A DNA stretch of 64,000 nucleotides, taken from Falsiroseomonas frigidaquae. GTDB lineage: Bacteria > Pseudomonadota > Alphaproteobacteria > Acetobacterales > Acetobacteraceae. This document shows positions 1 to 64,000 of the stretch, one piece after another. Within the stretch, counting starts at the first letter, position 1. Each line of letters opens with the position of its first letter. A program made the translations under genes and the position numbers. Where the stretch lies: contig NZ_JAAVTX010000001.1 in assembly GCF_012163145.1 (NCBI RefSeq), forward strand, positions 310,001 through 374,000. The letters are read 5' to 3'. Below the pieces are notes generated by a model. The model made no database searches, was not told the DNA's origin, and worked only from the letters and a program-made list of their open reading frames with translations.

Positions 1-36
1 GGGCCCGGGCGTGCGGCTGCGGAAGGAAAGCCAGAC

Positions 37-435
37 GTGAAGACGGAGCGGATTGATTTGGCGAGGGCGCTAAAAGATCACGCCCTACCCCTGATTCAGG
101 CCGGTGGAGTCCCGACCAGAGCCGGGGATTCATTCGTGGCCATCGGTGACTTCGGCCCCTTCAAGATTCTTCTGCGCACTCCGTTTTCGCGCTGGCCATC
201 AAGCCCGCCCGTGTTCAAGTCGCACCACGAGGCCGCGACGTGGCAGCGCAAGCCGCCGGAGCTCGACACGGGGCTAGACATCTGGCGCGGGCCGAAGGTG
301 CTGAGCATCGAATGGGATAGCCGCGTCGCGGGAAGCGAGCGGATCATCAGCTTTCGGAGAGGCGCCTGGGAAGGCGAGTTCCTTGCCATACCGGAGCAAC
401 CAGTGGCGCCTCAGTCAGCCTCGATAAGCCGGTGA
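37..435 (+). CDS. Hypothetical protein, integrative-element cargo
   Basis: I do not recognise this 132-residue protein. It has no signal peptide, membrane segment or familiar motif. The GTG start at 37 follows a purine-rich GGAAGGAAAG stretch, a usable ribosome binding site. It lies inside the right-hand end of the integrative element that ends near 2874. Its stop overlaps the GTG start of the next gene by four bases (GTGA), so the two are probably translated together. It is likely element cargo, function unknown. Confidence 0.55.
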   Translation: MKTERIDLARALKDHALPLIQAGGVPTRAGDSFVAIGDFGPFKILLRTPFSRWPSSPPVFKSHHEAATWQRKPPELDTGLDIWRGPKVLSIEWDSRVAGSERIISFRRGAWEGEFLAIPEQPVAPQSASISR

Positions 436-656
436 TCCGCCGAGAGGCCGAAATCCGCATTCGACGCCATGCGCTGGATTGGCTCGCCGAGCAGGGCGCG
501 GCAGGCACCTCGACAGACGCTCCCAGCTTCAGCAGCTTCCACGCCTGGTTGACTGCACGGGACCCAGCAGCACTCGACTTCCGATCAATCGCCGGACCGC
601 GCTATGACGCCGAGGCGTGGTACGATGACGTCACCGGTCAGAACTGGCGGCGCTGA
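432..656 (+). CDS. Small hypothetical protein coupled to the upstream gene
   Basis: This 74-residue, arginine- and tryptophan-rich protein has no family I recognise. The GTG start overlaps the upstream stop codon in a GTGA arrangement, the main reason to accept it as a real gene. The C-terminal half is acidic and aromatic (WYDD near residue 64). It belongs to the integrative-element segment. A role in element biology is possible but nothing in the sequence shows one. Confidence 0.5.
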   Translation: MIRREAEIRIRRHALDWLAEQGAAGTSTDAPSFSSFHAWLTARDPAALDFRSIAGPRYDAEAWYDDVTGQNWRR

Positions 657-697
657 TCCACCCAGCCAAGACGGCGCCAGCAACCGGGATGGATGCT

Positions 698-1243
698 TCA
701 GATCTCGCCGGCCGGCGCCTTCGGAGCGCGGGGCTTCGCGGCCTTCCGCTTCGCTTTCGGTTTGGCGCGCTTCACCTTCGGCCGTGACGCGCGTATCGCT
801 GCCTGATGCGCCTTCCGGCGCTCCTCCTGAAGCTCCCACAGATCCCTGATACCATCCCGAAGCTCCCGCTCCCCGGCGCGTTCATGGGTCAATTGGCCCA
901 GCATCCGAGAGGCGGCGATCTGAAGCGCGCCGCGGATCACATGCTGCTGCGCGCGGAGCTCCATCCGATCATCCTGCTGAAGCTTCTGCATGAAGTCGAA
1001 ATCCAGTTCCATCTGCACGCCAGCCACCCATGGCCACTCCGCCCCGGGGGCGCCGCCAGCTTCCTGCCACGCCATGACCGCGTTCAGGAACTGAAGCGCC
1101 TGGTTTGGCAAATGAGCGGGGCGGCCGGCTCCGCGGGCGACCCGCAGCAGGTTCGCGGCCAGCTGGGCCAGTGCGGTTCTCGTATCCTCAGCCGCACTGC
1201 GCTGGGCCAGAAGGGCCTCTGAGTTGTCGACCACCAGCTTCAT
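698..1243 (-). CDS. Hypothetical protein with basic Lys/Ala-rich tail
   Basis: This is a 181-residue protein read toward the integrase. The first about 140 residues look helical and charged. The last about 35 residues are a lysine-, arginine-, alanine- and proline-rich tail (KVKRAKPKAKRKAAK), typical of nucleic-acid-binding tails. I recognise no domain. It is convergent with the two small genes to its left and on the same strand as the integrase to its right. An element-borne DNA-binding protein is a reasonable guess only. Confidence 0.5.
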   Translation of the reverse strand: MKLVVDNSEALLAQRSAAEDTRTALAQLAANLLRVARGAGRPAHLPNQALQFLNAVMAWQEAGGAPGAEWPWVAGVQMELDFDFMQKLQQDDRMELRAQQHVIRGALQIAASRMLGQLTHERAGERELRDGIRDLWELQEERRKAHQAAIRASRPKVKRAKPKAKRKAAKPRAPKAPAGEI

Positions 1244-1317
1244 GCGACGCCCCCTTTGACGATGGGTAGCAGCATGATGCCGGGCAGGAGGCTCAGAGGA
1301 TAGCGGCCCGGGAAGGT

Positions 1318-2613
1318 TCAGCCGGACCAGGCGCCTGCCGGCTCCCTGCCCACCAGCCCCGCCACATGCGCCTGCCAGGTCGCCAGCGCCGCCAGCACCT
1401 CCGGCGCATAGTCGTGGCGGTCATAGGTGCGTTCCAGCTGGGTGCGGCCAGAGATGTGGTTGATGGCCGCCTCCGCATGGTCCCGCGGCACGCCGAGGCG
1501 CGTCATGCCGGTACGCGCCGTGCGGCGGATATCGTGCCACCGCCAGCCCGTTACCCTGGTTGCGGCATCCATCCGGATCTTCAGGCGCCCGAACCCCTGA
1601 AAGCCGCGGGCTGCGCTGCGCCCGAGTAGCCGATCGGCGGGGTCCGGCGCCTCGGCCGGCCACACGGCGCGCAGCTCGGCCAACGCCAGAGGAGACAGCG
1701 GCAGGGTGTAGCCGATGCCGTTCTTCGTCCGTGCGCCCGGAATCGTCCAGCGGCCCGCCGCCAGGTCCACCTCCCCCGCGGAGATCTCCGCCACCTCCGC
1801 CTCCCGCGCCCCGGTCAGGATCAGCAGCCGGACGAAGGCGCGCAGCTTCGGCGGCTCCCGGTCCGCGGCCCGCCAGATCGCCACCAGCTCGGCCTCGCTC
1901 AGCACCCGGGCGCGCGCCGCCGGCGGCGGGGCGATGACGGAGGCGCCCTTCCGCGGCAGCAGCGGCAGCGGCACCCAGCCATGGGCCTCCGCGAAGTTCA
2001 GGAAGGCGGAGACGGTGCGGTACAGGAAGGCGGCAGCGCCGGCGCCATCCCGCGCAGGCGCGCCGGCCGGGCGCCTGGTGCCCTCCACCGGCTTCGCCTT
2101 CGGCTGGACCACCGCCCGGCGCCAGGCGGCAATAAGGCGGGTCCATTGCTCCCGCGTCGTCTGGTCGAGCTGCAGCGCGCCCAGCTTGGGGATGATGGCC
2201 TGATTGCAGGCACGGGCGATCTCCGCCGCGTATTTCGCCGACCATGGCTCGCTGGGGTCCGCCAGGCGCGCCGCCTGCCACTCCGCCAGCCGCGCCGCCA
2301 CGGTGGAGGCCTGCGCCGCCACCAGGCGCACGCGCGCGGCCCGCGCCTCCCGCTTCTCCTGCACCGGGTCCCTGCCCTTCTGCACCGCGCCCAGCATGGC
2401 TGTGGCGGCCTTCCTGGCATCACTGAGGGACAGGGCCGGATAGGTCCCGAGCTTCGGCCGCGTTTGCCGGCCATCCGCGGTGCGGGTCCGGAGGCTCCAT
2501 GTCATCACGCCGCCGGAGGTAATGCGCAGCACCAGGCCCGGCGCCACGGTATCGCGGATCTCCACACGGCCTTCATTCGGTGGCCGCTGCGCATCCAGCA
2601 AGGCGACGGTCAT
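1318..2613 (-). CDS. Tyrosine recombinase (integrase), DUF4102/P4-type
   Basis: This is a 431-residue site-specific integrase of the P4/prophage type that inserts elements into tRNA 3' ends. The N-terminus (about 1-95) has the DUF4102-like arm-binding pattern, including LGTYPALSLSDARKAA. A core-binding region follows, then the catalytic domain. Active-site residues can be read as R270 (TGAR), K297 (TKNG), H360 and R363 (HDIRR), H386 (NHISG) and Y397 (TYDRHDY), so all catalytic positions are present. The start is the ATG at 2613; a longer open frame runs back through the tRNA fragment but is not protein-like. An in-frame GTG two codons earlier (2619) is an alternative. The gene lies 215 bp from the att-like tRNA fragment, the usual layout. 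Confidence 0.9.
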   Translation of the reverse strand: MTVALLDAQRPPNEGRVEIRDTVAPGLVLRITSGGVMTWSLRTRTADGRQTRPKLGTYPALSLSDARKAATAMLGAVQKGRDPVQEKREARAARVRLVAAQASTVAARLAEWQAARLADPSEPWSAKYAAEIARACNQAIIPKLGALQLDQTTREQWTRLIAAWRRAVVQPKAKPVEGTRRPAGAPARDGAGAAAFLYRTVSAFLNFAEAHGWVPLPLLPRKGASVIAPPPAARARVLSEAELVAIWRAADREPPKLRAFVRLLILTGAREAEVAEISAGEVDLAAGRWTIPGARTKNGIGYTLPLSPLALAELRAVWPAEAPDPADRLLGRSAARGFQGFGRLKIRMDAATRVTGWRWHDIRRTARTGMTRLGVPRDHAEAAINHISGRTQLERTYDRHDYAPEVLAALATWQAHVAGLVGREPAGAWSG

Positions 2614-2658
2614 CTTCACTTTCACGCCGCAGGGCCTCCGGCCGGCAATTCTTATCGG

Positions 2659-2711
2659 TTGTGCCCCCGAATTTTTGCCCCCGATTGCAGGGGGGCATGC
2701 CGGGGGCACAA
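2659..2711. repeat. Nested direct and inverted repeats upstream of the integrase
   Basis: TTGTGCCCCC (2659-2668) is the exact inverse of GGGGGCACAA (2702-2711). Inside them GCCCCC (2677-2682) faces GGGGGC (2691-2696). TGCCCCCGA also occurs as a direct repeat at 2662 and 2676, 14 bp apart. The block sits between the integrase start and the att-like fragment. Integrase arm sites, an excisionase site or the integrase promoter operator are all possible. Confidence 0.6.
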
Positions 2712-2828
2712 TCCGGACGATATCACCTGAGATCAGCCGAGACCGTGAGAGCGCGCAAGAGACGGAAAGCCAAGGCTTTGAGGGCGATCGACAGGTAGAA
2801 GCCCGCACCATAGGCTGACCGGCGCCCC

Positions 2829-2874
2829 ATTCCCAAGCTGAATGTCGGGGGTTCGATTCCCCCCGCCCGCTCCA
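2829..2874 (+). other. att-like 3' fragment of tRNA-Gly(CCC)
   Basis: These 46 bases match the 3' portion of a glycine tRNA. They comprise the anticodon loop TTCCCAA (anticodon CCC), the 3' anticodon strand GCTGA, a perfect T arm with five G-C pairs around TTCGATT, the 3' acceptor strand, a T discriminator and CCA. The bases upstream do not complete the anticodon stem (TCAGC expected, CCCCA seen), and no D arm is present. It is therefore not a functional tRNA. It is best read as the duplicated 3' end left where an element inserted into tRNA-Gly, and so marks the element's right boundary. Confidence 0.75.
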
Positions 2875-3024
2875 TCCTCCCCTTCCGATTGCTGGATTTG
2901 CACCCGGGTTCGGCGCGGCCGACCAGCGCTTCTGCGCGCCGTGTTCAGTGCGAAGGCACCAGCGCGGGAAACGTCCGCTGGAGTCACCGCACCCTTTCAC
3001 GCGGATCGCGCTTCCCGCAGGCCT

Positions 3025-4095
3025 TCAGCCCAGCAGGCCACACGCCTCGTCCCACAGCGCCCGGGCAAGGTCGGCGGCGGGCTCCGCCCGGGCAAGCGCC
3101 GCGGATTGCCCGGCCCAGGCCTGCATCCTCTCGATGTCGCCCGACCTGGTTGCCAGGTCCCGCATCGCCGCCGTCAGGCCTCGCTGGACGGGATAGGGTG
3201 CCGGAACCGGCGCCTCGGGGGCGGTCGCGGCGCGCACATAGCCGGTCGCGATACTCCGCCCTGCCCTGCCGCTGAACACGCGGCTGACGGCGGTGCCCTC
3301 GGGAGGCGTCTGCGCCAGCGCATCCGCCCAGGCCGGCGCGAGCCTGGCCTCGGGACAGCGCAGGAAGCCGGTGCCGATCTGTGCAGCGGAGGCGCCAAGA
3401 ACCAGCGCCGCCGCCACGCCGCGCCCATCCGCGATGCCACCGGTTGCGACAACGGGAATCCGCACCGCATCGACCACGGCAGGCACCAGGGAGAGGAGGC
3501 CGACCATGCCTGCCTCCGCGCTTGCCGCGTCGAAGCAGCCCCGGTGGCCGCCTGCCTCCATCCCCTGCGCAACCACGGCATCAGCCCCTGCCGCCTCGGC
3601 CGCCCGGGCCTCCGCCACGGTCGAGACATTGGCGAACCACCGGATGCCGGATGCCTTCAGGCGCGCGACAAACCCTGCCGGGAACAGACCCATGACGGAG
3701 GAGACGATCGGCGGCCTCGCCGCGATCAGGGCCTCACACTGCGCGGCAAAGTCAGGCGGCGTCGCATCCCCGGCATCGGCCGCGACCTCCGGCCCCCAGC
3801 CGGACAGGAAGGCGCGAAGCCGGGCCTCCTGCGCCGGATCGCGACGCGGCGGCGGGTCCGGGATCCAGAGGTTCATCTGGAAGGCGCCGTTGGTCCCGCG
3901 CCGCACCTCCTCCGCCCAGGCCTGGATGGCGGCGGGCTGCATCAGCAGCGCCCCGCAGGCGCCCAGTCCACCGGCATTGGCCACGGCGATGGACAGCGAC
4001 GGCGGGCAGGCGCCGGCCATGGGCGCCAGCAGGATCGGCCGCTCCAGCCCGAAGCGGCCGCAGAAGTCGTGCGCACGTGGAGTGACCCGGGTCAT
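3025..4095 (-). CDS. Nitronate monooxygenase family protein (2-nitropropane dioxygenase-like)
   Basis: This 356-residue flavin-dependent TIM-barrel enzyme belongs to the NMO/NPD family, whose members oxidise nitronates with FMN. Recognisable pieces are the N-terminal PILLAPMAG strand, NAGGLGACG, the catalytic-His region QGMEAGGHRG, the phosphate-binding VVATGGIADGRG, and LGASAAQIGTGFL. The start is the ATG at 4095; an upstream in-frame extension is not protein-like. It is the first gene outside the integrative element and is divergent from aioX. Substrate is not predictable, because many homologues are annotated generically. Confidence 0.85.
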   Translation of the reverse strand: MTRVTPRAHDFCGRFGLERPILLAPMAGACPPSLSIAVANAGGLGACGALLMQPAAIQAWAEEVRRGTNGAFQMNLWIPDPPPRRDPAQEARLRAFLSGWGPEVAADAGDATPPDFAAQCEALIAARPPIVSSVMGLFPAGFVARLKASGIRWFANVSTVAEARAAEAAGADAVVAQGMEAGGHRGCFDAASAEAGMVGLLSLVPAVVDAVRIPVVATGGIADGRGVAAALVLGASAAQIGTGFLRCPEARLAPAWADALAQTPPEGTAVSRVFSGRAGRSIATGYVRAATAPEAPVPAPYPVQRGLTAAMRDLATRSGDIERMQAWAGQSAALARAEPAADLARALWDEACGLLG

Positions 4096-4298
4096 GGCGC
4101 CTGGACTCCTGCGCTTCCCGATCGGGCGATTGTCCCGCTGAACATCATGGCGGCCCTCCTGGCGAGGATGGTCACGCGGGTCAGCCTCCGGCTCAAGCGG
4201 GGATATCGGATGGCTCCCATCATCCTGGCGGATGCCGGACTTCGCGCTGGCGTCCCGGTCCGATGGCGCCTTAGATGCGGCCGGGAAGGGCGGAGCGC

Positions 4299-5156
4299 AT
4301 GAAGGCATCCGGGCTGGTCCATCGAAGGACGCTGCTCGCCGCGGCGTCGGTCGCGCTGCCGCGGCCAGGGCGTGCGGTCGCCTCGGTCCGCTTCGGGCTA
4401 ACCCCGGTCTTCCTGGATTCGGACCTCGTGCTGCTGCGTGACCTGGGCGGGCATCTCGAGGCGGCGCTGGGCGTGCCGGTCCAGTTGGTCAAGCGGCGCA
4501 CCTACCAGGAGGTCATCGCCATGCTCCTGGCGGGGCAGCTCGACGCCGCCTGGATCTGTGGCTTTCCCTATGTGCGCCACGCGGACCGGCTTTCGCTGCT
4601 GGCCGTACCGCTGCACCACGGCCGCCCGCTGTATCAATCCTACCTGATCAGCGATGCGAGCCTGGAGGCCTCCTCCATCGAGGACCTCCGCGGCCGGTCC
4701 CATGCCTTCTCGGACCCGGACAGCAATTCCGGCTTCCTGGTCACACGCTGGCTGCTGGCCGCCCGCCAGGAACGGCCGGAGGAATTCTTCAACCGCCCCT
4801 TCTTCGCCTATGGGCACCGGAATGTCCTGCGGGCCGTGGGCGCGGGCCTGGCGGAAAGCGGCTCGGTGGATGGCTACGTCTGGGAAACCGTCGCCGACCG
4901 CGAACCGGCGCTGACCGCCGGAACCCGGGTCATCGCACGCTCTGAATGGCATGGCTTCCCGCCCATCTGCTGCCTGACCGAGCGACGGGAGGGTCCGACC
5001 GCCCGGGCCCTCGCCGCGGCCTTCACCGGGATGGCCGGGCACCCCTCCGGCCGGCGGGTGCTCGAGGCGCTCCAGCTCGACGGCTTCGTGCCGGGCGCGC
5101 CATCCCTGTATGACGGCATCGCACGCATGGCGGCGGCGGTGGGGATGCCGAGATGA
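4299..5156 (+). CDS. aioX: AioX-like periplasmic arsenite-sensing protein
   Basis: This 285-residue PhnD/SsuA-type periplasmic binding protein starts a sensor operon. In known aio loci AioX binds arsenite outside the membrane and signals to AioS. The N-terminus has HRRTLLAAASVAL, a plausible signal. The fold motifs RRTYQEVIAMLLAGQLDAAW and FSDPDSNSGF are typical of PhnD-like proteins. A cysteine at residue 87 (WICGFPY) lies where AioX proteins carry the cysteine implicated in arsenite binding; CC appears later in PPICCL. I chose ATG 4299 over ATG 4275 because GGAAGGGCGGAG lies just before it. The stop overlaps the aioS start (ATGA). Confidence 0.82.
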   Translation: MKASGLVHRRTLLAAASVALPRPGRAVASVRFGLTPVFLDSDLVLLRDLGGHLEAALGVPVQLVKRRTYQEVIAMLLAGQLDAAWICGFPYVRHADRLSLLAVPLHHGRPLYQSYLISDASLEASSIEDLRGRSHAFSDPDSNSGFLVTRWLLAARQERPEEFFNRPFFAYGHRNVLRAVGAGLAESGSVDGYVWETVADREPALTAGTRVIARSEWHGFPPICCLTERREGPTARALAAAFTGMAGHPSGRRVLEALQLDGFVPGAPSLYDGIARMAAAVGMPR

Positions 5157-6616
5157 TCCCGCTGCGCGCGCTGGATCCGCGGCGCTGGCCGCTGGCGGTC
5201 AGGGTGCCGTTGATCGTCGCGGCCCTGGTCGCGGGCGTCGCCCTCGCCACGGGGCAGGCGGTGCTGTCCCGCCTGGCGCGGGACCAGGAGCGGCACCTGT
5301 CGGAACTGGCCTCCGCCTTCCTCGACGGCTTGGCGACCGCGGTGCAGCCCGCCGCCGCGCGGGCCGATATCTGGGAGGCCTTCGATGCGCTGGACCGCGC
5401 GCGCGCCCGGTACGGCGCGCTGCGCCCCATGCTGGCCGCGGTCCTGCTGCCGGATGGCACGGTCCTGGCCTCGGCGGATCCCCGCAGCATCCCGACCGGG
5501 TCCCGGCTTCCCGCGGCCCTTGCGACGCAGGCCGAGGCCGCGGCGGCCGCCGGGATGCCGGTGCTCGATGCGGAGGCCGCAACCGCCGTCCTGGCGCGCG
5601 ACCTGGCGGAGGGCGCGGTGCCCCTGGGGCGCATCGTCGCCATGGCTGATATCGGCCCGCTGCTGGTGGAGCGGCGCGCGGTGGTCGGCACCCTTCTGCT
5701 GGCCAATGGCTCCCTTGCCCTGGTCTTCGCCGCGGCCGGGTTCCTGCTGGTCCGGCGCCTGCTCGCCCCGGCGGATCTCGTCCGGCGCCGCCTGGCCGAG
5801 GCGGCCCGCGGCGGCCGTCCGGTCCCGGTCGATGAAACCCTGGGCATCGGGCCGGAGCATGCCGCGCTGCTTGCCGCCTGGAACCGGGCCGCGGTGGCCT
5901 CCGCCGAGCGCGAGGCGATGGCCGCCCGCCTGGCGAAGGAGGAACGCCACGCCCAGGTCGGCCGCCTGGCCGCCGCCATGGCGCATGAGGTCAACAACCC
6001 GCTGGGCGGGCTGATCACGGCCGTGGACACGCTCAGCGACCACGGCGACGACCCGGAGGTGCGGGCGGAGGCGCTGGGGCTGCTGCGGCGCGGCCTGGGC
6101 GATATCCGCAACGTGGTGCGGGCGGGCCTTGCCACGTGGCGGGGCGCGCCGGGGGATGCGGCGCTCGCGGCGCAGGATTTCGACGACCTGCGGCTGCTGG
6201 TGCGGCATGAGGTGGCGCGGCGCGGGCTGACGCTGGAATGGCGGAACGAGCTGCCCGGCGAGGTCGCCGTGGACCGCACCCTGGGGCGCCAGGTGGCGCT
6301 CAACCTGCTGCTGAACGCGGCCGCCGCCTCTCCGCCGCAGGGCACGCTGCGGTTCCGGGCCTGCGAGCTGCAGGGCGGGGGCGCGGTGGTCGAGGTGGCC
6401 GATGCCGGCCCCGGCCTGCCCGCCGCCATGGAGAGCCTGCTGGGTGCCGCGGAAGGGCCGCCGCCCGAGGGGGGCGGTCTCGGTCTCTGGACCGCCGTGC
6501 GCCTGGCGCGCAGCCTCGGCGGCCGCATCATCCGCATTCCCTCCGACACCGGCACCCGCCTCGTCGCCGAACTGCCCGCCGCGTCTGCCCGAAGGGAGGC
6601 CGCGCATGCCATCTGA
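5153..6616 (+). CDS. aioS: AioS-like sensor histidine kinase
   Basis: This 487-residue membrane histidine kinase pairs with the downstream regulator. A transmembrane helix at about 19-38 and another at about 179-200 enclose a periplasmic sensor segment. The dimerisation box MAHEVNNPLGG places the phospho-acceptor at H278. The ATP-binding domain includes NLLLNAAAASP (N box) and DAGPGLP (G1), then EGGGLGLW (G2). It overlaps aioX by four bases and aioR by eleven, so the three are one translation unit. By family knowledge it phosphorylates AioR when AioX reports arsenite. Confidence 0.86.
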   Translation: MIPLRALDPRRWPLAVRVPLIVAALVAGVALATGQAVLSRLARDQERHLSELASAFLDGLATAVQPAAARADIWEAFDALDRARARYGALRPMLAAVLLPDGTVLASADPRSIPTGSRLPAALATQAEAAAAAGMPVLDAEAATAVLARDLAEGAVPLGRIVAMADIGPLLVERRAVVGTLLLANGSLALVFAAAGFLLVRRLLAPADLVRRRLAEAARGGRPVPVDETLGIGPEHAALLAAWNRAAVASAEREAMAARLAKEERHAQVGRLAAAMAHEVNNPLGGLITAVDTLSDHGDDPEVRAEALGLLRRGLGDIRNVVRAGLATWRGAPGDAALAAQDFDDLRLLVRHEVARRGLTLEWRNELPGEVAVDRTLGRQVALNLLLNAAAASPPQGTLRFRACELQGGGAVVEVADAGPGLPAAMESLLGAAEGPPPEGGGLGLWTAVRLARSLGGRIIRIPSDTGTRLVAELPAASARREAAHAI

Positions 6617-7958
6617 CCGCGGCCGCATCCTGCTGGTGGAGGACGATCCCGTCATGGGCGGCAGCCTGGCGCAGCGGCTCCGCCTGAAGGGCTATGGCGT
6701 GGACTGGGCGCATGGCGCCGCGGAGGCCGCCGCGGCGCTCGCCCGCCGCCTGCCGGACCTGCTGCTGTCCGACCTGCGGCTGCCCGATGGTTCGGGGGAG
6801 GAGCTGTTTCTGGCGCACCGGGAACGCCTGGCCGGGACGCCGGTGCTGATGATGACGGCCTACGCCGGGATCGACCAGGCGATCCGGCTGCTCAAGGCCG
6901 GCGCGGATGATTTCCTGGTCAAGCCGCTGGAGACGGCGGACCTGCTCGGCCGGGTCGAGGCGCTGCTCGCCCGCCGGCTGGTCGCGCCGGAGGATGCTGT
7001 CCTCGGCCCCTCCGTCCCGATCCGCCGGGTCGAGGCCATGCTGCGCCGTGCCGCGACCAGCGACAGCCCTCTGCTGCTTCTGGGTGAGACCGGCACGGGC
7101 AAGGAGGTGGCCGCCCGGCTGCTGCACGCCCTGTCGCCGCGCGCCCGCCTGCCCTTCATCGCCGTCAACTGCGCCGCGATCCCGGCCGACCTGCTGGAGA
7201 GCGAGGTCTTCGGCCATGAGCGCGGCGCCTTCACCGGCGCCGCCGCGCGGCGGGAGGGGTATGCGGAGCGGGCGGCCGGCGGCACGCTGTTCCTGGACGA
7301 GGTTGCGGAACTGCCGCCGCCGCTGCAGGCCAAGCTGCTGCGCCTGCTCGAGGCACGTGAGTTCAGCCGCGTCGGCGGCACCGCCACCCTGCCCTATCGC
7401 GCGCGCACCGTGGCCGCCACCAATGCCGACCTGGATGCGCGCGTGCACGACGGCCGCTTCCGCGCGGATCTGCTGTACCGGCTCGACGTCATCCGCGTGG
7501 AGATCCCGCCGATGCGCGTCCGGCCGGAGGATGTGGTGCATCTCGCCCGCCATTTCCTCGACAATGCCGCCGGGCGCGCCACCAGGACCGTGCGCGGCTT
7601 CGATGCGCAGGCCGTGAGCGCGATGGAGGCGCATGCCTGGCCGGGCAATGCCCGCGAATTGCGGAACCGGGTGGATCGCGCGGTGGCGCTGGCGGATGGC
7701 CCCTGGATCGGCGTCGCCGACCTTTTCCCGGACCACAGGCCGGACCCGACCGGGACAGCGGACGCGACGCTCGCCGAGGTGCTGGTGGCGGCGGAGCGCC
7801 GCGCCGTCGCGAATGCCCTTGAGGCGACGGGCTGGGATGTCGGGGCGGCCGCGTCACGCCTGGGCGTGGGGCGCTCCACCCTGTTCGAGAAGGTCCGCCG
7901 CCTCGGCCTCGCGCGTCCGATCGAACCCGGCACGAGTCCAGCTTCCGGGACTGCCTGA
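6606..7958 (+). CDS. aioR: AioR-like sigma-54-dependent response regulator
   Basis: This 450-residue NtrC-family activator has an N-terminal receiver domain with D56 (LLSDLRLPDG) as phosphorylation site and the switch lysine in FLVKPL. A central AAA+ domain follows with Walker A GETGTGKE, the sigma-54 contact loop GAFTGA, Walker B GGTLFLDEV and the arginine region. A C-terminal Fis-type helix-turn-helix ends it (VGAAASRLGVGRSTLFEKVRR). The intact GAFTGA loop means it should act with RpoN. A -24/-12 element is found upstream of aioB, 124 bp after its stop, so aioBA is its obvious target. Confidence 0.9.
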   Translation: MPSDRGRILLVEDDPVMGGSLAQRLRLKGYGVDWAHGAAEAAAALARRLPDLLLSDLRLPDGSGEELFLAHRERLAGTPVLMMTAYAGIDQAIRLLKAGADDFLVKPLETADLLGRVEALLARRLVAPEDAVLGPSVPIRRVEAMLRRAATSDSPLLLLGETGTGKEVAARLLHALSPRARLPFIAVNCAAIPADLLESEVFGHERGAFTGAAARREGYAERAAGGTLFLDEVAELPPPLQAKLLRLLEAREFSRVGGTATLPYRARTVAATNADLDARVHDGRFRADLLYRLDVIRVEIPPMRVRPEDVVHLARHFLDNAAGRATRTVRGFDAQAVSAMEAHAWPGNARELRNRVDRAVALADGPWIGVADLFPDHRPDPTGTADATLAEVLVAAERRAVANALEATGWDVGAAASRLGVGRSTLFEKVRRLGLARPIEPGTSPASGTA

Positions 7959-7993
7959 GCCGGCGCGATCCCGGTTGCTGGACCGCGGCCATC

Positions 7994-8006
7994 GCTGCAG
8001 TGCAGC
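7994..8006. promoter_or_regulatory. Palindrome upstream of the aioB promoter, candidate AioR site
   Basis: GCTGCA-G-TGCAGC is a perfect inverted repeat centred at 8000. It lies 83 bp upstream of the -24 GG, about position -107, where enhancer sites for sigma-54 activators usually lie. More GCTGCA half-sites occur at 8025 and 8050. Assignment to AioR is inference from position. Confidence 0.45.
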
Positions 8007-8081
8007 AGAGGCATGGCCTTGCGCGCTGCAATCGCTGCGCTTCGCGGATGCTGCACCGCACGGCCGGATGCCAACCCGGCC

Positions 8082-8097
8082 TGGCACGGCCGATGCA
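8082..8097 (+). promoter_or_regulatory. Sigma-54 (-24/-12) promoter of aioBA
   Basis: TGGCAC-GGCCG-ATGCA differs from the RpoN consensus TGGCAC-N5-TTGCA at a single base. The invariant GG (8083-8084) and GC (8095-8096) are exactly ten bases apart. It lies 29 bp before the aioB ATG and directly downstream of a gene for a GAFTGA-containing activator, which makes it a convincing promoter. Confidence 0.85.
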
Positions 8098-8126
8098 CCG
8101 CCTGGCCCAGCCAAGGGAGGGCAGTC

Positions 8127-8654
8127 ATGTCGGGATGCAACAAGGTAACCGAGGCGGGCCGCCGCTTTTTCCTCGGACGAAGCGCGATTGCCGCGGCCGG
8201 TGCCGCCGCCGTGGCGACGGCGCCCGCGGCCCCCGCCAAGGCGGCGCCGGCGCTGGCCCAGGTCACCTATCCCCGCGCCAGGCTCGCCAATCTGCGCGAC
8301 CTGAAGCTCAACGAGCCGGTGAACATCGCCTATCCGGATGCGGACAGCCCCGGCGTGCTCATCAAGCTGGGCGCGCGGGTGGAGGGCGGCATCGGGCCGG
8401 ATGGCGATGTGGTCGCCTATTCCACGCTCTGCCCGCACAAGGGCTACCCGATGTTCTACCGGACCGATGACCGGACGCTGAACTGCCCCGGCCATTACAG
8501 CCGCTTCGACTGCGAGAAGGGCGGGCTGCAGGTCTGGGGCCATGCGACCCAGAACCTCGCCCAGTTCCGCCTCAGCATCGACGGCGACGGCGACATCCAG
8601 GCGGAGGGCGTGGATGAGCTGATCTACGGCCGCCATTCCAACGTGCTCGGCTGA
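8127..8654 (+). CDS. aioB: Arsenite oxidase small (Rieske) subunit
   Basis: This 175-residue Rieske [2Fe-2S] subunit of periplasmic arsenite oxidase takes electrons from the molybdenum subunit. The N-terminus has a twin-arginine signal (GRRFFLGRSA, residues 11-20) that would export the folded AioBA complex. Cluster ligands are C102/H104 (CPH) and C120/H123 (CPGH). The two positions that form the Rieske disulphide in Alcaligenes-type enzymes are Y107 and G122 here, so no disulphide can form, as in the Rhizobium NT-26 type. AAGGGAGG lies six bases before the ATG, and aioA follows after 13 bp. Confidence 0.95.
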   Translation: MSGCNKVTEAGRRFFLGRSAIAAAGAAAVATAPAAPAKAAPALAQVTYPRARLANLRDLKLNEPVNIAYPDADSPGVLIKLGARVEGGIGPDGDVVAYSTLCPHKGYPMFYRTDDRTLNCPGHYSRFDCEKGGLQVWGHATQNLAQFRLSIDGDGDIQAEGVDELIYGRHSNVLG

Positions 8655-8667
8655 GGGAGGATCGGAC

Positions 8668-11292
8668 ATGGCCTACAAGCGCAATATCGACCGCCTGCCG
8701 ATCCCGCCGCGCGATGCGCGGGTGAACAACGTGACCTGCCACTTCTGCATCGTGGGCTGCGGCTACAAGGCCTACACTTGGCCTATGAACCGGCAGGGCG
8801 GCCCGGCGCCGGGCGAGAACGCCTTCGGCGTGGATCTGCGCGGCCAGCAATACGCCGACAGCACCGGCTGGGTCGCGCCCTCGATGTACAACATCGTCAA
8901 GCAGGATGGCCGCGACGTCCAGATCGTCATCAAGCCGGACCATGAATGCGTCGTGAACTCCGGCCTCGGCTCCATCCGCGGCGCCCGCATGGCGGAGGTT
9001 TCCTATTCGACCGTCACCGGCACGCAGCAGGCACGGCTGACCGATCCCCTCGTCTGGCGCTACGGCACCATGTCGCCGACCTCCTGGGAGGACAGCCTGG
9101 CGCTGGTCGCGGAGGTGACGAGGCGCGTGGTCGAGGAGCAGGGCGAGGATGGCCTCATCGTCTCCGCCTACGACCATGGCGGCGCCGGCGGCGGCTACGA
9201 GAACACCTGGGCCACCGGCAAGCTCTACTTCGAGAGCATGAAGGTGAAGAACATCCGCATCCACAACCGCCCCGCCTACAATTCGGAAGTCCATGGCTCC
9301 CGCGACATGGGCGTGGGTGAGCTGAACAACTGCTACGAGGATGCGGAGCTCGCCGACACCATCTTCGTCGCCGGCGCCAATAGCCTGGAGACGCAGACCA
9401 ACTATTTCCTGAACCACTGGGTGCCGAACCTGCGCGGCAGCAGCCTCGGCAAGAAGCGGCAGGAACTGCCGAACGAGCCGCATGCGCCGGCGCGCATCAT
9501 CGTCGTGGACCCGCGGCGCACCGTCACCATCGCCGCCTGCGAGGCCGAGGCGGGCCGCGAGAACGTGCTGCACCTGCAGATCAACAGCGGCACCGACCTC
9601 ATCCTGTTCAATGCGCTGTTCACCGAGATCGCCGCGCGCGGCTGGCTGGACCGCCCCTTCATCGAGGCGAGCACCAGCGGCTTCGATGCGGCGGTGGCGG
9701 GCAATCGCACCACCGTGGAGGAAGCGGCACGCGTCACCGGCCTTTCGGAAGCCGATATCCGCAGGGCCGCGTCCTGGATCGCGGAGCCGAAGCAGGGCGG
9801 TGCGCGGCGCCGGACGATGTTCGCCTATGAGAAGGGCATCATCTGGGGCAACGACAACTACCGGACCAACCAGGCGCTGGTGAACATGGCGCTGGCCACC
9901 GGCAATATCGGGCGCCCGGGTGGCGGCTGCGTGCGGCTCGGCGGCCACCAGGAAGGCTATTCGCGCCCCTCCGATGCCCATGTCGGCAAGCCCGCCGCCT
10001 ATGTCGACCAGCTGCTGATCCAGGGCCGCGGCGGCATCCACCACGTCTGGGGCTGCGACCACTTCAAGACCACGCTGAATGCCAGCGAGTTCAAGCGCAG
10101 CTACCAGCGCCGCACCAACATGGTGAAGGAAGCCATGGACGGCGTCGCCGCCGGTGACCGCCCGGCGCAGGTCGAGGCCATCATGCGCGCCATCCGCGCC
10201 GGCGGGCTCTTCACGGTGAATGTGGACATCGTGCCGACGCAGATCGGCACCTGCGCCCATGTGGTGCTGCCCGCCGCCACATCCGGCGAGATGAACCTGA
10301 CCTCGATGAACGGCGAGCGCCGCATGCGCCTGACCGAGCGCTACATGGACCCGCCGGGCCGCGCGCTGCCCGACTGCCTGATCGCGGCGCGCCTGGCGCA
10401 GGCGCTGGAGCGGACCTGGCGGGATGCGGGCAAGGCGGAGATCGCCGACCGCTTTCGCGGCTATGACTGGCAGACCGAGGAGGACGCCTTCAACGACGGC
10501 TACCGCCGGCACGAGAAGGGCGGTGAATTCGTCACCTATGCCCGGCTGCGCGCCATGGGCACCAACGGCTTCCAGGAACCGGCCGTGGGCCTCGCGGGCA
10601 CCGGGCCCGTGACCTCCGGCACCACCACCGGCGCGACGCCGGGCATGGTGGTCCAGGGCCCGGCGATCGAGGGTGCGCGCGGCAGGGAGCCGGTCCAGCA
10701 GGCGGGGCCGGGCACCGGTCCTTCCGCCGCGGCCGCGCCGCCGCCGGCGGGCGAGCAGGCCATCCTCGGCACCAAGCGGCTTTATGCGGATGGCAAGTTC
10801 AACCGGCCGGATGGCCGCGCGACCTTCACCACCACCGCCTGGCGCGGGCTGCAGGCCGAGGGCAAGCAGGCGGAGAAGGACGGCCACCGCTTCCTGATCA
10901 ACAACGGCCGCGCCAACCATGTCTGGCAGTCCGCCTATCTCGACCAGCACAACGACTTCGTGCGCGACCGCTTCCCCTATCCGTATATCGAGATGAACCC
11001 GGCCGACATGCAGGAGATGGGGCTCAACCCGGGCGACCTGGTGGAGATCTTCAACGGCAACGGCGCCACCCAGGCCGTCGCCTGGCCCGAGACGCAGGTC
11101 CGGCGGAACGAGACCTTCATGCTGTTCGGCTACCCGACCGGCGTGCAGGGCAATGTCGTCAGCAAGGCGACCAACGAGCTGATCATCCCGAACTACAAGC
11201 AGAGCTGGGGCAATATCCGGAAGATCAGCGACGCACCGGCCGCCGTGCGCCACCTGTCCTGGAAGACGCAGGAATACCGGCAGCCGGGCTGA
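8668..11292 (+). CDS. aioA: Arsenite oxidase large (molybdopterin) subunit
   Basis: This 874-residue DMSO-reductase-family subunit oxidises arsenite to arsenate at a bis-MGD molybdenum site. The N-terminal [3Fe-4S] motif C24-x2-C27-x3-C31 (CHFCIVGC) is present, with the serine-containing NSGLGSIRGAR later, as in all AioA. Motifs such as YDHGGAGGGYENTW and HNRPAYNSEVHGSRDMG are very typical. A Gly/Thr/Pro/Ala-rich stretch at about residues 641-699 looks inserted compared with AioA of about 825-845 residues. It carries no signal of its own and would be exported with AioB. No cytochrome c gene follows. Confidence 0.96.
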   Translation: MAYKRNIDRLPIPPRDARVNNVTCHFCIVGCGYKAYTWPMNRQGGPAPGENAFGVDLRGQQYADSTGWVAPSMYNIVKQDGRDVQIVIKPDHECVVNSGLGSIRGARMAEVSYSTVTGTQQARLTDPLVWRYGTMSPTSWEDSLALVAEVTRRVVEEQGEDGLIVSAYDHGGAGGGYENTWATGKLYFESMKVKNIRIHNRPAYNSEVHGSRDMGVGELNNCYEDAELADTIFVAGANSLETQTNYFLNHWVPNLRGSSLGKKRQELPNEPHAPARIIVVDPRRTVTIAACEAEAGRENVLHLQINSGTDLILFNALFTEIAARGWLDRPFIEASTSGFDAAVAGNRTTVEEAARVTGLSEADIRRAASWIAEPKQGGARRRTMFAYEKGIIWGNDNYRTNQALVNMALATGNIGRPGGGCVRLGGHQEGYSRPSDAHVGKPAAYVDQLLIQGRGGIHHVWGCDHFKTTLNASEFKRSYQRRTNMVKEAMDGVAAGDRPAQVEAIMRAIRAGGLFTVNVDIVPTQIGTCAHVVLPAATSGEMNLTSMNGERRMRLTERYMDPPGRALPDCLIAARLAQALERTWRDAGKAEIADRFRGYDWQTEEDAFNDGYRRHEKGGEFVTYARLRAMGTNGFQEPAVGLAGTGPVTSGTTTGATPGMVVQGPAIEGARGREPVQQAGPGTGPSAAAAPPPAGEQAILGTKRLYADGKFNRPDGRATFTTTAWRGLQAEGKQAEKDGHRFLINNGRANHVWQSAYLDQHNDFVRDRFPYPYIEMNPADMQEMGLNPGDLVEIFNGNGATQAVAWPETQVRRNETFMLFGYPTGVQGNVVSKATNELIIPNYKQSWGNIRKISDAPAAVRHLSWKTQEYRQPG

Positions 11293-11300
11293 GCCCATTC

Positions 11301-11327
11301 GGCGGCGTGTCCCGCAGGCACGCCGCC
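11301..11327 (+). terminator. Hairpin after aioA
   Basis: GGCGGCGTG (11301-11309) pairs perfectly with CACGCCGCC (11319-11327) across a nine-base loop, nine bases after the aioA stop. No T-run follows, so it could be a weak terminator or an mRNA-stabilising stem. Confidence 0.45.
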
Positions 11328-11446
11328 TGCTGCCGCGCGACGTCCGGCCGCTGCGCCGGCTGGCAACCGCCGGCGTTGCGTCGCGGCCTTGCCCTTCGCC
11401 ACCCGCGCGCTCACCTAACGCTGCTGGAATGGCAGGAGCCTGACGC

Positions 11447-12328
11447 ATGAGCGATGCCCCGGACTACACGCCCCCGAAGATCTGGACCTGGAACAAGGCC
11501 AATGGCGGCCGCTTCGCCAACATCAACCGCCCCGTCGCCGGCCCGACGCATGACAAGGAACTGCCCGTCGGCAAGCACCCGCTGCAGCTCTACTCGCTGG
11601 CCACGCCGAACGGCGTGAAGGTGACTGTGATGCTGGAGGAGCTGCTGGCGGCGGGCCACAAGGGCGCCGAATACGATGCCTGGCTGATCCGCATTGGCGA
11701 GGGTGACCAGTTCGGCAGCGGCTTCGTCGGCGTCAACCCGAACTCCAAGATCCCGGCGCTGCTGGACCGCAGCGGCCCGGCGCCGATCCGCGTCTTCGAA
11801 TCCGGCGCCATCCTGGTGCACCTGGCCGAGAAGTTCGGCGCCTTCCTGCCGAAGGACCCGGCGCCGCGCGCCGAATGCCTGTCCTGGCTGTTCTGGCAGA
11901 TGGGCAGCGCGCCCTATCTCGGCGGCGGCTTCGGGCATTTCTACGCCTATGCGCCGTCCAAGATGGAATACCCGATCGACCGCTTCTCCATGGAGGTGAA
12001 GCGCCAGCTGGATGTGCTGGACCGCCGCCTGGCCGAGAGCGAGTTCCTGGCCGGCCCGGACTATACCATCGCCGATATCGCCGTCTGGCCCTGGTATGGC
12101 GGGCTGCAGAATGGCTGGCTCTACGGCGCGGCAGCGGAATTCCTGCAGGTGGAGGAGTACAAGAACCTGCGTCGCTGGAACGACAGCATCGGCGCCCGCC
12201 CGGCGGTGCAGCGCGGCCGCATGGTCAACCGCGTCAGCGGCGTGCCCTCCAGCCAGCTGCATGAACGCCACGATGCCAGCGACTTCGAGACGAAGACGCA
12301 GGACAAGCTGGCGCCGGCGGCCGAGTGA
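11447..12328 (+). CDS. YghU-like glutathione S-transferase / disulphide-bond oxidoreductase
   Basis: This 293-residue cytosolic protein has an N-terminal thioredoxin-like domain and a C-terminal helical GST domain. Family features include the YghU-type leader before HPLQLYSLATPNGVKV, the glutathione-binding NPNSKIPAL and VFESGAILVHLAEKF, and C-terminal DYTIADIAVWPWYG. YghU proteins reduce small disulphides and peroxides with two glutathiones. GGCAGGAG precedes the ATG. It lies 154 bp after aioA on the same strand and may be arsenic-associated or simply adjacent. It is not a Cys-type arsenate reductase. Confidence 0.88.
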   Translation: MSDAPDYTPPKIWTWNKANGGRFANINRPVAGPTHDKELPVGKHPLQLYSLATPNGVKVTVMLEELLAAGHKGAEYDAWLIRIGEGDQFGSGFVGVNPNSKIPALLDRSGPAPIRVFESGAILVHLAEKFGAFLPKDPAPRAECLSWLFWQMGSAPYLGGGFGHFYAYAPSKMEYPIDRFSMEVKRQLDVLDRRLAESEFLAGPDYTIADIAVWPWYGGLQNGWLYGAAAEFLQVEEYKNLRRWNDSIGARPAVQRGRMVNRVSGVPSSQLHERHDASDFETKTQDKLAPAAE

Positions 12329-12329
12329 C

Positions 12330-13049
12330 CTATTCGGCGTAGATCATCTTCCGCGTCATCCCGCCATCGGTGACGAATTCGGCGCCGGTGACGAAGCCGC
12401 TCTCCGGCCCGACCAGCCAGGCCACCAGGGCCGCCACATCCTCCACCCGGCCGACACGCCCGGCCGGGTGCTGGGCATGGTCCTCCGGCCGCAGGGGGTC
12501 GCCCCCAGGGTCGGGCCGCGTGTCGATCCAGCCGGGGCTGACGGTATTGGCCCGCACATCCGGCCCCAGGCTCACCGCCAGCGCATGGGTCAGCGCCAGC
12601 AGCCCGCCCTTGGATGCCGCATAGCTTTCCGTATCCGGCTCCGACTGATGCGCGCGGGTGGAGGCCATGGTTACCAAGGAACCGCGCGCCGCGCGCAGCA
12701 TCGCCTCCGCCGCGCGCACCAGCAGGAAGGTTGCGGTCAGGTTGGTGGCGAGCACGGCAGACCATTCGGCCAGGCTGAGCTGCCCGACCGGCTTGCGGAT
12801 CATGAAGCCGGCATTGGAGACCAGCGCATCCAGCCGGCCCTCCTGCTGCGCGATGCCCTGCACCAGGGCGGCCACCGCCGCCTCATCCGACACATCCGCC
12901 TGCACGAAGCGAACGGGCAGGTCCGGCGCCGGGCCGTCGCGGTCGGCGGCGACCACCGCCCAGCCATCGGCCGCCAGCCGCGCCGCAACCGCCAGGCCGA
13001 TGCCGCGCGCCGCGCCGGTCACCAGCGCCACCTTTCTCGAAGCCGTCAT
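12330..13049 (-). CDS. SDR-family oxidoreductase
   Basis: This 239-residue classical short-chain dehydrogenase has the NAD(P) motif TGAARGIG (about residues 12-19) and NAG (SNAGF). The catalytic serine lies in the SLVTMAST region, YAASK supplies Tyr and Lys, and SPGWIDT follows. CAGGAGGATC precedes the ATG at 13049, preferred over an in-frame start eight codons earlier. Its 3' end abuts the glutathione transferase tail to tail with one base between them. Substrate cannot be told from sequence. The regulator gene 44 bp upstream on the same strand may control it. Confidence 0.85.
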   Translation of the reverse strand: MTASRKVALVTGAARGIGLAVAARLAADGWAVVAADRDGPAPDLPVRFVQADVSDEAAVAALVQGIAQQEGRLDALVSNAGFMIRKPVGQLSLAEWSAVLATNLTATFLLVRAAEAMLRAARGSLVTMASTRAHQSEPDTESYAASKGGLLALTHALAVSLGPDVRANTVSPGWIDTRPDPGGDPLRPEDHAQHPAGRVGRVEDVAALVAWLVGPESGFVTGAEFVTDGGMTRKMIYAE

Positions 13050-13093
13050 CGGGGGATCCTCCTGCCACTGCAACGGGCAGGCCCTTTCGCGGT

Positions 13094-13408
13094 TCAGTTG
13101 GCTTTCGGCGCGCAGTACAGGCGGTACAGCGTCTCCAGCACCGCCTCCACCTCCGGGCTCGCCAGCCGGTAATGGATGGTCTGGCCCTCGCGCCGCGTCT
13201 CCACCAGCCGCAGGTCGCGCATCCGCGCCAGGTGCTGCGACAGCGCGGTGGGGGACAGCCCGACCAGCGCGGCAAGCTGGCCGACGGATTTCTCACCCTC
13301 GACCAGGTGGCACAGCGCCATCAGCCGCTTACCATGCGCCAGGGCGCCGAGCAGCCGGGCCGCCTCCTCCGCCTTGGCCTGCAGGGTCTGCAGCGCGTCC
13401 TCGGACAT
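13094..13408 (-). CDS. ArsR-family regulator, BigR/SqrR-like
   Basis: This 104-residue winged-helix repressor has a recognition helix in LSPTALSQHLARMRDLRLV and the wing in TRREGQTIHYRL. It lacks the arsenic-binding CVC motif of ArsR. It does have two cysteines 66 residues apart, C33 (ALCHLVEGE) and C99 (LYRLYC). That is the spacing and context of the dithiol pair in SqrR/BigR sensors of persulphides and oxidants. The start is taken as ATG 13408; ATG 13426 in frame is possible. It is the first gene of a likely two-gene unit with the SDR. Confidence 0.8.
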   Translation of the reverse strand: MSEDALQTLQAKAEEAARLLGALAHGKRLMALCHLVEGEKSVGQLAALVGLSPTALSQHLARMRDLRLVETRREGQTIHYRLASPEVEAVLETLYRLYCAPKAN

Positions 13409-13445
13409 CGCCGGGGTCACCGGCATCGGCTGCGGTGCCGCCCGT

Positions 13446-14036
13446 TCAGCCGGCACGCAGCCGCTCCGGGATCGGCAGGCCGAGGCGCAGCGGCACCGGC
13501 CACAATTCCCGCAGCGTCCGCATGATGCGGAAGCCGGCCTCGACATAGTTCGGCAGCGCGCGCGGGTGGTCGGCGGTGCAGGTGTTCACCGTCAGCAGGC
13601 GGGGGCTTTCCGCCCAGGCGCTGTCGATGGCGTGGCGCAGCAGGGCGCGGCCGGCGCCGCGGCCGATGGCATGCGGCATCAGGCCGAAATAGGCCAGGTT
13701 GGTGCCGTGTTCGGCGCCGCGCCGTTCCAGTTCATAGAAGCCCGCCGGCTCCCCGCCCTGGTAAAGCACATGGATGGAGATCTCGGGCCGGGCCAGCAGC
13801 GCCGCGATCTCCGCATCCGGCACGGTCCGGCGCAGCCACCAGACATAGTCGCGGCCGACCGTGTCATACAGGTAGCGGTAGAAGGGCACGGAACAGCGCG
13901 CCAGCCGCACCACGCTGCATCCCGGGGGAAAATCAGGCTGCGTGCCGGTGGGCGGCGCATCCATGCGGAGGAAGGTGACATCCACCTCGATCCGCTGCAC
14001 CGGTTCACGGATGCCGGTGCGCGCCGCCGTCGCCAT
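13446..14036 (-). CDS. GNAT-family N-acetyltransferase
   Basis: This 196-residue acetyltransferase shows the acetyl-CoA region [21 protein letters not shown], which contains the RGxGRA pyrophosphate loop. Motif B follows around [20 protein letters not shown]. The long N-terminal half resembles other alphaproteobacterial GNAT proteins of this size. It ends 37 bases before the BigR-like start and begins three bases from the rpoD stop, all on the minus strand. It may be read from rpoD transcripts. The acceptor is unknown. Confidence 0.8.
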
Positions 14037-14039
14037 GGG

Positions 14040-15962
14040 TCAATTATCCAGGAAGCTGCGCAGCTTGCGGCTGCGGCTGGGGTGTTTCAGCTTGCGCAGC
14101 GCCTTCGCCTCGATCTGGCGGATGCGCTCGCGGGTGACGTTGAACTGCTGGCCGACTTCCTCCAGCGTGTGGTCGGTATTCATGCCGATGCCGAAGCGCA
14201 TCCGCAGCACCCGTTCCTCGCGCGGCGTCAGGCTGGACAGCACGCGCGTGGTGGCCTCGCGCAGGTTGGACTGGATCGCGGCATCCAGCGGGATGATGGC
14301 GTTCTTGTCCTCGATGAAATCGCCGAGGTGGCTGTCCTCCTCGTCGCCGATCGGCGTCTCGAGCGAGATCGGCTCCTTCGCAATCTTCAGGACCTTGCGG
14401 ACCTTCTCCAGCGGCATGCCGAGCTTCTCGGCCAGCTCCTCCGGCGTCGGTTCGCGGCCGATCTCGTGCAGCATCTGGCGGGACGTGCGGACCAGCTTGT
14501 TGATCGTCTCGATCATATGGACCGGGATGCGGATGGTCCGCGCCTGGTCGGCGATGGAGCGCGTGATGGCCTGCCGGATCCACCAGGTGGCATAGGTGGA
14601 GAACTTGTAGCCGCGGCGGTACTCGAACTTATCGACCGCCTTCATCAGGCCGATATTGCCCTCCTGGATCAGGTCCAGGAATTGCAGGCCGCGATTGGTG
14701 TATTTCTTGGCGATGGAGATGACGAGGCGGAGGTTGGCCTCGATCATCTCCTTCTTCGCCTGCGTCATGTCCCGCTCGCCGCGCGAGACGGTCTGGTAGA
14801 CGCGCCGGAAATCCGGCACCGGCAGGCCGGTATCGGCGGCCACCCGCGCGATCTCGGCGCGGATCGCCTCGGCATCGTCCTTGGACCGCGCGACGAAGGT
14901 CTTCCAGCCGCGCGTCTGCAGCTTGCTGATGCGCTCGAACCAGCCCGGATCCAGCTCGCTGCCGCGCCACTGTTCGAGGAATTCCTCGCGCTTGACCTTC
15001 TGGGCCTCGGCGAGCCTGAGAACCTGGCCTTCAAGCGTGGTCTGGCGGCGGTTCAGGCCCTTGAGCTGGTCGACCAGCTCCTCGATCCGGTTGTTGTGGA
15101 GATGCACCTTCTCCACCAGCGCCACCAGCTCCTGGCGCTGCTTCTCATAGGTCTTCTCGGAGCGCTGGGAATTCTCGCCGCCCGAGGTATAGGCATCCAT
15201 CCGCTTGGACGACAGCTTCTGCAGCTTGCCGAACAGGCTCTCGATCTGCTCGAAGGCGACCAGGGCTTCCGGCTTCAGCTTTTCCTCAAGTGCGGAGAGC
15301 GAAAGGCCAACGCCCTCGGCCGCCTCGTCGCCTTCCTCATATTCTTCCTCGGGCGGCGGCGTGCCCTCGGGCGTATTGGCGCCAGCGGTCGCCTCCAGGT
15401 CGATGACGTCCCGGAGAAGCATGCGGCCTTCCTTGACCGCCTCATGCCAGGCGACGATCGCCTTGAAGGTCAGCGGGCTCTCGCAGAGCCCGCCGATCAT
15501 CATGTCCCGCCCGGCCTCGATCCGCTTGGCAATGGCGATCTCGCCCTCGCGGGACAGCAGCTCGACGCTGCCCATCTCGCGCAGGTACATGCGGACCGGG
15601 TCGTCGGTGCGGCCGAGATTGGCCTCATCGACATTGCCGCCGCCTTCCTCCTCATCCTTCTCGTCGTCGTCGGATTTGGCGGCCGGCTTCTCGGCGCTGG
15701 CCTCGCCGTCTTCGCTCTCCTCGGATTCCACGACATTGATGCCGAGCTCATTGAGCGTCGCCATCGTGTCCTCGATCAACTCGGAGGACACCTGTTCGGA
15801 GGGCAGCGCGGCGTTCAGTTCATCATAGGTGACGTAGCCGCGTTCCTTGCCGCGGGCGATCAGCTTCTTGACCGCAGCCGTCAGGGTATCGAGCAGCACG
15901 CCTTCCACCGCCTCGTCGCGTCCTTCTGCCGTGTCGGCGCCATTCGCGGCCTTGCTCGCCAT
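14040..15962 (-). CDS. rpoD: RNA polymerase primary sigma factor (sigma-70)
   Basis: This 640-residue housekeeping sigma factor has region 1.1 at about 1-80, followed by an acidic linker (about 80-110, Glu/Asp/Lys-rich). Region 1.2 begins at [12 protein letters not shown]. After the large non-conserved insert come region 2 ([43 protein letters not shown]), region 3 and region 4, where the -35 helix is in [17 protein letters not shown]. It ends in the usual FLDN. It follows dnaG on the same strand, the classic macromolecular-synthesis order, with a repeat array between them. Confidence 0.98.
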
Positions 15963-16086
15963 GCCTTTTCCGCTCCGTCAACGGCGCCCTGGCAAGACCG
16001 GGCTTTTGCCCCGACCTGCCCGCGCGAATTCGCCCGTTCCTGCGCCACTACGCCCGCTCAGCGCCAACCCATGGCCCACCTTGCCC

Positions 16087-16207
16087 AGTGCAACCCACGG
16101 CGCGCCCGCCAGTGCAACCCAAGGCGCGCCCGCCCGTGCAATCCAAGGCGCGCCCGCCAGTGCAATCCATGACCTGCCCGCAAAGTGCAATCCATGGCCC
16201 TGCCCGC
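16087..16207. repeat. 24-bp tandem repeat between dnaG and rpoD
   Basis: About five head-to-tail copies of a 24-bp unit, reading roughly AGTGCAAYCCAWGGCGCGCC then CGCC, start at 16087, 16111, 16135, 16159 and about 16184. The first three are nearly identical and the last two are degenerate. The array fills the dnaG-rpoD gap immediately after the dnaG stop. It has no spacers, so it is not CRISPR. It may affect mRNA processing or rpoD expression. Confidence 0.85.
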
Positions 16208-18076
16208 TCAATGCCCGCCCATGGCCTGCTCGTCCTGAAGGCCGGCCGCGCCGGCCGCATCCTCCGCCATCTCTCCCCGGTGCTGCGCTTCCAGCAGCAT
16301 CGTCAGCCGGATGATGCGCTGCTGGGCGCGGGCCTGGGCGACCGGGTCGGTCGCCTCGACCCAGGCACGCCCCTCCCGGGCCTGATCCTCCTCCAACTCC
16401 GCCCTGCCGCGCAGCAGGCCGTAGAAGTGCCACCAAGCGTCCAGCGCGTCCTTCGGCTGGGCATCGACGGAGGCGGCTTCCGGCACCCCGGCGCCTCGCA
16501 GCAGGCCGGTTGCAAGCTCCGCCATCCCTCTGCCGGCGAGTTGGTCCATCAGGCGGGTTGAGTCAAGTTCATGCCCCTCCGCCAGCCAGGCCAGCACCGC
16601 GTCCCGGCAGCGGCCCAGCACAGGATCGCCGAGGTCGACCGCGGCGAAGCATTCCTCCACCTCCCCCAGCAGCCAGGGATGGCGCAGCGTGAGGGCCATC
16701 AGCGTCGAGGCCTGTTCCGTGCGCGTCCGCTCCCGCGTGATCGCCGGGCGGGCGCGCGGGGCGGGCATCGGCTTGCGGCCCATCCCGCCATTCTGCGCGC
16801 CGCGCCCGCCGGGCTGGGCGCGGGTGGACGCGAAGAAGCGGTCCAGCAGGCTGCGCCGATACTCCGCCGCCAGCGACTTGTCCGGGATGGCGTTGGCCAC
16901 CGCGGCCAGCCGGTTGCGCAGCGCGGCGCGCTGTTCCGGCGTGGTGGCGGGGCGGCCTTCGGTCAGCAGGGCGTACAGCGCCTCCGACAGCGGCCGCGCG
17001 CCGTCCAGCACCGCGGTGAAGCCGGCCGGGCCGCTGCGGGTGACCAGCGTGTCCGGGTCCTCTCCGGCCGGCAGGGTGGCCAGCTTCAGGCTGCGTTCCG
17101 TGGTCAGCAGCGGCAGCGCCGCCTCCGCCGCCTTGGCCGCGGCACGGCCGCCGGCGGCGTCGCCGTCGAAGCACAGCACCGGCTCCGGCGTCAGGCGCCA
17201 CAGCTCCTCCATCTGCTCCGCCGTCAGCGCGGTGCCGAGCGGGGCGACGGCGCCGGTGAAGCCGGCCTGGTGCAGGGCGATGACGTCCATATAGCCCTCC
17301 ACCACCACCACAGGCGCGCCGCGGAAGGCGCCTTCGCGCGCCAGGTCCAGGCCGTAGAGGTTGCGGCGCTTGGAGAACAGGCTGGTCTCCGGCCCGTTGA
17401 CGTATTTCGGCTGGCCCTCCCCCAGGATGCGCCCACCGAAGGAGATCACGCGCCCGCGCCGGTCGCGGATCGGGAAGATCACGCGGTTGAAGTAAAGGTC
17501 GGAGAACCCTTCGCCGTCCTCCCTTTCCCGCACCAGGCCGGCCTCGGCGAGCTGGCCCGGGCTGATGCCCTCCGCCTTCAGCTCCGCCGCCAGCACGCCG
17601 CGGCCGCCGCCGGACCAGCCCAGGCCGAAGCCGGCGATGGTGTCATCGCTCAGCCCGCGGCGCTTCAGGTAGGCGAGCGCCTGCGCGCCCTCCGGCAGGC
17701 GCAGGCGGCGGCGGAAGGCGGCCTCGGCAGCTTCCAGCACGCCGTACAGATCCCGTGCGCGGCGTTCCCGGGCGGCGGCTTCCGGCGTCGCCTGCGGAAC
17801 CTGCATGCCGGCCTCGGCCGCCAAGCGTTCCACCGCTTCCGGAAATCCCTGGCCTTCCGCCCGCATGACGAAGCTGATGGCATCGCCATGCGCGCCGCAG
17901 CCGAAGCAGTGGAAATGGTCGTCATAGACGTAGAAGGAGGGGGTCTTCTCCCCGTGGAAGGGGCAGCAGCCCTTCCAGTTCCGCCCGGATTTGGTCAGCC
18001 GCGTCTTCCGCTGGATCAGCGGTGCCAGCGGAGTCCGCGCACGCAGCTCCTCGAGGAAGTTGGGGGGCAGTGCCAT
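16208..18076 (-). CDS. dnaG: DNA primase
   Basis: This 622-residue replication primase has a zinc-binding domain at about 30-65 with CCPFHGEKTPSF and HCFGCGAHGD (CHC2 type). The catalytic TOPRIM core follows, including VVVEGYMDVIALHQAG and CFDGDAAGGRAA with the acidic metal-binding residues. A C-terminal DnaB-interacting helical region ends it. The start is ATG 18076 (MALPPNFLEEL), seven codons inside the longest open frame, and matches family N-termini. Its position between yqeY and rpoD is conserved in alphaproteobacteria. Confidence 0.98.
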   Translation of the reverse strand: MALPPNFLEELRARTPLAPLIQRKTRLTKSGRNWKGCCPFHGEKTPSFYVYDDHFHCFGCGAHGDAISFVMRAEGQGFPEAVERLAAEAGMQVPQATPEAAARERRARDLYGVLEAAEAAFRRRLRLPEGAQALAYLKRRGLSDDTIAGFGLGWSGGGRGVLAAELKAEGISPGQLAEAGLVREREDGEGFSDLYFNRVIFPIRDRRGRVISFGGRILGEGQPKYVNGPETSLFSKRRNLYGLDLAREGAFRGAPVVVVEGYMDVIALHQAGFTGAVAPLGTALTAEQMEELWRLTPEPVLCFDGDAAGGRAAAKAAEAALPLLTTERSLKLATLPAGEDPDTLVTRSGPAGFTAVLDGARPLSEALYALLTEGRPATTPEQRAALRNRLAAVANAIPDKSLAAEYRRSLLDRFFASTRAQPGGRGAQNGGMGRKPMPAPRARPAITRERTRTEQASTLMALTLRHPWLLGEVEECFAAVDLGDPVLGRCRDAVLAWLAEGHELDSTRLMDQLAGRGMAELATGLLRGAGVPEAASVDAQPKDALDAWWHFYGLLRGRAELEEDQAREGRAWVEATDPVAQARAQQRIIRLTMLLEAQHRGEMAEDAAGAAGLQDEQAMGGH

Positions 18077-18118
18077 GGGTGCCGCCCCTATTAGCACCGG
18101 ACCCGGTCGGGAGAATGG

Positions 18119-18145
18119 GCGCGGTGCGATTTCTTCGCACCGCGC
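18119..18145 (-). terminator. Perfect hairpin between yqeY and dnaG
   Basis: An 11-bp perfect stem with a five-base loop lies in the 94-bp gap between the yqeY stop and the dnaG start, all on the minus strand. No U-tract follows on that strand. It may attenuate or process the yqeY-dnaG transcript rather than end it fully. Confidence 0.5.
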
Positions 18146-18170
18146 TGCTTCTTCGCGTCCTCGCGGCGGA

Positions 18171-18635
18171 TCAGCCGCCGAGTGCCGCCTTCACCAGCGG
18201 CCCGGCCTTGGCCATGTCCAGGCTGGCGGCGTGCTTGGCGCGCAGCACGGCCATCACCTTGCCCATGTCCTTGATGTTCTGGGCGCCGGATTCGGCCACC
18301 GCATCCCGCACCGCTTCCTGCATCGCGGCCTCATCCATCTGCTGCGGCAGGAAGGATTCGATGATGGCGATCTCCGCCTCCTCCTTCTCCGCCAGCTCCG
18401 GGCGGTTGCCCTGGCGGTACATGGCGGCGCTCTCGGCGCGGGACTTCACCATGCCGCGCAGCATGGAGATGATCTGGTCGTCCGGCACCTTCTCCACGCC
18501 GGAGGGGCGGGCGGCGATGTCAGCGTCCTTCAGCTTGGCGGTGATCATGCGGAGGCCGGAGGTGCGGGCCGCATCCTTGGCCAGCATCGCGGTCTTCAGT
18601 TCAGCGGTAAAACGGGTGCGAAGATCATCGGCCAT
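18171..18635 (-). CDS. GatB/YqeY domain protein
   Basis: This 154-residue helical protein of the YqeY family is related to the C-terminal tRNA-binding domain of GatB. It matches the family throughout: DLRTRFTAELKTAMLAKD, TLRMI-like SGLRMITAKLKDADI, FLPQQMDEAAM, and the end MAKAGPLVKAALGG. The start is ATG 18635. Its function is not settled; a tRNA-related role is usually assumed. It is divergent from carA across a 108-bp region that carries two matching palindromes. Confidence 0.92.
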   Translation of the reverse strand: MADDLRTRFTAELKTAMLAKDAARTSGLRMITAKLKDADIAARPSGVEKVPDDQIISMLRGMVKSRAESAAMYRQGNRPELAEKEEAEIAIIESFLPQQMDEAAMQEAVRDAVAESGAQNIKDMGKVMAVLRAKHAASLDMAKAGPLVKAALGG

Positions 18636-18678
18636 GAGGGTTCTCCTTGTCCGGATGCTGTAGCATGGGGCGGCGCCT

Positions 18679-18730
18679 GGGAAAAATCTTCCCGGCCGCG
18701 GATTATGCTTGGCTTGGGAAGAAAATTCCC
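18679..18730. promoter_or_regulatory. Paired GGGAA-N5-TTCCC palindromes between yqeY and carA
   Basis: Two perfect inverted repeats share the same arms: GGGAA-AAATC-TTCCC (18679-18693) and GGGAA-GAAAA-TTCCC (18716-18730). Their centres are 37 bp apart, and the second ends 13 bp before the ATG of the HTH-CarA frame. Identical arms with different centres are what a dimeric regulator's operator looks like. The HTH domain fused to CarA is an obvious but unproven candidate binder. Confidence 0.65.
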
Positions 18731-18743
18731 ACATAGCGAGGCC

Positions 18744-20165
18744 ATGCGAACCGTCGAAGAGATCATCGCCCTGATGGGCGGGCCGGAGGCCGCGGCGCAG
18801 CGCCTCGGCATCGGCACCGAGGCCGTGCGGAAATGGCGCCAGTCGCGGGCGGTGCCATCCAAGCACTGGTCCGCCATCCTCGCCGCCACCGGCCTCAGCC
18901 TCACCGACCTGCCGCAAGGCGATAGCACCCCCCGCCCCGCCCCGCATCCGGAGAACCGCCCCGTGAGCCAGACGCAGACTGCCCAGACCCCTCCCCCAGG
19001 CGCCACTGCCGCCCTGGTGCTGGCCGATGGCAGCGTCTTCTGGGGCCGCGGCTTTGGCGCCCAGACCACCACCGTGGCGGAGATCTGCTTCAACACCTCG
19101 ATGACCGGCTACCAGGAGGTGCTGACCGATCCCTCCTATGCCGGGCAGACCATCTGCTTCACCTTCCCGCATATCGGCAATGTCGGCGCCAATGCCGAGG
19201 ATATCGAGGCGACCACCCCCGCCGCGCGCGGCCTGATCGTCAAGCAGGACCTGACCGAGCCATCCAACTACCGGGCCACGCGGCACCTGGATGATTGGCT
19301 GAAGTCGCATGGCGTGCCGGGCATCGCCGGCATCGACACACGCGCGCTGACGGTCCGCATCCGCGATGGCGGCGCCCCGAATGGCGTGCTGGCGCATCCG
19401 GCGGACGGGAAGTTCGATATCCCGGCGCTGGTGGCGCAGGCGAAGGCCTGGCCGGGGCTGGAGGGGATGGACCTGGCAAAGGAGGTCTCGACCCGGCAAT
19501 CCTATAGCTGGGACGAGGCCGAATGGGCCTGGGGCCAGGGCTACGCCACCCAGACCGCGCCGAAGTACAAGGTGGTCGCGGTGGATTACGGCGCCAAGCG
19601 CAACATCCTGCGCTGCCTGGCGGCGGCCGGCTGCGCCGTGACGGTGGTGCCGGCGACCGCCACGGCAGAAGACATCCTGGCCCACAAGCCGGATGGCGTC
19701 TTCCTGTCCAATGGCCCGGGCGACCCGGCGGCAACGGGTGCCTATGCGGTGCCGGCCATCCAGGGCGTGCTGGACACCGGCCTGCCCGTCTTCGGCATCT
19801 GCCTAGGCCACCAGCTCCTGGCGCTCGCCCTGGGCGCCAAGACCTACAAGCTCGATCGCGGCCATCGCGGCGCCAACCAGCCGGTGAAGGAACTGGCGAC
19901 GGGCAAGGTGGAGATCACCAGCCAGAACCACGGCTTCGCGGTAGATGATGCGAGCCTGCCGGATGGCGTGACGGTGACGCATCGCAGCCTGTTCGACGGC
20001 AGCAACGAGGGCATCGCCAGCAGCACGAAGCCGGCGTTCTCGGTGCAGTACCACCCGGAGGCGAGCCCGGGGCCGACGGACAGCCATCATCTGTTCCGGC
20101 GCTTCGTGGGGATGATCGAGACCAGCAAGGCGGTTGACCAGTGCAATGGTAGCGCATGCTTGTAA
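18744..20165 (+). CDS. carA: Carbamoyl-phosphate synthase small subunit with N-terminal HTH domain
   Basis: This glutamine amidotransferase subunit feeds ammonia to CarB for arginine and pyrimidine synthesis. From ATG 18744 the protein has 473 residues. Residues 1-55 form a YdaS/Cro-like helix-turn-helix (GGPEAAAQRLGIGTEAVRKW), then a Pro/Gln-rich linker, then normal CarA from about residue 85. The catalytic Cys lies in PVFGICLGHQLLALALG; YHPEASPGP supplies His and Glu. An in-frame GTG at 18963, with GGAG nine bases before it, would give a standard 400-residue CarA. Both forms are possible. The C-terminus ends in an unusual AVDQCNGSACL. Confidence 0.9.
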   Translation: MRTVEEIIALMGGPEAAAQRLGIGTEAVRKWRQSRAVPSKHWSAILAATGLSLTDLPQGDSTPRPAPHPENRPVSQTQTAQTPPPGATAALVLADGSVFWGRGFGAQTTTVAEICFNTSMTGYQEVLTDPSYAGQTICFTFPHIGNVGANAEDIEATTPAARGLIVKQDLTEPSNYRATRHLDDWLKSHGVPGIAGIDTRALTVRIRDGGAPNGVLAHPADGKFDIPALVAQAKAWPGLEGMDLAKEVSTRQSYSWDEAEWAWGQGYATQTAPKYKVVAVDYGAKRNILRCLAAAGCAVTVVPATATAEDILAHKPDGVFLSNGPGDPAATGAYAVPAIQGVLDTGLPVFGICLGHQLLALALGAKTYKLDRGHRGANQPVKELATGKVEITSQNHGFAVDDASLPDGVTVTHRSLFDGSNEGIASSTKPAFSVQYHPEASPGPTDSHHLFRRFVGMIETSKAVDQCNGSACL

Positions 20166-20208
20166 CGGTTAAGCTCGGGGCACACGCAGGATAGGCCGAG
20201 CACCCACG

Positions 20209-20880
20209 ATGGCTACGTATAGAGAAATGGCGGATGCTGCCCGGGATGAGGAACGAATTTTCAAGATAATTTTCTCCCATTTCCACAATCAGCCCGAAGC
20301 ATTCTTCGTTGTGCGCGCAAGAATTCATGAACAACGACTAGCAGAGCTAAACGATAAACCCATTCCCGCCGCCTTTGCATCAACCTTAATTCGAACTATT
20401 GATCGAGTCATAGGAAAACTTCATGATAAGAAACTGGTCACTTTTGATCGTGACGGCGATATCATCTTATCTCCTGAAGGCTTTTTTGCTGGGGAACAAT
20501 TTTTTCTGCTGCCAGATGGTGCGGATACGCTTGAGGCAGATCTTCAAATTCCGGCATCCGATAGAGTCGTTCGTCTTACCGATAATTCGGCTGTTCGGGA
20601 TGAGGCGACCAATGCCCTCGATGAGGTGCTAGAGAAACTGCAGACGCGCCCAAATGATCTACCGCTGAATTCCGAGGAAACATCGGTCTCTAGCGCTGAG
20701 ATCAGTAGCCTCTTAACCCGCATTAAAACGGGCTTTATTAGAATCGGCGAATTACGCCTTTTTATCGGCGCTGGCGGTCTGCTGACTTGGCTACTTCTGA
20801 AACTGGGGCCTCATGCGCTGGCCGTATACGTCGAGCGCGCAATCGTAGCAGTCGAGACACTCGTGAAGTCACTAATGTAA
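20209..20880 (+). CDS. AT-rich gene of unknown function between carA and carB
   Basis: I do not recognise this 223-residue protein. Its base composition (roughly 45-50% GC by eye) and its use of AT-ending codons contrast sharply with the GC-rich neighbours, a sign of recent acquisition. The N-terminal about 100 residues look like a winged-helix arrangement (IFKIIFSHF, LIRTIDRVIGKLHDKKLVTFDRDG). A charged linker follows, and the C-terminal 45 residues hold a hydrophobic helix (LFIGAGGLLTWLLLKLG) suggesting membrane contact. It starts 43 bp after carA and ends four bases before the LysE gene. A defence or regulatory role is possible but unproven. Confidence 0.75.
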   Translation: MATYREMADAARDEERIFKIIFSHFHNQPEAFFVVRARIHEQRLAELNDKPIPAAFASTLIRTIDRVIGKLHDKKLVTFDRDGDIILSPEGFFAGEQFFLLPDGADTLEADLQIPASDRVVRLTDNSAVRDEATNALDEVLEKLQTRPNDLPLNSEETSVSSAEISSLLTRIKTGFIRIGELRLFIGAGGLLTWLLLKLGPHALAVYVERAIVAVETLVKSLM

Positions 20881-20884
20881 TAGC

Positions 20885-21520
20885 ATGCCCTCCCTCGACA
20901 CCCTGCTGATCTTCGCCGCACTCTCGCTCGGCCTCGCTGTCACGCCGGGGCCGAACATGCTGTACCTGATCTCGCGGTCGCTCGCGCAGGGCACCGGGGC
21001 GGGCATGGTTTCGCTGGTCGGCTGCCAGTTCGGCTCCTTCACCATCATGGTCTGCGCCGCCGCCGGCATCACCGCGGCGCTGCTGGCGGTGCCCTATGCC
21101 TGGGACGTGCTGCGGCTCGGCGGGGCGGCGTACCTGCTCTATCTCGCCTGGCAGAGCGTGCGGCCCGGCGGGCAGCCTATCTTTGCCGCCCGGCCGATGC
21201 CGCGCGAACCGCGCGCGCGGCTGTTCTGGGTCGGCTTCGCCACCGCGGCGCTGAACCCGAAGGTGGCGCTGTTCTACATGGCCGTGCTGCCGCCCTTCCT
21301 CGATCCAGCTCGAGGAAATCTGTTCCTGCAGGCCGCGATCCTCGGCTTCGTGCAGATCGCCATCTGCATGGCCTGGGACGCGGTGCTGGTCTGGGGCGCG
21401 GCGGGCGCGGCGCGCTTCCTCGGCGCCAACCCGACCTGGATGGCGGTGCAGCGCTGGGTGCTCGGCGGCGCGCTGGCATTGCTGGCGGTGAAGCTCGCCA
21501 CGGAAAGCCGCGCCACATGA
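20885..21520 (+). CDS. LysE/RhtB-family amino-acid exporter
   Basis: This 211-residue inner-membrane exporter has about six hydrophobic helices. The N-terminal family signature is LGLAVTPGPNMLYLISRSLAQG, and the second signature lies around FWVGFATAALNPKVALFYMAVLPPF. Members export lysine, homoserine, threonine or related solutes. The stop overlaps the next gene's ATG (ATGA), so the two are coupled. It is back in normal high GC immediately after the AT-rich gene. Confidence 0.9.
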   Translation: MPSLDTLLIFAALSLGLAVTPGPNMLYLISRSLAQGTGAGMVSLVGCQFGSFTIMVCAAAGITAALLAVPYAWDVLRLGGAAYLLYLAWQSVRPGGQPIFAARPMPREPRARLFWVGFATAALNPKVALFYMAVLPPFLDPARGNLFLQAAILGFVQIAICMAWDAVLVWGAAGAARFLGANPTWMAVQRWVLGGALALLAVKLATESRAT

Positions 21521-21783
21521 TGCCCTTTGCCTTCGGGCTGTTCGCCCTGGCCTATTCGGGCCTGATCCTTTTCACCGTCGCATCCTCGCTGCGGCGGCTG
21601 ATGTCACCGATGCGGGCGGCGCTCGGCGCCTTCGCGCTGTCCGTGGTGCTGCATGGCGCGACGACATTGATGCTGGGGGAGGAAGCACCCCTCGCCCTGT
21701 ATTTCTGGGGCATCCCCCACCTGCTGATCCTGCCGCTGCTGCTGCTGAGCGCGCGGCGCCAATCCAACTCGACCGGAGCCTGA
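21517..21783 (+). CDS. Small integral membrane protein
   Basis: This 88-residue protein contains three hydrophobic segments (about 3-22, 35-50, 60-77) and almost nothing outside the membrane. I recognise no family. It overlaps the LysE-type exporter by four bases and ends one base before the carB ATG. It may be an accessory to the exporter or simply a conserved small membrane protein. The tight spacing supports it as a real gene. Confidence 0.7.
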
Positions 21784-21784
21784 C

Positions 21785-25030
<3,246 letters not shown>

Positions 25031-25033
25031 GCG

Positions 25034-25064
25034 GGCGGGGAAGGGGCAGCACCCCTTTCCCGCC
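25034..25064 (+). terminator. Strong hairpin after carB
   Basis: A 13-bp stem with one mismatch (GGCGGGGAAGGGG against CCCCTTTCCCGCC) and a five-base loop begins three bases after the carB stop. The following sequence has only short T runs. It probably ends or stabilises the carB transcript. Confidence 0.6.
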
Positions 25065-25172
25065 TCGCCTGTTTCAGCGCGCCCCGCGATCCGCTTGCAA
25101 AAACCCAGCCCCATCCGGGACACTGGGCCAAAGGCAGGACCGGGCGCGGGATGCCCGGAGGAAGGACGCGAC

Positions 25173-25646
25173 GTGCAGAAGTTCCCCATGACCGCGGAAG
25201 GCCTGGCTCGACTGACGGAGGAGCTGCGTGAGCTCAAGGTCGAGGAACGACCTGCCGTGATCCGCGCCATCGCGGAAGCCCGCGCGCATGGCGACCTGTC
25301 CGAAAACGCCGAATACCACGCGGCCCGGGAACGCCAATCCTTCATCGAGGGCCGCATCGCGGAGCTGGAATCCGTCATCCCCTCCGTCGAGGTCATCGAT
25401 TCCACCAGCTTCAGCGGCAACAAGGTGCTGTTCGGCGCCCATGTCACCGTGGTGGATGAGGAGACGGAGCAGGAGAAGACCTACCGGATCGTCGGCCAGT
25501 ACGAAGCCGACATGAAGAATGGGTCGATCTCCAACTCCTCCCCGCTCGCCAAGGCGCTGATCGGCAAGAAGGTCGGCGACAGCGTCGAGGTTCCGGCCCC
25601 GGGCGGCGCCAAGGTGTATGAGATCGCCGGCGTCCGCTTCGTCTGA
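25173..25646 (+). CDS. greA: Transcription elongation factor GreA
   Basis: This 157-residue factor rescues backtracked RNA polymerase by stimulating transcript cleavage. The N-terminal coiled coil carries the acidic tip pattern ([17 protein letters not shown]), and the C-terminal globular domain ends [14 protein letters not shown]. The GTG start at 25173 is supported by CGGAGGAAGG eight bases before it and by standard family length. The threonine ammonia-lyase gene follows two bases after its stop, so both are probably co-transcribed. Confidence 0.97.
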
Positions 25647-25648
25647 TC

Positions 25649-26887
25649 ATGTCACCGCTCGAAAGCCTGCGGGCGATGGATGCGCCTTCCATCACGCTCG
25701 CGGATGTGCGCGCCGCCGCCACCCGCATCCGCGGCGCCGTGCTGCGGACGCCGACGATCTATTCGGATGCGCTGTCGCGGGCGACCGGGGCGCGGGTCCA
25801 CCTCAAGCTGGATAACCTCCAGGCCACCGGTGCCTTCAAGGAACGCGGCGCCGCCAACCGCATCGCCCTGCTGACGGCGCGGGAGCGGGAGGCAGGCGTC
25901 ATCGCCATGTCCGCCGGCAACCACGCCCAGGCCGTGGCGCGCCATGCATCCCTGGCAGGCATCGCCGCCACAATCGTCATGCCGCGCTTCACCCCGGCCA
26001 CCAAGGTGACGCGCACCGAGGGCTGGGGCGCCCGCGTGGTGCTGCATGGGGAAACCCTGGCGGAAGCCGCGGCGCATGCACATGAACTGGCGCTCCGGCA
26101 CGGGCTGACCTTCGTCCACCCCTATGACGACGTCGCCGTCATCGCCGGCCAGGGCACCGCCGCGCTTGAGATGCTGGAGGATTTCCCCGAGCTCGACACG
26201 CTGATCGTCCCGGTCGGCGGCGGCGGACTGCTGACCGGCTGCGCCGCCGCCGCGCGCGAACTCAAGCCCGGCATCACCGTGGTCGGCGTGGAGGTCGAGG
26301 GCTACCCGGCCATGCACCAGCGCCTGGCCGGCCTGCCCGTTTCCGTCGGCGGCCCGACGGTGGCGGAGGGCATCGCCGTGCGCGATGTCGGCGAAGTGCC
26401 CTTCGCCTGGCTGCAGCGGATGGGGATCGAGGTCCTGCTGGCCCCCGAACGCAGCGTCGAACAGGCCATCGCCCTGCTGGCCGAGGGCGCCAAGGTAGTC
26501 GCGGAAGGCGCCGGCGCCGCCGGCCTCGCCGCGCTGCTGGCGCATCCCGAGCGTTTCGCGGGCCAGAACATCGGCATCCCGATCTGCGGCGGCAACATCG
26601 ATGCGCGCGCCCTGTCCAACGTGCTGCTGCGCCAGCTACTGCGCGATGGCCGCATCCTGCGCCTGCATTTCGATATCCCGGACCGCCCCGGCATGCTGGC
26701 CGACATCGCCGCCCGGATCTCGGCGCTCGGCGGCAACGTCATCGAGGTCAACCACCAGCAGCTTTTCGGCGCCCCCACCGTGCAGAGCACCGAGCTGTAC
26801 CTGATGGTGGAGGTCCGCGACGGCACCCAGGGCAACGCCATCATCGCCGCTCTGCAGGCCGCCGACTACGTGGTGCGGCGCGGCTAG
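25649..26887 (+). CDS. Threonine ammonia-lyase (threonine dehydratase) with ACT domain
   Basis: This 412-residue PLP enzyme converts threonine to 2-oxobutyrate and ammonia. The PLP lysine sits in ATGAFKERGAANR. SAGNHAQAVA binds substrate carboxylate, and the glycine-rich phosphate loop is VGGGGLLTG. The last about 75 residues (FDIPDRPGMLADIAARISALGGN) are an ACT domain, the short single-ACT arrangement of about 400-residue forms rather than the 500-residue biosynthetic IlvA. It may feed isoleucine synthesis or threonine catabolism; sequence alone does not decide. Confidence 0.92.
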   Translation: MSPLESLRAMDAPSITLADVRAAATRIRGAVLRTPTIYSDALSRATGARVHLKLDNLQATGAFKERGAANRIALLTAREREAGVIAMSAGNHAQAVARHASLAGIAATIVMPRFTPATKVTRTEGWGARVVLHGETLAEAAAHAHELALRHGLTFVHPYDDVAVIAGQGTAALEMLEDFPELDTLIVPVGGGGLLTGCAAAARELKPGITVVGVEVEGYPAMHQRLAGLPVSVGGPTVAEGIAVRDVGEVPFAWLQRMGIEVLLAPERSVEQAIALLAEGAKVVAEGAGAAGLAALLAHPERFAGQNIGIPICGGNIDARALSNVLLRQLLRDGRILRLHFDIPDRPGMLADIAARISALGGNVIEVNHQQLFGAPTVQSTELYLMVEVRDGTQGNAIIAALQAADYVVRRG

Positions 26888-26891
26888 CGAC

Positions 26892-28874
26892 TTACGGCGC
26901 CGCCCCGTGCAGCGCCGTACGCAGCGGGCCAAGCTCCGGCAGGTCGTGATCCGCCGGCCATAGCGCCACCCGCACCCCCTGCCCGCCCGCGGACATCGAC
27001 CCGGCATAGCCGATGCCATAGGGCCGGACGGACAGGATGAATTCGCCACCCGGAGGCGCCGGCGGGCTGAAGGTCAGCCGCAGCAGCCCATCCTCCGCCA
27101 GCGTGCCGGTCTGCAGCGGCCCCGTCTCCCCGGCACGCTGCGCGCCGAGCAGGGCGGCGCGGGTGGTCCAGCTGCCGGTCACCGGCCCGTTCGCCGTACG
27201 CGCCAATTGCAGCCCGAGCATCGGCACGGGCGATTGCGGCACGTTGTGCGGCGTGATCAGGAAGACCTGCCAGGGGCCGGTCAGCGTCGCGCCATGGCGC
27301 TCCTCCGCCACCGGCACGGCCGGGATGGTGAAGCTGGCCGGGCCGCCGGGGGCGATGGTGACCTCCGCCTCGAACACCACCTCGCCGGGCGCGGTGGCGG
27401 TCACCCGGTAGCGGCCGGGCAGGAAGCGGCCACGCCCCTGCACGCTGGCCTCCTGCGGCGCCCAGGCCTCGGGCGGCAGGTCGGCATCGAGCGGCACGGC
27501 GGACCAGGTGACCGGGCCGGGCGGCACGCCATCCGGCAGGCGGAAGGTCGCCTCGACTTCCGGCATGGCGTCCTGGGCGGGCGCGGCGCGGGTGGCGGCG
27601 GCAGCCCGGGCGGCGAGTGCCGCGACGCGCGTGGTGTCCGCATCGGCAAAGGGCACGCCGACGCCGAAGCGGCGCGCGAACATCACCTCGGTCCGGCGGG
27701 CGTTGATGTAGCGCACCTCGTATTCGCCGGGCTCGGCCGGCACGCGCAGGCCGCGGCGGCCGTTGCTGGCCATCGCGAAGGCCCAGCTCGGGCCGTACTG
27801 GTCCGGCGGATCGCCGGGCCTTGCGATCACAACCCGTTCCTGCAGCCGGTTCGGGCCGCGGAACTGGAACACCACGCGGCTGCCCGGTTCGACCGAGCCG
27901 ACCGGCTCGAAGCCCATATTCGGCGCCACCACCTCCACCGCCTGGCGGGCGATGACCGTGCCGCGCGCGGTGCGGATGATCAGGTCATATGTGCCGGGCT
28001 CAGAAGGTGCCTGGCGCCCGGCCGGGTTGTTCGGCCGCTGGCCGGTGCCGCCGATCACGCCGTAGCCGGGGCCCGTCGCGCCCCGCGCGGCGCCGCGCGG
28101 TACGAAGCCCATGTAATCCACATGCCGCGCTTCGCCTCGCCAGCGGATCCGGTAGGTGAAGCCGGCCTCGGCCTTGTCCTCGATGTCAAAGGCCGCCTCG
28201 CGCGCGGGCTCAGGGCTTGGCGGCGCCACGGCCGGGGCGGGGACGGTGGCGCTGACCTCGCGCAGGGCCGCGGCCAGCTCGGCGCCGGAATTGGTCTCGA
28301 ACAGCCGGCCGCCGGTCTGTTCGGTGATGCAGGACAGCGCCTGCACCTCCGTCCGGCTCAGGCCGAAGCCCACCACATGGGCGCGGATCTTGATGCCCTC
28401 CGCGGCGAATTGCGCGGCGAGCGCGCAGGGGTCGCCGTCGCAGGTCTCCAGGCCATCGGTCACCAGGATGATGTCCGCCGCCTCCGCCGTATCCGGCACC
28501 TGGGCGCGACCCTGGCGCAGGCTTTCGATCAGCGGCGTCATGCCGCGCGGCACCAGGCGGCGCAGCCGGTCGGCCAGCGCGGCACCCGGGGCGCGGCCCA
28601 TCGGCGCGATCACCTCGATATCCCGGCAATCGCCGCGCCGGTTGTGGCCATAGGCGAGCACGGCGAGCGGCGTCGCCGCATCCCGGCTGGTGAAATACTG
28701 CCCCACCACGTCGCGGGCCACCTCGATCCGGGTGCGCGCGCCCTCGACCCGGTTCCACATGGAGCCGGAGGCATCGAAGACCAGCACGCCCACCCGTTCC
28801 GCCGCGGCCGGGGCGGCGGCGAGGCAGAGCAGCGCCAGGGTACTGGCGAAGGGGCGTGGCGGTCGCAATGGCAT
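26892..28874 (-). CDS. Secreted VWA-domain protein
   Basis: This 660-residue protein starts with a clear signal peptide (MPLRPPRPF, then a hydrophobic ALLCLAAAPAAA). A von Willebrand A domain follows at about 22-220. The MIDAS motif is VFDASGSMWNR (DxSxS), with ILVTDGLETCDGDPC later. The C-terminal 400 residues are beta-rich and Ala/Pro-rich, likely immunoglobulin-like repeats. It is probably periplasmic or surface-exposed and binds a partner through metal. The start at 28874 is chosen because the signal peptide begins there. It is convergent with the threonine lyase. The partner is unknown. Confidence 0.82.
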   Translation of the reverse strand: MPLRPPRPFASTLALLCLAAAPAAAERVGVLVFDASGSMWNRVEGARTRIEVARDVVGQYFTSRDAATPLAVLAYGHNRRGDCRDIEVIAPMGRAPGAALADRLRRLVPRGMTPLIESLRQGRAQVPDTAEAADIILVTDGLETCDGDPCALAAQFAAEGIKIRAHVVGFGLSRTEVQALSCITEQTGGRLFETNSGAELAAALREVSATVPAPAVAPPSPEPAREAAFDIEDKAEAGFTYRIRWRGEARHVDYMGFVPRGAARGATGPGYGVIGGTGQRPNNPAGRQAPSEPGTYDLIIRTARGTVIARQAVEVVAPNMGFEPVGSVEPGSRVVFQFRGPNRLQERVVIARPGDPPDQYGPSWAFAMASNGRRGLRVPAEPGEYEVRYINARRTEVMFARRFGVGVPFADADTTRVAALAARAAAATRAAPAQDAMPEVEATFRLPDGVPPGPVTWSAVPLDADLPPEAWAPQEASVQGRGRFLPGRYRVTATAPGEVVFEAEVTIAPGGPASFTIPAVPVAEERHGATLTGPWQVFLITPHNVPQSPVPMLGLQLARTANGPVTGSWTTRAALLGAQRAGETGPLQTGTLAEDGLLRLTFSPPAPPGGEFILSVRPYGIGYAGSMSAGGQGVRVALWPADHDLPELGPLRTALHGAAP

Positions 28875-29003
28875 CGGGCGTGTCCTCCGGTGTGGTCCCG
28901 CCGCGGCCGCATGACAGCCGCGTGAACGGCCATCCGGCTTGGCCTGACCGGTTGGCACCCGAGATGAACGCTACGGTAAGGTTATGGCTAGCTACGGAAA
29001 ACC

Positions 29004-29714
29004 ATGGGGAGACCGGCACGCATGCTCGACCTGGAGGCCCTGCCGGACCTGCTGCGCACGCCGGATGACGCGGAGGCGTGGACGCGCTTCGGGGGCTTTC
29101 TCGGCGATCATGGGCTGGACCGCCTGATCCTGTATGACCTCGGCGCCCCCTCCCCCGGCCTGTGGACGACCTTCGCGCCGGATTGGCTGCGGCACTACCA
29201 GGCGCGGGGCTATGCCGCGATCGACCCGTTCTTCGAGCATTGCCTGGATCCCGCCGCCTCCGTCGCCACCGGCGCGGCGCATCTCGACCGGCTGGGCCAT
29301 CTGGCGCCGCGGCAGCAGGACCTGATCGCGGAGGCGGGCGAGGCGGGGTTCCGCGCCGGCTTCTCCCTGGTGCTGGCACCGCGCGGCGGCATGGCGTGGA
29401 ACATCGGCAGCGGATTGCGCCCGCGGGAGCTGGCGGCACTGCGCCGCGCCATGGGGCCGCGCCTGCCGCTCGCGCTGCGGCTGATGCAAGCCCGGCTGCG
29501 CAAGCCCCCGGCGCTGTCGGAGCGGGAGGCGGAGGCCCTGGAATGGCTGGCCGCCGGGCTGCGGACGAAGGAGATCGCGCACCGCATGGGCATCGCCCCG
29601 GTCACCGTGGAGCTGCACCTGAAATCGGCCCGGCGGCGCCTGGGCGCCCGCACCCGGGACCAGGCGCTGCTGCAGGCGGCGCTGCGGGGCGCCATTCGCC
29701 TCAGCGTGGATTGA
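29004..29714 (+). CDS. LuxR-family regulator with autoinducer-binding domain (LuxR solo)
   Basis: This 236-residue regulator has an N-terminal about 160-residue autoinducer-binding domain and a C-terminal LuxR HTH. The ligand pocket pattern WLRHYQARGYAAIDPFFEHC contains the conserved Trp, Tyr and Asp of acyl-homoserine-lactone receptors. The HTH reads LSEREAEALEWLAAGLRTKEIAHRMG. No luxI-type synthase lies in the window, so it is a solo here. ATG 29022, with GGGGAG before it, is a possible later start. It overlaps the convergent hydrolase-like gene by 14 bases at the 3' ends. Confidence 0.85.
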   Translation: MGRPARMLDLEALPDLLRTPDDAEAWTRFGGFLGDHGLDRLILYDLGAPSPGLWTTFAPDWLRHYQARGYAAIDPFFEHCLDPAASVATGAAHLDRLGHLAPRQQDLIAEAGEAGFRAGFSLVLAPRGGMAWNIGSGLRPRELAALRRAMGPRLPLALRLMQARLRKPPALSEREAEALEWLAAGLRTKEIAHRMGIAPVTVELHLKSARRRLGARTRDQALLQAALRGAIRLSVD

Positions 29715-31041
29715 CGCGGCTGGTCCAGGGCTGTGGCTGGTAGTCCGGCAGGATGCGGCATTCCCCCGTCGCCGGGCCGGCCAACGTGTCGCAGCGGCCA
29801 CGCAGATCGGCCGGGGTCGGCCGCCGGCGCCGCTCCGCCCAGTCGCGCAGCGCGGCGGCGGCGGCGGCGTAGATCGGGCCAGAGAGCTTGGAATGCTCCA
29901 TCTCCTCGGTGAAGACCTGCACCAGCAGGTGACCGGTGCCGGCGCGGGCCAGGGTCTCGCGGTAGGCGGCCTGGTGCTCGACGAAGACCGTCATGTCCTC
30001 CACCCCATGCAGCGTCAGCACGGGAATGGCGATGCGCCCGGTCGGGTCGCCATCCTCCGCCAGCCGCGCGGCGGCGTCCGGATCCGGCCTGATGCGAGGG
30101 ATGCGGGCGTTGAGGCCCGCATCATCCGACGTGCCGGCATAGCGGACATGGGCGTTCCCGAAGGCGCTGCGGCCCTCCATCATCTGCCAGGCGATGTCGG
30201 CGAACTGGGTGGTGGCCCAGGCCAGGTGCCCGGGGATGGCCCATTCGGGAATCCGGCTGGCGGCGGACAGGTCGGCCAGCGCCCGGCGCTGCGCCGGGCT
30301 GCGCGCTTCCGCCGCCAGGTCGGCGCCGGTGCAGGCCAGGTAGCGGGCCATCAGTTCCTCCCGCGCCATCTGCGCGCCGCGCGGCAGGCCGAGCGTCACC
30401 GGGTATTGCGCCTCATCCGGCCGTGGATGGGTGCCGCAGATCGCCTGGTAGGCTGCGCGCAGATCCACCCGCATGTCATAGGCGCGACTCGGTCCGGCCA
30501 GCACGCCGGAGGTCAGCAGCGCCGCCTGGAATGGGCGACGCCCCTCCGCATCGGGCTCGTTCAGCGTCTCGATCGCCTTGGCCGCGACGGCCGCGCCCCA
30601 GGATTGCCCATGCAGCAGGCTGAAGCGCACCGGGCCGAGATGCTGTTCGGCGATGCGGCGAACCGCCAGCGTATCCTCGGCCGCGCGGCCGATGCCGAAG
30701 CCGGCGCGGCGGCGGCTGGTGGAGGCCCAGGCCCAGCCGGCGCGCAGGAATTCCGCGTAGCGCAGCAGGTCCTCATCGGTGGTGTCGGGGCCGGGGGCGG
30801 CCATGCGCGGGCCGCCGAAGATGTGGGTGACCAGCCCGCCATGCCAGTCCGGTGGGCGGGCCAGCAGCAGCCAGGCGCCATTGGCATCGCGGCCGCGCAG
30901 GCACCGGGTTCCCTCCACCAGCCCGGGTGGGCAGGCGGCCGGGGCGGGCGGCTCGCTGGCCGGGGCCGGGCCGATGAAGGCGACCGCAAGGGCGGCGAGG
31001 CCGATGGCGCGCAACAGGCGCCCCCAGCCAGCCGATCTCAC
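29701..31041 (-). CDS. Secreted alpha/beta-hydrolase-like protein
   Basis: This 446-residue protein has a signal peptide (LLRAIGLAALAVAFIGPAPA). The nucleophile-elbow sequence LLHGQSWGAAVA gives a candidate Ser in GQSWG. The late acid/His region is VLTLHGVEDMTVF followed by EEMEHSKLSG. This matches the alpha/beta-hydrolase layout, although the overall family is not one I can name. GTG 31041, with GGGGA upstream, is the chosen start. It is exported to the periplasm by inference. It lies between a LuxR solo and an Lrp regulator; no substrate is indicated. Confidence 0.75.
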   Translation of the reverse strand: MRSAGWGRLLRAIGLAALAVAFIGPAPASEPPAPAACPPGLVEGTRCLRGRDANGAWLLLARPPDWHGGLVTHIFGGPRMAAPGPDTTDEDLLRYAEFLRAGWAWASTSRRRAGFGIGRAAEDTLAVRRIAEQHLGPVRFSLLHGQSWGAAVAAKAIETLNEPDAEGRRPFQAALLTSGVLAGPSRAYDMRVDLRAAYQAICGTHPRPDEAQYPVTLGLPRGAQMAREELMARYLACTGADLAAEARSPAQRRALADLSAASRIPEWAIPGHLAWATTQFADIAWQMMEGRSAFGNAHVRYAGTSDDAGLNARIPRIRPDPDAAARLAEDGDPTGRIAIPVLTLHGVEDMTVFVEHQAAYRETLARAGTGHLLVQVFTEEMEHSKLSGPIYAAAAAALRDWAERRRRPTPADLRGRCDTLAGPATGECRILPDYQPQPWTSRVNPR

Positions 31042-31066
31042 GCCGGCATCCCCAAGCCGCGGATTC

Positions 31067-31555
31067 TCAAGCCGGCACGCCCTCCACCGGCACGCCGCTG
31101 GCGTCCTTGGTGGTGCGGATGGTCTGCAGGGTCTGCACGCGCAGCACGTTCGGCGCATCCGTCAGCTTGGCGGTCAGCGCATTCTCATGCGCCGTGTCGC
31201 GCGCCACCAGGCGCAGCATGAAGTCGCCGCCGCCGCGGATCATGTGGCATTCGCGCACCTCCGGCCATTCGCAGACCATTGCCTCGAAGGCGGACAGCAC
31301 GGTCTGCTTCTGGGTCTCCAGCCCCACCAGGGCGAAGAAGGTGATCTCCCACCCCAGCACCTGCGGGTCGAGATCGGCATGGTAGCCGCGGATCACGCCC
31401 TGTTCCTCCAGCCGCCGCACGCGGCGCAGGCAGGGCGGGGCGGAAAGGCCGACGCGGCGGGCGAGTTCCACATTGGTCATCCGGCCATCGGCCTGGAGTT
31501 CCGCCAGGATCTGGCGGTCCACCTCGTCGATATCCGGCGGAAGGGCGTCCGTCAT
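31067..31555 (-). CDS. Lrp/AsnC-family transcriptional regulator
   Basis: This 162-residue regulator has an N-terminal HTH (DEVDRQILAELQADGRMTNVELARRVGLS) and a C-terminal RAM/ACT-like effector domain (YHADLDPQVLGWEITFFALVGLE, VRECHMIRGGGDFMLRLVARD). Such proteins sense amino acids and often control the neighbouring genes. It lies 25 bp upstream of the hydrolase-like gene on the same strand and is divergent from trxB across 192 bp. The length and motif order are normal for the family. Confidence 0.95.
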   Translation of the reverse strand: MTDALPPDIDEVDRQILAELQADGRMTNVELARRVGLSAPPCLRRVRRLEEQGVIRGYHADLDPQVLGWEITFFALVGLETQKQTVLSAFEAMVCEWPEVRECHMIRGGGDFMLRLVARDTAHENALTAKLTDAPNVLRVQTLQTIRTTKDASGVPVEGVPA

Positions 31556-31747
31556 CTAGTCTGTCATGTCCCGGGCTGGGGTTCGGACGCAATATCCTTT
31601 CGACCTGTGCGATCTACAAGACGCAGACCGCCATTTCCTGCGTAACCGCGCCGGAGGCGGCCTTGCGGGTTGAGCATCGGCCCCGCGCAGCCGATATGAA
31701 GCCCTGCGACCAGCCCCTCCCCCTCCCCTGCCGGAATCGATGCCGCC

Positions 31748-32719
31748 GTGTCCCAGACCCAACGCACCCGCCTGCTGATCCTCGGCGCCGGCCCCGCCGG
31801 CTACACCGCCGCGATCTATGCCGCCCGCGCCGGGCTGAAGCCGCTGGTGGTGGCCGGGCTGCAGCCGGGTGGGCAGCTCACCATCACGACGGAGGTGGAG
31901 AATTTCCCGGGCTTCGCCGAGCCGATCCAGGGCCCGTGGCTGATGGAGCAGATGCAGGCCCAGGCGGCGCATGTCGGCGCGCAGGTGATCCAGGACGTGA
32001 TCACGCAGGTCGATCTCGGCCGCCGGCCCTTCCTGTGCACCGGCGATTCCGGCGTGGTGTATGAGGCGGAGTCGCTGGTCATCGCCACCGGCGCGCAGGC
32101 CCGCTGGCTCGGCATTCCCGGGGAGAAGGAACTGTCCGGCTTCGGCGTCTCCGCCTGCGCCACCTGCGACGGCTTCTTCTACCGCGGCAAGGACGTGGCC
32201 GTGGTCGGCGGCGGCAATTCCGCGACGGAGGAGGCGCTGTACCTGTCCAACCTGGCGCGCCACGTCACGCTGATCCACCGGCGCGACAGCCTGCGGTCGG
32301 AGAAGATCCTGCAGCACCGGCTGTTCGAGCGGCCCAACGTCTCCGTCATCTGGGACACCGCGGTGGACTCCGTGCTGGCCGATTCCAGCGGCCGGGTGGC
32401 GGTGGCGCGCGGGCTGGCGCTGCGCAACCTGAAGACCGGCGCGACCAGCGAATTGCCGGTGCATGGCCTGTTCGTGGCGATCGGGCACGACCCGGCGACC
32501 GCACTGTTCAAGGGCCAGCTGGGCATGGATGCGGAGGGCTATATCCGCACCACCCCCGGCACCACCCAGACCAGCATTCCCGGCGTCTTCGCCGCGGGCG
32601 ACGTGCAGGACAAGATCTACCGCCAGGCGGTCACCGCCGCCGGCACCGGCTGCATGGCGGCGCTGGAGGCGGAGAAATTCCTTGCCCACCTGCCGGCGGT
32701 GGAGACCGAGGCGGCCTGA
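31748..32719 (+). CDS. trxB: Thioredoxin-disulphide reductase
   Basis: This 323-residue FAD enzyme uses NADPH to keep thioredoxin reduced. It has an FAD motif GAGPAGYTAAIYAARAGL near the start and the redox-active CATC pair in SACATCDGFFY. The NADPH motif is VVGGGNSATEEALYL and the C-terminal FAD motif is GVFAAGDVQD. GTG 31748 is the start. A six-base-pair hairpin (AACCGG/CCGGTT) lies right after the stop at 32720-32734. A LysR gene follows on the same strand, a common pairing in alphaproteobacteria. Confidence 0.97.
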   Translation: MSQTQRTRLLILGAGPAGYTAAIYAARAGLKPLVVAGLQPGGQLTITTEVENFPGFAEPIQGPWLMEQMQAQAAHVGAQVIQDVITQVDLGRRPFLCTGDSGVVYEAESLVIATGAQARWLGIPGEKELSGFGVSACATCDGFFYRGKDVAVVGGGNSATEEALYLSNLARHVTLIHRRDSLRSEKILQHRLFERPNVSVIWDTAVDSVLADSSGRVAVARGLALRNLKTGATSELPVHGLFVAIGHDPATALFKGQLGMDAEGYIRTTPGTTQTSIPGVFAAGDVQDKIYRQAVTAAGTGCMAALEAEKFLAHLPAVETEAA

Positions 32720-32862
32720 AACCGGACACCGGTTCGGGATTTCTAATGCTAGCTTCATCAATGTCCGGGAAAAAAGCGCCCGGTTAGCAACTGGCATGCT
32801 ACTCAAATCATGTCCGTACATGTCAGTTTGCGGGCAACAGGAACAGGGAATCGGGCGCAGGC

Positions 32863-33771
32863 ATGCCGTTGGATTGGGACAAGCTGCGCGTATTCCACGC
32901 CGTCGCCGAAGCGGGGTCTTTCACCCATGCCGGGGAGACGCTGAATCTTTCCCAATCCGCCGTCTCGCGCCAGATCCAGGCGCTGGAGGAGGCGCTGCAG
33001 GTTCCGCTGTTCCACCGCCACGCCCGCGGCCTGATCCTGACCGAGCAGGGGGAGACGCTGAACCGCGCGGTGCGGGAGGTGTTCGCCAAGCTGGCGATGA
33101 CGGAAGCCCTGCTCACCGAAAGCCGGGAACGCCCGACCGGACGGCTCAAGGTCACCACAACCACCGGATTCGGCAGCGTCTGGCTGGCACCACGGCTGCG
33201 CCGCTTCATGGCGCTGCACCCGGATGTCACGCTGACCGTGGTGCTGGACGATGCCGATCTCGACCTCGCGATGCGGGAGGCCGATGTGGCGATCCGCCTG
33301 CACCCGCCGCGGCAGCCGGACCTCATCCAGCGCAACCTCGGCACCTTCGGCTGGCGCGTCTGCGGCGCGCCGGACTACCTGAAGACCGCCGGCATGCCGA
33401 TGCGGGCCGAGGATCTCGATGCCCACCGGATGATCGTCTATGGCGATTACCGCCCACCGGTCGAATCGGTGAACTGGCTGCAGGAAGCCGGACGCCGGCC
33501 CGGTTCCACCCGCCGCGCGGTGCTGGAGATGAACAGCCTGCCGGGCATCCTGGCTGCCGTCCGCAGCGGACTCGGCATCGCCGCCCTGCCCGACTACATG
33601 GGCGAGGAGCTGGACGGGCTGGTGCAGGTGCTGCCCGACCTCAAGGCGCCGCGGATCGAGGCGTATTTCGTCTATCCCGAAGAACTGCGCCATTCGAAGC
33701 GCGTGGCGGTCTTCCGCGACTTCCTGGTGGCGGAGCTGGCGATGCCCGGCCGGTTGCAGGCGACCGGCTGA
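32863..33771 (+). CDS. LysR-family transcriptional regulator
   Basis: This 302-residue LysR-type regulator has an N-terminal winged HTH (LRVFHAVAEAGSFTHAGETLNLSQSAVSRQI, split by the usual turn). The C-terminal effector-binding domain follows from about residue 90. It sits 143 bp downstream of trxB on the same strand, a neighbour pair kept in many alphaproteobacteria. That suggests control of trxB or a redox-linked target, but this is context only. An AT-richer non-coding stretch with an RNA candidate follows. Confidence 0.93.
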   Translation: MPLDWDKLRVFHAVAEAGSFTHAGETLNLSQSAVSRQIQALEEALQVPLFHRHARGLILTEQGETLNRAVREVFAKLAMTEALLTESRERPTGRLKVTTTTGFGSVWLAPRLRRFMALHPDVTLTVVLDDADLDLAMREADVAIRLHPPRQPDLIQRNLGTFGWRVCGAPDYLKTAGMPMRAEDLDAHRMIVYGDYRPPVESVNWLQEAGRRPGSTRRAVLEMNSLPGILAAVRSGLGIAALPDYMGEELDGLVQVLPDLKAPRIEAYFVYPEELRHSKRVAVFRDFLVAELAMPGRLQATG

Positions 33772-33916
33772 CCCACAACCCCGGATGGAGTGATCTCCGA
33801 ATTCGCACGCTTCGATGAGCTACGTGAATAACGAGGTTGTATTTTCCCTCCATGCATCAGGCGCATGGCCGATCATCCTAATTCGCCCATCCATCATGAT
33901 GCAGCGCACACTATGT

Positions 33917-34046
33917 AGGGGGTGTCCCGGCGGCGACGCCGGGTCAGGGTCATTCGAGGCGAGCCTCGAACCCCTTCGTCTCCCAGACGTGAAGCCTCCC
34001 TGTTTGACTTAGGCCGCTGCCCCAACGGGTTGGCGGCCTTTTTTTT
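33917..34046 (+). ncRNA. Candidate structured small RNA with four stem-loops
   Basis: The 412-bp gap between the LysR gene and the protease holds no protein gene. It does hold an ordered run of hairpins: CCCGGCG/CGCCGGG closed by a GCGA tetraloop (33926-33943), TTCGAGG/CCTCGAA (33953-33970), CGTCT/AGACG with loop CCC (33977-33989), and a terminator (34011-34046). CCTCCC, able to pair with ribosome binding sites, lies unpaired between the third and fourth. I could not match it to 4.5S, 6S or tmRNA. The 5' end is a guess placed at the GGGGG run. Confidence 0.6.
34011..34046 (+). terminator. Rho-independent terminator
   Basis: AGGCCGC and GCGGCCT arms enclose a second stem CCAAC/GTTGG, followed by eight consecutive T. 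It is the most convincing intrinsic terminator in the window. It ends either the lysR transcript or, more likely, the small RNA candidate just upstream. Confidence 0.88.
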
Positions 34047-34183
34047 GGCCCACCCTCCGCCCAGGGTGATTCACTGGCATTTGAACGCAAGAGGCATGCG
34101 TCAGGGTATCGGTCGGGCCACGGCAGCCTAGCCTGATCCCGCCGCGCCCGAATCGGGTGCCGTGTGAAGATCCGGGGTCCCGC

Positions 34184-36541
34184 ATGTGCGTCATCTGTGA
34201 GGGCATCGGCCTTCGGAACACGGAGGCTGCGTCCCTGCACGCCAGCCTTTCCCTGCCCACCGCCGATGCTGCCGGCAGCCCCACGCGGTCCTGGGACTTC
34301 ACGACCTATACGGGCGACGCAACCCTCGATTCGCTGCTGGCCGGCACGGCCTGGTCCGGCCCGCGCCTGGCCTACGCCCTGCCGGACCCCGAATCCTGGG
34401 GCGATGCCTTTCCGATCGCCAGGGCGGACCAGGCCGTTGCGCCGACCGATGCGCTGGGCCGCGCGCTGGACCTGATCCTGGCCGGCAGCACGGATGTGCC
34501 GGGCGGTCCGCAGCAGCGCCTCACCTCCCTGGCCAGCTTCACCGGCCTGACGCTGGAGCGGACCGAGGATGCGGCGGAGGCGACCATCCGCTTCGGCGTG
34601 GCGGCGAAGCTGACGGGCGTCTTCGGCCTCGCCGCCTTCCCCGGCATTCCGCAATTCCAGCCGGAGATCGCCGCGGGGCTGGCCCCCGGCATGCGCGGCG
34701 GCGACACCTGGCTGTCCCTCGTGGAGTTCGCCGCGGGGCCGGGCGGGCTGCTGGACCCGACGCCTGGCAGCGTCGCCTGGCATGTGATCCAGCATGAGCT
34801 GGGCCACGCGCTCGGCCTGTCCCACCCGCATTCGGAGGCCGGCGACCCCGGCTCCTCCCGCCAGCCCATGCCGCTGGAGCGGGACGGGATCGAGTTCACC
34901 AACATGGCCTACCGGATGCATCCCGGCGGCACCGAGGACGACCAGCCGGTGCGCGGCAGCCACGACCTGCCGCAGACCTGGATGACCTATGACATCCGCG
35001 CCCTGCAGCATCTGTACGGCGCCAATTACGAGACCCATTCCGGCGATACCACCTACCGCTTCGACCCGCTGACCGGCGAGGTCTTCGTCGATGGGGTGGG
35101 CCAGGGCGCGCCGCTGGCCAACCGAATCCTGCTGACCATCTGGGATGGCGGCGGCCGCGATACCTATGATCTTGCGGCCTATGGCACCGGCCTGCGCATC
35201 GACCTGACGCCGGGCGAGGGCTCCGTGCTGTCGGCCGGGCAGCTTGCGGACCTCACTCCCGCCAATGACCCCGCTCCGCCCCGCAGCGTCCTGGCGCAGC
35301 GCAATCTCTACAATGCCTTCCTGCATGAGGATGACCCCCGCGCGCTGATCGAGGACGTCATCGGCGGCAGCGGCGACGACCGCATGCTGGGCAACCGCGC
35401 CGCCAACCACCTGCGCGGCGGCGATGGCCGGGACACGCTGCTGGGGCAGGAAGGCGCGGACACGCTGGATGGCGGCGCGGCGGCGGACAGCCTGGTGGGT
35501 GGCACCGGCAACGACACCTACCTGATCGACACCGCCGGCGACCGGGTCCTGGAACTGGCGGGCGAAGGCACCGACACCGCCATCGCCGCGGTCGGCTGGC
35601 GGCTGCCGGAGGGGCTGGAGACCTTGCTGCTGGCGGAGGCCGCCGGCGCCGCGCATGGCCATGGCAACGCAAGCGACAACCGCATCCTCGGCAACGGCTT
35701 CGCCAATTTCCTCACCGGCGGCGACGGCAACGACAACCTCTCGGGCGGCGGCGGCGATGACCGGCTGGATGGCAATGCCGGCGCCGACTTCCTGATCGGC
35801 GGCGCGGGCGACGACCGGCTTTATGGCGGCGATGGCGATGACCGCCTGGATGGCGGCACCGGCCGGGACCGCATGTTCGGCGGCGCCGGCGACGACGCCT
35901 ACCTCGTGGACGACCCCGGCGACCGCCTGCTGGAGCGGGAGGGCGAGGGTGAGGACCTGGTCCTCGCCGGCATCGATTTCCGTCTCGTGCCTTACATTGA
36001 GGGCCTCAGCCTGACCGGCCAGGCGCGGCGCGGGGTGGGCAATGCGCAGGACAACGAGATCGGCGGCAATCTGCTGGATAATCGGCTGTCCGGGCTCGAG
36101 GGCGATGATGAGTTGAACGGCCTGGCCGGCAACGACACGCTGCTGGGCGGTACGGGCGACGACACGCTGAAGGGCGAGTCCGGCGACGACCGGCTAATGG
36201 GCGAGGCGGGCGACGATGCGCTTTCCGGCGGCGCCGGCAACGACACGCTGCTCGGCGGGGCGGGCGCCGACACCTTCGGCTTCTCCCAGGCCAGCACCGG
36301 GCGCAGCCTGATCAGCGATTTCGACGTGGTGGAGGATTGGCTGAACCTCGACGGCCTGTTCGCCGATGCCACCGCGGCGCTGGCGGCGCTGCTGGACCAG
36401 GGGCGGCACACGCTGCTGGTGCTGGGCAATGGCGGCGACGTGCTGCTGCGGAACGTCGCGCTGGCCGAGATGACGGAGGATCGCTTCCGCTTCGAGACGG
36501 AGGCGGCGCCGGAGATGTCGCAGGCGGTCTGGACCGCCTGA
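34184..36541 (+). CDS. Serralysin-like RTX metalloprotease (M10)
   Basis: This 785-residue secreted zinc protease has the zinc site HELGHALGLSH at residues 204-214 (H204, E205, H208, H214). The Met-turn lies in TWMTYD, followed by the family's DIRALQHLYGAN. From about residue 395 to 715 come two blocks of RTX nonapeptide repeats (GGxGxDxLx) that bind calcium. Between them are longer segments of the type DNRILGNGFANFLTGG. The C-terminal domain (DTFGFSQASTGRSLISDFDV) is the type I secretion signal. No signal peptide is visible, as expected. No ABC/MFP/TolC exporter genes are nearby. ATG 34184 is chosen over GTG 34157. Confidence 0.9.
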   Translation: MCVICEGIGLRNTEAASLHASLSLPTADAAGSPTRSWDFTTYTGDATLDSLLAGTAWSGPRLAYALPDPESWGDAFPIARADQAVAPTDALGRALDLILAGSTDVPGGPQQRLTSLASFTGLTLERTEDAAEATIRFGVAAKLTGVFGLAAFPGIPQFQPEIAAGLAPGMRGGDTWLSLVEFAAGPGGLLDPTPGSVAWHVIQHELGHALGLSHPHSEAGDPGSSRQPMPLERDGIEFTNMAYRMHPGGTEDDQPVRGSHDLPQTWMTYDIRALQHLYGANYETHSGDTTYRFDPLTGEVFVDGVGQGAPLANRILLTIWDGGGRDTYDLAAYGTGLRIDLTPGEGSVLSAGQLADLTPANDPAPPRSVLAQRNLYNAFLHEDDPRALIEDVIGGSGDDRMLGNRAANHLRGGDGRDTLLGQEGADTLDGGAAADSLVGGTGNDTYLIDTAGDRVLELAGEGTDTAIAAVGWRLPEGLETLLLAEAAGAAHGHGNASDNRILGNGFANFLTGGDGNDNLSGGGGDDRLDGNAGADFLIGGAGDDRLYGGDGDDRLDGGTGRDRMFGGAGDDAYLVDDPGDRLLEREGEGEDLVLAGIDFRLVPYIEGLSLTGQARRGVGNAQDNEIGGNLLDNRLSGLEGDDELNGLAGNDTLLGGTGDDTLKGESGDDRLMGEAGDDALSGGAGNDTLLGGAGADTFGFSQASTGRSLISDFDVVEDWLNLDGLFADATAALAALLDQGRHTLLVLGNGGDVLLRNVALAEMTEDRFRFETEAAPEMSQAVWTA

Positions 36542-36547
36542 GCCGGT

Positions 36548-37207
36548 TCAATCCCCGCGCAGCGCCGCGCCGGCAGCCAGCGGCGCCAGCGGCGCGGCCA
36601 GGGCCAGCAGGGCGGCCAGCAGCAGCAGATAGGGCCGCGGGGTCAGCCCGGCGGCCGCGGCCTCGATCGCCGCGGCGCCGAAGATCACCGCGGGAATCGA
36701 CAGCGGCAGCACCAGCAGCGGCAGCAGCACGCCGCCACGCCGCGCCCCCAACGTCAGCGCCGCGCCGGCCGTGCCGAACAGGGACAGCACGCCGGTGGCC
36801 AGGCCGAGTGCCAGCATCGCCGCCCCCCAGGCCTCCACCGGCAGGTTCAGCATGGCCGCCGCGACCGGGGTGGCGGCCAGCAGCGGCAGGCCGGTGACCA
36901 CCCAATGGCCCAGCGCCTTGGCCGCCGCCAGCGCCGCGGGCGGCAGGCCGGACAGCAGAAGCTGGTCCAGCGAGCCATCCTCCGCCTCCGCCCCGAACAG
37001 CCGGTCCAGCGGCAGCAGCGCGGCCAGCAGCGCCGCCGCCAGCAGCGCGCCGGGGGCGATGCGGGACAGGATCTCGGGCGATGGGCCGATGCCGAAAGGG
37101 AACAGCGCGCAGACCAGCACGAAGAACAGCACGGCGGCCAGGCTGTCCGCCGGATGCCGCAGCGCCAGCCGGATTTCCCGCCCCAGCACGGCGCCGAAGC
37201 CCCTCAC
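36548..37207 (-). CDS. ccmB: Haem exporter permease CcmB
   Basis: This 219-residue membrane protein has about six helices and is the permease partner of CcmA in System I cytochrome c maturation. N-terminal LGREIRLALRHPADSLAAVLFFVLVCALFP and the internal DGSLDQLLLSGLPPAALAAAKALGHW pattern are typical. Its ATG overlaps the ccmA stop by four bases. The remaining ccm genes are not in the window. The 3' end lies seven bases from the convergent protease gene. Confidence 0.93.
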   Translation of the reverse strand: MRGFGAVLGREIRLALRHPADSLAAVLFFVLVCALFPFGIGPSPEILSRIAPGALLAAALLAALLPLDRLFGAEAEDGSLDQLLLSGLPPAALAAAKALGHWVVTGLPLLAATPVAAAMLNLPVEAWGAAMLALGLATGVLSLFGTAGAALTLGARRGGVLLPLLVLPLSIPAVIFGAAAIEAAAAGLTPRPYLLLLAALLALAAPLAPLAAGAALRGD

Positions 37208-37794
37208 AGCGTCAGCTCCCGCGCGCCAGGCAAGGGCAGCGGCAGGTGGGTGGCGGCGATCACGGCGCCGCCGGCGGCCCGGTGGGCGGCGAGCAGGCCG
37301 CCGAGCCGGGTGACGGAGGCCGCATCCAGCCCCACCGTCGGCTCATCCAGCAGCCAAAGCGGCGCCGGCGCCAGCGCCAGCCGGGCCAGCGCCAGCCGCC
37401 GCTTCTGGCCGGAGGACAGCATCCGCGCCGGCAACTCCGCCAGATCGGCCAGGCCCACGCTGCCCAGCGCGGCGGCGACGTCGCCGCCCCAGAGGCGGGC
37501 ATAGAAGGAAAGATTCTCCCGCGCCGTCAGGCTCGGCTTCAGCGCATCCTGGTGGCTGAGGTAGCGCAGCCGGCCGGCATGTGCGACGCGATCGGCCAGC
37601 GCATCCTCGCTTTGCCACAGCAACTGGCCCTCGGCGGCCGGGATCAGGCCGGCCAGCAGGCGCAGCAGGCTGGATTTGCCGGCGCCGTTGGCGCCGAGCA
37701 GCAGCAGTGCGCCACCCGCCTCCAGGCTGAAGGACAATCCGGCAAAGATCGCGCGGTCGCCCCGCCAGCAGGCCAGTTCGCGCGCTTCAAGCAC
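37204..37794 (-). CDS. ccmA: Haem exporter ATPase CcmA
   Basis: This 196-residue ABC ATPase drives release of haem to CcmE in cytochrome c maturation. Walker A is GANGAGKSS, the signature is LSSGQKRRLALARLAL (a short SSGQ form seen in CcmA), and Walker B is LWLLDEPTVGLD. The start is GTG 37794 with GGGGAG six bases before it. The longer open frame upstream is not protein-like. It is the first gene of a two-gene ccmA-ccmB unit, divergent from aconitase across 274 bp, in which I see no gene. Confidence 0.93.
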   Translation of the reverse strand: MLEARELACWRGDRAIFAGLSFSLEAGGALLLLGANGAGKSSLLRLLAGLIPAAEGQLLWQSEDALADRVAHAGRLRYLSHQDALKPSLTARENLSFYARLWGGDVAAALGSVGLADLAELPARMLSSGQKRRLALARLALAPAPLWLLDEPTVGLDAASVTRLGGLLAAHRAAGGAVIAATHLPLPLPGARELTL

Positions 37795-38068
37795 CCTGTT
37801 CTCCCCAACCCCACCCGCGCACGAAAACAACCCGGAAGGCCGGCTGGCCGACCTGATCCGGACGGCGCACCCCCGCGCCGCGCCATACAACCCTGCGTCA
37901 CGCCACCCATAACGGCCTGTAGCGGATGGACCGCTCCGGGTCGCTGTGGTTTAAGCCGCCTGCTGCGGTCGCGAAAGCGGCACGGCGGAACCGCGCCAGG
38001 CTTGGCGGAGGCGCCCCGCTTCCGGGGTGGCACCCAACCCGGCGCCACGCGAACGGGGACCCCGGACC

Positions 38069-40765
<2,697 letters not shown>

Positions 40766-40793
40766 TCGGGCCTTCGCCGGAACAGGTCGGAAG

Positions 40794-40824
40794 GGGCGCG
40801 GTCCGCAGGGGCCGCGCCCTTTTT
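40794..40824 (+). terminator. Rho-independent terminator of acnA
   Basis: GGGCGCGG (40794-40801) pairs with CCGCGCCC (40812-40819) over a ten-base loop and is followed by TTTTT, 29 bases after the aconitase stop. Confidence 0.88.
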
Positions 40825-40967
40825 CGTGGCCGCGCCGCGACACCAGATCCGGCGCGGAGGCTGTCAGGGTTCAGGCCGCAACCCGCGCGAACTGGTGTAA
40901 CATCGCGATCACGGAACCTTCGCGCTTCCCCGCCGCTCTCACCGCGCCACATCAATGGAGCCCGAAC

Positions 40968-41957
40968 CTGCCGATTTCGCCCCCTGCCGGCCCCTCCCCA
41001 CGCCGGGTCGCCGTCGTCATCAACTCCGCCTCCGGCACCGCCCTCGGCCGCGACACGATCGAGGCCGAGGTCACGCGTCACCTTGCGGAAGCAGGCGTGG
41101 AGGCCGTGCTGGTGCCGGAACATGCCGACGGCCTGCTGGCCCGGCTGGACCAGGCGGTGGCGATGGGCGCGCAGGCCGTGGTGGTTGGCGGCGGGGATGG
41201 CTCGATCGCCGCCGCCGCGGCACGGTTGATGGGCGGCGAGGCAGCACTTGGCATCCTGCCGCTCGGCACCATGAACCTGCTGGCAAAGGATCTCGGCATT
41301 CCGCTGGAGCTGGAGGCGGCGGCGGCGGCACTCGCCCATGGCACCATCCGCGCCATCGACGTGGCGGATGTGAACGGCCATGTCTTCCTGTGTTCCTCCG
41401 TGCTCGGCAGCCCGTCCTGGCTCGGCCGGCACCGGGAACGCGGGCGGGGCAAGGTGGGCTGGCGGCCGCGGCTGCTGTTCGCGCTTGCCGCGCTGCGTTC
41501 CGAATGGCGGCACCGGCCGATGCGGCTCAGCGTGCGGCTGGGCGAAGGGCGCACCGTGCGGCTGTGGACCCGGGCGCTGGCGGTGGCCAACAACCGCTAT
41601 GCCGAGGGGTTCGGCCTGATGATGGCCCGGCCACGGCTGGATGCGGGGGAACTCGCCCTGTACGTCGCGCGTCGCTACGGGGCGTGGTGGTGGGTCAAGA
41701 TGATGGCGGGCATGTTCCTCGGAACCTGGCGCGGCTCCCGCCTCGTGCAGGAACGCACGGCGCAGGAAGTGACAATCGGCTCCGCGCGCAGGGCGATCCG
41801 GGTGATGAATGACGGGGAGGCGGTGCTGCTGCCGCCGCCGCTGGTCTACCGCATCCACCCCGGCGCGCTGCGCGTGATCGTGCCCGGCCCGCCGGCCGAA
41901 ACGCCGCCGGCCGAGACCGATCCCGTGCCTTCCTCCTCCGTGCCGCCGGTCGCATGA
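40968..41957 (+). CDS. Diacylglycerol kinase-family lipid kinase, probable CTG start
   Basis: This is a DAGK/YegS-type lipid kinase. The catalytic domain shows the first strand RVAVVINSASG, the ATP loop VVVGGGDGS, and LGILPLGTMNLLAKDLGI. The first strand is coded in a frame with no ATG, GTG or TTG upstream. CTG 40968 has GGAG seven bases before it and gives 329 residues, so I take it as the start. A GTG at 41097 would delete the first strand. Alternatively, ATG 40955 in the adjacent frame plus a one-base shift in the C-rich run would restore it. The stop overlaps the phosphoesterase start (ATGA). Confidence 0.75.
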   Translation: MPISPPAGPSPRRVAVVINSASGTALGRDTIEAEVTRHLAEAGVEAVLVPEHADGLLARLDQAVAMGAQAVVVGGGDGSIAAAAARLMGGEAALGILPLGTMNLLAKDLGIPLELEAAAAALAHGTIRAIDVADVNGHVFLCSSVLGSPSWLGRHRERGRGKVGWRPRLLFALAALRSEWRHRPMRLSVRLGEGRTVRLWTRALAVANNRYAEGFGLMMARPRLDAGELALYVARRYGAWWWVKMMAGMFLGTWRGSRLVQERTAQEVTIGSARRAIRVMNDGEAVLLPPPLVYRIHPGALRVIVPGPPAETPPAETDPVPSSSVPPVA

Positions 41958-42721
41958 CGCGCCGCGTCGCGCATCTTTCGGACCTGCATTTCGGCGCCGA
42001 GGACCCCAAGGTGGTGGCCAGCTTCGCACAGGAGCTGGCGGATTGGGCGCCCGACCTGATCGCCATCTCCGGCGACCTGACCCAGGGCGCGCGGCATGAG
42101 GAATTCATCGCGGCGATGGCGTTCCTGGAAGGGCTGCCGGCACCGCGGCTGATCGTGCCCGGCAACCACGACATGTCCCCCTACAACCTGATGGAGCGTT
42201 TCACGGACCCGTATCGCCGCTGGCGCCGCCATGTGCAGGAGGTGACGGAGCCGGTGTTCGAGGATGCCGAGATCGCGGTGGTCGGCATGAACACCGCCCG
42301 CCGCGCCGGGCTTTACCTGAACTGGGCGCGCGGCCGGGTTTCCGGCACGCGGCTGGCGGCGGCGGAAGGCCGGCTGGCGGCGCTGCCGCCCGGGCTGTTC
42401 CGCATCGTCGTGGCGCACCACCCCTTCCTGGCGCCGGAGCTGAAGCCGGGCGCCCGGCTGGTCGGCAATGCCGAGCCGGCACTGGCTGCCTTCGCCCGGC
42501 ACGATGTGCGCCTGGTGCTGACCGGCCACCTGCATCTGGGCGACGTGCGGCCGGTGCGGGAGGGTGGGCTGGTGGTGGCCCAGGCGGGCAGCGCCACCTC
42601 CCACCGGCTGCGCGGCACGCCCAACGCCTATAACCGCATCCTGGTCGAGGACGGCCGCGCGCGGGTCACGCCTCGGCAGTGGCACGGCGAGGGCTGGGAA
42701 GACCTGCCGCCGGCGAAGTAG
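41954..42721 (+). CDS. Calcineurin-like metallophosphoesterase
   Basis: This 255-residue phosphoesterase has all the metal-binding blocks in order: HLSDLHFG, ISGDLTQGARHEEF, VPGNHDM, VAHHPFL and LTGHLHLG. The family includes cAMP phosphodiesterases, UDP-diacylglucosamine hydrolases and phospholipases. The layout resembles CpdA-like enzymes, but substrate is undecided. It overlaps the lipid kinase by four bases, so both may act on lipid or phosphate metabolites. It is convergent with the MFS gene. Confidence 0.92.
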   Translation: MTRRVAHLSDLHFGAEDPKVVASFAQELADWAPDLIAISGDLTQGARHEEFIAAMAFLEGLPAPRLIVPGNHDMSPYNLMERFTDPYRRWRRHVQEVTEPVFEDAEIAVVGMNTARRAGLYLNWARGRVSGTRLAAAEGRLAALPPGLFRIVVAHHPFLAPELKPGARLVGNAEPALAAFARHDVRLVLTGHLHLGDVRPVREGGLVVAQAGSATSHRLRGTPNAYNRILVEDGRARVTPRQWHGEGWEDLPPAK

Positions 42722-42722
42722 T

Positions 42723-43868
42723 TCATCGCTTCAGGGCGCGGCCCAGGGCGAGGCTGGCCGGCAGCGCCAGCAGGCACAGCCCGGCCATGGCCCAGAAACC
42801 GGCGCCACCGGCCGCGGCGTAGAGCGGCCCGCAGGCCAGCGCCAGCAGCCCCATCCACAGCCCGACGCCGAGCGCCGCATGCAGCGTCTGCGCCGTGCCG
42901 GCCTCGGCCGGGGGCACCACCCGGGCCAGCACCGCCATGGTGGCCAGATGCTGCATGCCGAAGGTGGCCGCGTGCAGCATCTGCGCCGGCACCAGCAGCC
43001 AGGGATCGACCGTCAGCGCCGTGATCCCCCAGCGCAGCACCCCCGCCGCGGCCGCGGCCAGCGAAAGCCCGACCGGCCCGAGCCGCGCCACCAGCCCGCG
43101 CCCCCACAGGAACAACGCCACCTCCGCCAGCACGCCGACGGCCCAGAGCCCGCCGATCAGCCCGGCGCCCAGCCCCGCCGCCTGCCAATGCAGGGTGCCG
43201 AAGCCGTAATATAGCGCATGGCTGCCCTGGATCAGCGCCGAGACCAGCATCAGCCGCCGCACGGCGGGAATGCGCAGCGGCGCCAGGAACCCCGCCCAGC
43301 CCCGCGCCGGCGCCCGGCCGGCGCGCGGCGCAAGGCGGGGCAGCGCCAGCGCGGCGAGCGAGGTGGCGGCAAGCCCGCCGACCAGCAGCCAGGCCGCCGC
43401 CTGGATGCCGGCCAGCGCCACCGCCTGGCCGACGACAATGGCGGCCAGCATGAAGGCGATGCTGCCCGCCGCGCGCACCCGGGCATAATCGAAGCCCCCC
43501 GGCGCGCGGGAGGCGGCGAGCGCCAGCGCATCGGTCAGCGGCACCACCGGGGCGAAGGCGGCGCTGTGCAGCGCCATCACCAGCAGCAGCAGGCCGAAGC
43601 CCGCCGGCAGCAGGAAGCCGCAGGCGGCCAGCGCCGCCAGCGCGGCGCCGGCCACCAGCAGCACCCGCGCATCGCCCAGTGCATCCGCCAGCCGCCCGCC
43701 CGCCGGCCCCGCCAGCAGCCGCACGCCGGAGGCCACCGCCAGCAGCACGCCGACCTCGGCCGGGGACAGGCCGCGCGCCGCCAGGATGGAGGGCAGGAAA
43801 GGCAGGGTGATGCCCACAACCACGAATTGCGCGCTGTAGAGCAGGACGAAGCGGGAGGCGGGGTTCAC
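42723..43868 (-). CDS. MFS transporter, HcaT/LacY-like
   Basis: This 381-residue membrane protein has about twelve hydrophobic helices and the LacY/HcaT-type N-terminus (SRFVLLYSAQFVVVGITLPFLPSILAARGLS, in two helices). It includes the helix 2-3 loop motif GGRLADALGDARV. Members move phenylpropionate, nucleosides or sugars by proton symport. ATG 43868 begins right at the conserved N-terminus. It ends one base from the convergent phosphoesterase. Substrate is unknown. Confidence 0.85.
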   Translation of the reverse strand: MNPASRFVLLYSAQFVVVGITLPFLPSILAARGLSPAEVGVLLAVASGVRLLAGPAGGRLADALGDARVLLVAGAALAALAACGFLLPAGFGLLLLVMALHSAAFAPVVPLTDALALAASRAPGGFDYARVRAAGSIAFMLAAIVVGQAVALAGIQAAAWLLVGGLAATSLAALALPRLAPRAGRAPARGWAGFLAPLRIPAVRRLMLVSALIQGSHALYYGFGTLHWQAAGLGAGLIGGLWAVGVLAEVALFLWGRGLVARLGPVGLSLAAAAAGVLRWGITALTVDPWLLVPAQMLHAATFGMQHLATMAVLARVVPPAEAGTAQTLHAALGVGLWMGLLALACGPLYAAAGGAGFWAMAGLCLLALPASLALGRALKR

Positions 43869-44009
43869 CGCCCCAGGCTGGCCGCTGCGGCGGCCGCCGC
43901 CAAGGGGCCGGGCGCAGACAATCGGCCGCGACCGTGCCGGAAGGGGTCAGCCCTGGCCCCGCTGCCGACCTTGATTGTCGGGATGCTGCCGGGGTGCGCC
44001 AGGGCTGAC

Positions 44010-45065
44010 TCAGCCCGCCATCACCGCGACCCTCTCCCGCGTCGCGTCCGGCGGGCCTGGCATGTCGATCCGCGCCACGCCCTGGGTCATGCGGGCCAGC
44101 GCGGCGCTGGCGGCATCGGTGGCGTCGCGGATCGTCACCACCTGTTCGGCCAGTTGGCGCGCACCCTGTGCCACCTGAATGTGTTCCGCCTCGCTCCGGC
44201 GCCCTGCCAAGCTGGCTTCCAGGCCGCGGGCGGCGGCTGTGGCGGCGATGCGCTCGATCTCGCCCGAGGCCGCCAGCATGCGGTCGCCGGCCTCCTCCAG
44301 CGTCATCGAATCGAGGCAGGCCTCGCGCCGCACGGCCAGGGCCGCCAGCCGGAAGCGTTCCAGGGCACGGGCCAGGGCACCGGCCTCATCGTCGCGGCAG
44401 GTGCCGGGCACGGCGATGTCCAGGTGCCCTTCCGCCATGGCGGCGGCGACGCTCCGCAGTGCCCGGAACGGCGCCAGCAGCAGCCGTTCCATCATCAGCG
44501 CCACGATGCCGGCCAGCAGCGTCGCCCCGCCCAGCGTCACCGCCAGGGTGACAAGCGCCACCTGGCTGGGATCGGCCATCGGCTCCGTGCGCGCCTCGGC
44601 GCGGGGCTCCGGCCGCGCCTCGGCGCGGGCATCCGGACGCATATCCGGGCGCGACTCGGCCGCAGGAAGGGTCGCGGCGGCGCTTGATCGCAGGGTGGTG
44701 AGCTGTGCGGCACGCTGCCGCAGGCTGCCGAGATCCACCGCGCCTTCCGGCGCCACCAGCCGCTGCCAGGTGGCGAGGTCGCGTTCCAGAACGGTCAGGG
44801 CGCGGCCCAGCCCGCCCAGCGTCGCCGGCTCCGGCGGCCGCGGCGACAGCAGGGAGAGCGCCTCCTCCGCCGTCGGGGGCGAGCCGCCCGGCATGGCCAT
44901 GCGGGGCAGCAGCAGCGCGGCTGCAAGGCAGAGGGCGACCAGCGCACCCAGCCCGGCATACCAGGCGAGGCGGCCCGAGCGCGCATCCTGCCGCTCTGGG
45001 TGGGCCGCGATTATGTCGGCGCGAGGCTGGATACGATCCAGCCCGTGGCGAAACGTGGCGGACAT
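44010..45065 (-). CDS. HAMP-domain membrane protein without output domain
   Basis: This 351-residue protein is built like the sensor half of a chemoreceptor. It has a transmembrane helix at about 34-54 and a periplasmic region whose last part is a repetitive Arg/Glu/Ala/Asp/Pro stretch (about 140-162). A second helix lies at about 168-190, then a HAMP region (PFRALRSVAAAMAEGHLDIAVPG), then a coiled coil of about 120 residues. The methyl-accepting signalling hairpin with its conserved tip is missing, as is any kinase or cyclase domain. It may be a truncated chemoreceptor or an adaptor. Confidence 0.72.
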   Translation of the reverse strand: MSATFRHGLDRIQPRADIIAAHPERQDARSGRLAWYAGLGALVALCLAAALLLPRMAMPGGSPPTAEEALSLLSPRPPEPATLGGLGRALTVLERDLATWQRLVAPEGAVDLGSLRQRAAQLTTLRSSAAATLPAAESRPDMRPDARAEARPEPRAEARTEPMADPSQVALVTLAVTLGGATLLAGIVALMMERLLLAPFRALRSVAAAMAEGHLDIAVPGTCRDDEAGALARALERFRLAALAVRREACLDSMTLEEAGDRMLAASGEIERIAATAAARGLEASLAGRRSEAEHIQVAQGARQLAEQVVTIRDATDAASAALARMTQGVARIDMPGPPDATRERVAVMAG

Positions 45066-45239
45066 GCAGGGCCTCCTGCCCGGGCGTGGCCATGGGGGGA
45101 TGGGCCACGAAGGGCAGGCTGAAGCAGCAAGGTTGACGCTTCGTTGCCAGGCGCACGATCACTCCGGGGGGCCTTCAAGGGCCGCCCGCAGTTGCCAAGG
45201 GCGCGGCGCCGTGCCACGCAACCGCTGCCCCCACGGACC

Positions 45240-48200
45240 ATGCCGAATACCAATATGTCCGACCATCACAGTTCCCACGGCCAGATGTTTGCCCCGCGCG
45301 TTCGCGCGGTGCTCGGCCCGACCAACACCGGCAAGACGCATCTGGCGATTACTCGCCTGCTGGCGCATGCCTCCGGCATCATCGGCTTCCCGCTGCGCCT
45401 GCTGGCGCGCGAGAACTACGACCGCATGGTTGCGGCGAAGGGCGAGAAATACGTCGCGCTGATCACCGGGGAGGAAAAGATCGTCCCCCCCGAGGCCCGC
45501 TGGTTCGCCTGCACGGTGGAAGCCATGCCGCTGGACCGTCGCGCCGAATTCGTCGCGGTGGATGAAATCCAGCTCTGCGCCGATGCCGATCGCGGCCATA
45601 TCTTCACGGATCGCCTGCTGCATGCGCGGGGCATGGTGGAAACCATGTTCCTGGGCGCCGAGACCATCCGGCCCCTGCTGCAGCGCCTGGTGCCGCAGGC
45701 CGAGATCGAGACGCGCCCCCGGCTTTCCCAGCTGACCCATTCCGGGCCGGCCAAGCTGACGAAGCTGCCGCCGCGCAGCGCGGTGGTCGCCTTCAGCGCG
45801 GCCGAGGTCTATGCGATCGCGGAGGCGATCCGTCGCCGCCGCGGCGGTTGCGCGGTGGTGATGGGCCGCATGTCGCCCCGCACCCGCAACGCCCAGGTGG
45901 CGCTGTACCAGAACCGCGAAGTGGATTTCCTGGTCGCGACCGATGCCATCGGCATGGGTCTCAACATGGATGTGGACCACATCGCCTTCGCCGACCTGCA
46001 GAAATTCGACGGGCACCAGATCCGCGCGCTGAACGCCCAGGAAGCCGCGCAGATCGCCGGCCGCGCCGGCCGCGGCATGCGCGACGGCACCTTCGGCACC
46101 ACCGCCGAATGCCCTCCCCTGCCGGAGGAACTGGCCCGGCAGATCGAGGGCCATGCCTTCGAACCCCTGACCCAGATCGCCTGGCGCAACTCGGACCTGG
46201 ATTTCGCCAGCATCGACGGGCTGCTGGACAGCCTGGCCGCCACCCCGCCCACGCCGGGCCTCTCCAAGGGCAACGACGCGGTCGACCACATCACGCTGAA
46301 TGCCCTGTCCCGCGAGCAGGAAATCCGCCAGCTCGGCCAGGGCCGCGCCCGCGTTCGGCTGTTGTGGGAAGCCTGCCAGGTGCCGGATTTCCGCAAGATC
46401 GCGGATGACAGCCACACCCGGCTCTGCGCCAAGATCTTCGGCCATCTCGCCACCGAAGGCCGCCTGCCGAGCGACTGGGTGGCGGGCAACATCGCCGCCC
46501 TCGGCAATGTCGAGGGCGACCTCGATACGCTGATGGCCCGCCTCGCCAACATCCGCATCTGGTCCTACATCGCCGCCCGCGCCGACTGGATCTCCGATGC
46601 GGCGACGCAGCAGGCGGAAGCCCGCAAGGCGGAGGAAGCGGTCTCCGACGCGCTGCATGAGCGCCTGATCGCCCGCTTCGTCGACCGCCGCGCCGCGCAT
46701 CTGATCCGCCGCCTGGACGATACGGAGGAGACGCTGCTCTCCGCCGTGACCCGCCAGGGCGAGGTCGTGGTCGAGGGCCACACGGTCGGCAAGGTCACCG
46801 GCTTCCACTTCCAGCCGGACCCGGAAGCGACCAAGGAGGAAGACAAGCGCCTGGTCCTGCGCGCCGCGCGGCGTGCGCTGCGCGAGGAAATCCCGCGCCG
46901 CCTGGCCGCGCTGGAAACCGCGAAGGACGAGGCTTTCCGCCTGACGCCGCAGCACCGCGTGGTGTGGGACGAGGCCGAGATCGCCCGCCTGCGGCCGGGC
47001 CCGGAACCGCTGAAGCCGCATGTTGACGTGATCGCCACGGAATTCCTGGACAACGCCCAGCGCGAACGCGTCCGGGTGCGCCTGGCCGCCTGGCTGGACT
47101 CGCTGGTGAAGCGGGAACTCGGCGGGCTGGAGGCGATCGAGGCCAAGGCGGCGGAGGACAACACCCTGCGCGGCCCGGCCTTCCGGCTGCGCGAGGCCAT
47201 GGGCCTCGCCCCGGGCGCGACGGAGCGGGAGATCCCGGCCGATCTGCGGGCGCGCCTGAAGGCCATCGGCATCCGCGCCGGGCGCTATGCCATGTACCTG
47301 CCGGATGTGCTGAAGCCGCGTGCCATGGGCCTGCGCGCCCAGCTCTGGGCGCTGCGCCGCAACATCCCGACGCCGCTGCTGCCGAACCCGGGCCTGGTTT
47401 CGGTGACCCTGCCCGAGACCGTGCCCGAAAGCGGGGCGGAGGATGCGGCGGCCGATCCCAATACGCCGCGCGGGCCGGAAGGCTGGCCGCAGGGCTTCGC
47501 CATCATGGCCGGCTGGCTGCCGGCCGGGCGCGTGCTGCTGCGGCTCGATGTCGCGGAGCGGATCGCAGGCGAATTGGGCTACCTGACCCGCCGCGCCCCG
47601 GCCCCGGTGCCGGAAGGCCTGGCGTCGCGCCTCGGCGTGAAGGGCGACACGCTGCCGATGGCGCTGGAGGCGATGGGCTTCCGGCTGATGCCCTCCCCGC
47701 CGCTGGAGGAGGGTGAATTCGGCCCGCCGCTCCCGGCCCGTATTTCCGTGGTGCGCCAGGATCGCGCCGGCCCGCGCGGCCCACGCCGCGATGGCCGGCC
47801 GGAGCGGAACGAGTCGCGCGGCGACCAGCCGCGGGGCGAACGTGGCGCTCCGCGCGGTCCACGCCCGGATCGTGCGCCCCGGCCCGAGGGTACGCGTCCG
47901 GAAGGCCCGCGCCCGGTCTATTTCGGCCCGCCCATCCCGCCCGAGCTGCGTCCGGCCCGGCCGGAAGGCCCGCGCCGGGAAGGTCCGCGTCGCGATGCTC
48001 CGCGGCGGGAACGTGTGGACCATGGCCCGCGCCGCGACTGGCGCGTGGACGGCCTGCCGCCCGGCGTGTCCCCGCCGCCGGAAGCCGCCGCCGATGCACA
48101 GCGCCCGGATCGGTCGGGCCCAGATCGGTCAGGTCAGGATCGGCCGCGCCATGAGGGCCCGCGTCGCGGTCCGCCGCGCGGCCCGAACGACCGCCCGCAA

Positions 48201-48467
48201 GGCGGTGCGCCACGCCCCGAAGGCGCGCCGCAGGAAGCGCGCCGTGATGATCGTGGCCCGCGCCCCGACCGGGGCCCGGATCGGGGCCCGAACCGTGGTC
48301 CGGATCGCGGTGGCAAGCCGGGCGGCGGTGACCGCTATCCGCGCCAGGATCGCGATCGGGGCGGGGACCGGGGTGGCGACCGTAGCGCGCCGCGCGAATG
48401 GTCCTCCGGCCCCAAGCCGGATTCGCCCTTCGCGGTGCTGGCGCAGCTGAAGCTCCGCAAGGACTGA
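45240..48467 (+). CDS. SUV3-like DEAD/H-box RNA helicase
   Basis: This 1075-residue superfamily 2 helicase is of the SUV3 type, found in mitochondria and alphaproteobacteria. Walker A is GPTNTGKT (residues 26-33), motif II is VDEIQ, and motif VI is QIAGRAGRGMRDG. The core and SUV3-type C-terminal region extend to about residue 835. The last about 240 residues are almost entirely Arg, Pro, Gly and Asp (repeats such as RPDRGPDRG), an RGG-like disordered tail suited to RNA binding or condensates. It lies three bases upstream of an S4 RNA-binding protein, supporting an RNA or ribosome role. Confidence 0.92.
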   Translation: MPNTNMSDHHSSHGQMFAPRVRAVLGPTNTGKTHLAITRLLAHASGIIGFPLRLLARENYDRMVAAKGEKYVALITGEEKIVPPEARWFACTVEAMPLDRRAEFVAVDEIQLCADADRGHIFTDRLLHARGMVETMFLGAETIRPLLQRLVPQAEIETRPRLSQLTHSGPAKLTKLPPRSAVVAFSAAEVYAIAEAIRRRRGGCAVVMGRMSPRTRNAQVALYQNREVDFLVATDAIGMGLNMDVDHIAFADLQKFDGHQIRALNAQEAAQIAGRAGRGMRDGTFGTTAECPPLPEELARQIEGHAFEPLTQIAWRNSDLDFASIDGLLDSLAATPPTPGLSKGNDAVDHITLNALSREQEIRQLGQGRARVRLLWEACQVPDFRKIADDSHTRLCAKIFGHLATEGRLPSDWVAGNIAALGNVEGDLDTLMARLANIRIWSYIAARADWISDAATQQAEARKAEEAVSDALHERLIARFVDRRAAHLIRRLDDTEETLLSAVTRQGEVVVEGHTVGKVTGFHFQPDPEATKEEDKRLVLRAARRALREEIPRRLAALETAKDEAFRLTPQHRVVWDEAEIARLRPGPEPLKPHVDVIATEFLDNAQRERVRVRLAAWLDSLVKRELGGLEAIEAKAAEDNTLRGPAFRLREAMGLAPGATEREIPADLRARLKAIGIRAGRYAMYLPDVLKPRAMGLRAQLWALRRNIPTPLLPNPGLVSVTLPETVPESGAEDAAADPNTPRGPEGWPQGFAIMAGWLPAGRVLLRLDVAERIAGELGYLTRRAPAPVPEGLASRLGVKGDTLPMALEAMGFRLMPSPPLEEGEFGPPLPARISVVRQDRAGPRGPRRDGRPERNESRGDQPRGERGAPRGPRPDRAPRPEGTRPEGPRPVYFGPPIPPELRPARPEGPRREGPRRDAPRRERVDHGPRRDWRVDGLPPGVSPPPEAAADAQRPDRSGPDRSGQDRPRHEGPRRGPPRGPNDRPQGGAPRPEGAPQEARRDDRGPRPDRGPDRGPNRGPDRGGKPGGGDRYPRQDRDRGGDRGGDRSAPREWSSGPKPDSPFAVLAQLKLRKD

Positions 48468-48470
48468 CGC

Positions 48471-48785
48471 GTGGCTGTGGAGGCAGAGACCGCCTGGCAG
48501 CGGCTCGACCTCTGGCTCTGGTGCGCGCGCACCGCGAAGACGCGAACGGAGTGTGCCCGGCAGGTTGCCGCCGGGCGGGTCCGCATCAACAGCCAGCGCA
48601 CCGACAAGCCGCACTACAAGCTGCGGCCGGGGGATGTGCTGACCTTCGGCATGGGCAGCGACGTGCGGGTGTGGCGGGTGCTGGCGCTCGCCTCCCGCCG
48701 GGGGCCGGCCAGCGAGGCGCGCGGACTGTACGAGGACCTCTCGGACCCTGCATCGGACCCCGGGCCAGAGCGCGCGCCCCCGTGA
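48471..48785 (+). CDS. S4-domain RNA-binding protein (Hsp15-like)
   Basis: This 104-residue protein is an S4 domain with the heat-shock protein 15 layout. [32 protein letters not shown] contains the RNA-binding helix-turn, followed by [10 protein letters not shown]. Hsp15 binds free 50S subunits carrying nascent chains. The GTG start follows the helicase stop by three bases, so it is probably co-transcribed and coupled. The C-terminal about 20 residues are Pro/Asp-rich and variable. Confidence 0.9.
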
Positions 48786-48909
48786 TGTTGCGGTGCGGGC
48801 GCTTGCCTTGCGCGGGATGCTGGGCCATTTGGGGCGTGCCGCGGCCCCGCAGGGGTGCGGCGGTGGAGCCGCCAATGGGCGCGGCCCCGCATCCCCGCCG
48901 GAGGCGCAG

Positions 48910-49242
48910 TTGACCTACGTCGTCACCGAGAACTGCATCAAGTGCAAATACATGGACTGCGTGGAGGTGTGTCCGGTGGACTGCTTCTACGTCGGCGAGA
49001 ACATGCTGGTCATCCACCCGGATGAATGCATCGACTGCGGCGTCTGCGAGCCGGAATGCCCCGCGGAAGCCATCCTGCCCGACAGCGACGACAAGGCGAC
49101 GCCCTGGGTCGAGCTGAACCGCACCTATGCCAGCCAGTGGCCGAACATCACCCGCAAGGGCGAGGCGCCGGCGGATGCGGATGAGTGGAAGGACAAGCCC
49201 GGCAAGAAGGATCTGTTCGACCCCGCCCCCGGCAAGGTCTGA
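48910..49242 (+). CDS. fdxA: Seven-iron ferredoxin FdxA
   Basis: This 110-residue [3Fe-4S][4Fe-4S] ferredoxin carries cluster cysteines in [17 protein letters not shown] and [12 protein letters not shown], the AvFdI/FdxA pattern. The start is TTG 48910, five bases after GGAGG. An upstream GTG extension of 39 residues is Gly/Ala-rich and not family-like. Length fits FdxA. It lies in the helicase-S4-FdxA-CarD order I know from related alphaproteobacteria. Electron partners are not shown by the sequence. Confidence 0.95.
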
Positions 49243-49260
49243 TCGCCGCCCTGCTGCAAG

Positions 49261-49352
49261 GCCGGTCCCCGGCAGGGCTTTGTCGCCGGTCCCCGGCAGG
49301 GCTTTGTCGCCGGTCCCCGGCAGGGCTTTGTCGCCGGTCCCCGGCAGGGGCC
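49261..49352. repeat. 24-bp tandem repeat behind fdxA
   Basis: There are 3.8 exact copies of GCCGGTCCCCGGCAGGGCTT plus TGTC, starting at 49261, 49285, 49309 and 49333. Each unit contains a small stem GCCGG/CCGGC, so the RNA would form a row of hairpins. The array starts 18 bases after the fdxA stop and precedes the carD promoter region. Confidence 0.92.
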
Positions 49353-49437
49353 TGATATACGCCCCCGTGGGCCCCGGAAGCGCCGCCAGCACCCCCGGGA
49401 TGCCGATTCCGCCCGCGGGGTGGAAATCCGCGCGGGT

Positions 49438-49454
49438 TTGTATTATATTATCAA
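49438..49454 (+). promoter_or_regulatory. AT-rich tract upstream of carD, possible promoter
   Basis: TTGTATTATATTATCAA is a sharp AT-rich island in an otherwise very GC-rich 341-bp gap. It contains TATTAT/TATATT, plausible -10 elements, about 135 bp before the carD ATG. No clear -35 is seen. The rest of the gap after the repeat array shows nothing I recognise. Confidence 0.4.
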
Positions 49455-49583
49455 TGGGATCGGAAACTGCGGCGAAGCGCGCAGGTTTTCTGCCCATCGG
49501 GTCCATGACATGCCCAGACCGGGCCGCCCCAGCCGATGGCCTGGGGTCGGTATCTGGTGCGGGATGCAGAATCGGGTCGCCAA

Positions 49584-50375
49584 ATGAAGCAAACCGCCCA
49601 GGCGAAAACCGGCGACATTCCTGCGAAGACCGAAGCCGGAAAGACGGAGGCTGATCGCCCGGTGAAGGATGCCGTGAAGACGGAAAAGGCGCCGGTGAAG
49701 TTCGGCACGCCGCAGACGCCGCCGCGCCAGGACAGCCCGCCGCCGCCGCACCGCCCGCCGCCCCGCCCCGGCTCGATGGCCGCCAATGCGCCGCGTCCGC
49801 CGATGTTCTCCCAGCGCGGCGGCGCCGCGCGGGTCGAGGACCCGGAGGATGGCACGCCACTGCCGCCACCGCGCCCCAAGGGCCCGCCGCCCGAGTTCAA
49901 GCCAGGCGACCATGTGGTCTACCCGACCCATGGCGTCGGCCAGGTGCAGGGCATCGAGGAAATGCCCGTGGCCGGCATGTCCCTGAAGGTGATCATCGTC
50001 ACCTTCGAGGAAAACCGCATGACCCTGCGGGTGCCGGTGAACAAGGCCGCCTCCTCAGGCCTGCGCAAGCTCGCCACCGACGACCACATGGCGGAAGCGC
50101 TGGAAGTGCTGCGCGGCCGCGCCCGCATCAAGCGCACCATGTGGTCCCGCCGCGCCCAGGAATATGAGGCGAAGATCAACTCCGGCGACCCGCTGGCCAT
50201 CGCGGAGGTCGTGCGCGACCTGCACCGCAACGCCGGCCAGCCCGACCAGTCCTTCTCCGAGCGGCAGATCTACGAACAGGCGCTGGATCGCCTGGCCGCG
50301 GAACTCGCCGCCATCGACCGCACCGACAAGGCCGCGGCCTCCGAGAAGCTGCTGACCTTTCTCAAGGCCGCCTGA
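49584..50375 (+). CDS. carD: CarD-family transcriptional regulator
   Basis: This 263-residue protein binds RNA polymerase beta and stabilises open promoter complexes. The CarD/TRCF-type interaction domain starts at about residue 104 (FKPGDHVVYPTHGVGQVQGIE). The helical DNA-binding domain follows (MWSRRAQEYEAKINSGDPLAIAEVVRDL). The first about 100 residues are a Lys/Glu- then Pro-rich disordered extension, longer than in the about 170-residue CarD of Rhizobiales. ATG 49584 is the chosen start; a GTG 16 codons upstream is less likely. Confidence 0.94.
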   Translation: MKQTAQAKTGDIPAKTEAGKTEADRPVKDAVKTEKAPVKFGTPQTPPRQDSPPPPHRPPPRPGSMAANAPRPPMFSQRGGAARVEDPEDGTPLPPPRPKGPPPEFKPGDHVVYPTHGVGQVQGIEEMPVAGMSLKVIIVTFEENRMTLRVPVNKAASSGLRKLATDDHMAEALEVLRGRARIKRTMWSRRAQEYEAKINSGDPLAIAEVVRDLHRNAGQPDQSFSERQIYEQALDRLAAELAAIDRTDKAAASEKLLTFLKAA

Positions 50376-50405
50376 CCTCAAGGCAGCCTGAGAGACTTCC
50401 CGCCG

Positions 50406-50438
50406 GGGCGCCTGCATGGCATCAGCCATGCGGCGCCC
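50406..50438 (+). terminator. Long hairpin between carD and cysD
   Basis: A 14-bp stem (GGGCGCC-T-GCATGGC against GCCATGC-GGCGCCC) has one bulged T and a four-base loop. It lies 31 bases after the carD stop and 25 before the cysD ATG. No T-run follows. It may end carD transcripts or act in the cysD leader. Confidence 0.55.
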
Positions 50439-50462
50439 AACGCCGCGGAGACGCAACGAACC

Positions 50463-51383
50463 ATGCCCACCGCCACCGCCCACCGCCTGACGCCACATCT
50501 TCGGCGGCTGGAGGCGGAGGCCATCGGGATCCTCCGCGAAACCGCGGCCAGCTTCCGCAACCCGGTGCTGCTGTATTCCATCGGCAAGGACAGCTCGGTG
50601 GTGCTGCAACTGGCCATGAAGGCCTTCGCCCCCGGCAAGCCGCCATTCCGCCTGCTGCACATCGCCACCGGCTGGGATTTCCGGGCCATGCTCGACTTCC
50701 GCGACCGGCGCATGGCGGAGCTCGGGCTGGACTGCATTGTCCACACCAACCCGGACGGGCTGGCGCGCGGCATCGGGCCCCTCACCCACGGCTCGCAGCT
50801 TCATATGTCGGTCATGGGCACCGAGGCCCTGAAACAGGCGCTCGACGCCCACGGCTTCGATGCGGCCATCGGCGGCGCCCGACGGGACGAGGAAAAGGCC
50901 CGCGCCAAGGAACGCATCTTCTCCTTCCGCGCCCCCGGCCATGTCTGGGACCCGCGCGGCCAGCGGCCGGAGCTGTGGGGCCTCTACAACACCCGCATCA
51001 ACCAGGGGGAGGAGATGCGCGTCTTCCCGCTGTCCAACTGGACCGAATTCGACGTCTGGGACTACATCGCGGCCGAATCCATCCCGGTCGTGCCGCTGTA
51101 CTTCGCCGCGCCGCGCCCGATGCTGCGCCGCGGCGGCGCCCTCATCATGCGCGACGATGCCCGCATGCCGCTGGAACAGGGCGAGCAGGAGGAAACCCTA
51201 TGGGTCCGCTTCCGCACCATGGGCGACTGGCCGCTGACCGGCGCGCATGAAAGCCGCGCCGAAACCCTGGACCAGGTACTGGCCGAAATCCGCGACAGCC
51301 GCACCAGCGAACGCCAGGGCCGCCTGATCGACACCGACCAGGACGCCTCCATGGAACGCAAGAAGCGCGAAGGGTATTTTTAG
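50463..51383 (+). CDS. cysD: Sulphate adenylyltransferase subunit 2
   Basis: This 306-residue ATP-sulphurylase subunit makes APS from sulphate, with the GTPase subunit CysN. The PP-loop is [14 protein letters not shown]. Further CysD signatures are [18 protein letters not shown], the [15 protein letters not shown] block, and the end [14 protein letters not shown]. Length and ends are normal. CysN or CysNC, which almost always follows directly, is absent; the next gene is on the opposite strand and unrelated. It therefore depends on a cysN elsewhere or does a different job. Confidence 0.96.
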
Positions 51384-51443
51384 GACGCTGCCGCTGCCTC
51401 GTGACACGGCGGGGCGCCTGGACCCTGGGGGGACCGCGTCTGG

Positions 51444-51980
51444 TCAGCTCAGCTCGTACTCCACCTCCGGCACGTAATGCGCCGCCTCCTTCCCCAGGTA
51501 GGAGGAGAACAGCACGAAATTGTCGATCGGCACCGGCGGGGACCGGAACAGGCTGTGGGCATGGATGAAGCCGATCAGCTTGTGCGTCTCCGCCTTGTCG
51601 GTCCGCGCCAGCGTCACATGCGGGGCGAAGCGGCGGCGTTCGGGTTCCAGCCCCACGCGCTGCAACGCCGTCTCCACCTTGGCCTGCAGCCTGGTCAGCG
51701 CCTCGCTGCGTTCGGCGGTGATGTGGATGGACTGGATGCGGCCGCCCTTCTCGAAGGTGCCGATCCCGGCCAGCGCCAGCTCGAAGCGCGGGGCGCGGAT
51801 GGCGGCGAGTGCCGCATCGACCTCCTCCGCCTGCCAGCTCTCGATCTCGCCAATGAAGCGGAGCGTGAGGTGGTAGTTCTCCGGCGGCACCCAGCGGGCA
51901 CCGGGAATGCCGCCGGCCAGGGCGGCAAGCTGGGCCTTCACCTCATCAGGCAAGGCCAGGGCAACGAACAGGCGAACCAT
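51444..51980 (-). CDS. thpR: RNA 2',3'-cyclic phosphodiesterase
   Basis: This 178-residue 2H phosphoesterase (LigT/ThpR) hydrolyses 2',3'-cyclic phosphate RNA ends. Both HxT motifs are present: YHLTLRFIGE and APHVTLART. N-terminal VRLFVALALPDEVKAQL is typical. It is convergent with cysD and ends 31 bases before the start of the lipase-like gene's 3' end region on the same strand. Length is normal. Confidence 0.95.
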   Translation of the reverse strand: MVRLFVALALPDEVKAQLAALAGGIPGARWVPPENYHLTLRFIGEIESWQAEEVDAALAAIRAPRFELALAGIGTFEKGGRIQSIHITAERSEALTRLQAKVETALQRVGLEPERRRFAPHVTLARTDKAETHKLIGFIHAHSLFRSPPVPIDNFVLFSSYLGKEAAHYVPEVEYELS

Positions 51981-52010
51981 GGGCGTGCGCTCCGCGACTC
52001 CGGGGCTTGC

Positions 52011-52676
52011 TCAGCCTGAAGGAGAATTGGCCGCGCGGTCCAGTAGCGTTTCGATGGCAGGCAGCATCCGCTCCGCCAGGATCTGCGCGCCGCGCGGGTT
52101 CGGGTGGATGCGGTCCGGCTGGTTCAGCGCCGGGTCGCCGGCTACGCCCTCCAGCAGGAAGGGGTAGAACACCACCTCCGGCCGAGCCTCCGCCAAGTCA
52201 TTGAACACGGCCGAGAATTCGCGACCATACTCCGCGCCGAGATTGGGTGGCGCCATCATCCCGGCCAGCAGGGTCGGAATGTTGCGTGCCGCCAGCCCGT
52301 CCAGGATCGCGGTCAGGTTCGTCCGCATCTGCGCCGGGGTCAGGCCGCGCAGCGCGTCGTTGCCGCCGAGCGCCACGATCGCCGCATCCGGCTGGTCCGC
52401 CAGCGCCCATTCCAGCCGCGCCCGGCCGCCCGCGGTGGTATCACCCGAAACACCGGCATCGATCACCCGCACATCGCGGCCGCGCTCGCGCAGCAGCGCC
52501 TCGATCCGGGCCGGCGGCCCTTCGGAACGGGCCAGGCCGTAGCCGGCGGTGATGGAGTCACCCAGCATCAGCAGGCGAAGCTGCCGCCCCTGGGCGGAGG
52601 CGCCCTTCATTCCGGCCAGCAATACTCCGAAACCAAGCGCCGCCTTTTGCAGCGCAGCACGCCGCCCATATGGCAT
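52011..52676 (-). CDS. TesA/arylesterase-like SGNH hydrolase
   Basis: This 221-residue exported esterase/lysophospholipase has SGNH blocks in order: LLMLGDSITAGYGL (Ser), VSGDTTAGG (Gly), LGGNDALRG (Asn) and PDRIHPNPRGAQ (Asp/His). A signal peptide (YGRRAALQKAALGFGVLLAG, ending near KGASAQG) sends it to the periplasm. ATG 52676 is the chosen start. It is divergent from the ybbA-like ABC gene with 28 bp between, the same arrangement as tesA/ybbA in enterics. Confidence 0.92.
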   Translation of the reverse strand: MPYGRRAALQKAALGFGVLLAGMKGASAQGRQLRLLMLGDSITAGYGLARSEGPPARIEALLRERGRDVRVIDAGVSGDTTAGGRARLEWALADQPDAAIVALGGNDALRGLTPAQMRTNLTAILDGLAARNIPTLLAGMMAPPNLGAEYGREFSAVFNDLAEARPEVVFYPFLLEGVAGDPALNQPDRIHPNPRGAQILAERMLPAIETLLDRAANSPSG

Positions 52677-52704
52677 GACATCGCCGTAACAGGATATTTC
52701 GCCC

Positions 52705-53415
52705 GTGAGCACACCCGCATCGCCGCTGATCGCCGCCACCGGGCTGGTCTTCACCGCCAAGGCGGCCTCCGGCCCGGTGCATGTGCTGCGCGGCGTGGAC
52801 CTCTCGGTCGCGGCCGGGGAGGCGGTGGGCATCGTGGGGCCTTCGGGCTCGGGCAAGACATCGCTCCTCATGCTGCTGGCCGGGCTGGAGACGCCGAGTG
52901 CGGGGCGGCTTGCCGTGGCCGGGCGGGATATGGGGGCGCTGGACGAGGATGCGCTGGCCCGGTTCCGCCGCGACGAGGTGGGGATCGTCTTCCAGGCTTT
53001 CCACCTGGTGCCCACCATGACGGCGCTGGAGAACGTCGCCATGCCGCTGGAATTCGCCGGACGGCGGGACGCCTTCGACAAGGCGGCGGAGGCGCTGAAG
53101 ACCGTCGGCCTCGGCCACCGGCTGGACCACTACCCGGGCCAGATGTCGGGCGGCGAGCAGCAGCGCGTGGCGCTGGCCCGCGCCGTGGTGGCCGAACCGC
53201 GCCTGATCCTCGCCGATGAACCGACCGGCAATCTGGACCGCGCCACCGGCACGGTGGTGATGGATCTGCTGTTCGGCCTGCGCGCCCGGCTCGGCACCAC
53301 CTTGCTGCTGATCACCCACGACCCGGCTTTGGCCGAGCGCTGCGGCCGGCAGGTGCGGATGGAGGATGGGCGGATCGTTTCCGACACCGCCGGCCTGAAG
53401 CTGGCGGCGGAATAA
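52705..53415 (+). CDS. ABC transporter ATPase, YbbA-like
   Basis: This 236-residue ATPase of the LolD/MacB-type superfamily has Walker A GPSGSGKTSL, Q-loop VFQAFHLVPTMTALENV, signature MSGGEQQRVALARAVV and Walker B LILADEPTGNLD. It starts with GTG 52705. The permease gene follows five bases after its stop. Divergence from the tesA-like gene matches the YbbA-YbbP-TesA cluster. That cluster is thought to handle lipids or other envelope substrates; the transported molecule is not established. Confidence 0.92.
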   Translation: MSTPASPLIAATGLVFTAKAASGPVHVLRGVDLSVAAGEAVGIVGPSGSGKTSLLMLLAGLETPSAGRLAVAGRDMGALDEDALARFRRDEVGIVFQAFHLVPTMTALENVAMPLEFAGRRDAFDKAAEALKTVGLGHRLDHYPGQMSGGEQQRVALARAVVAEPRLILADEPTGNLDRATGTVVMDLLFGLRARLGTTLLLITHDPALAERCGRQVRMEDGRIVSDTAGLKLAAE

Positions 53416-53420
53416 GCGCC

Positions 53421-55937
53421 ATGATGCAGCATCTGGTGCTCGGCGCGCGGCTGGCGCGGCGGGAATTGCGCGGCGGTTTTCGCCAATTGCAGCTGGTGCT
53501 GGCCTGCCTGGCGCTCGGCGTGGCCAGCATTGCGGCGGTCGGCACCTTGCAGAGCGCCGTGAAGGCCGGGCTGCTGGCCGATGGCGCCAGGCTGCTCGGT
53601 GGCGATGTCGAAGTGCGGGTGAACTACCAGCCGCTGCCGGAAGCGGCGCTGGACTGGGCCCGGCAGCGTGGCGCCGCCACCTCCGAGGTCATCGAGATGC
53701 GCGCCATGGCCGTCGCCCCTTCCGGCGAGCGGGCGCTGGTCGAGCTGAAATCCGTCGATGCCGCCTATCCATTGTATGGCGAGCTGCGGCTGGCCCCGCC
53801 TGAGGCGACGCTCGCCGCCCCCGATGGGCAGCACCGCGTGGCGCTGGAGGCCTCGGTGGTGGAGCGACTGGGCGTGGTCCCGGGTGACCGGATCCGCATC
53901 GGCGAGGCCAGCCTGGTCTTCGCCGGCACCATCGCTCAGGAACCGGACCGCGTGGCGAGCCCCGCCGTGCTCGGCCCGCGCGCCATGATCCTGGCCTCCG
54001 CCCTGCCCGCCACCGCGTTGATCCAGCCCGGCAGCCTGGTCTCCTACGACACCCGCCTGCGCCTGCCGCCCGGCACCGATGTGCGCGCATTCGCCGATCA
54101 GTATCGCGAGGCCGTGGGCGATGGCGGCTGGCGGGTGCGCACGGCGGACCAGGCGGAGCCGGGGGTGAACCGCTTCCTGGACCGCGCCACCGCCTTCCTC
54201 GTGCTGGCCGGCTTCACCGCGCTGCTGGTCGGCGGCATCGGGGTTGCCACCGGCGTGCGCGCCTGGCTGGAGGCGCGCGGCCGCACCATCGCGACACTCC
54301 GCTGCCTCGGCGCGCCTTCGGGCACCATCCTGGCCACCTACCTTATCCAGGTGGTGCTGCTGGCGCTGGCCGGCATCGGCATCGGGCTGGTCGCCGGCTT
54401 CGGGCTGACCTGGCTCGGTGCCCAGGCGCTGGCCGGAGCCCTGCCGGTGCCGCCGCGCTTCGGCATCTACCCGGCGCCGCTGGCGCTGGCCGCGCTCTAC
54501 GGGCTGCTGACCGCGCTGACCTTCTCGCTCTGGCCGCTTGGGCGGGCGCAGCGGATTCCCGGCGCCGCGCTGTTCCGGGACCTGGTCACCGCCAATCCCG
54601 GCTGGCCCTCCCGCGGCATCCTGGTGGCGAATGCGGCCACCGCGCTGGCGCTGGTCGCGCTGGTGGTGGGCACGGCGGAACAGCCGCGCTTCGCACTCGG
54701 CTTCTGCGCCGGCGCGGCGCTGACCCTGCTGCTGTTCCGGCTGGGCGCCACCGGGCTGATGGCGCTGGCCCGCAGCCTGCGCGGCATCCGCCGGCCGACG
54801 CTGCGGCTCGGCCTGGCCAATCTGTACCGCCCCGGCGCGCCGACGCCGACCATGCTGGTGGCGCTCGGCATCGGCCTGACCACGCTGGCGGCGATCGCCA
54901 CAATCGAGGGCAATCTGCGCCGACAGCTTTCGGACCAGATGCCGAATGCGGCGCCGAGTTTCTTCTTCATCGACATCCAGTCCGACCAGTCGGCGCAGTT
55001 CAATGCCCTGGCCGCGGCGCAGCCCGGTGTCTCCGAGGTTCGTTCCGTGCCCTCGCTCCGCGCCCGCATCGTCGCGGTGGATGGCACGCCGGCGGAGCAG
55101 GTGCAGGCGACGGAAGACACCCGCTGGGCGCTGCGCGGCGATCGCGGCCTGACCTATGCGGCAACCCCGCCGGAGGGCACGCGGCTGGCGGAGGGGCAGT
55201 GGTGGCCGGCGGATTACAGCGGCCCGCCGCTGGTCTCCTTCGACGCCAACCTGGCGCGCGGCTGGGGCATGGGAATCGGCTCCATCGTCACGGTGAACGT
55301 GCTGGGCCGCGACATCGACCTGAAGGTGGCCTCGCTGCGGGATATCCAGTGGCGGGGGCTCGGCATCAACTACGTCATGGTCGCCTCCCCCGGCCTGCTG
55401 GCCGCGGCGCCGCACACCCATATCGCTACCGTCCGCAGCACCGAGGCGGTGGAACCGGCCGTGCTGCGGGTGCTGACGGATGCCTTCCCCAATATCTCCG
55501 GCATCCGGGTGCGGGATGCGCTGGAGGCGGTGGCCGGGCTGCTGACGCGGATCGGCGTGGCCCTGCAGGCGACCTCCTCGGTCACGCTGCTGGCCGGGAT
55601 GCTGGTGCTGGCCGGCGCCGTGGCGGCCGGGCAGCGGGCGCGGGTGCGGGATGCGGTGGTGCTGAAGACCATCGGCGCGACGCGGCGGCAGATCCGCGGC
55701 GCCTGGCTGGTGGAATTCGGCCTGCTCGGGCTGGTCGCCGGGCTGCTGGCGGCTGCCGCCGGGTCCGCCGCAAGCTGGGCGGTGGTGCGGTTCGTCATGC
55801 GCGCCGACTGGATCTTCCTGCCCGGCACCCTGGCGCTGACCGTGCTGGGCTGCGTGCTGCTGACCCTGGCGCTGGGCTATGTCGGCACCGCCCTCGCACT
55901 CCGCGCCCGCCCCGCGCCACTGTTGCGCAACGAGTAG
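53421..55937 (+). CDS. FtsX-like ABC permease, YbbP-like
   Basis: This 838-residue membrane protein has the duplicated FtsX/MacB-type permease layout. A first helix lies at about 25-45 and a large periplasmic region follows. Two clusters of helices occur around 260-460 (including LTFSLWPLGRAQRIPGAALFRDL) and 700-830. A second periplasmic domain lies between them. The coupling-type sequence RARVRDAVVLKTIGATRRQIRGAWLVEFG is characteristic. It forms an operon with the ATPase upstream. Length matches YbbP. Confidence 0.92.
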   Translation: MMQHLVLGARLARRELRGGFRQLQLVLACLALGVASIAAVGTLQSAVKAGLLADGARLLGGDVEVRVNYQPLPEAALDWARQRGAATSEVIEMRAMAVAPSGERALVELKSVDAAYPLYGELRLAPPEATLAAPDGQHRVALEASVVERLGVVPGDRIRIGEASLVFAGTIAQEPDRVASPAVLGPRAMILASALPATALIQPGSLVSYDTRLRLPPGTDVRAFADQYREAVGDGGWRVRTADQAEPGVNRFLDRATAFLVLAGFTALLVGGIGVATGVRAWLEARGRTIATLRCLGAPSGTILATYLIQVVLLALAGIGIGLVAGFGLTWLGAQALAGALPVPPRFGIYPAPLALAALYGLLTALTFSLWPLGRAQRIPGAALFRDLVTANPGWPSRGILVANAATALALVALVVGTAEQPRFALGFCAGAALTLLLFRLGATGLMALARSLRGIRRPTLRLGLANLYRPGAPTPTMLVALGIGLTTLAAIATIEGNLRRQLSDQMPNAAPSFFFIDIQSDQSAQFNALAAAQPGVSEVRSVPSLRARIVAVDGTPAEQVQATEDTRWALRGDRGLTYAATPPEGTRLAEGQWWPADYSGPPLVSFDANLARGWGMGIGSIVTVNVLGRDIDLKVASLRDIQWRGLGINYVMVASPGLLAAAPHTHIATVRSTEAVEPAVLRVLTDAFPNISGIRVRDALEAVAGLLTRIGVALQATSSVTLLAGMLVLAGAVAAGQRARVRDAVVLKTIGATRRQIRGAWLVEFGLLGLVAGLLAAAAGSAASWAVVRFVMRADWIFLPGTLALTVLGCVLLTLALGYVGTALALRARPAPLLRNE

Positions 55938-55949
55938 CGGCGGGCTTGG

Positions 55950-56465
55950 ATGGGCGGCATGGAAACCGACATGCTGCTGCCCGAGGATGAAGACCACCTC
56001 CGCCACGCCTTCCGGCTGGCCGGCGAGGCCCGCGCCCGCGGCGACCGCCCCTTCTCCGCCGTGATCGTGGCGGAGGACGGCACCATCCTGGCGGAGGGCC
56101 TGTCCACCCAGGGCAGCGGCGGCGGCGGGACGCTGGCGCATAGCGAGATGAATGCCTGCCAGGCGGTGATCTCGGCCGGTGTGCCGCGGCCCCGGCTGCG
56201 GCGCGCCACCATTTATTCCTCCGGCGAGCCCTGCGCGATGTGCGCGGCGGCCATCTTCTACACCGGCATCGGCCGGGTGGTTTACGGCCTGTCCGCGGCC
56301 GCCATCCTGCAGCTGCGCAACGCCCAGCCGCACACCGCGGGCCTCGGCCTGTCCTGCCGCGCGGTGCTGGAGACGGCGGCGGAGGCGGTGGAGGTGGTGG
56401 GCCCGGCGCTGGAGGCGGAAGGCGCGGTCCCGCACCAGGGCTATTGGACCGAGGGCGCCGCCTGA
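55950..56465 (+). CDS. Nucleoside/cytidine deaminase-family zinc enzyme
   Basis: This 171-residue member of the CDA/TadA fold family has zinc residues in LAHSEMNACQAV (His plus catalytic Glu) and EPCAMCAAAIFYTGI (PCxxC). The body FRLAGEARARGDRPFSAVIVAEDG is typical of guanine- or tRNA-deaminase relatives. It is not clearly TadA, since the TadA-specific C-terminus is absent. ATG 55950 starts 12 bases after the permease stop, so it may be co-transcribed. Substrate could be guanine, cytosine or another base. Confidence 0.85.
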   Translation: MGGMETDMLLPEDEDHLRHAFRLAGEARARGDRPFSAVIVAEDGTILAEGLSTQGSGGGGTLAHSEMNACQAVISAGVPRPRLRRATIYSSGEPCAMCAAAIFYTGIGRVVYGLSAAAILQLRNAQPHTAGLGLSCRAVLETAAEAVEVVGPALEAEGAVPHQGYWTEGAA

Positions 56466-56502
56466 GATCGCAATCTTCCACGCCTTCTTCACCGATGCCC
56501 GG

Positions 56503-56532
56503 TTGATCCGGATTACAGAAACTCCATATGAT
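56503..56532 (+). promoter_or_regulatory. Candidate sigma-70 promoter of the BI-1 gene
   Basis: TTGATC (56503-56508) and TATGAT (56527-56532) are separated by 18 bases in an AT-richer gap, 51 bp before the ATG of the Bax-inhibitor gene. Both boxes match the consensus at four or five positions. Confidence 0.5.
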
Positions 56533-56583
56533 GCGGCATCGCGGACGTTTTCCACCCTCGTCCGCCAGGAGGATTCTCTGACC

Positions 56584-57387
56584 ATGGCTCTCGGTCCCGA
56601 CAACCGCTTCCGGACGGGCGCGTCGGCCTGGACCCAGCCCGCTGGGCGGTCCGCGGGCGTGGACGCCGCCGCGCTGGATGCAGGCCTGCGCGCCTACATG
56701 CTGCGGGTCTACAACTGGATGGCTTCCGGCCTCGCGCTGACCGGCATCGTCGCCTATTTCATCGCCTCCAACCCGGATATCGCCAGCCTGTTCTACCAGG
56801 TGGTCCGCACGCCGCGCGGCAACGCGACAGCGCCGACCATCCTGGGCTGGGCCGCGATGTTCGCGCCGCTGGCCTTCATCCTGGTGCTGAGCTTCGGCAT
56901 CAACCGGATGAGCAAGACCAGCGCACAGGCCTTGTTCTGGGCGTTCTGCGCCGTGATGGGCGCGTCGATGTCCAACATCTTCGCGATCTACACCGGCGCC
57001 TCCATCGCCAGCACCTTCTTCATCACGGCCGGCATGTTCGCGGCGATCAGCCTGTACGGCTACACCACGAAGGCGGACCTGACGAAGCTGGGCAGCTTCA
57101 TGCTGATGGGCCTGATCGGCATCATCATCGCCGGCCTGGTGAACATGTTCCTGCAGAGCTCCGCCCTGCAATTCGCCATCAGCGTGATCGGCGTCGTCGT
57201 CTTCGTCGGCCTCACCGCCTACGACACGCAGCGGATCAAGGGCGACTACATCGAGCACGCCTACGCCGAAGGCTCGGATGAGGCCGGCAAGCGCAGCGTC
57301 TTCGATGCGCTCGGCCTGTACCTGAACTTCGTCAACCTGTTCCAGCTGCTGCTGCAGTTCATGGGCGTGCGCCAGAACAGCGACTGA
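56584..57387 (+). CDS. Bax inhibitor-1/YccA family membrane protein
   Basis: This 267-residue inner-membrane protein has about seven helices. The N-terminus FRTGASAWTQ and the helix LRAYMLRVYNWMASGLALTGIVAY match the BI-1/YccA family. The C-terminal GLTAYDTQRIKGDY contains the conserved Asp used in pH-sensitive calcium leak. Bacterial members modulate FtsH or act as ion leaks. ATG 56584 is preferred over earlier in-frame starts because the conserved N-terminus begins there. A perfect terminator hairpin follows. Confidence 0.93.
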   Translation: MALGPDNRFRTGASAWTQPAGRSAGVDAAALDAGLRAYMLRVYNWMASGLALTGIVAYFIASNPDIASLFYQVVRTPRGNATAPTILGWAAMFAPLAFILVLSFGINRMSKTSAQALFWAFCAVMGASMSNIFAIYTGASIASTFFITAGMFAAISLYGYTTKADLTKLGSFMLMGLIGIIIAGLVNMFLQSSALQFAISVIGVVVFVGLTAYDTQRIKGDYIEHAYAEGSDEAGKRSVFDALGLYLNFVNLFQLLLQFMGVRQNSD

Positions 57388-57412
57388 CGGGCGACAAGCC
57401 AGACCAAGCCAC

Positions 57413-57444
57413 GCGGCGCGCAATCCGGAAGGGTTGCGCGCCGC
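57413..57444 (+). terminator. Hairpin terminator after the BI-1 gene
   Basis: GCGGCGCGCAA (57413-57423) pairs perfectly with TTGCGCGCCGC (57434-57444) over a ten-base loop and is followed by TTCCGTTTCGG. It lies 25 bases after the stop and separates this gene from the copper group. Confidence 0.75.
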
Positions 57445-57495
57445 TTCCGTTTCGGACGCTTCCGTCCCGGGGTCCGGCGGTGGTATGGAAGCAGC

Positions 57496-57882
57496 GTGCG
57501 CCTCCGCCCCGCCCTTACCCGGCTGCTGGTCCTGCTGCTGCTGCTGCAGTGGGGCACAGCCTTCGGCCATTGCCTGAAGCTGGCCGCGCCCCAGGGCGGG
57601 GTGCAGGGCGGCGTGCTGCACATGGATATCTGCACGCCCGAGGGGCTGCGCAGCATGTCCCTGGTGCTGGACCAGGATGACCGGACGCCGCAGGACCATG
57701 CCGCCGGCATGCTCTGCCCGCTCTGCGGTGGGGTCGGTGGTGCGGCGCTGCCGCCGCCGCCGGTCGCGCTGGTGCCGCCCCTGCTGCTGGTGCAGACGGC
57801 GCCGCCGCAGACGCCGAGCACGCCCAACCCGGCGCCTCCGCCGCGCTGCCAGCCACCGCCGAGGGCCCCGCCGACCTCCTGA
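57496..57882 (+). CDS. DUF2946-like small exported protein with CPLC motif
   Basis: This 128-residue protein has a signal peptide (LTRLLVLLLLLQWGTAFG). The mature part contains HMDIC, then the metal-like pair CPLCGG around residue 75, then a long Pro-rich tail. This is the pattern of DUF2946/DUF2946-like proteins found with copper genes. GTG 57496 is the start. It is first in a group with YcnI and PCu(A)C. Role in copper delivery is suggested by context only. Confidence 0.7.
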   Translation: MRLRPALTRLLVLLLLLQWGTAFGHCLKLAAPQGGVQGGVLHMDICTPEGLRSMSLVLDQDDRTPQDHAAGMLCPLCGGVGGAALPPPPVALVPPLLLVQTAPPQTPSTPNPAPPPRCQPPPRAPPTS

Positions 57883-57921
57883 AGCCACCGGATGACCCTC
57901 CATGGATTCAGGAAGATACGC

Positions 57922-58431
57922 ATGTTCAAGATCACGATGGCCGCGCTGGCGGCGGCCGGCACGGCGCTCGCCGGCTTGCCGGCCGCCGCCCATGTCACGC
58001 TGGAATCGCAGCAGGCCGCTCCCAACAGCTACTACCGCGCCACCTTCCGCGTCCCGCATGGCTGCGAAGGCGCCCCCACCATCCGCTTCACCGTGCAGGT
58101 GCCGGAAGGCGTGACGGTGGCACAGCCGATGCCGAAGCCGGGCTGGACGCTGCGGACGACCCAGCGCGGGGAAGCCGCCGGCGGCCATGGCGCCAGCGCC
58201 CCGCTCGCCGAGATCATCTGGGAAGGCGGCTCCCTGGAAAGCGCGCATTACGACGAATTCGTCGTCCGCATGCGGCTGCCCAACACGCCAGGCGAGTTGC
58301 TCTACATCCCCGTGGTGCAGGATTGCCCGGACGGCAAGCAGGCCGCCTGGACCGAGATCCCGCAGCCCGGCCGCCGCATCACCGACTACCGCATGCCCGC
58401 GCCCGCCCTGCGGCTGCTGCCGCGCAACTGA
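57922..58431 (+). CDS. YcnI-like (DUF1775) copper-binding protein
   Basis: This 169-residue exported protein has the signal MFKITMAALAAAGTALAGLPAAA. Cleavage there would leave HVTLES, so the mature protein begins with His, the copper ligand in YcnI. The domain continues with APNSYYRATFRVPHGCEGAPT, PKPGWTL and the late HYDEFVVRMRLP. I chose ATG 57922 with AGGAAG six bases before it over ATG 57892. Unlike many YcnI proteins there is no C-terminal membrane anchor, so it should be soluble in the periplasm. Confidence 0.9.
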   Translation: MFKITMAALAAAGTALAGLPAAAHVTLESQQAAPNSYYRATFRVPHGCEGAPTIRFTVQVPEGVTVAQPMPKPGWTLRTTQRGEAAGGHGASAPLAEIIWEGGSLESAHYDEFVVRMRLPNTPGELLYIPVVQDCPDGKQAAWTEIPQPGRRITDYRMPAPALRLLPRN

Positions 58432-58441
58432 GGACCGGACG

Positions 58442-58792
58442 ATGAACCAGACCCGCCGATTCCTGCCCCTCGCCGCCGCTGCGGTGGCCACCGGCAGCCT
58501 GCTCTCCTCCCGCCGCGCCGCCGCCTGCGATGCGGAGGCGATGGAGGCGCACCTCACCGCCGTCTGCGACGGGGCGCTGGCCCCGGCGCGGGCGGCGCTG
58601 GAAGCCGCCATGCCGCACGCCACCCCGGCCGAGACCATGGCGATGCAGCGCGCGCTGACCATCGCCAACGCCACCTGCACCACGGGCGACCCGGTGGCCG
58701 GCGCGCGTATCGCCGCCAACCTGGCCCGCCTGGCCGGGCGCATCGAGGGCCGCGCCGGGGTCAGCCCGGACAGCCTCGAAATGCTGGGCTGA
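58442..58792 (+). CDS. Small exported cysteine-containing protein
   Basis: I do not recognise this 116-residue protein. It starts with a signal peptide (RRFLPLAAAAVATGSLLSS then RRAAA) and leaves a mature helical protein with cysteines at about residues 29, 42 and 78 (AACDAE, AVCDG, NATCTT). It lies between the YcnI-like gene (10 bp upstream) and the PCu(A)C gene (10 bp downstream), clearly in one operon. A copper-linked periplasmic role is inferred from position. Confidence 0.75.
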   Translation: MNQTRRFLPLAAAAVATGSLLSSRRAAACDAEAMEAHLTAVCDGALAPARAALEAAMPHATPAETMAMQRALTIANATCTTGDPVAGARIAANLARLAGRIEGRAGVSPDSLEMLG

Positions 58793-58802
58793 GGGGCGCC
58801 TG

Positions 58803-59309
58803 ATGACTGGATTCTCCCGCCGCGCCGGCCTCGGCGCGCTGCTCAGCCTTTGCGCCGGCCTCGGCGCGACCCCCGCCCAGGCCCAGGCCCAGGCCCAGGG
58901 CCACGACCATGGCCCGATCCAGGCCGAGGCAGGCTGGAGCCGCGCCGCCGGCGCCGGCCGGGTCGGCGCCGGGTTCATCACGCTGCGCAACAGCGGTGCG
59001 GCGGACCGGCTGGTCGCCGCCCGGGCCGAGATCGCCCGCACGGTGGAACTGCATACGCATCTCCATGAGAACGGCGTGATGCGGATGCGGCCGGTGGAGG
59101 CGATCGACCTGCCGGCCAATGGCGCGGTGACGCTGGAGCCGGGCGGGCTGCACATCATGCTGATCGACCTGCAGCAGCCGCTGAACCGCGGCGATACGGT
59201 GCCCATCACCCTGGTCTTCGAGAAGGCCGGGGAGGTTCAGGCGCAGCTCGCCGTGCAATCCGCCGGCGCCCGCGGCCCCGCGGCGGCGGGTGGCGGCCAC
59301 CGCCACTGA
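58803..59309 (+). CDS. PCu(A)C-type periplasmic copper chaperone
   Basis: This 168-residue copper chaperone of the PCuAC (DUF461) family passes copper to the Cu-A site of cytochrome oxidase. It has a signal peptide with the AQAQAQAQ run near cleavage and a His-rich start (GHDHG). The metal motif is HTHLHENGVMRMR followed 20-odd residues later by LHIMLI, matching the H...M...HxM arrangement. The C-terminus is also His-rich (GGHRH). It is the last gene of the four-gene copper group. Confidence 0.92.
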   Translation: MTGFSRRAGLGALLSLCAGLGATPAQAQAQAQGHDHGPIQAEAGWSRAAGAGRVGAGFITLRNSGAADRLVAARAEIARTVELHTHLHENGVMRMRPVEAIDLPANGAVTLEPGGLHIMLIDLQQPLNRGDTVPITLVFEKAGEVQAQLAVQSAGARGPAAAGGGHRH

Positions 59310-59361
59310 CGAAGCGCCTTGCCCATGCTGTGATGCGACCTCATCGAAAGGAAGCCACGGC

Positions 59362-59835
59362 ATGGGCAAGCGCATCGACCCCGCCACCATCCTGCCGCTC
59401 ATCGGCACATCCTACCCGGTGCCGCATGACGAGCCCTGCGGGGCGCGGGAACGCCGGCGCCTCGGCGACGCGGCCGGCCTGACGCAGTTCGGCGTCAACC
59501 TGCTGCGCCTGCCGCCCGGCGCCTGGTCCAGCCAGCGGCACTGGCACAAGGGCTCGGACGAATTCGTCTTCGTCGTGCAGGGGGAGGTGACCCTGGTGAC
59601 CGATGCCGGGGAGGAAGTGCTGCGCGCCGGAGACGCCGCGGGCTTCAAGGCCGGCGACCCGGATGGCCACCATCTCCGCAACCTGTCGGGCGCCGAGGCG
59701 CTGGTGCTGGAGATCGGCAGCCGCATCGATGGCGACGATGCCACCTACAGCGACATCGACATGCTGGCGCCGCCCTTCGACCAGCCCGCCATGTACACGC
59801 GCAAGGACGGCACGCCGCTGGTGCCCTCAAGGTAG
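59362..59835 (+). CDS. Cupin-domain protein
   Basis: This 157-residue single-cupin protein has motif 1 around SQRHWHKGSDEFVFVVQGEV and motif 2 around GDAAGFKAGDPDGHHLRN, so the usual metal-binding His/Glu residues are present (HWH, E, HH). It resembles the small alphaproteobacterial cupins with a C-terminal YSDIDMLAPP stretch. ATG 59362 is preferred to an upstream start; GGAAG precedes it. Its substrate is unknown, and it may be a metal-dependent sensor or isomerase. Confidence 0.85.
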   Translation: MGKRIDPATILPLIGTSYPVPHDEPCGARERRRLGDAAGLTQFGVNLLRLPPGAWSSQRHWHKGSDEFVFVVQGEVTLVTDAGEEVLRAGDAAGFKAGDPDGHHLRNLSGAEALVLEIGSRIDGDDATYSDIDMLAPPFDQPAMYTRKDGTPLVPSR

Positions 59836-59878
59836 GGCACGGATGGCCGGGCGGCGCGGGCCGGTGTAGGTCCGCGGC

Positions 59879-61000
59879 GTGCCCCTCCTCGCCCTCGCCT
59901 TCCTGGCCTTCATCGGCCTCGGCCTGCCGGACCCGATGCCGGGCAGCCTGTGGCCGGAGCTGCGGCCCTTCTTCGATGTGCCGAATGCGGGACTCGGCCT
60001 GATCCTGGCGGTGACGGCCGGCGGCTATGTGCTGGCCGGGCTGTTCACCGCGCAGCTGATGCAGGCCTTCGGCATCGGCTGGCTGCTGGTGGCCAGCCTG
60101 GCAGCCACCTCCGCCGCCGCGCTGCTGCAATCCGCCGCGCCGCCCTTCGCCGGCTTCGTCGCGCTGGCGGTGCTGGCGGGTGCCGGCGGCGGCGCGGTGG
60201 ATGCGGCGATGAACGCCTTCGCCGCGGCCCGCTTCCAGCCGCGCCACATGAACTGGCTGCACGGCTTCTGGGGGGTGGGCGCCACGCTGGGCCCGGCCGT
60301 CGCCGCGGCGCTGCTGGCGGTGGGCTTCGGCTGGCAGGCGGGCTACCTGGCGGTGGGGCTGGCACTGGCGGCGCTGACCCTGGCCTTCCTGGCAACCCGG
60401 CGGCGCTGGCAGGGCAGCGCCCCGGCCGATGGCCCGCGCCACAACGCCTGGACCGTGCTGCGGAACCCGCTGGCACGGCTGCAGGTGGCGGTCTTCTTTC
60501 TCTACACCGGGCTGGAAGCCGCCGCCGGCCAATGGGCCGCCACCATCCTGACCGCCGCGCGCGGCGCCACCCCGGCGGAGGGTGCGGCGGCGGCCACGCT
60601 GTTCTTCGCGGCGCTGACCGGCGGGCGCATCGGTCTCGGCTTCGTGGTGGACCGGATCGGGCCGGACCGCCTGCTGCGGCTGCTGGCGCCGGTGGCAGTG
60701 CTGGCCATGCTCGGCTTCGCCAGTGGCGTGGCCGACCTTCCGGCGCTGGCGCTGCTGGCGGTGGCGCTGGCGCCGATCTACCCCACCTTGATGGCCCGCA
60801 CCCCGGCGCGGCTCGGCGCCGCCGCGGCGGTGCAGGCGGTGGGCTTGCAGGTCTCGGCCGCGACGCTCGGCGTGGCGGTGGTGCCGGCGGCGATGGGGCT
60901 GGCGGCCGATCTCGGCGGCGCGGCGCTGGTACCCTGGCTGCTGGCGGTGCTGGCGGCGGGCGTTGCCGGGCTGATCTGGCGGTTGCCGGTGAAGCGATGA
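59879..61000 (+). CDS. MFS transporter
   Basis: This 373-residue membrane protein has about twelve helices. Features include FLAFIGLGLPDPMPGSLWP at the N-terminus, GAGGGAVDAAMNAFAA in helix 4-5, and the mid-protein GGRIGLGFVVDRIGPDRLLRL. The layout resembles FucP/fosmidomycin-resistance-like or YfkF-like MFS. The start is GTG 59879. It overlaps the protease gene by four bases (ATGA), which is unusual pairing. Substrate is unknown. Confidence 0.85.
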   Translation: MPLLALAFLAFIGLGLPDPMPGSLWPELRPFFDVPNAGLGLILAVTAGGYVLAGLFTAQLMQAFGIGWLLVASLAATSAAALLQSAAPPFAGFVALAVLAGAGGGAVDAAMNAFAAARFQPRHMNWLHGFWGVGATLGPAVAAALLAVGFGWQAGYLAVGLALAALTLAFLATRRRWQGSAPADGPRHNAWTVLRNPLARLQVAVFFLYTGLEAAAGQWAATILTAARGATPAEGAAAATLFFAALTGGRIGLGFVVDRIGPDRLLRLLAPVAVLAMLGFASGVADLPALALLAVALAPIYPTLMARTPARLGAAAAVQAVGLQVSAATLGVAVVPAAMGLAADLGGAALVPWLLAVLAAGVAGLIWRLPVKR

Positions 61001-61737
61001 TCCGCCACCTGGCCCTGCTGCTGCTGGCCGCGCTTCCGGCCCAGGCCCAGCTTCCGGGCGTGGCCGACAGCGTGGCGCGCCGGCCCGTGACGGTGGCGGA
61101 GGCGCCCTGGTCCAGCCTGGTGCGGGTGCAATCCGAGGCCGGCGGCCGCTGCACCGGCGTTCTGATCGCGCCCGACCGGGTGCTGACCGCGGCGCATTGC
61201 CTGGTGGCGCGACTGACACGGCGGATGCTGCAGCCGGGCCGGGTGCATGTGCTGGCCGGCTATGACCGTGGCAGCTTCTCGGCCCATGCGACCGCCGTCG
61301 CGCTGCGGATCGGCCCGGGCTTCCGGCCGGAGACCAGCGGGCCGATCGGCGCCGACTGGGCGGTGCTGAGCCTCGCCACCCCCCTGCCCGGCCCGGTGCT
61401 GCCGCTGGCGACGCAGCTTCCGGCTGCCGGCAGCGCGGCGATGCTGGGCGGCTGGCAGCAGGACCGCGCCCATGCGCTGCTGGCCGATACGGCATGCCAG
61501 GTGCAGCGCGCGGTGCGCGATGCGGAAGGCCGCCTGCTGCTGCGGCATGGCTGCGCCGCCACGCGCGGCGTCTCCGGCGGGCCGCTGCTCGTCCGGCAGG
61601 GCGAAGGCTGGGCGGTGATGGGCGTGGCGGTCGGCGCGACGTCCGGGGCACGGGGCGGGCTGGCGGTGGCGGTACCCGGTTTGGATCTGGGCCTGGATCT
61701 GGGCCCGAATCTGGGCCCGAATCTGGGCACCGAGTAG
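60997..61737 (+). CDS. Trypsin-like serine protease
   Basis: This 246-residue exported protease has a signal peptide (LALLLLAALPAQA), then an S1-type fold. Catalytic residues are in LTAAHCLV (His), GADWAVLSL (Asp) and RGVSGGPLL (Ser). The nucleophile motif is GVSGGP rather than the common GDSGGP, as seen in several bacterial S1 proteins. The last about 17 residues are a Leu/Gly/Asp repeat (DLGLDLGPNLGPNLG) from an 18-bp tandem repeat, of no obvious function. It overlaps the MFS gene upstream. Confidence 0.85.
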   Translation: MIRHLALLLLAALPAQAQLPGVADSVARRPVTVAEAPWSSLVRVQSEAGGRCTGVLIAPDRVLTAAHCLVARLTRRMLQPGRVHVLAGYDRGSFSAHATAVALRIGPGFRPETSGPIGADWAVLSLATPLPGPVLPLATQLPAAGSAAMLGGWQQDRAHALLADTACQVQRAVRDAEGRLLLRHGCAATRGVSGGPLLVRQGEGWAVMGVAVGATSGARGGLAVAVPGLDLGLDLGPNLGPNLGTE

Positions 61738-61738
61738 C

Positions 61739-64000
61739 TCAGGCGGCGCGGGTGCCGGCCGGATGGGTTCCCGCGGGCTGCTGGCCGATCAGGCCCAGCT
61801 TCCGCAGCAGCGTGTCCCGCTGCACCGGCTTGCCAAGGTAGTCATCCATCCCCGCCTCGCGGCACTGCCGTTCGAATTCCGGGCCGACGGCGGCGGTCAG
61901 GCCGATGATGCGGGCGTTGCGGTTGGGGCCGGGCTGGGCGCGGATGGTGCGGGTCGCCTCCAGCCCATCCATCACCGGCATCTGCAGGTCCATCAGGATG
62001 AAGTCGTACAACTCGCCCCGGCCGGCGGCGACGGCCTGCGCGCCGTCCCCGGCCACATCCACCGCCGCCCCGGCCCGGGACAGGATGGTCCGCATCACCA
62101 GCTGGTTGGTCGGGTTGTCCTCCACCAGCAGGATGCGGACCTGCGGGCCCTCCGGCTCAGGCGCCGGCGGCGGCTCGGCCGGCACCGGTTCGGCGCGGCG
62201 CGGCGCCAGCGCCAGCAGCAGCGCGTCGCGCAGCCGCGTCGGCAGGGCCGGCTTCAGCAGCAGCCCATCCAGCACCCCCTGGCCGGATGCCTGGCTACTT
62301 CCCTGGGTGCTGCCTTGGGCGGCACGCGGATCGGCGGAGCCGGAGGCACACAGCAGCAGGCGCGGCTGGCCGAAGGCGTCCCATTCCTGGCGGATGCGCC
62401 GCGCCAGGGCCAGGCCGTCGCCATCCGGCAATTGCCCGTCCAGGACCGCGGCCTCGAAGGGCCGGCCCTGGCTGGCGGCGGCGCGCAGCGCGGCCAGCGC
62501 GGTGCCACCATCGGAGACAGCCGCCGCCTCCGCCCCCATGCCGGCCAGCTGGCGCACCAGGATCTCCCGGTTCAGCGGCAGGTCGTCCACCACCAGGATG
62601 CGGCGACCGGCGAGGCCGGTCAGCGGCTGCTGGTCGCCCTCCACCCGGCCGATCTTGACGGTGAAGCGGAACACGCTGCCGCCGCCGTTGCGGACCCCGG
62701 CCAGCCGCGGCACCGCCTCGATGCCGCCGCCCATCTCCTCCGCCAGCCGCTTGCAGATGGCGAGCCCCAGGCCGGTGCCGCCGTATTTGCGACGGATCGA
62801 GGCATCGGCCTGGGTGAAGCGCTCGAACAGATGCGCGATCTTGTCGCGCTCGAGGCCGATCCCGGTATCGGAGACGGAGGCGCGAAGCCGCCAGTAATCC
62901 AGCTCCGCCTCCACCGAGATCGCCACCTGGATCCAGCCGGTCTCGGTGAACTTCACCGCATTGCCGACCAGGTTGAACAGCATCTGCCGGATGCGGCCGG
63001 GGTCGCCCAGCACCCGCGAAGGCAGGTCGGGCGACAGCGCGCAGACCAGCTCCACCCCCTTGGCGGCGGCGCGCGGGGCGAAGAGCTCCACGATCGTGGC
63101 GATCTCGGCCTCGATGTTGAAGGGCACGGCTTCAAGCTGCAGCGCGCCGGCTTCCAGCTTGGAGAAGTCGAGGATGTCGTTCAGCACCATCATCAGGTGC
63201 TCGGCGGAGCCCTGGATGGTTTCCGCGTAGCGGCGCTGCAGCGGATCCAGCCGCGTATCCAGCAGCAGGCCGGTCATGCCGATCACGCCATTCATCGGCG
63301 TGCGGATCTCATGGCTCATCGAGGCCAGGAATTCCTCCTTGGCGCGGGAGGCGGCCACCGCGTGGCGTTCCGATTCGGCCAGCCGCTGGCCCTGCAGCTT
63401 CAGCGCCTGCGCCTGGCGCACCAGCAGCCACAGCGCCACCAGCGTGACCACTGCCGCGGCGGCGACGCCGGCGGCCAGCAGGGCGCCCAGTCGGTGCGCG
63501 CTGTCCAGCGCATCCTCCCGGTTGCGGGCCACCTCCACCACGAAGGCGCCCTGGCGGGTGACGGCGAAGGAGGCGACGACCTCCACCCGGTCCTGGTCGA
63601 GGCCGGACCAGGTGCCGCTTTCCCGCCGCGGCAGGAAGTCGCGGAACATCCAGGAGGAGGAGTTCAGCTCCCCCACCCCATCCGCGCGGCCGTCGGAGCG
63701 GGCCAGCAGCAGGCCCTGGAAGGAATGGATGCGGATGATGACGCCGAAGCTCTCGGCATGCCGGCGGGCCACGCCCACCAGGTAGTCCGGGTTGATGATG
63801 GCGACCACGGTGCCGAGGAATTCGCCCCGCGCGCCGCGCAGCGCCCTGGCATAGGGAATCGCGTAGAGGCCGCCGGCATGGCCGATCGCCCGCCCGGAGG
63901 GGCCGAGGTAGCGCCCCGCCTCCGGCGCGCCGAGCCGCACGGCCTGGCCGCCGAAGCGCAGCAGCCTGAACCATTCGCGGTCCGCCACCGAGGCTTCCCG
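61739..64000 (-). CDS. Hybrid sensor histidine kinase, N-terminus beyond the window
   Basis: At least 753 residues are visible, and the N-terminus runs off the right edge. Reading from there, a periplasmic Cache-like sensor ([28 protein letters not shown]) is followed by a transmembrane helix ([19 protein letters not shown]). Then come a HisKA box ([15 protein letters not shown]), an ATPase domain ([29 protein letters not shown]), a degenerate first receiver and a C-terminal receiver with D in [13 protein letters not shown]. The first receiver keeps VVDDLPLNR and [10 protein letters not shown]. No response regulator gene is adjacent. Confidence 0.93.

Follow-up and report, generated by a model that had tools for sequence, protein, structure and literature searches.

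A Cro-like helix-turn-helix domain fused to CarA and a conserved pair of candidate operators point to a probable autogenous enzyme-repressor in Acetobacteraceae

The syntheses of arginine and of pyrimidines both draw on carbamoyl phosphate. In the 64 kb stretch of DNA analysed here, hereafter the window, the gene encoding the small subunit of carbamoyl-phosphate synthase (carA) raises the question of whether an enzyme can carry, within its own reading frame, a domain acting on the promoter of its own gene. Escherichia coli carAB is under several separate regulators and trigger enzymes, as stated in the accessible part of one source (PMC6245113). A preliminary description of the window had proposed that the carA frame runs upstream through a complete YdaS/Cro-like helix-turn-helix (HTH) to ATG 18744, and the ORF translations confirmed that the frame is open as far as this codon. 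Residues 1 to 56 of the resulting protein (18744-18911, forward strand) form the HTH, of which residues 4 to 56 match the NCBIfam family NF046037 (carph-isopro) with 67.8 bits when the 82 N-terminal residues are used as query and 63.7 bits with the whole HTH-CarA protein, above the curated cut-off of 38. A linker follows (18912-19007, forward strand), whose length and sequence differ among relatives, and the CarA match starts at residue 89. CarA proper (18963-20165, forward strand), with its class-I glutamine amidotransferase domain, scores 460 bits against TIGR01368 (cut-off 307.35), covering profile positions 1 to 360 of 361, and its CPSase_sm_chain and GATase matches exceed the Pfam cut-offs. 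The genome of the window holds two matches to NF046037, this one over the cut-off and one elsewhere below it. Between carA and carB (21785), the region 20209-21783 contains an ORF in a local GC dip (47-53% vs 64-72% in the surroundings) and two more ORFs, of which the first looks LysE-like by eye, so that carA and carB are not adjacent in the window.

The YdaS_toxin family (PF15943) gave 23.6 bits with the 82-residue query (gathering score 30), and P22_Cro (PF14549) reached 30.0 bits with this query and 26.3 with the whole protein, both below its gathering score of 30.2. A profile search of the PDB over the HTH returned 5w8y (XPH1, E-value 4e-4), 3bd1 (Cro protein, 6e-4) and 2hin (Repressor protein, 8e-4), followed by 1rzs (Regulatory protein cro) at an E-value of 0.19. 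We take 3bd1 to be the Cro of a Xylella prophage, 2hin and 6on0 that of N15 and 1rzs that of P22. Since Cro-type chains match with E-values below 1e-3 while the Pfam score stays under the gathering score, we call the domain Cro-like and not a member of PF14549. Purifying selection on the HTH, whose absence would have spoken against the preliminary description by its own criterion, is present: over 120 pairs of loci from the same genus, dN/dS is 0.21 for the HTH and 0.10 for codons 1 to 120 of CarA. Hardly any variation is seen in the recognition helix, whose K and W occur in 100% of the loci and whose Q occurs in 92%.

To what extent is this fusion a property of the family? A domain match over the NF046037 cut-off was found in 236 of 249 Acetobacteraceae genomes, at least one of these matches not being at carA; in genome G154 the match is an 82-residue ORF with no carA beside it, and the carA of this genome has no HTH. 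The 13 genomes without a match comprise seven without a carA at threshold, four with stretches that are partial or cut by a contig end, and two with an HTH-less carA. We read 153 family loci including the window, one of which (L113) turned out to encode a different protein and was left out of all family counts. The HTH continues into CarA in frame and without interruption in 150 of the remaining 152, and as only 152 places were read this count does not extend to all 236 domain-positive genomes. The two exceptions, L111 with a stop early in the CarA part and L112, whose frame shifts between the HTH and the CarA part, are sequencing errors or pseudogenes. Named loci of the family belong to Neoroseomonas, Roseomonas, Komagataeibacter, Gluconacetobacter, Acetobacter, Gluconobacter and Acidocella.

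Outside the family, the domain is encountered in other company. In a class-wide sample of 385 genomes, five of them from the family, 64 contain it with an E-value of 1e-10 or better, but none of the 30 loci examined from other alphaproteobacterial families has CarA beside it. The mention in the preliminary description that CarA proteins of other Alphaproteobacteria carry HTH segments thus holds within Acetobacteraceae but not for these 30 loci. Six NF046037-domain proteins from other families were scanned, and the domain occurs there with mitofilin, HemD or an alcohol-dehydrogenase pair rather than with CarA: mitofilin was over the cut-off in three (L060, L010, L071), HemD shares the open frame with a mitofilin match below the cut-off in L063 and is likewise in frame in L069, and the sixth frame carries the alcohol-dehydrogenase pair. 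The association with mitofilin raises the separate question of a DNA-binding, membrane-shaping protein. The library entry of NF046037, of which the HTH of the window is a member, gives a name and no function; "carph" presumably refers to carbamoyl-phosphate synthase.

If the HTH binds DNA, its targets might be sought close to carA, where the preliminary description had reported two palindromes with GGGAA/TTCCC arms, the second lying 13 bases before the ATG. Both are there, operator 1 at 18679-18693 (GGGAAAAATCTTCCC) and operator 2 at 18716-18730 (GGGAAGAAAATTCCC), 37 bp apart and each an exact GGGAA-N5-TTCCC. They are the only two exact occurrences in the 64 kb, with 0.04 expected, and none of 100 shuffles contained two. 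The pair is kept upstream of HTH-carA in relatives, as had been put forward for checking: it scores at least 17 out of 20 in 133 of 152 family loci, vs 1 of 760 dinucleotide-preserving shuffles and none of 152 stretches of equal length taken from within carA. Among relatives the arms are conserved, whereas the central five bases and the DNA separating the two sites vary, a pattern characteristic of sites bound by protein. Of the 133 pairs at threshold, 115 are spaced by 36-40 bp. Most spacings cluster at 37-40 bp, with a minor group at 48-55 bp (10 of 133), roughly one helical turn off, and this second group is possibly a sign of phased cooperative binding. Among the 19 loci scoring below 17, some are mis-anchored (L023) and some have CGGAA-type half-sites; the others may be real losses of the pair.

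The position of operator 2 suggests how a bound protein could act. In the window the promoter reads, in order, a predicted -35 element TTGGCT (18709-18714, forward strand), a 17-bp spacer TGGGAAGAAAATTCCCA (18715-18731) that contains operator 2, a predicted -10 element CATAGC (18732-18737, forward strand), six bases and the ATG of the long form (18744-18746, forward strand), whose A is the predicted first base of the mRNA. The start codon lies within 30 nt of palindrome 2 in 99 of the 149 anchored loci (near loci) and further away in 30 (far loci), the count leaving out three unanchored loci and 20 with a low pair score or a first in-frame start inside or before the palindrome. In 84 of the 99 near loci a TTG starts 7 bases before palindrome 2, at the same offset as in the window and implying a 17-bp spacer, the second position of the -10 element is an A in 94, and the start codon comes 13-14 nt after palindrome 2 in 84. 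In this arrangement operator 2 takes up the promoter spacer, and transcription is expected to start at the A of the ATG. A Shine-Dalgarno (SD) core precedes the long-form start in 6 of the 99 near loci vs 18 of the 30 far loci. The long form is thus probably made from a leaderless mRNA, although not universally, given these far loci. Among the loci with such distant operators are L222, L223, L225, L226, L228 and L239 and others such as L014, L040, L046 and L049. Operator 2 precedes the match by about 73-81 nt in those from Komagataeibacter, Gluconacetobacter, Novacetimonas, Acetobacter and Gluconobacter, the promoter having been rebuilt around the same operators. The geometry at HTH-carA agrees with the lax promoter "ttGnnn / nAtnnn" described for Gluconobacter oxydans in the accessible part of PMC5756330, where leaderless mRNAs account for 62 of 1344 start sites. 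A text search of the main text of this paper returned no mention of carA or carbamoyl.

The preliminary description had further suggested that a plain CarA is made from an internal start. In the window, GTG 18963 (18963-18965, forward strand), candidate start of a short, HTH-less CarA, is preceded at seven bases by the SD-like GGAGAA (18950-18955, forward strand). Such starts are enriched in the linkers, which were counted in 150 loci (L045 and L112 being left out). The linkers contain 107 in-frame ATGs in 3713 codons vs 356 in 44905 codons inside CarA, and an SD motif lies at a fitting distance from 59 of the 107, vs 3 of the 356 inside CarA, 247 of 3554 other linker codons and 0 of 61 out-of-frame linker ATGs. 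When the test is slid by 12-30 nt only 1-7 of up to 107 remain. For GTG the values are 20 of 52 in linkers vs 91 of 2030 inside CarA. An SD-led internal start is present in 77 of the 150 loci, and a second, internal SD-led translation start in many loci is supported by these comparisons. The proposal is supported for part of the family and not as a universal rule: 23 of the 150 linkers have neither ATG nor GTG, so that there the fused protein must work as CarA, and 50 more have an ATG or GTG without the SD motif. As the SD-led start also changes 26 times on the CarA tree, the two-form arrangement appears labile. These absences and changes would suit an alternative reading, namely that the long HTH-CarA is the sole product and that the internal start is left over from the start codon of an ancestral carA. 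We find this rather doubtful, since an unselected relic is expected to have decayed, which is at odds with the SD enrichment over all the controls above and with the SD-led GTG found in the linkers of 15 of 16 loci from the genus of the window.

Any repressor would leave promoter palindromes conserved in this way, and the sites could belong to a different, unlinked transcription factor, with the HTH on CarA being a leftover or having another role. The distribution of the pair makes this quite improbable. Among 80 named carA loci, the pair is at threshold in 19 of the 20 with HTH and in none of the 60 without it (a locus being judged HTH-less when its match begins at residue 56 of the query or beyond). 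It is missing from the HTH-less carA of three family genomes in two genera (L088, L090, L297), and L049 and L165, from the same genus as L088, retain both HTH and pair. On these comparisons the palindrome pair tracks the HTH and not carA. Across the 249 family genomes the exact pair is found in 86, once per genome, and a control pattern in none; among the matches listed, all 55 exact pairs for which an HTH position is also listed adjoin the HTH, as compared by eye (75 places are listed, 20 of which are not comparable). Beyond the family, a search of 372 genomes of the class, five of them family members, returned the exact pair only in the genome of the window. We also considered a wider regulon of single exact palindromes and rejected it: ten genomes hold 50 of these, including about 16 at carA as judged by place, vs 42 for the backwards control, leaving no excess beyond carA. 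The protein and its sites also seem to change together. In 145 loci (five of 150 under the pair threshold were left out), the outer bases of the operators are of the C type in 6 of 7 with S or A at the second position after the conserved W (W+2) vs 1 of 134 with Q, and the named Acidocella locus L224, outside the 145, combines an A at W+2 with CGGAA-type sites. This covariation argues against an unlinked factor only as a hint, since it comes from two independent changes on the tree; a sign test for W+4 was not significant.

A protein bound at these sites might activate carA instead of repressing it, or the sites might serve DNA architecture. Operator 1 indeed precedes the -35 element, and its centre lies about 58 bases ahead of the predicted start, where activators can sit. 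We give this reading the least credence. An occupied site between the -35 and -10 elements, such as operator 2, blocks RNA polymerase. Cro proteins, moreover, are called lytic repressors in the accessible part of PMC4997575. The preliminary description had extended the repression to the divergent neighbour, a gene it named yqeY (18171-18635, reverse strand, translation starting MADDLRTRF), at most a candidate member of the circuit. The operators could control both genes, as yqeY is divergent from carA in 134 of the 148 loci with enough upstream sequence (tblastn) and operator 1 of the window begins 44 nt from the yqeY ATG. We consider this unlikely, and a conserved control of yqeY finds no support: yqeY lies at no fixed distance from operator 1 (mostly about 14-130 nt, with outliers in either direction), vs the 36-40 bp that separate most operator pairs, and the pair is still seen, with scores of 14-20, in 14 loci that have no yqeY hit in the stretch examined.

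Taken together, the results lead us to propose, with good though not full confidence, that HTH-CarA is an autogenous enzyme-repressor, with an operator-bound long form made from a leaderless start, an SD-led short form and negative feedback on carA. Computation shows directly that the domain is fused to CarA, that the operator pair is conserved and specific, that the promoter has the geometry described, that internal starts are enriched and that the HTH is under purifying selection. We add by inference that the protein dimerises, binds DNA and represses, that the long form has a leaderless start and that a short protein is made. Through its Cro-type domain at the N-terminus, the long form would bind both GGGAA-N5-TTCCC operators as a dimer. 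At operator 2 the bound protein would exclude RNA polymerase, because the site takes up the -35/-10 spacer of the carA promoter, and at operator 1, mostly 36-40 bp upstream, a second dimer would bind or cooperate. The mRNA would begin at the A of ATG 18744, hence the predicted leaderless initiation of the long form, and in many species the SD-led internal start (GTG 18963 in the window) would yield plain CarA from the same message. The expected net outcome is that the level of HTH-CarA feeds back negatively on the expression of carA. The claim made about the window, namely that CarA carries a DNA-binding-type domain and that candidate operators for it lie at the promoter of carA, is supported at the level of family-wide sequence comparison, by the 150 fusions and 133 operator pairs among 152 loci. 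Binding might be tuned by CarB occupancy, oligomeric state or metabolites, if by any signal, and the sensing of its own flux that the preliminary description ascribed to CarA is a conjecture. More tentatively, and with real doubts, we suggest that CarA might read the state of the carbamoyl-phosphate synthase complex, in that HTH-CarA being free, bound to CarB or part of a CarAB oligomer would decide whether the two operators are bridged, and the ratio of long to short form would set the strength of the feedback. According to the accessible part of PMC6245113, UMP favours the CarAB heterodimer of E. coli and activators favour the tetramer, which gives an awkward sign for a repression gated by the oligomeric state.

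Enzymes with a fused DNA-binding repressor domain that control genes of the same pathway are known, namely BirA, PutA and NadR. HTH-CarA resembles them in having enzyme and HTH in one reading frame, as in 150 of 152 family loci, and, to judge from sequence comparison, in its conserved candidate operators at its own promoter; it differs in the enzyme concerned, the Cro-type HTH, the candidate short form from an internal start and the probably leaderless long form. The likeness to phage Cro repressors consists of the profile matches over the HTH, but, unlike these, the domain here forms the N-terminal part of a housekeeping enzyme and seems to have a single chromosomal promoter as its target. 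At the P1 promoter of E. coli carAB, the enzyme PepA acts as a trigger enzyme that regulates carAB, as far as the accessible part of PMC6245113 goes. PepA is a separate hexameric enzyme, encoded by an unlinked gene and wrapping about 230 bp of DNA, whereas here CarA itself bears the DNA-binding-type domain. In Vibrio cholerae, the sRNA CarZ mediates autoregulation of carAB from its own transcript, according to the accessible part of PMC7398697; this control is RNA-based and post-transcriptional, unlike that proposed for HTH-CarA. The literature searched, whose coverage leaves most subscription journals outside, yielded no description of HTH-CarA, its autoregulation or its internal start.

Thus, the best reading of HTH-carA is that of an autogenous enzyme-repressor found Acetobacteraceae-wide, with operators embedded in its promoter, a long form that is probably leaderless and a short form that depends on the lineage; most likely, the CarA enzyme turns down its own gene. 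The relatives support the feature far more than a single sequence could, and the predictions for operators, promoter and start sites are exact to the single base. If true, this would be a clean case of autogenous repression at the level of the enzyme, and one mRNA would combine leaderless and SD-led initiation for two functions. Should the reading of the complex state also be true, one gene would be enzyme, sensor and repressor, with the two modes of translation initiation as a tuning knob. In this family of industrially and ecologically important bacteria, a phage-type repressor domain seems to have been joined directly to the enzyme.
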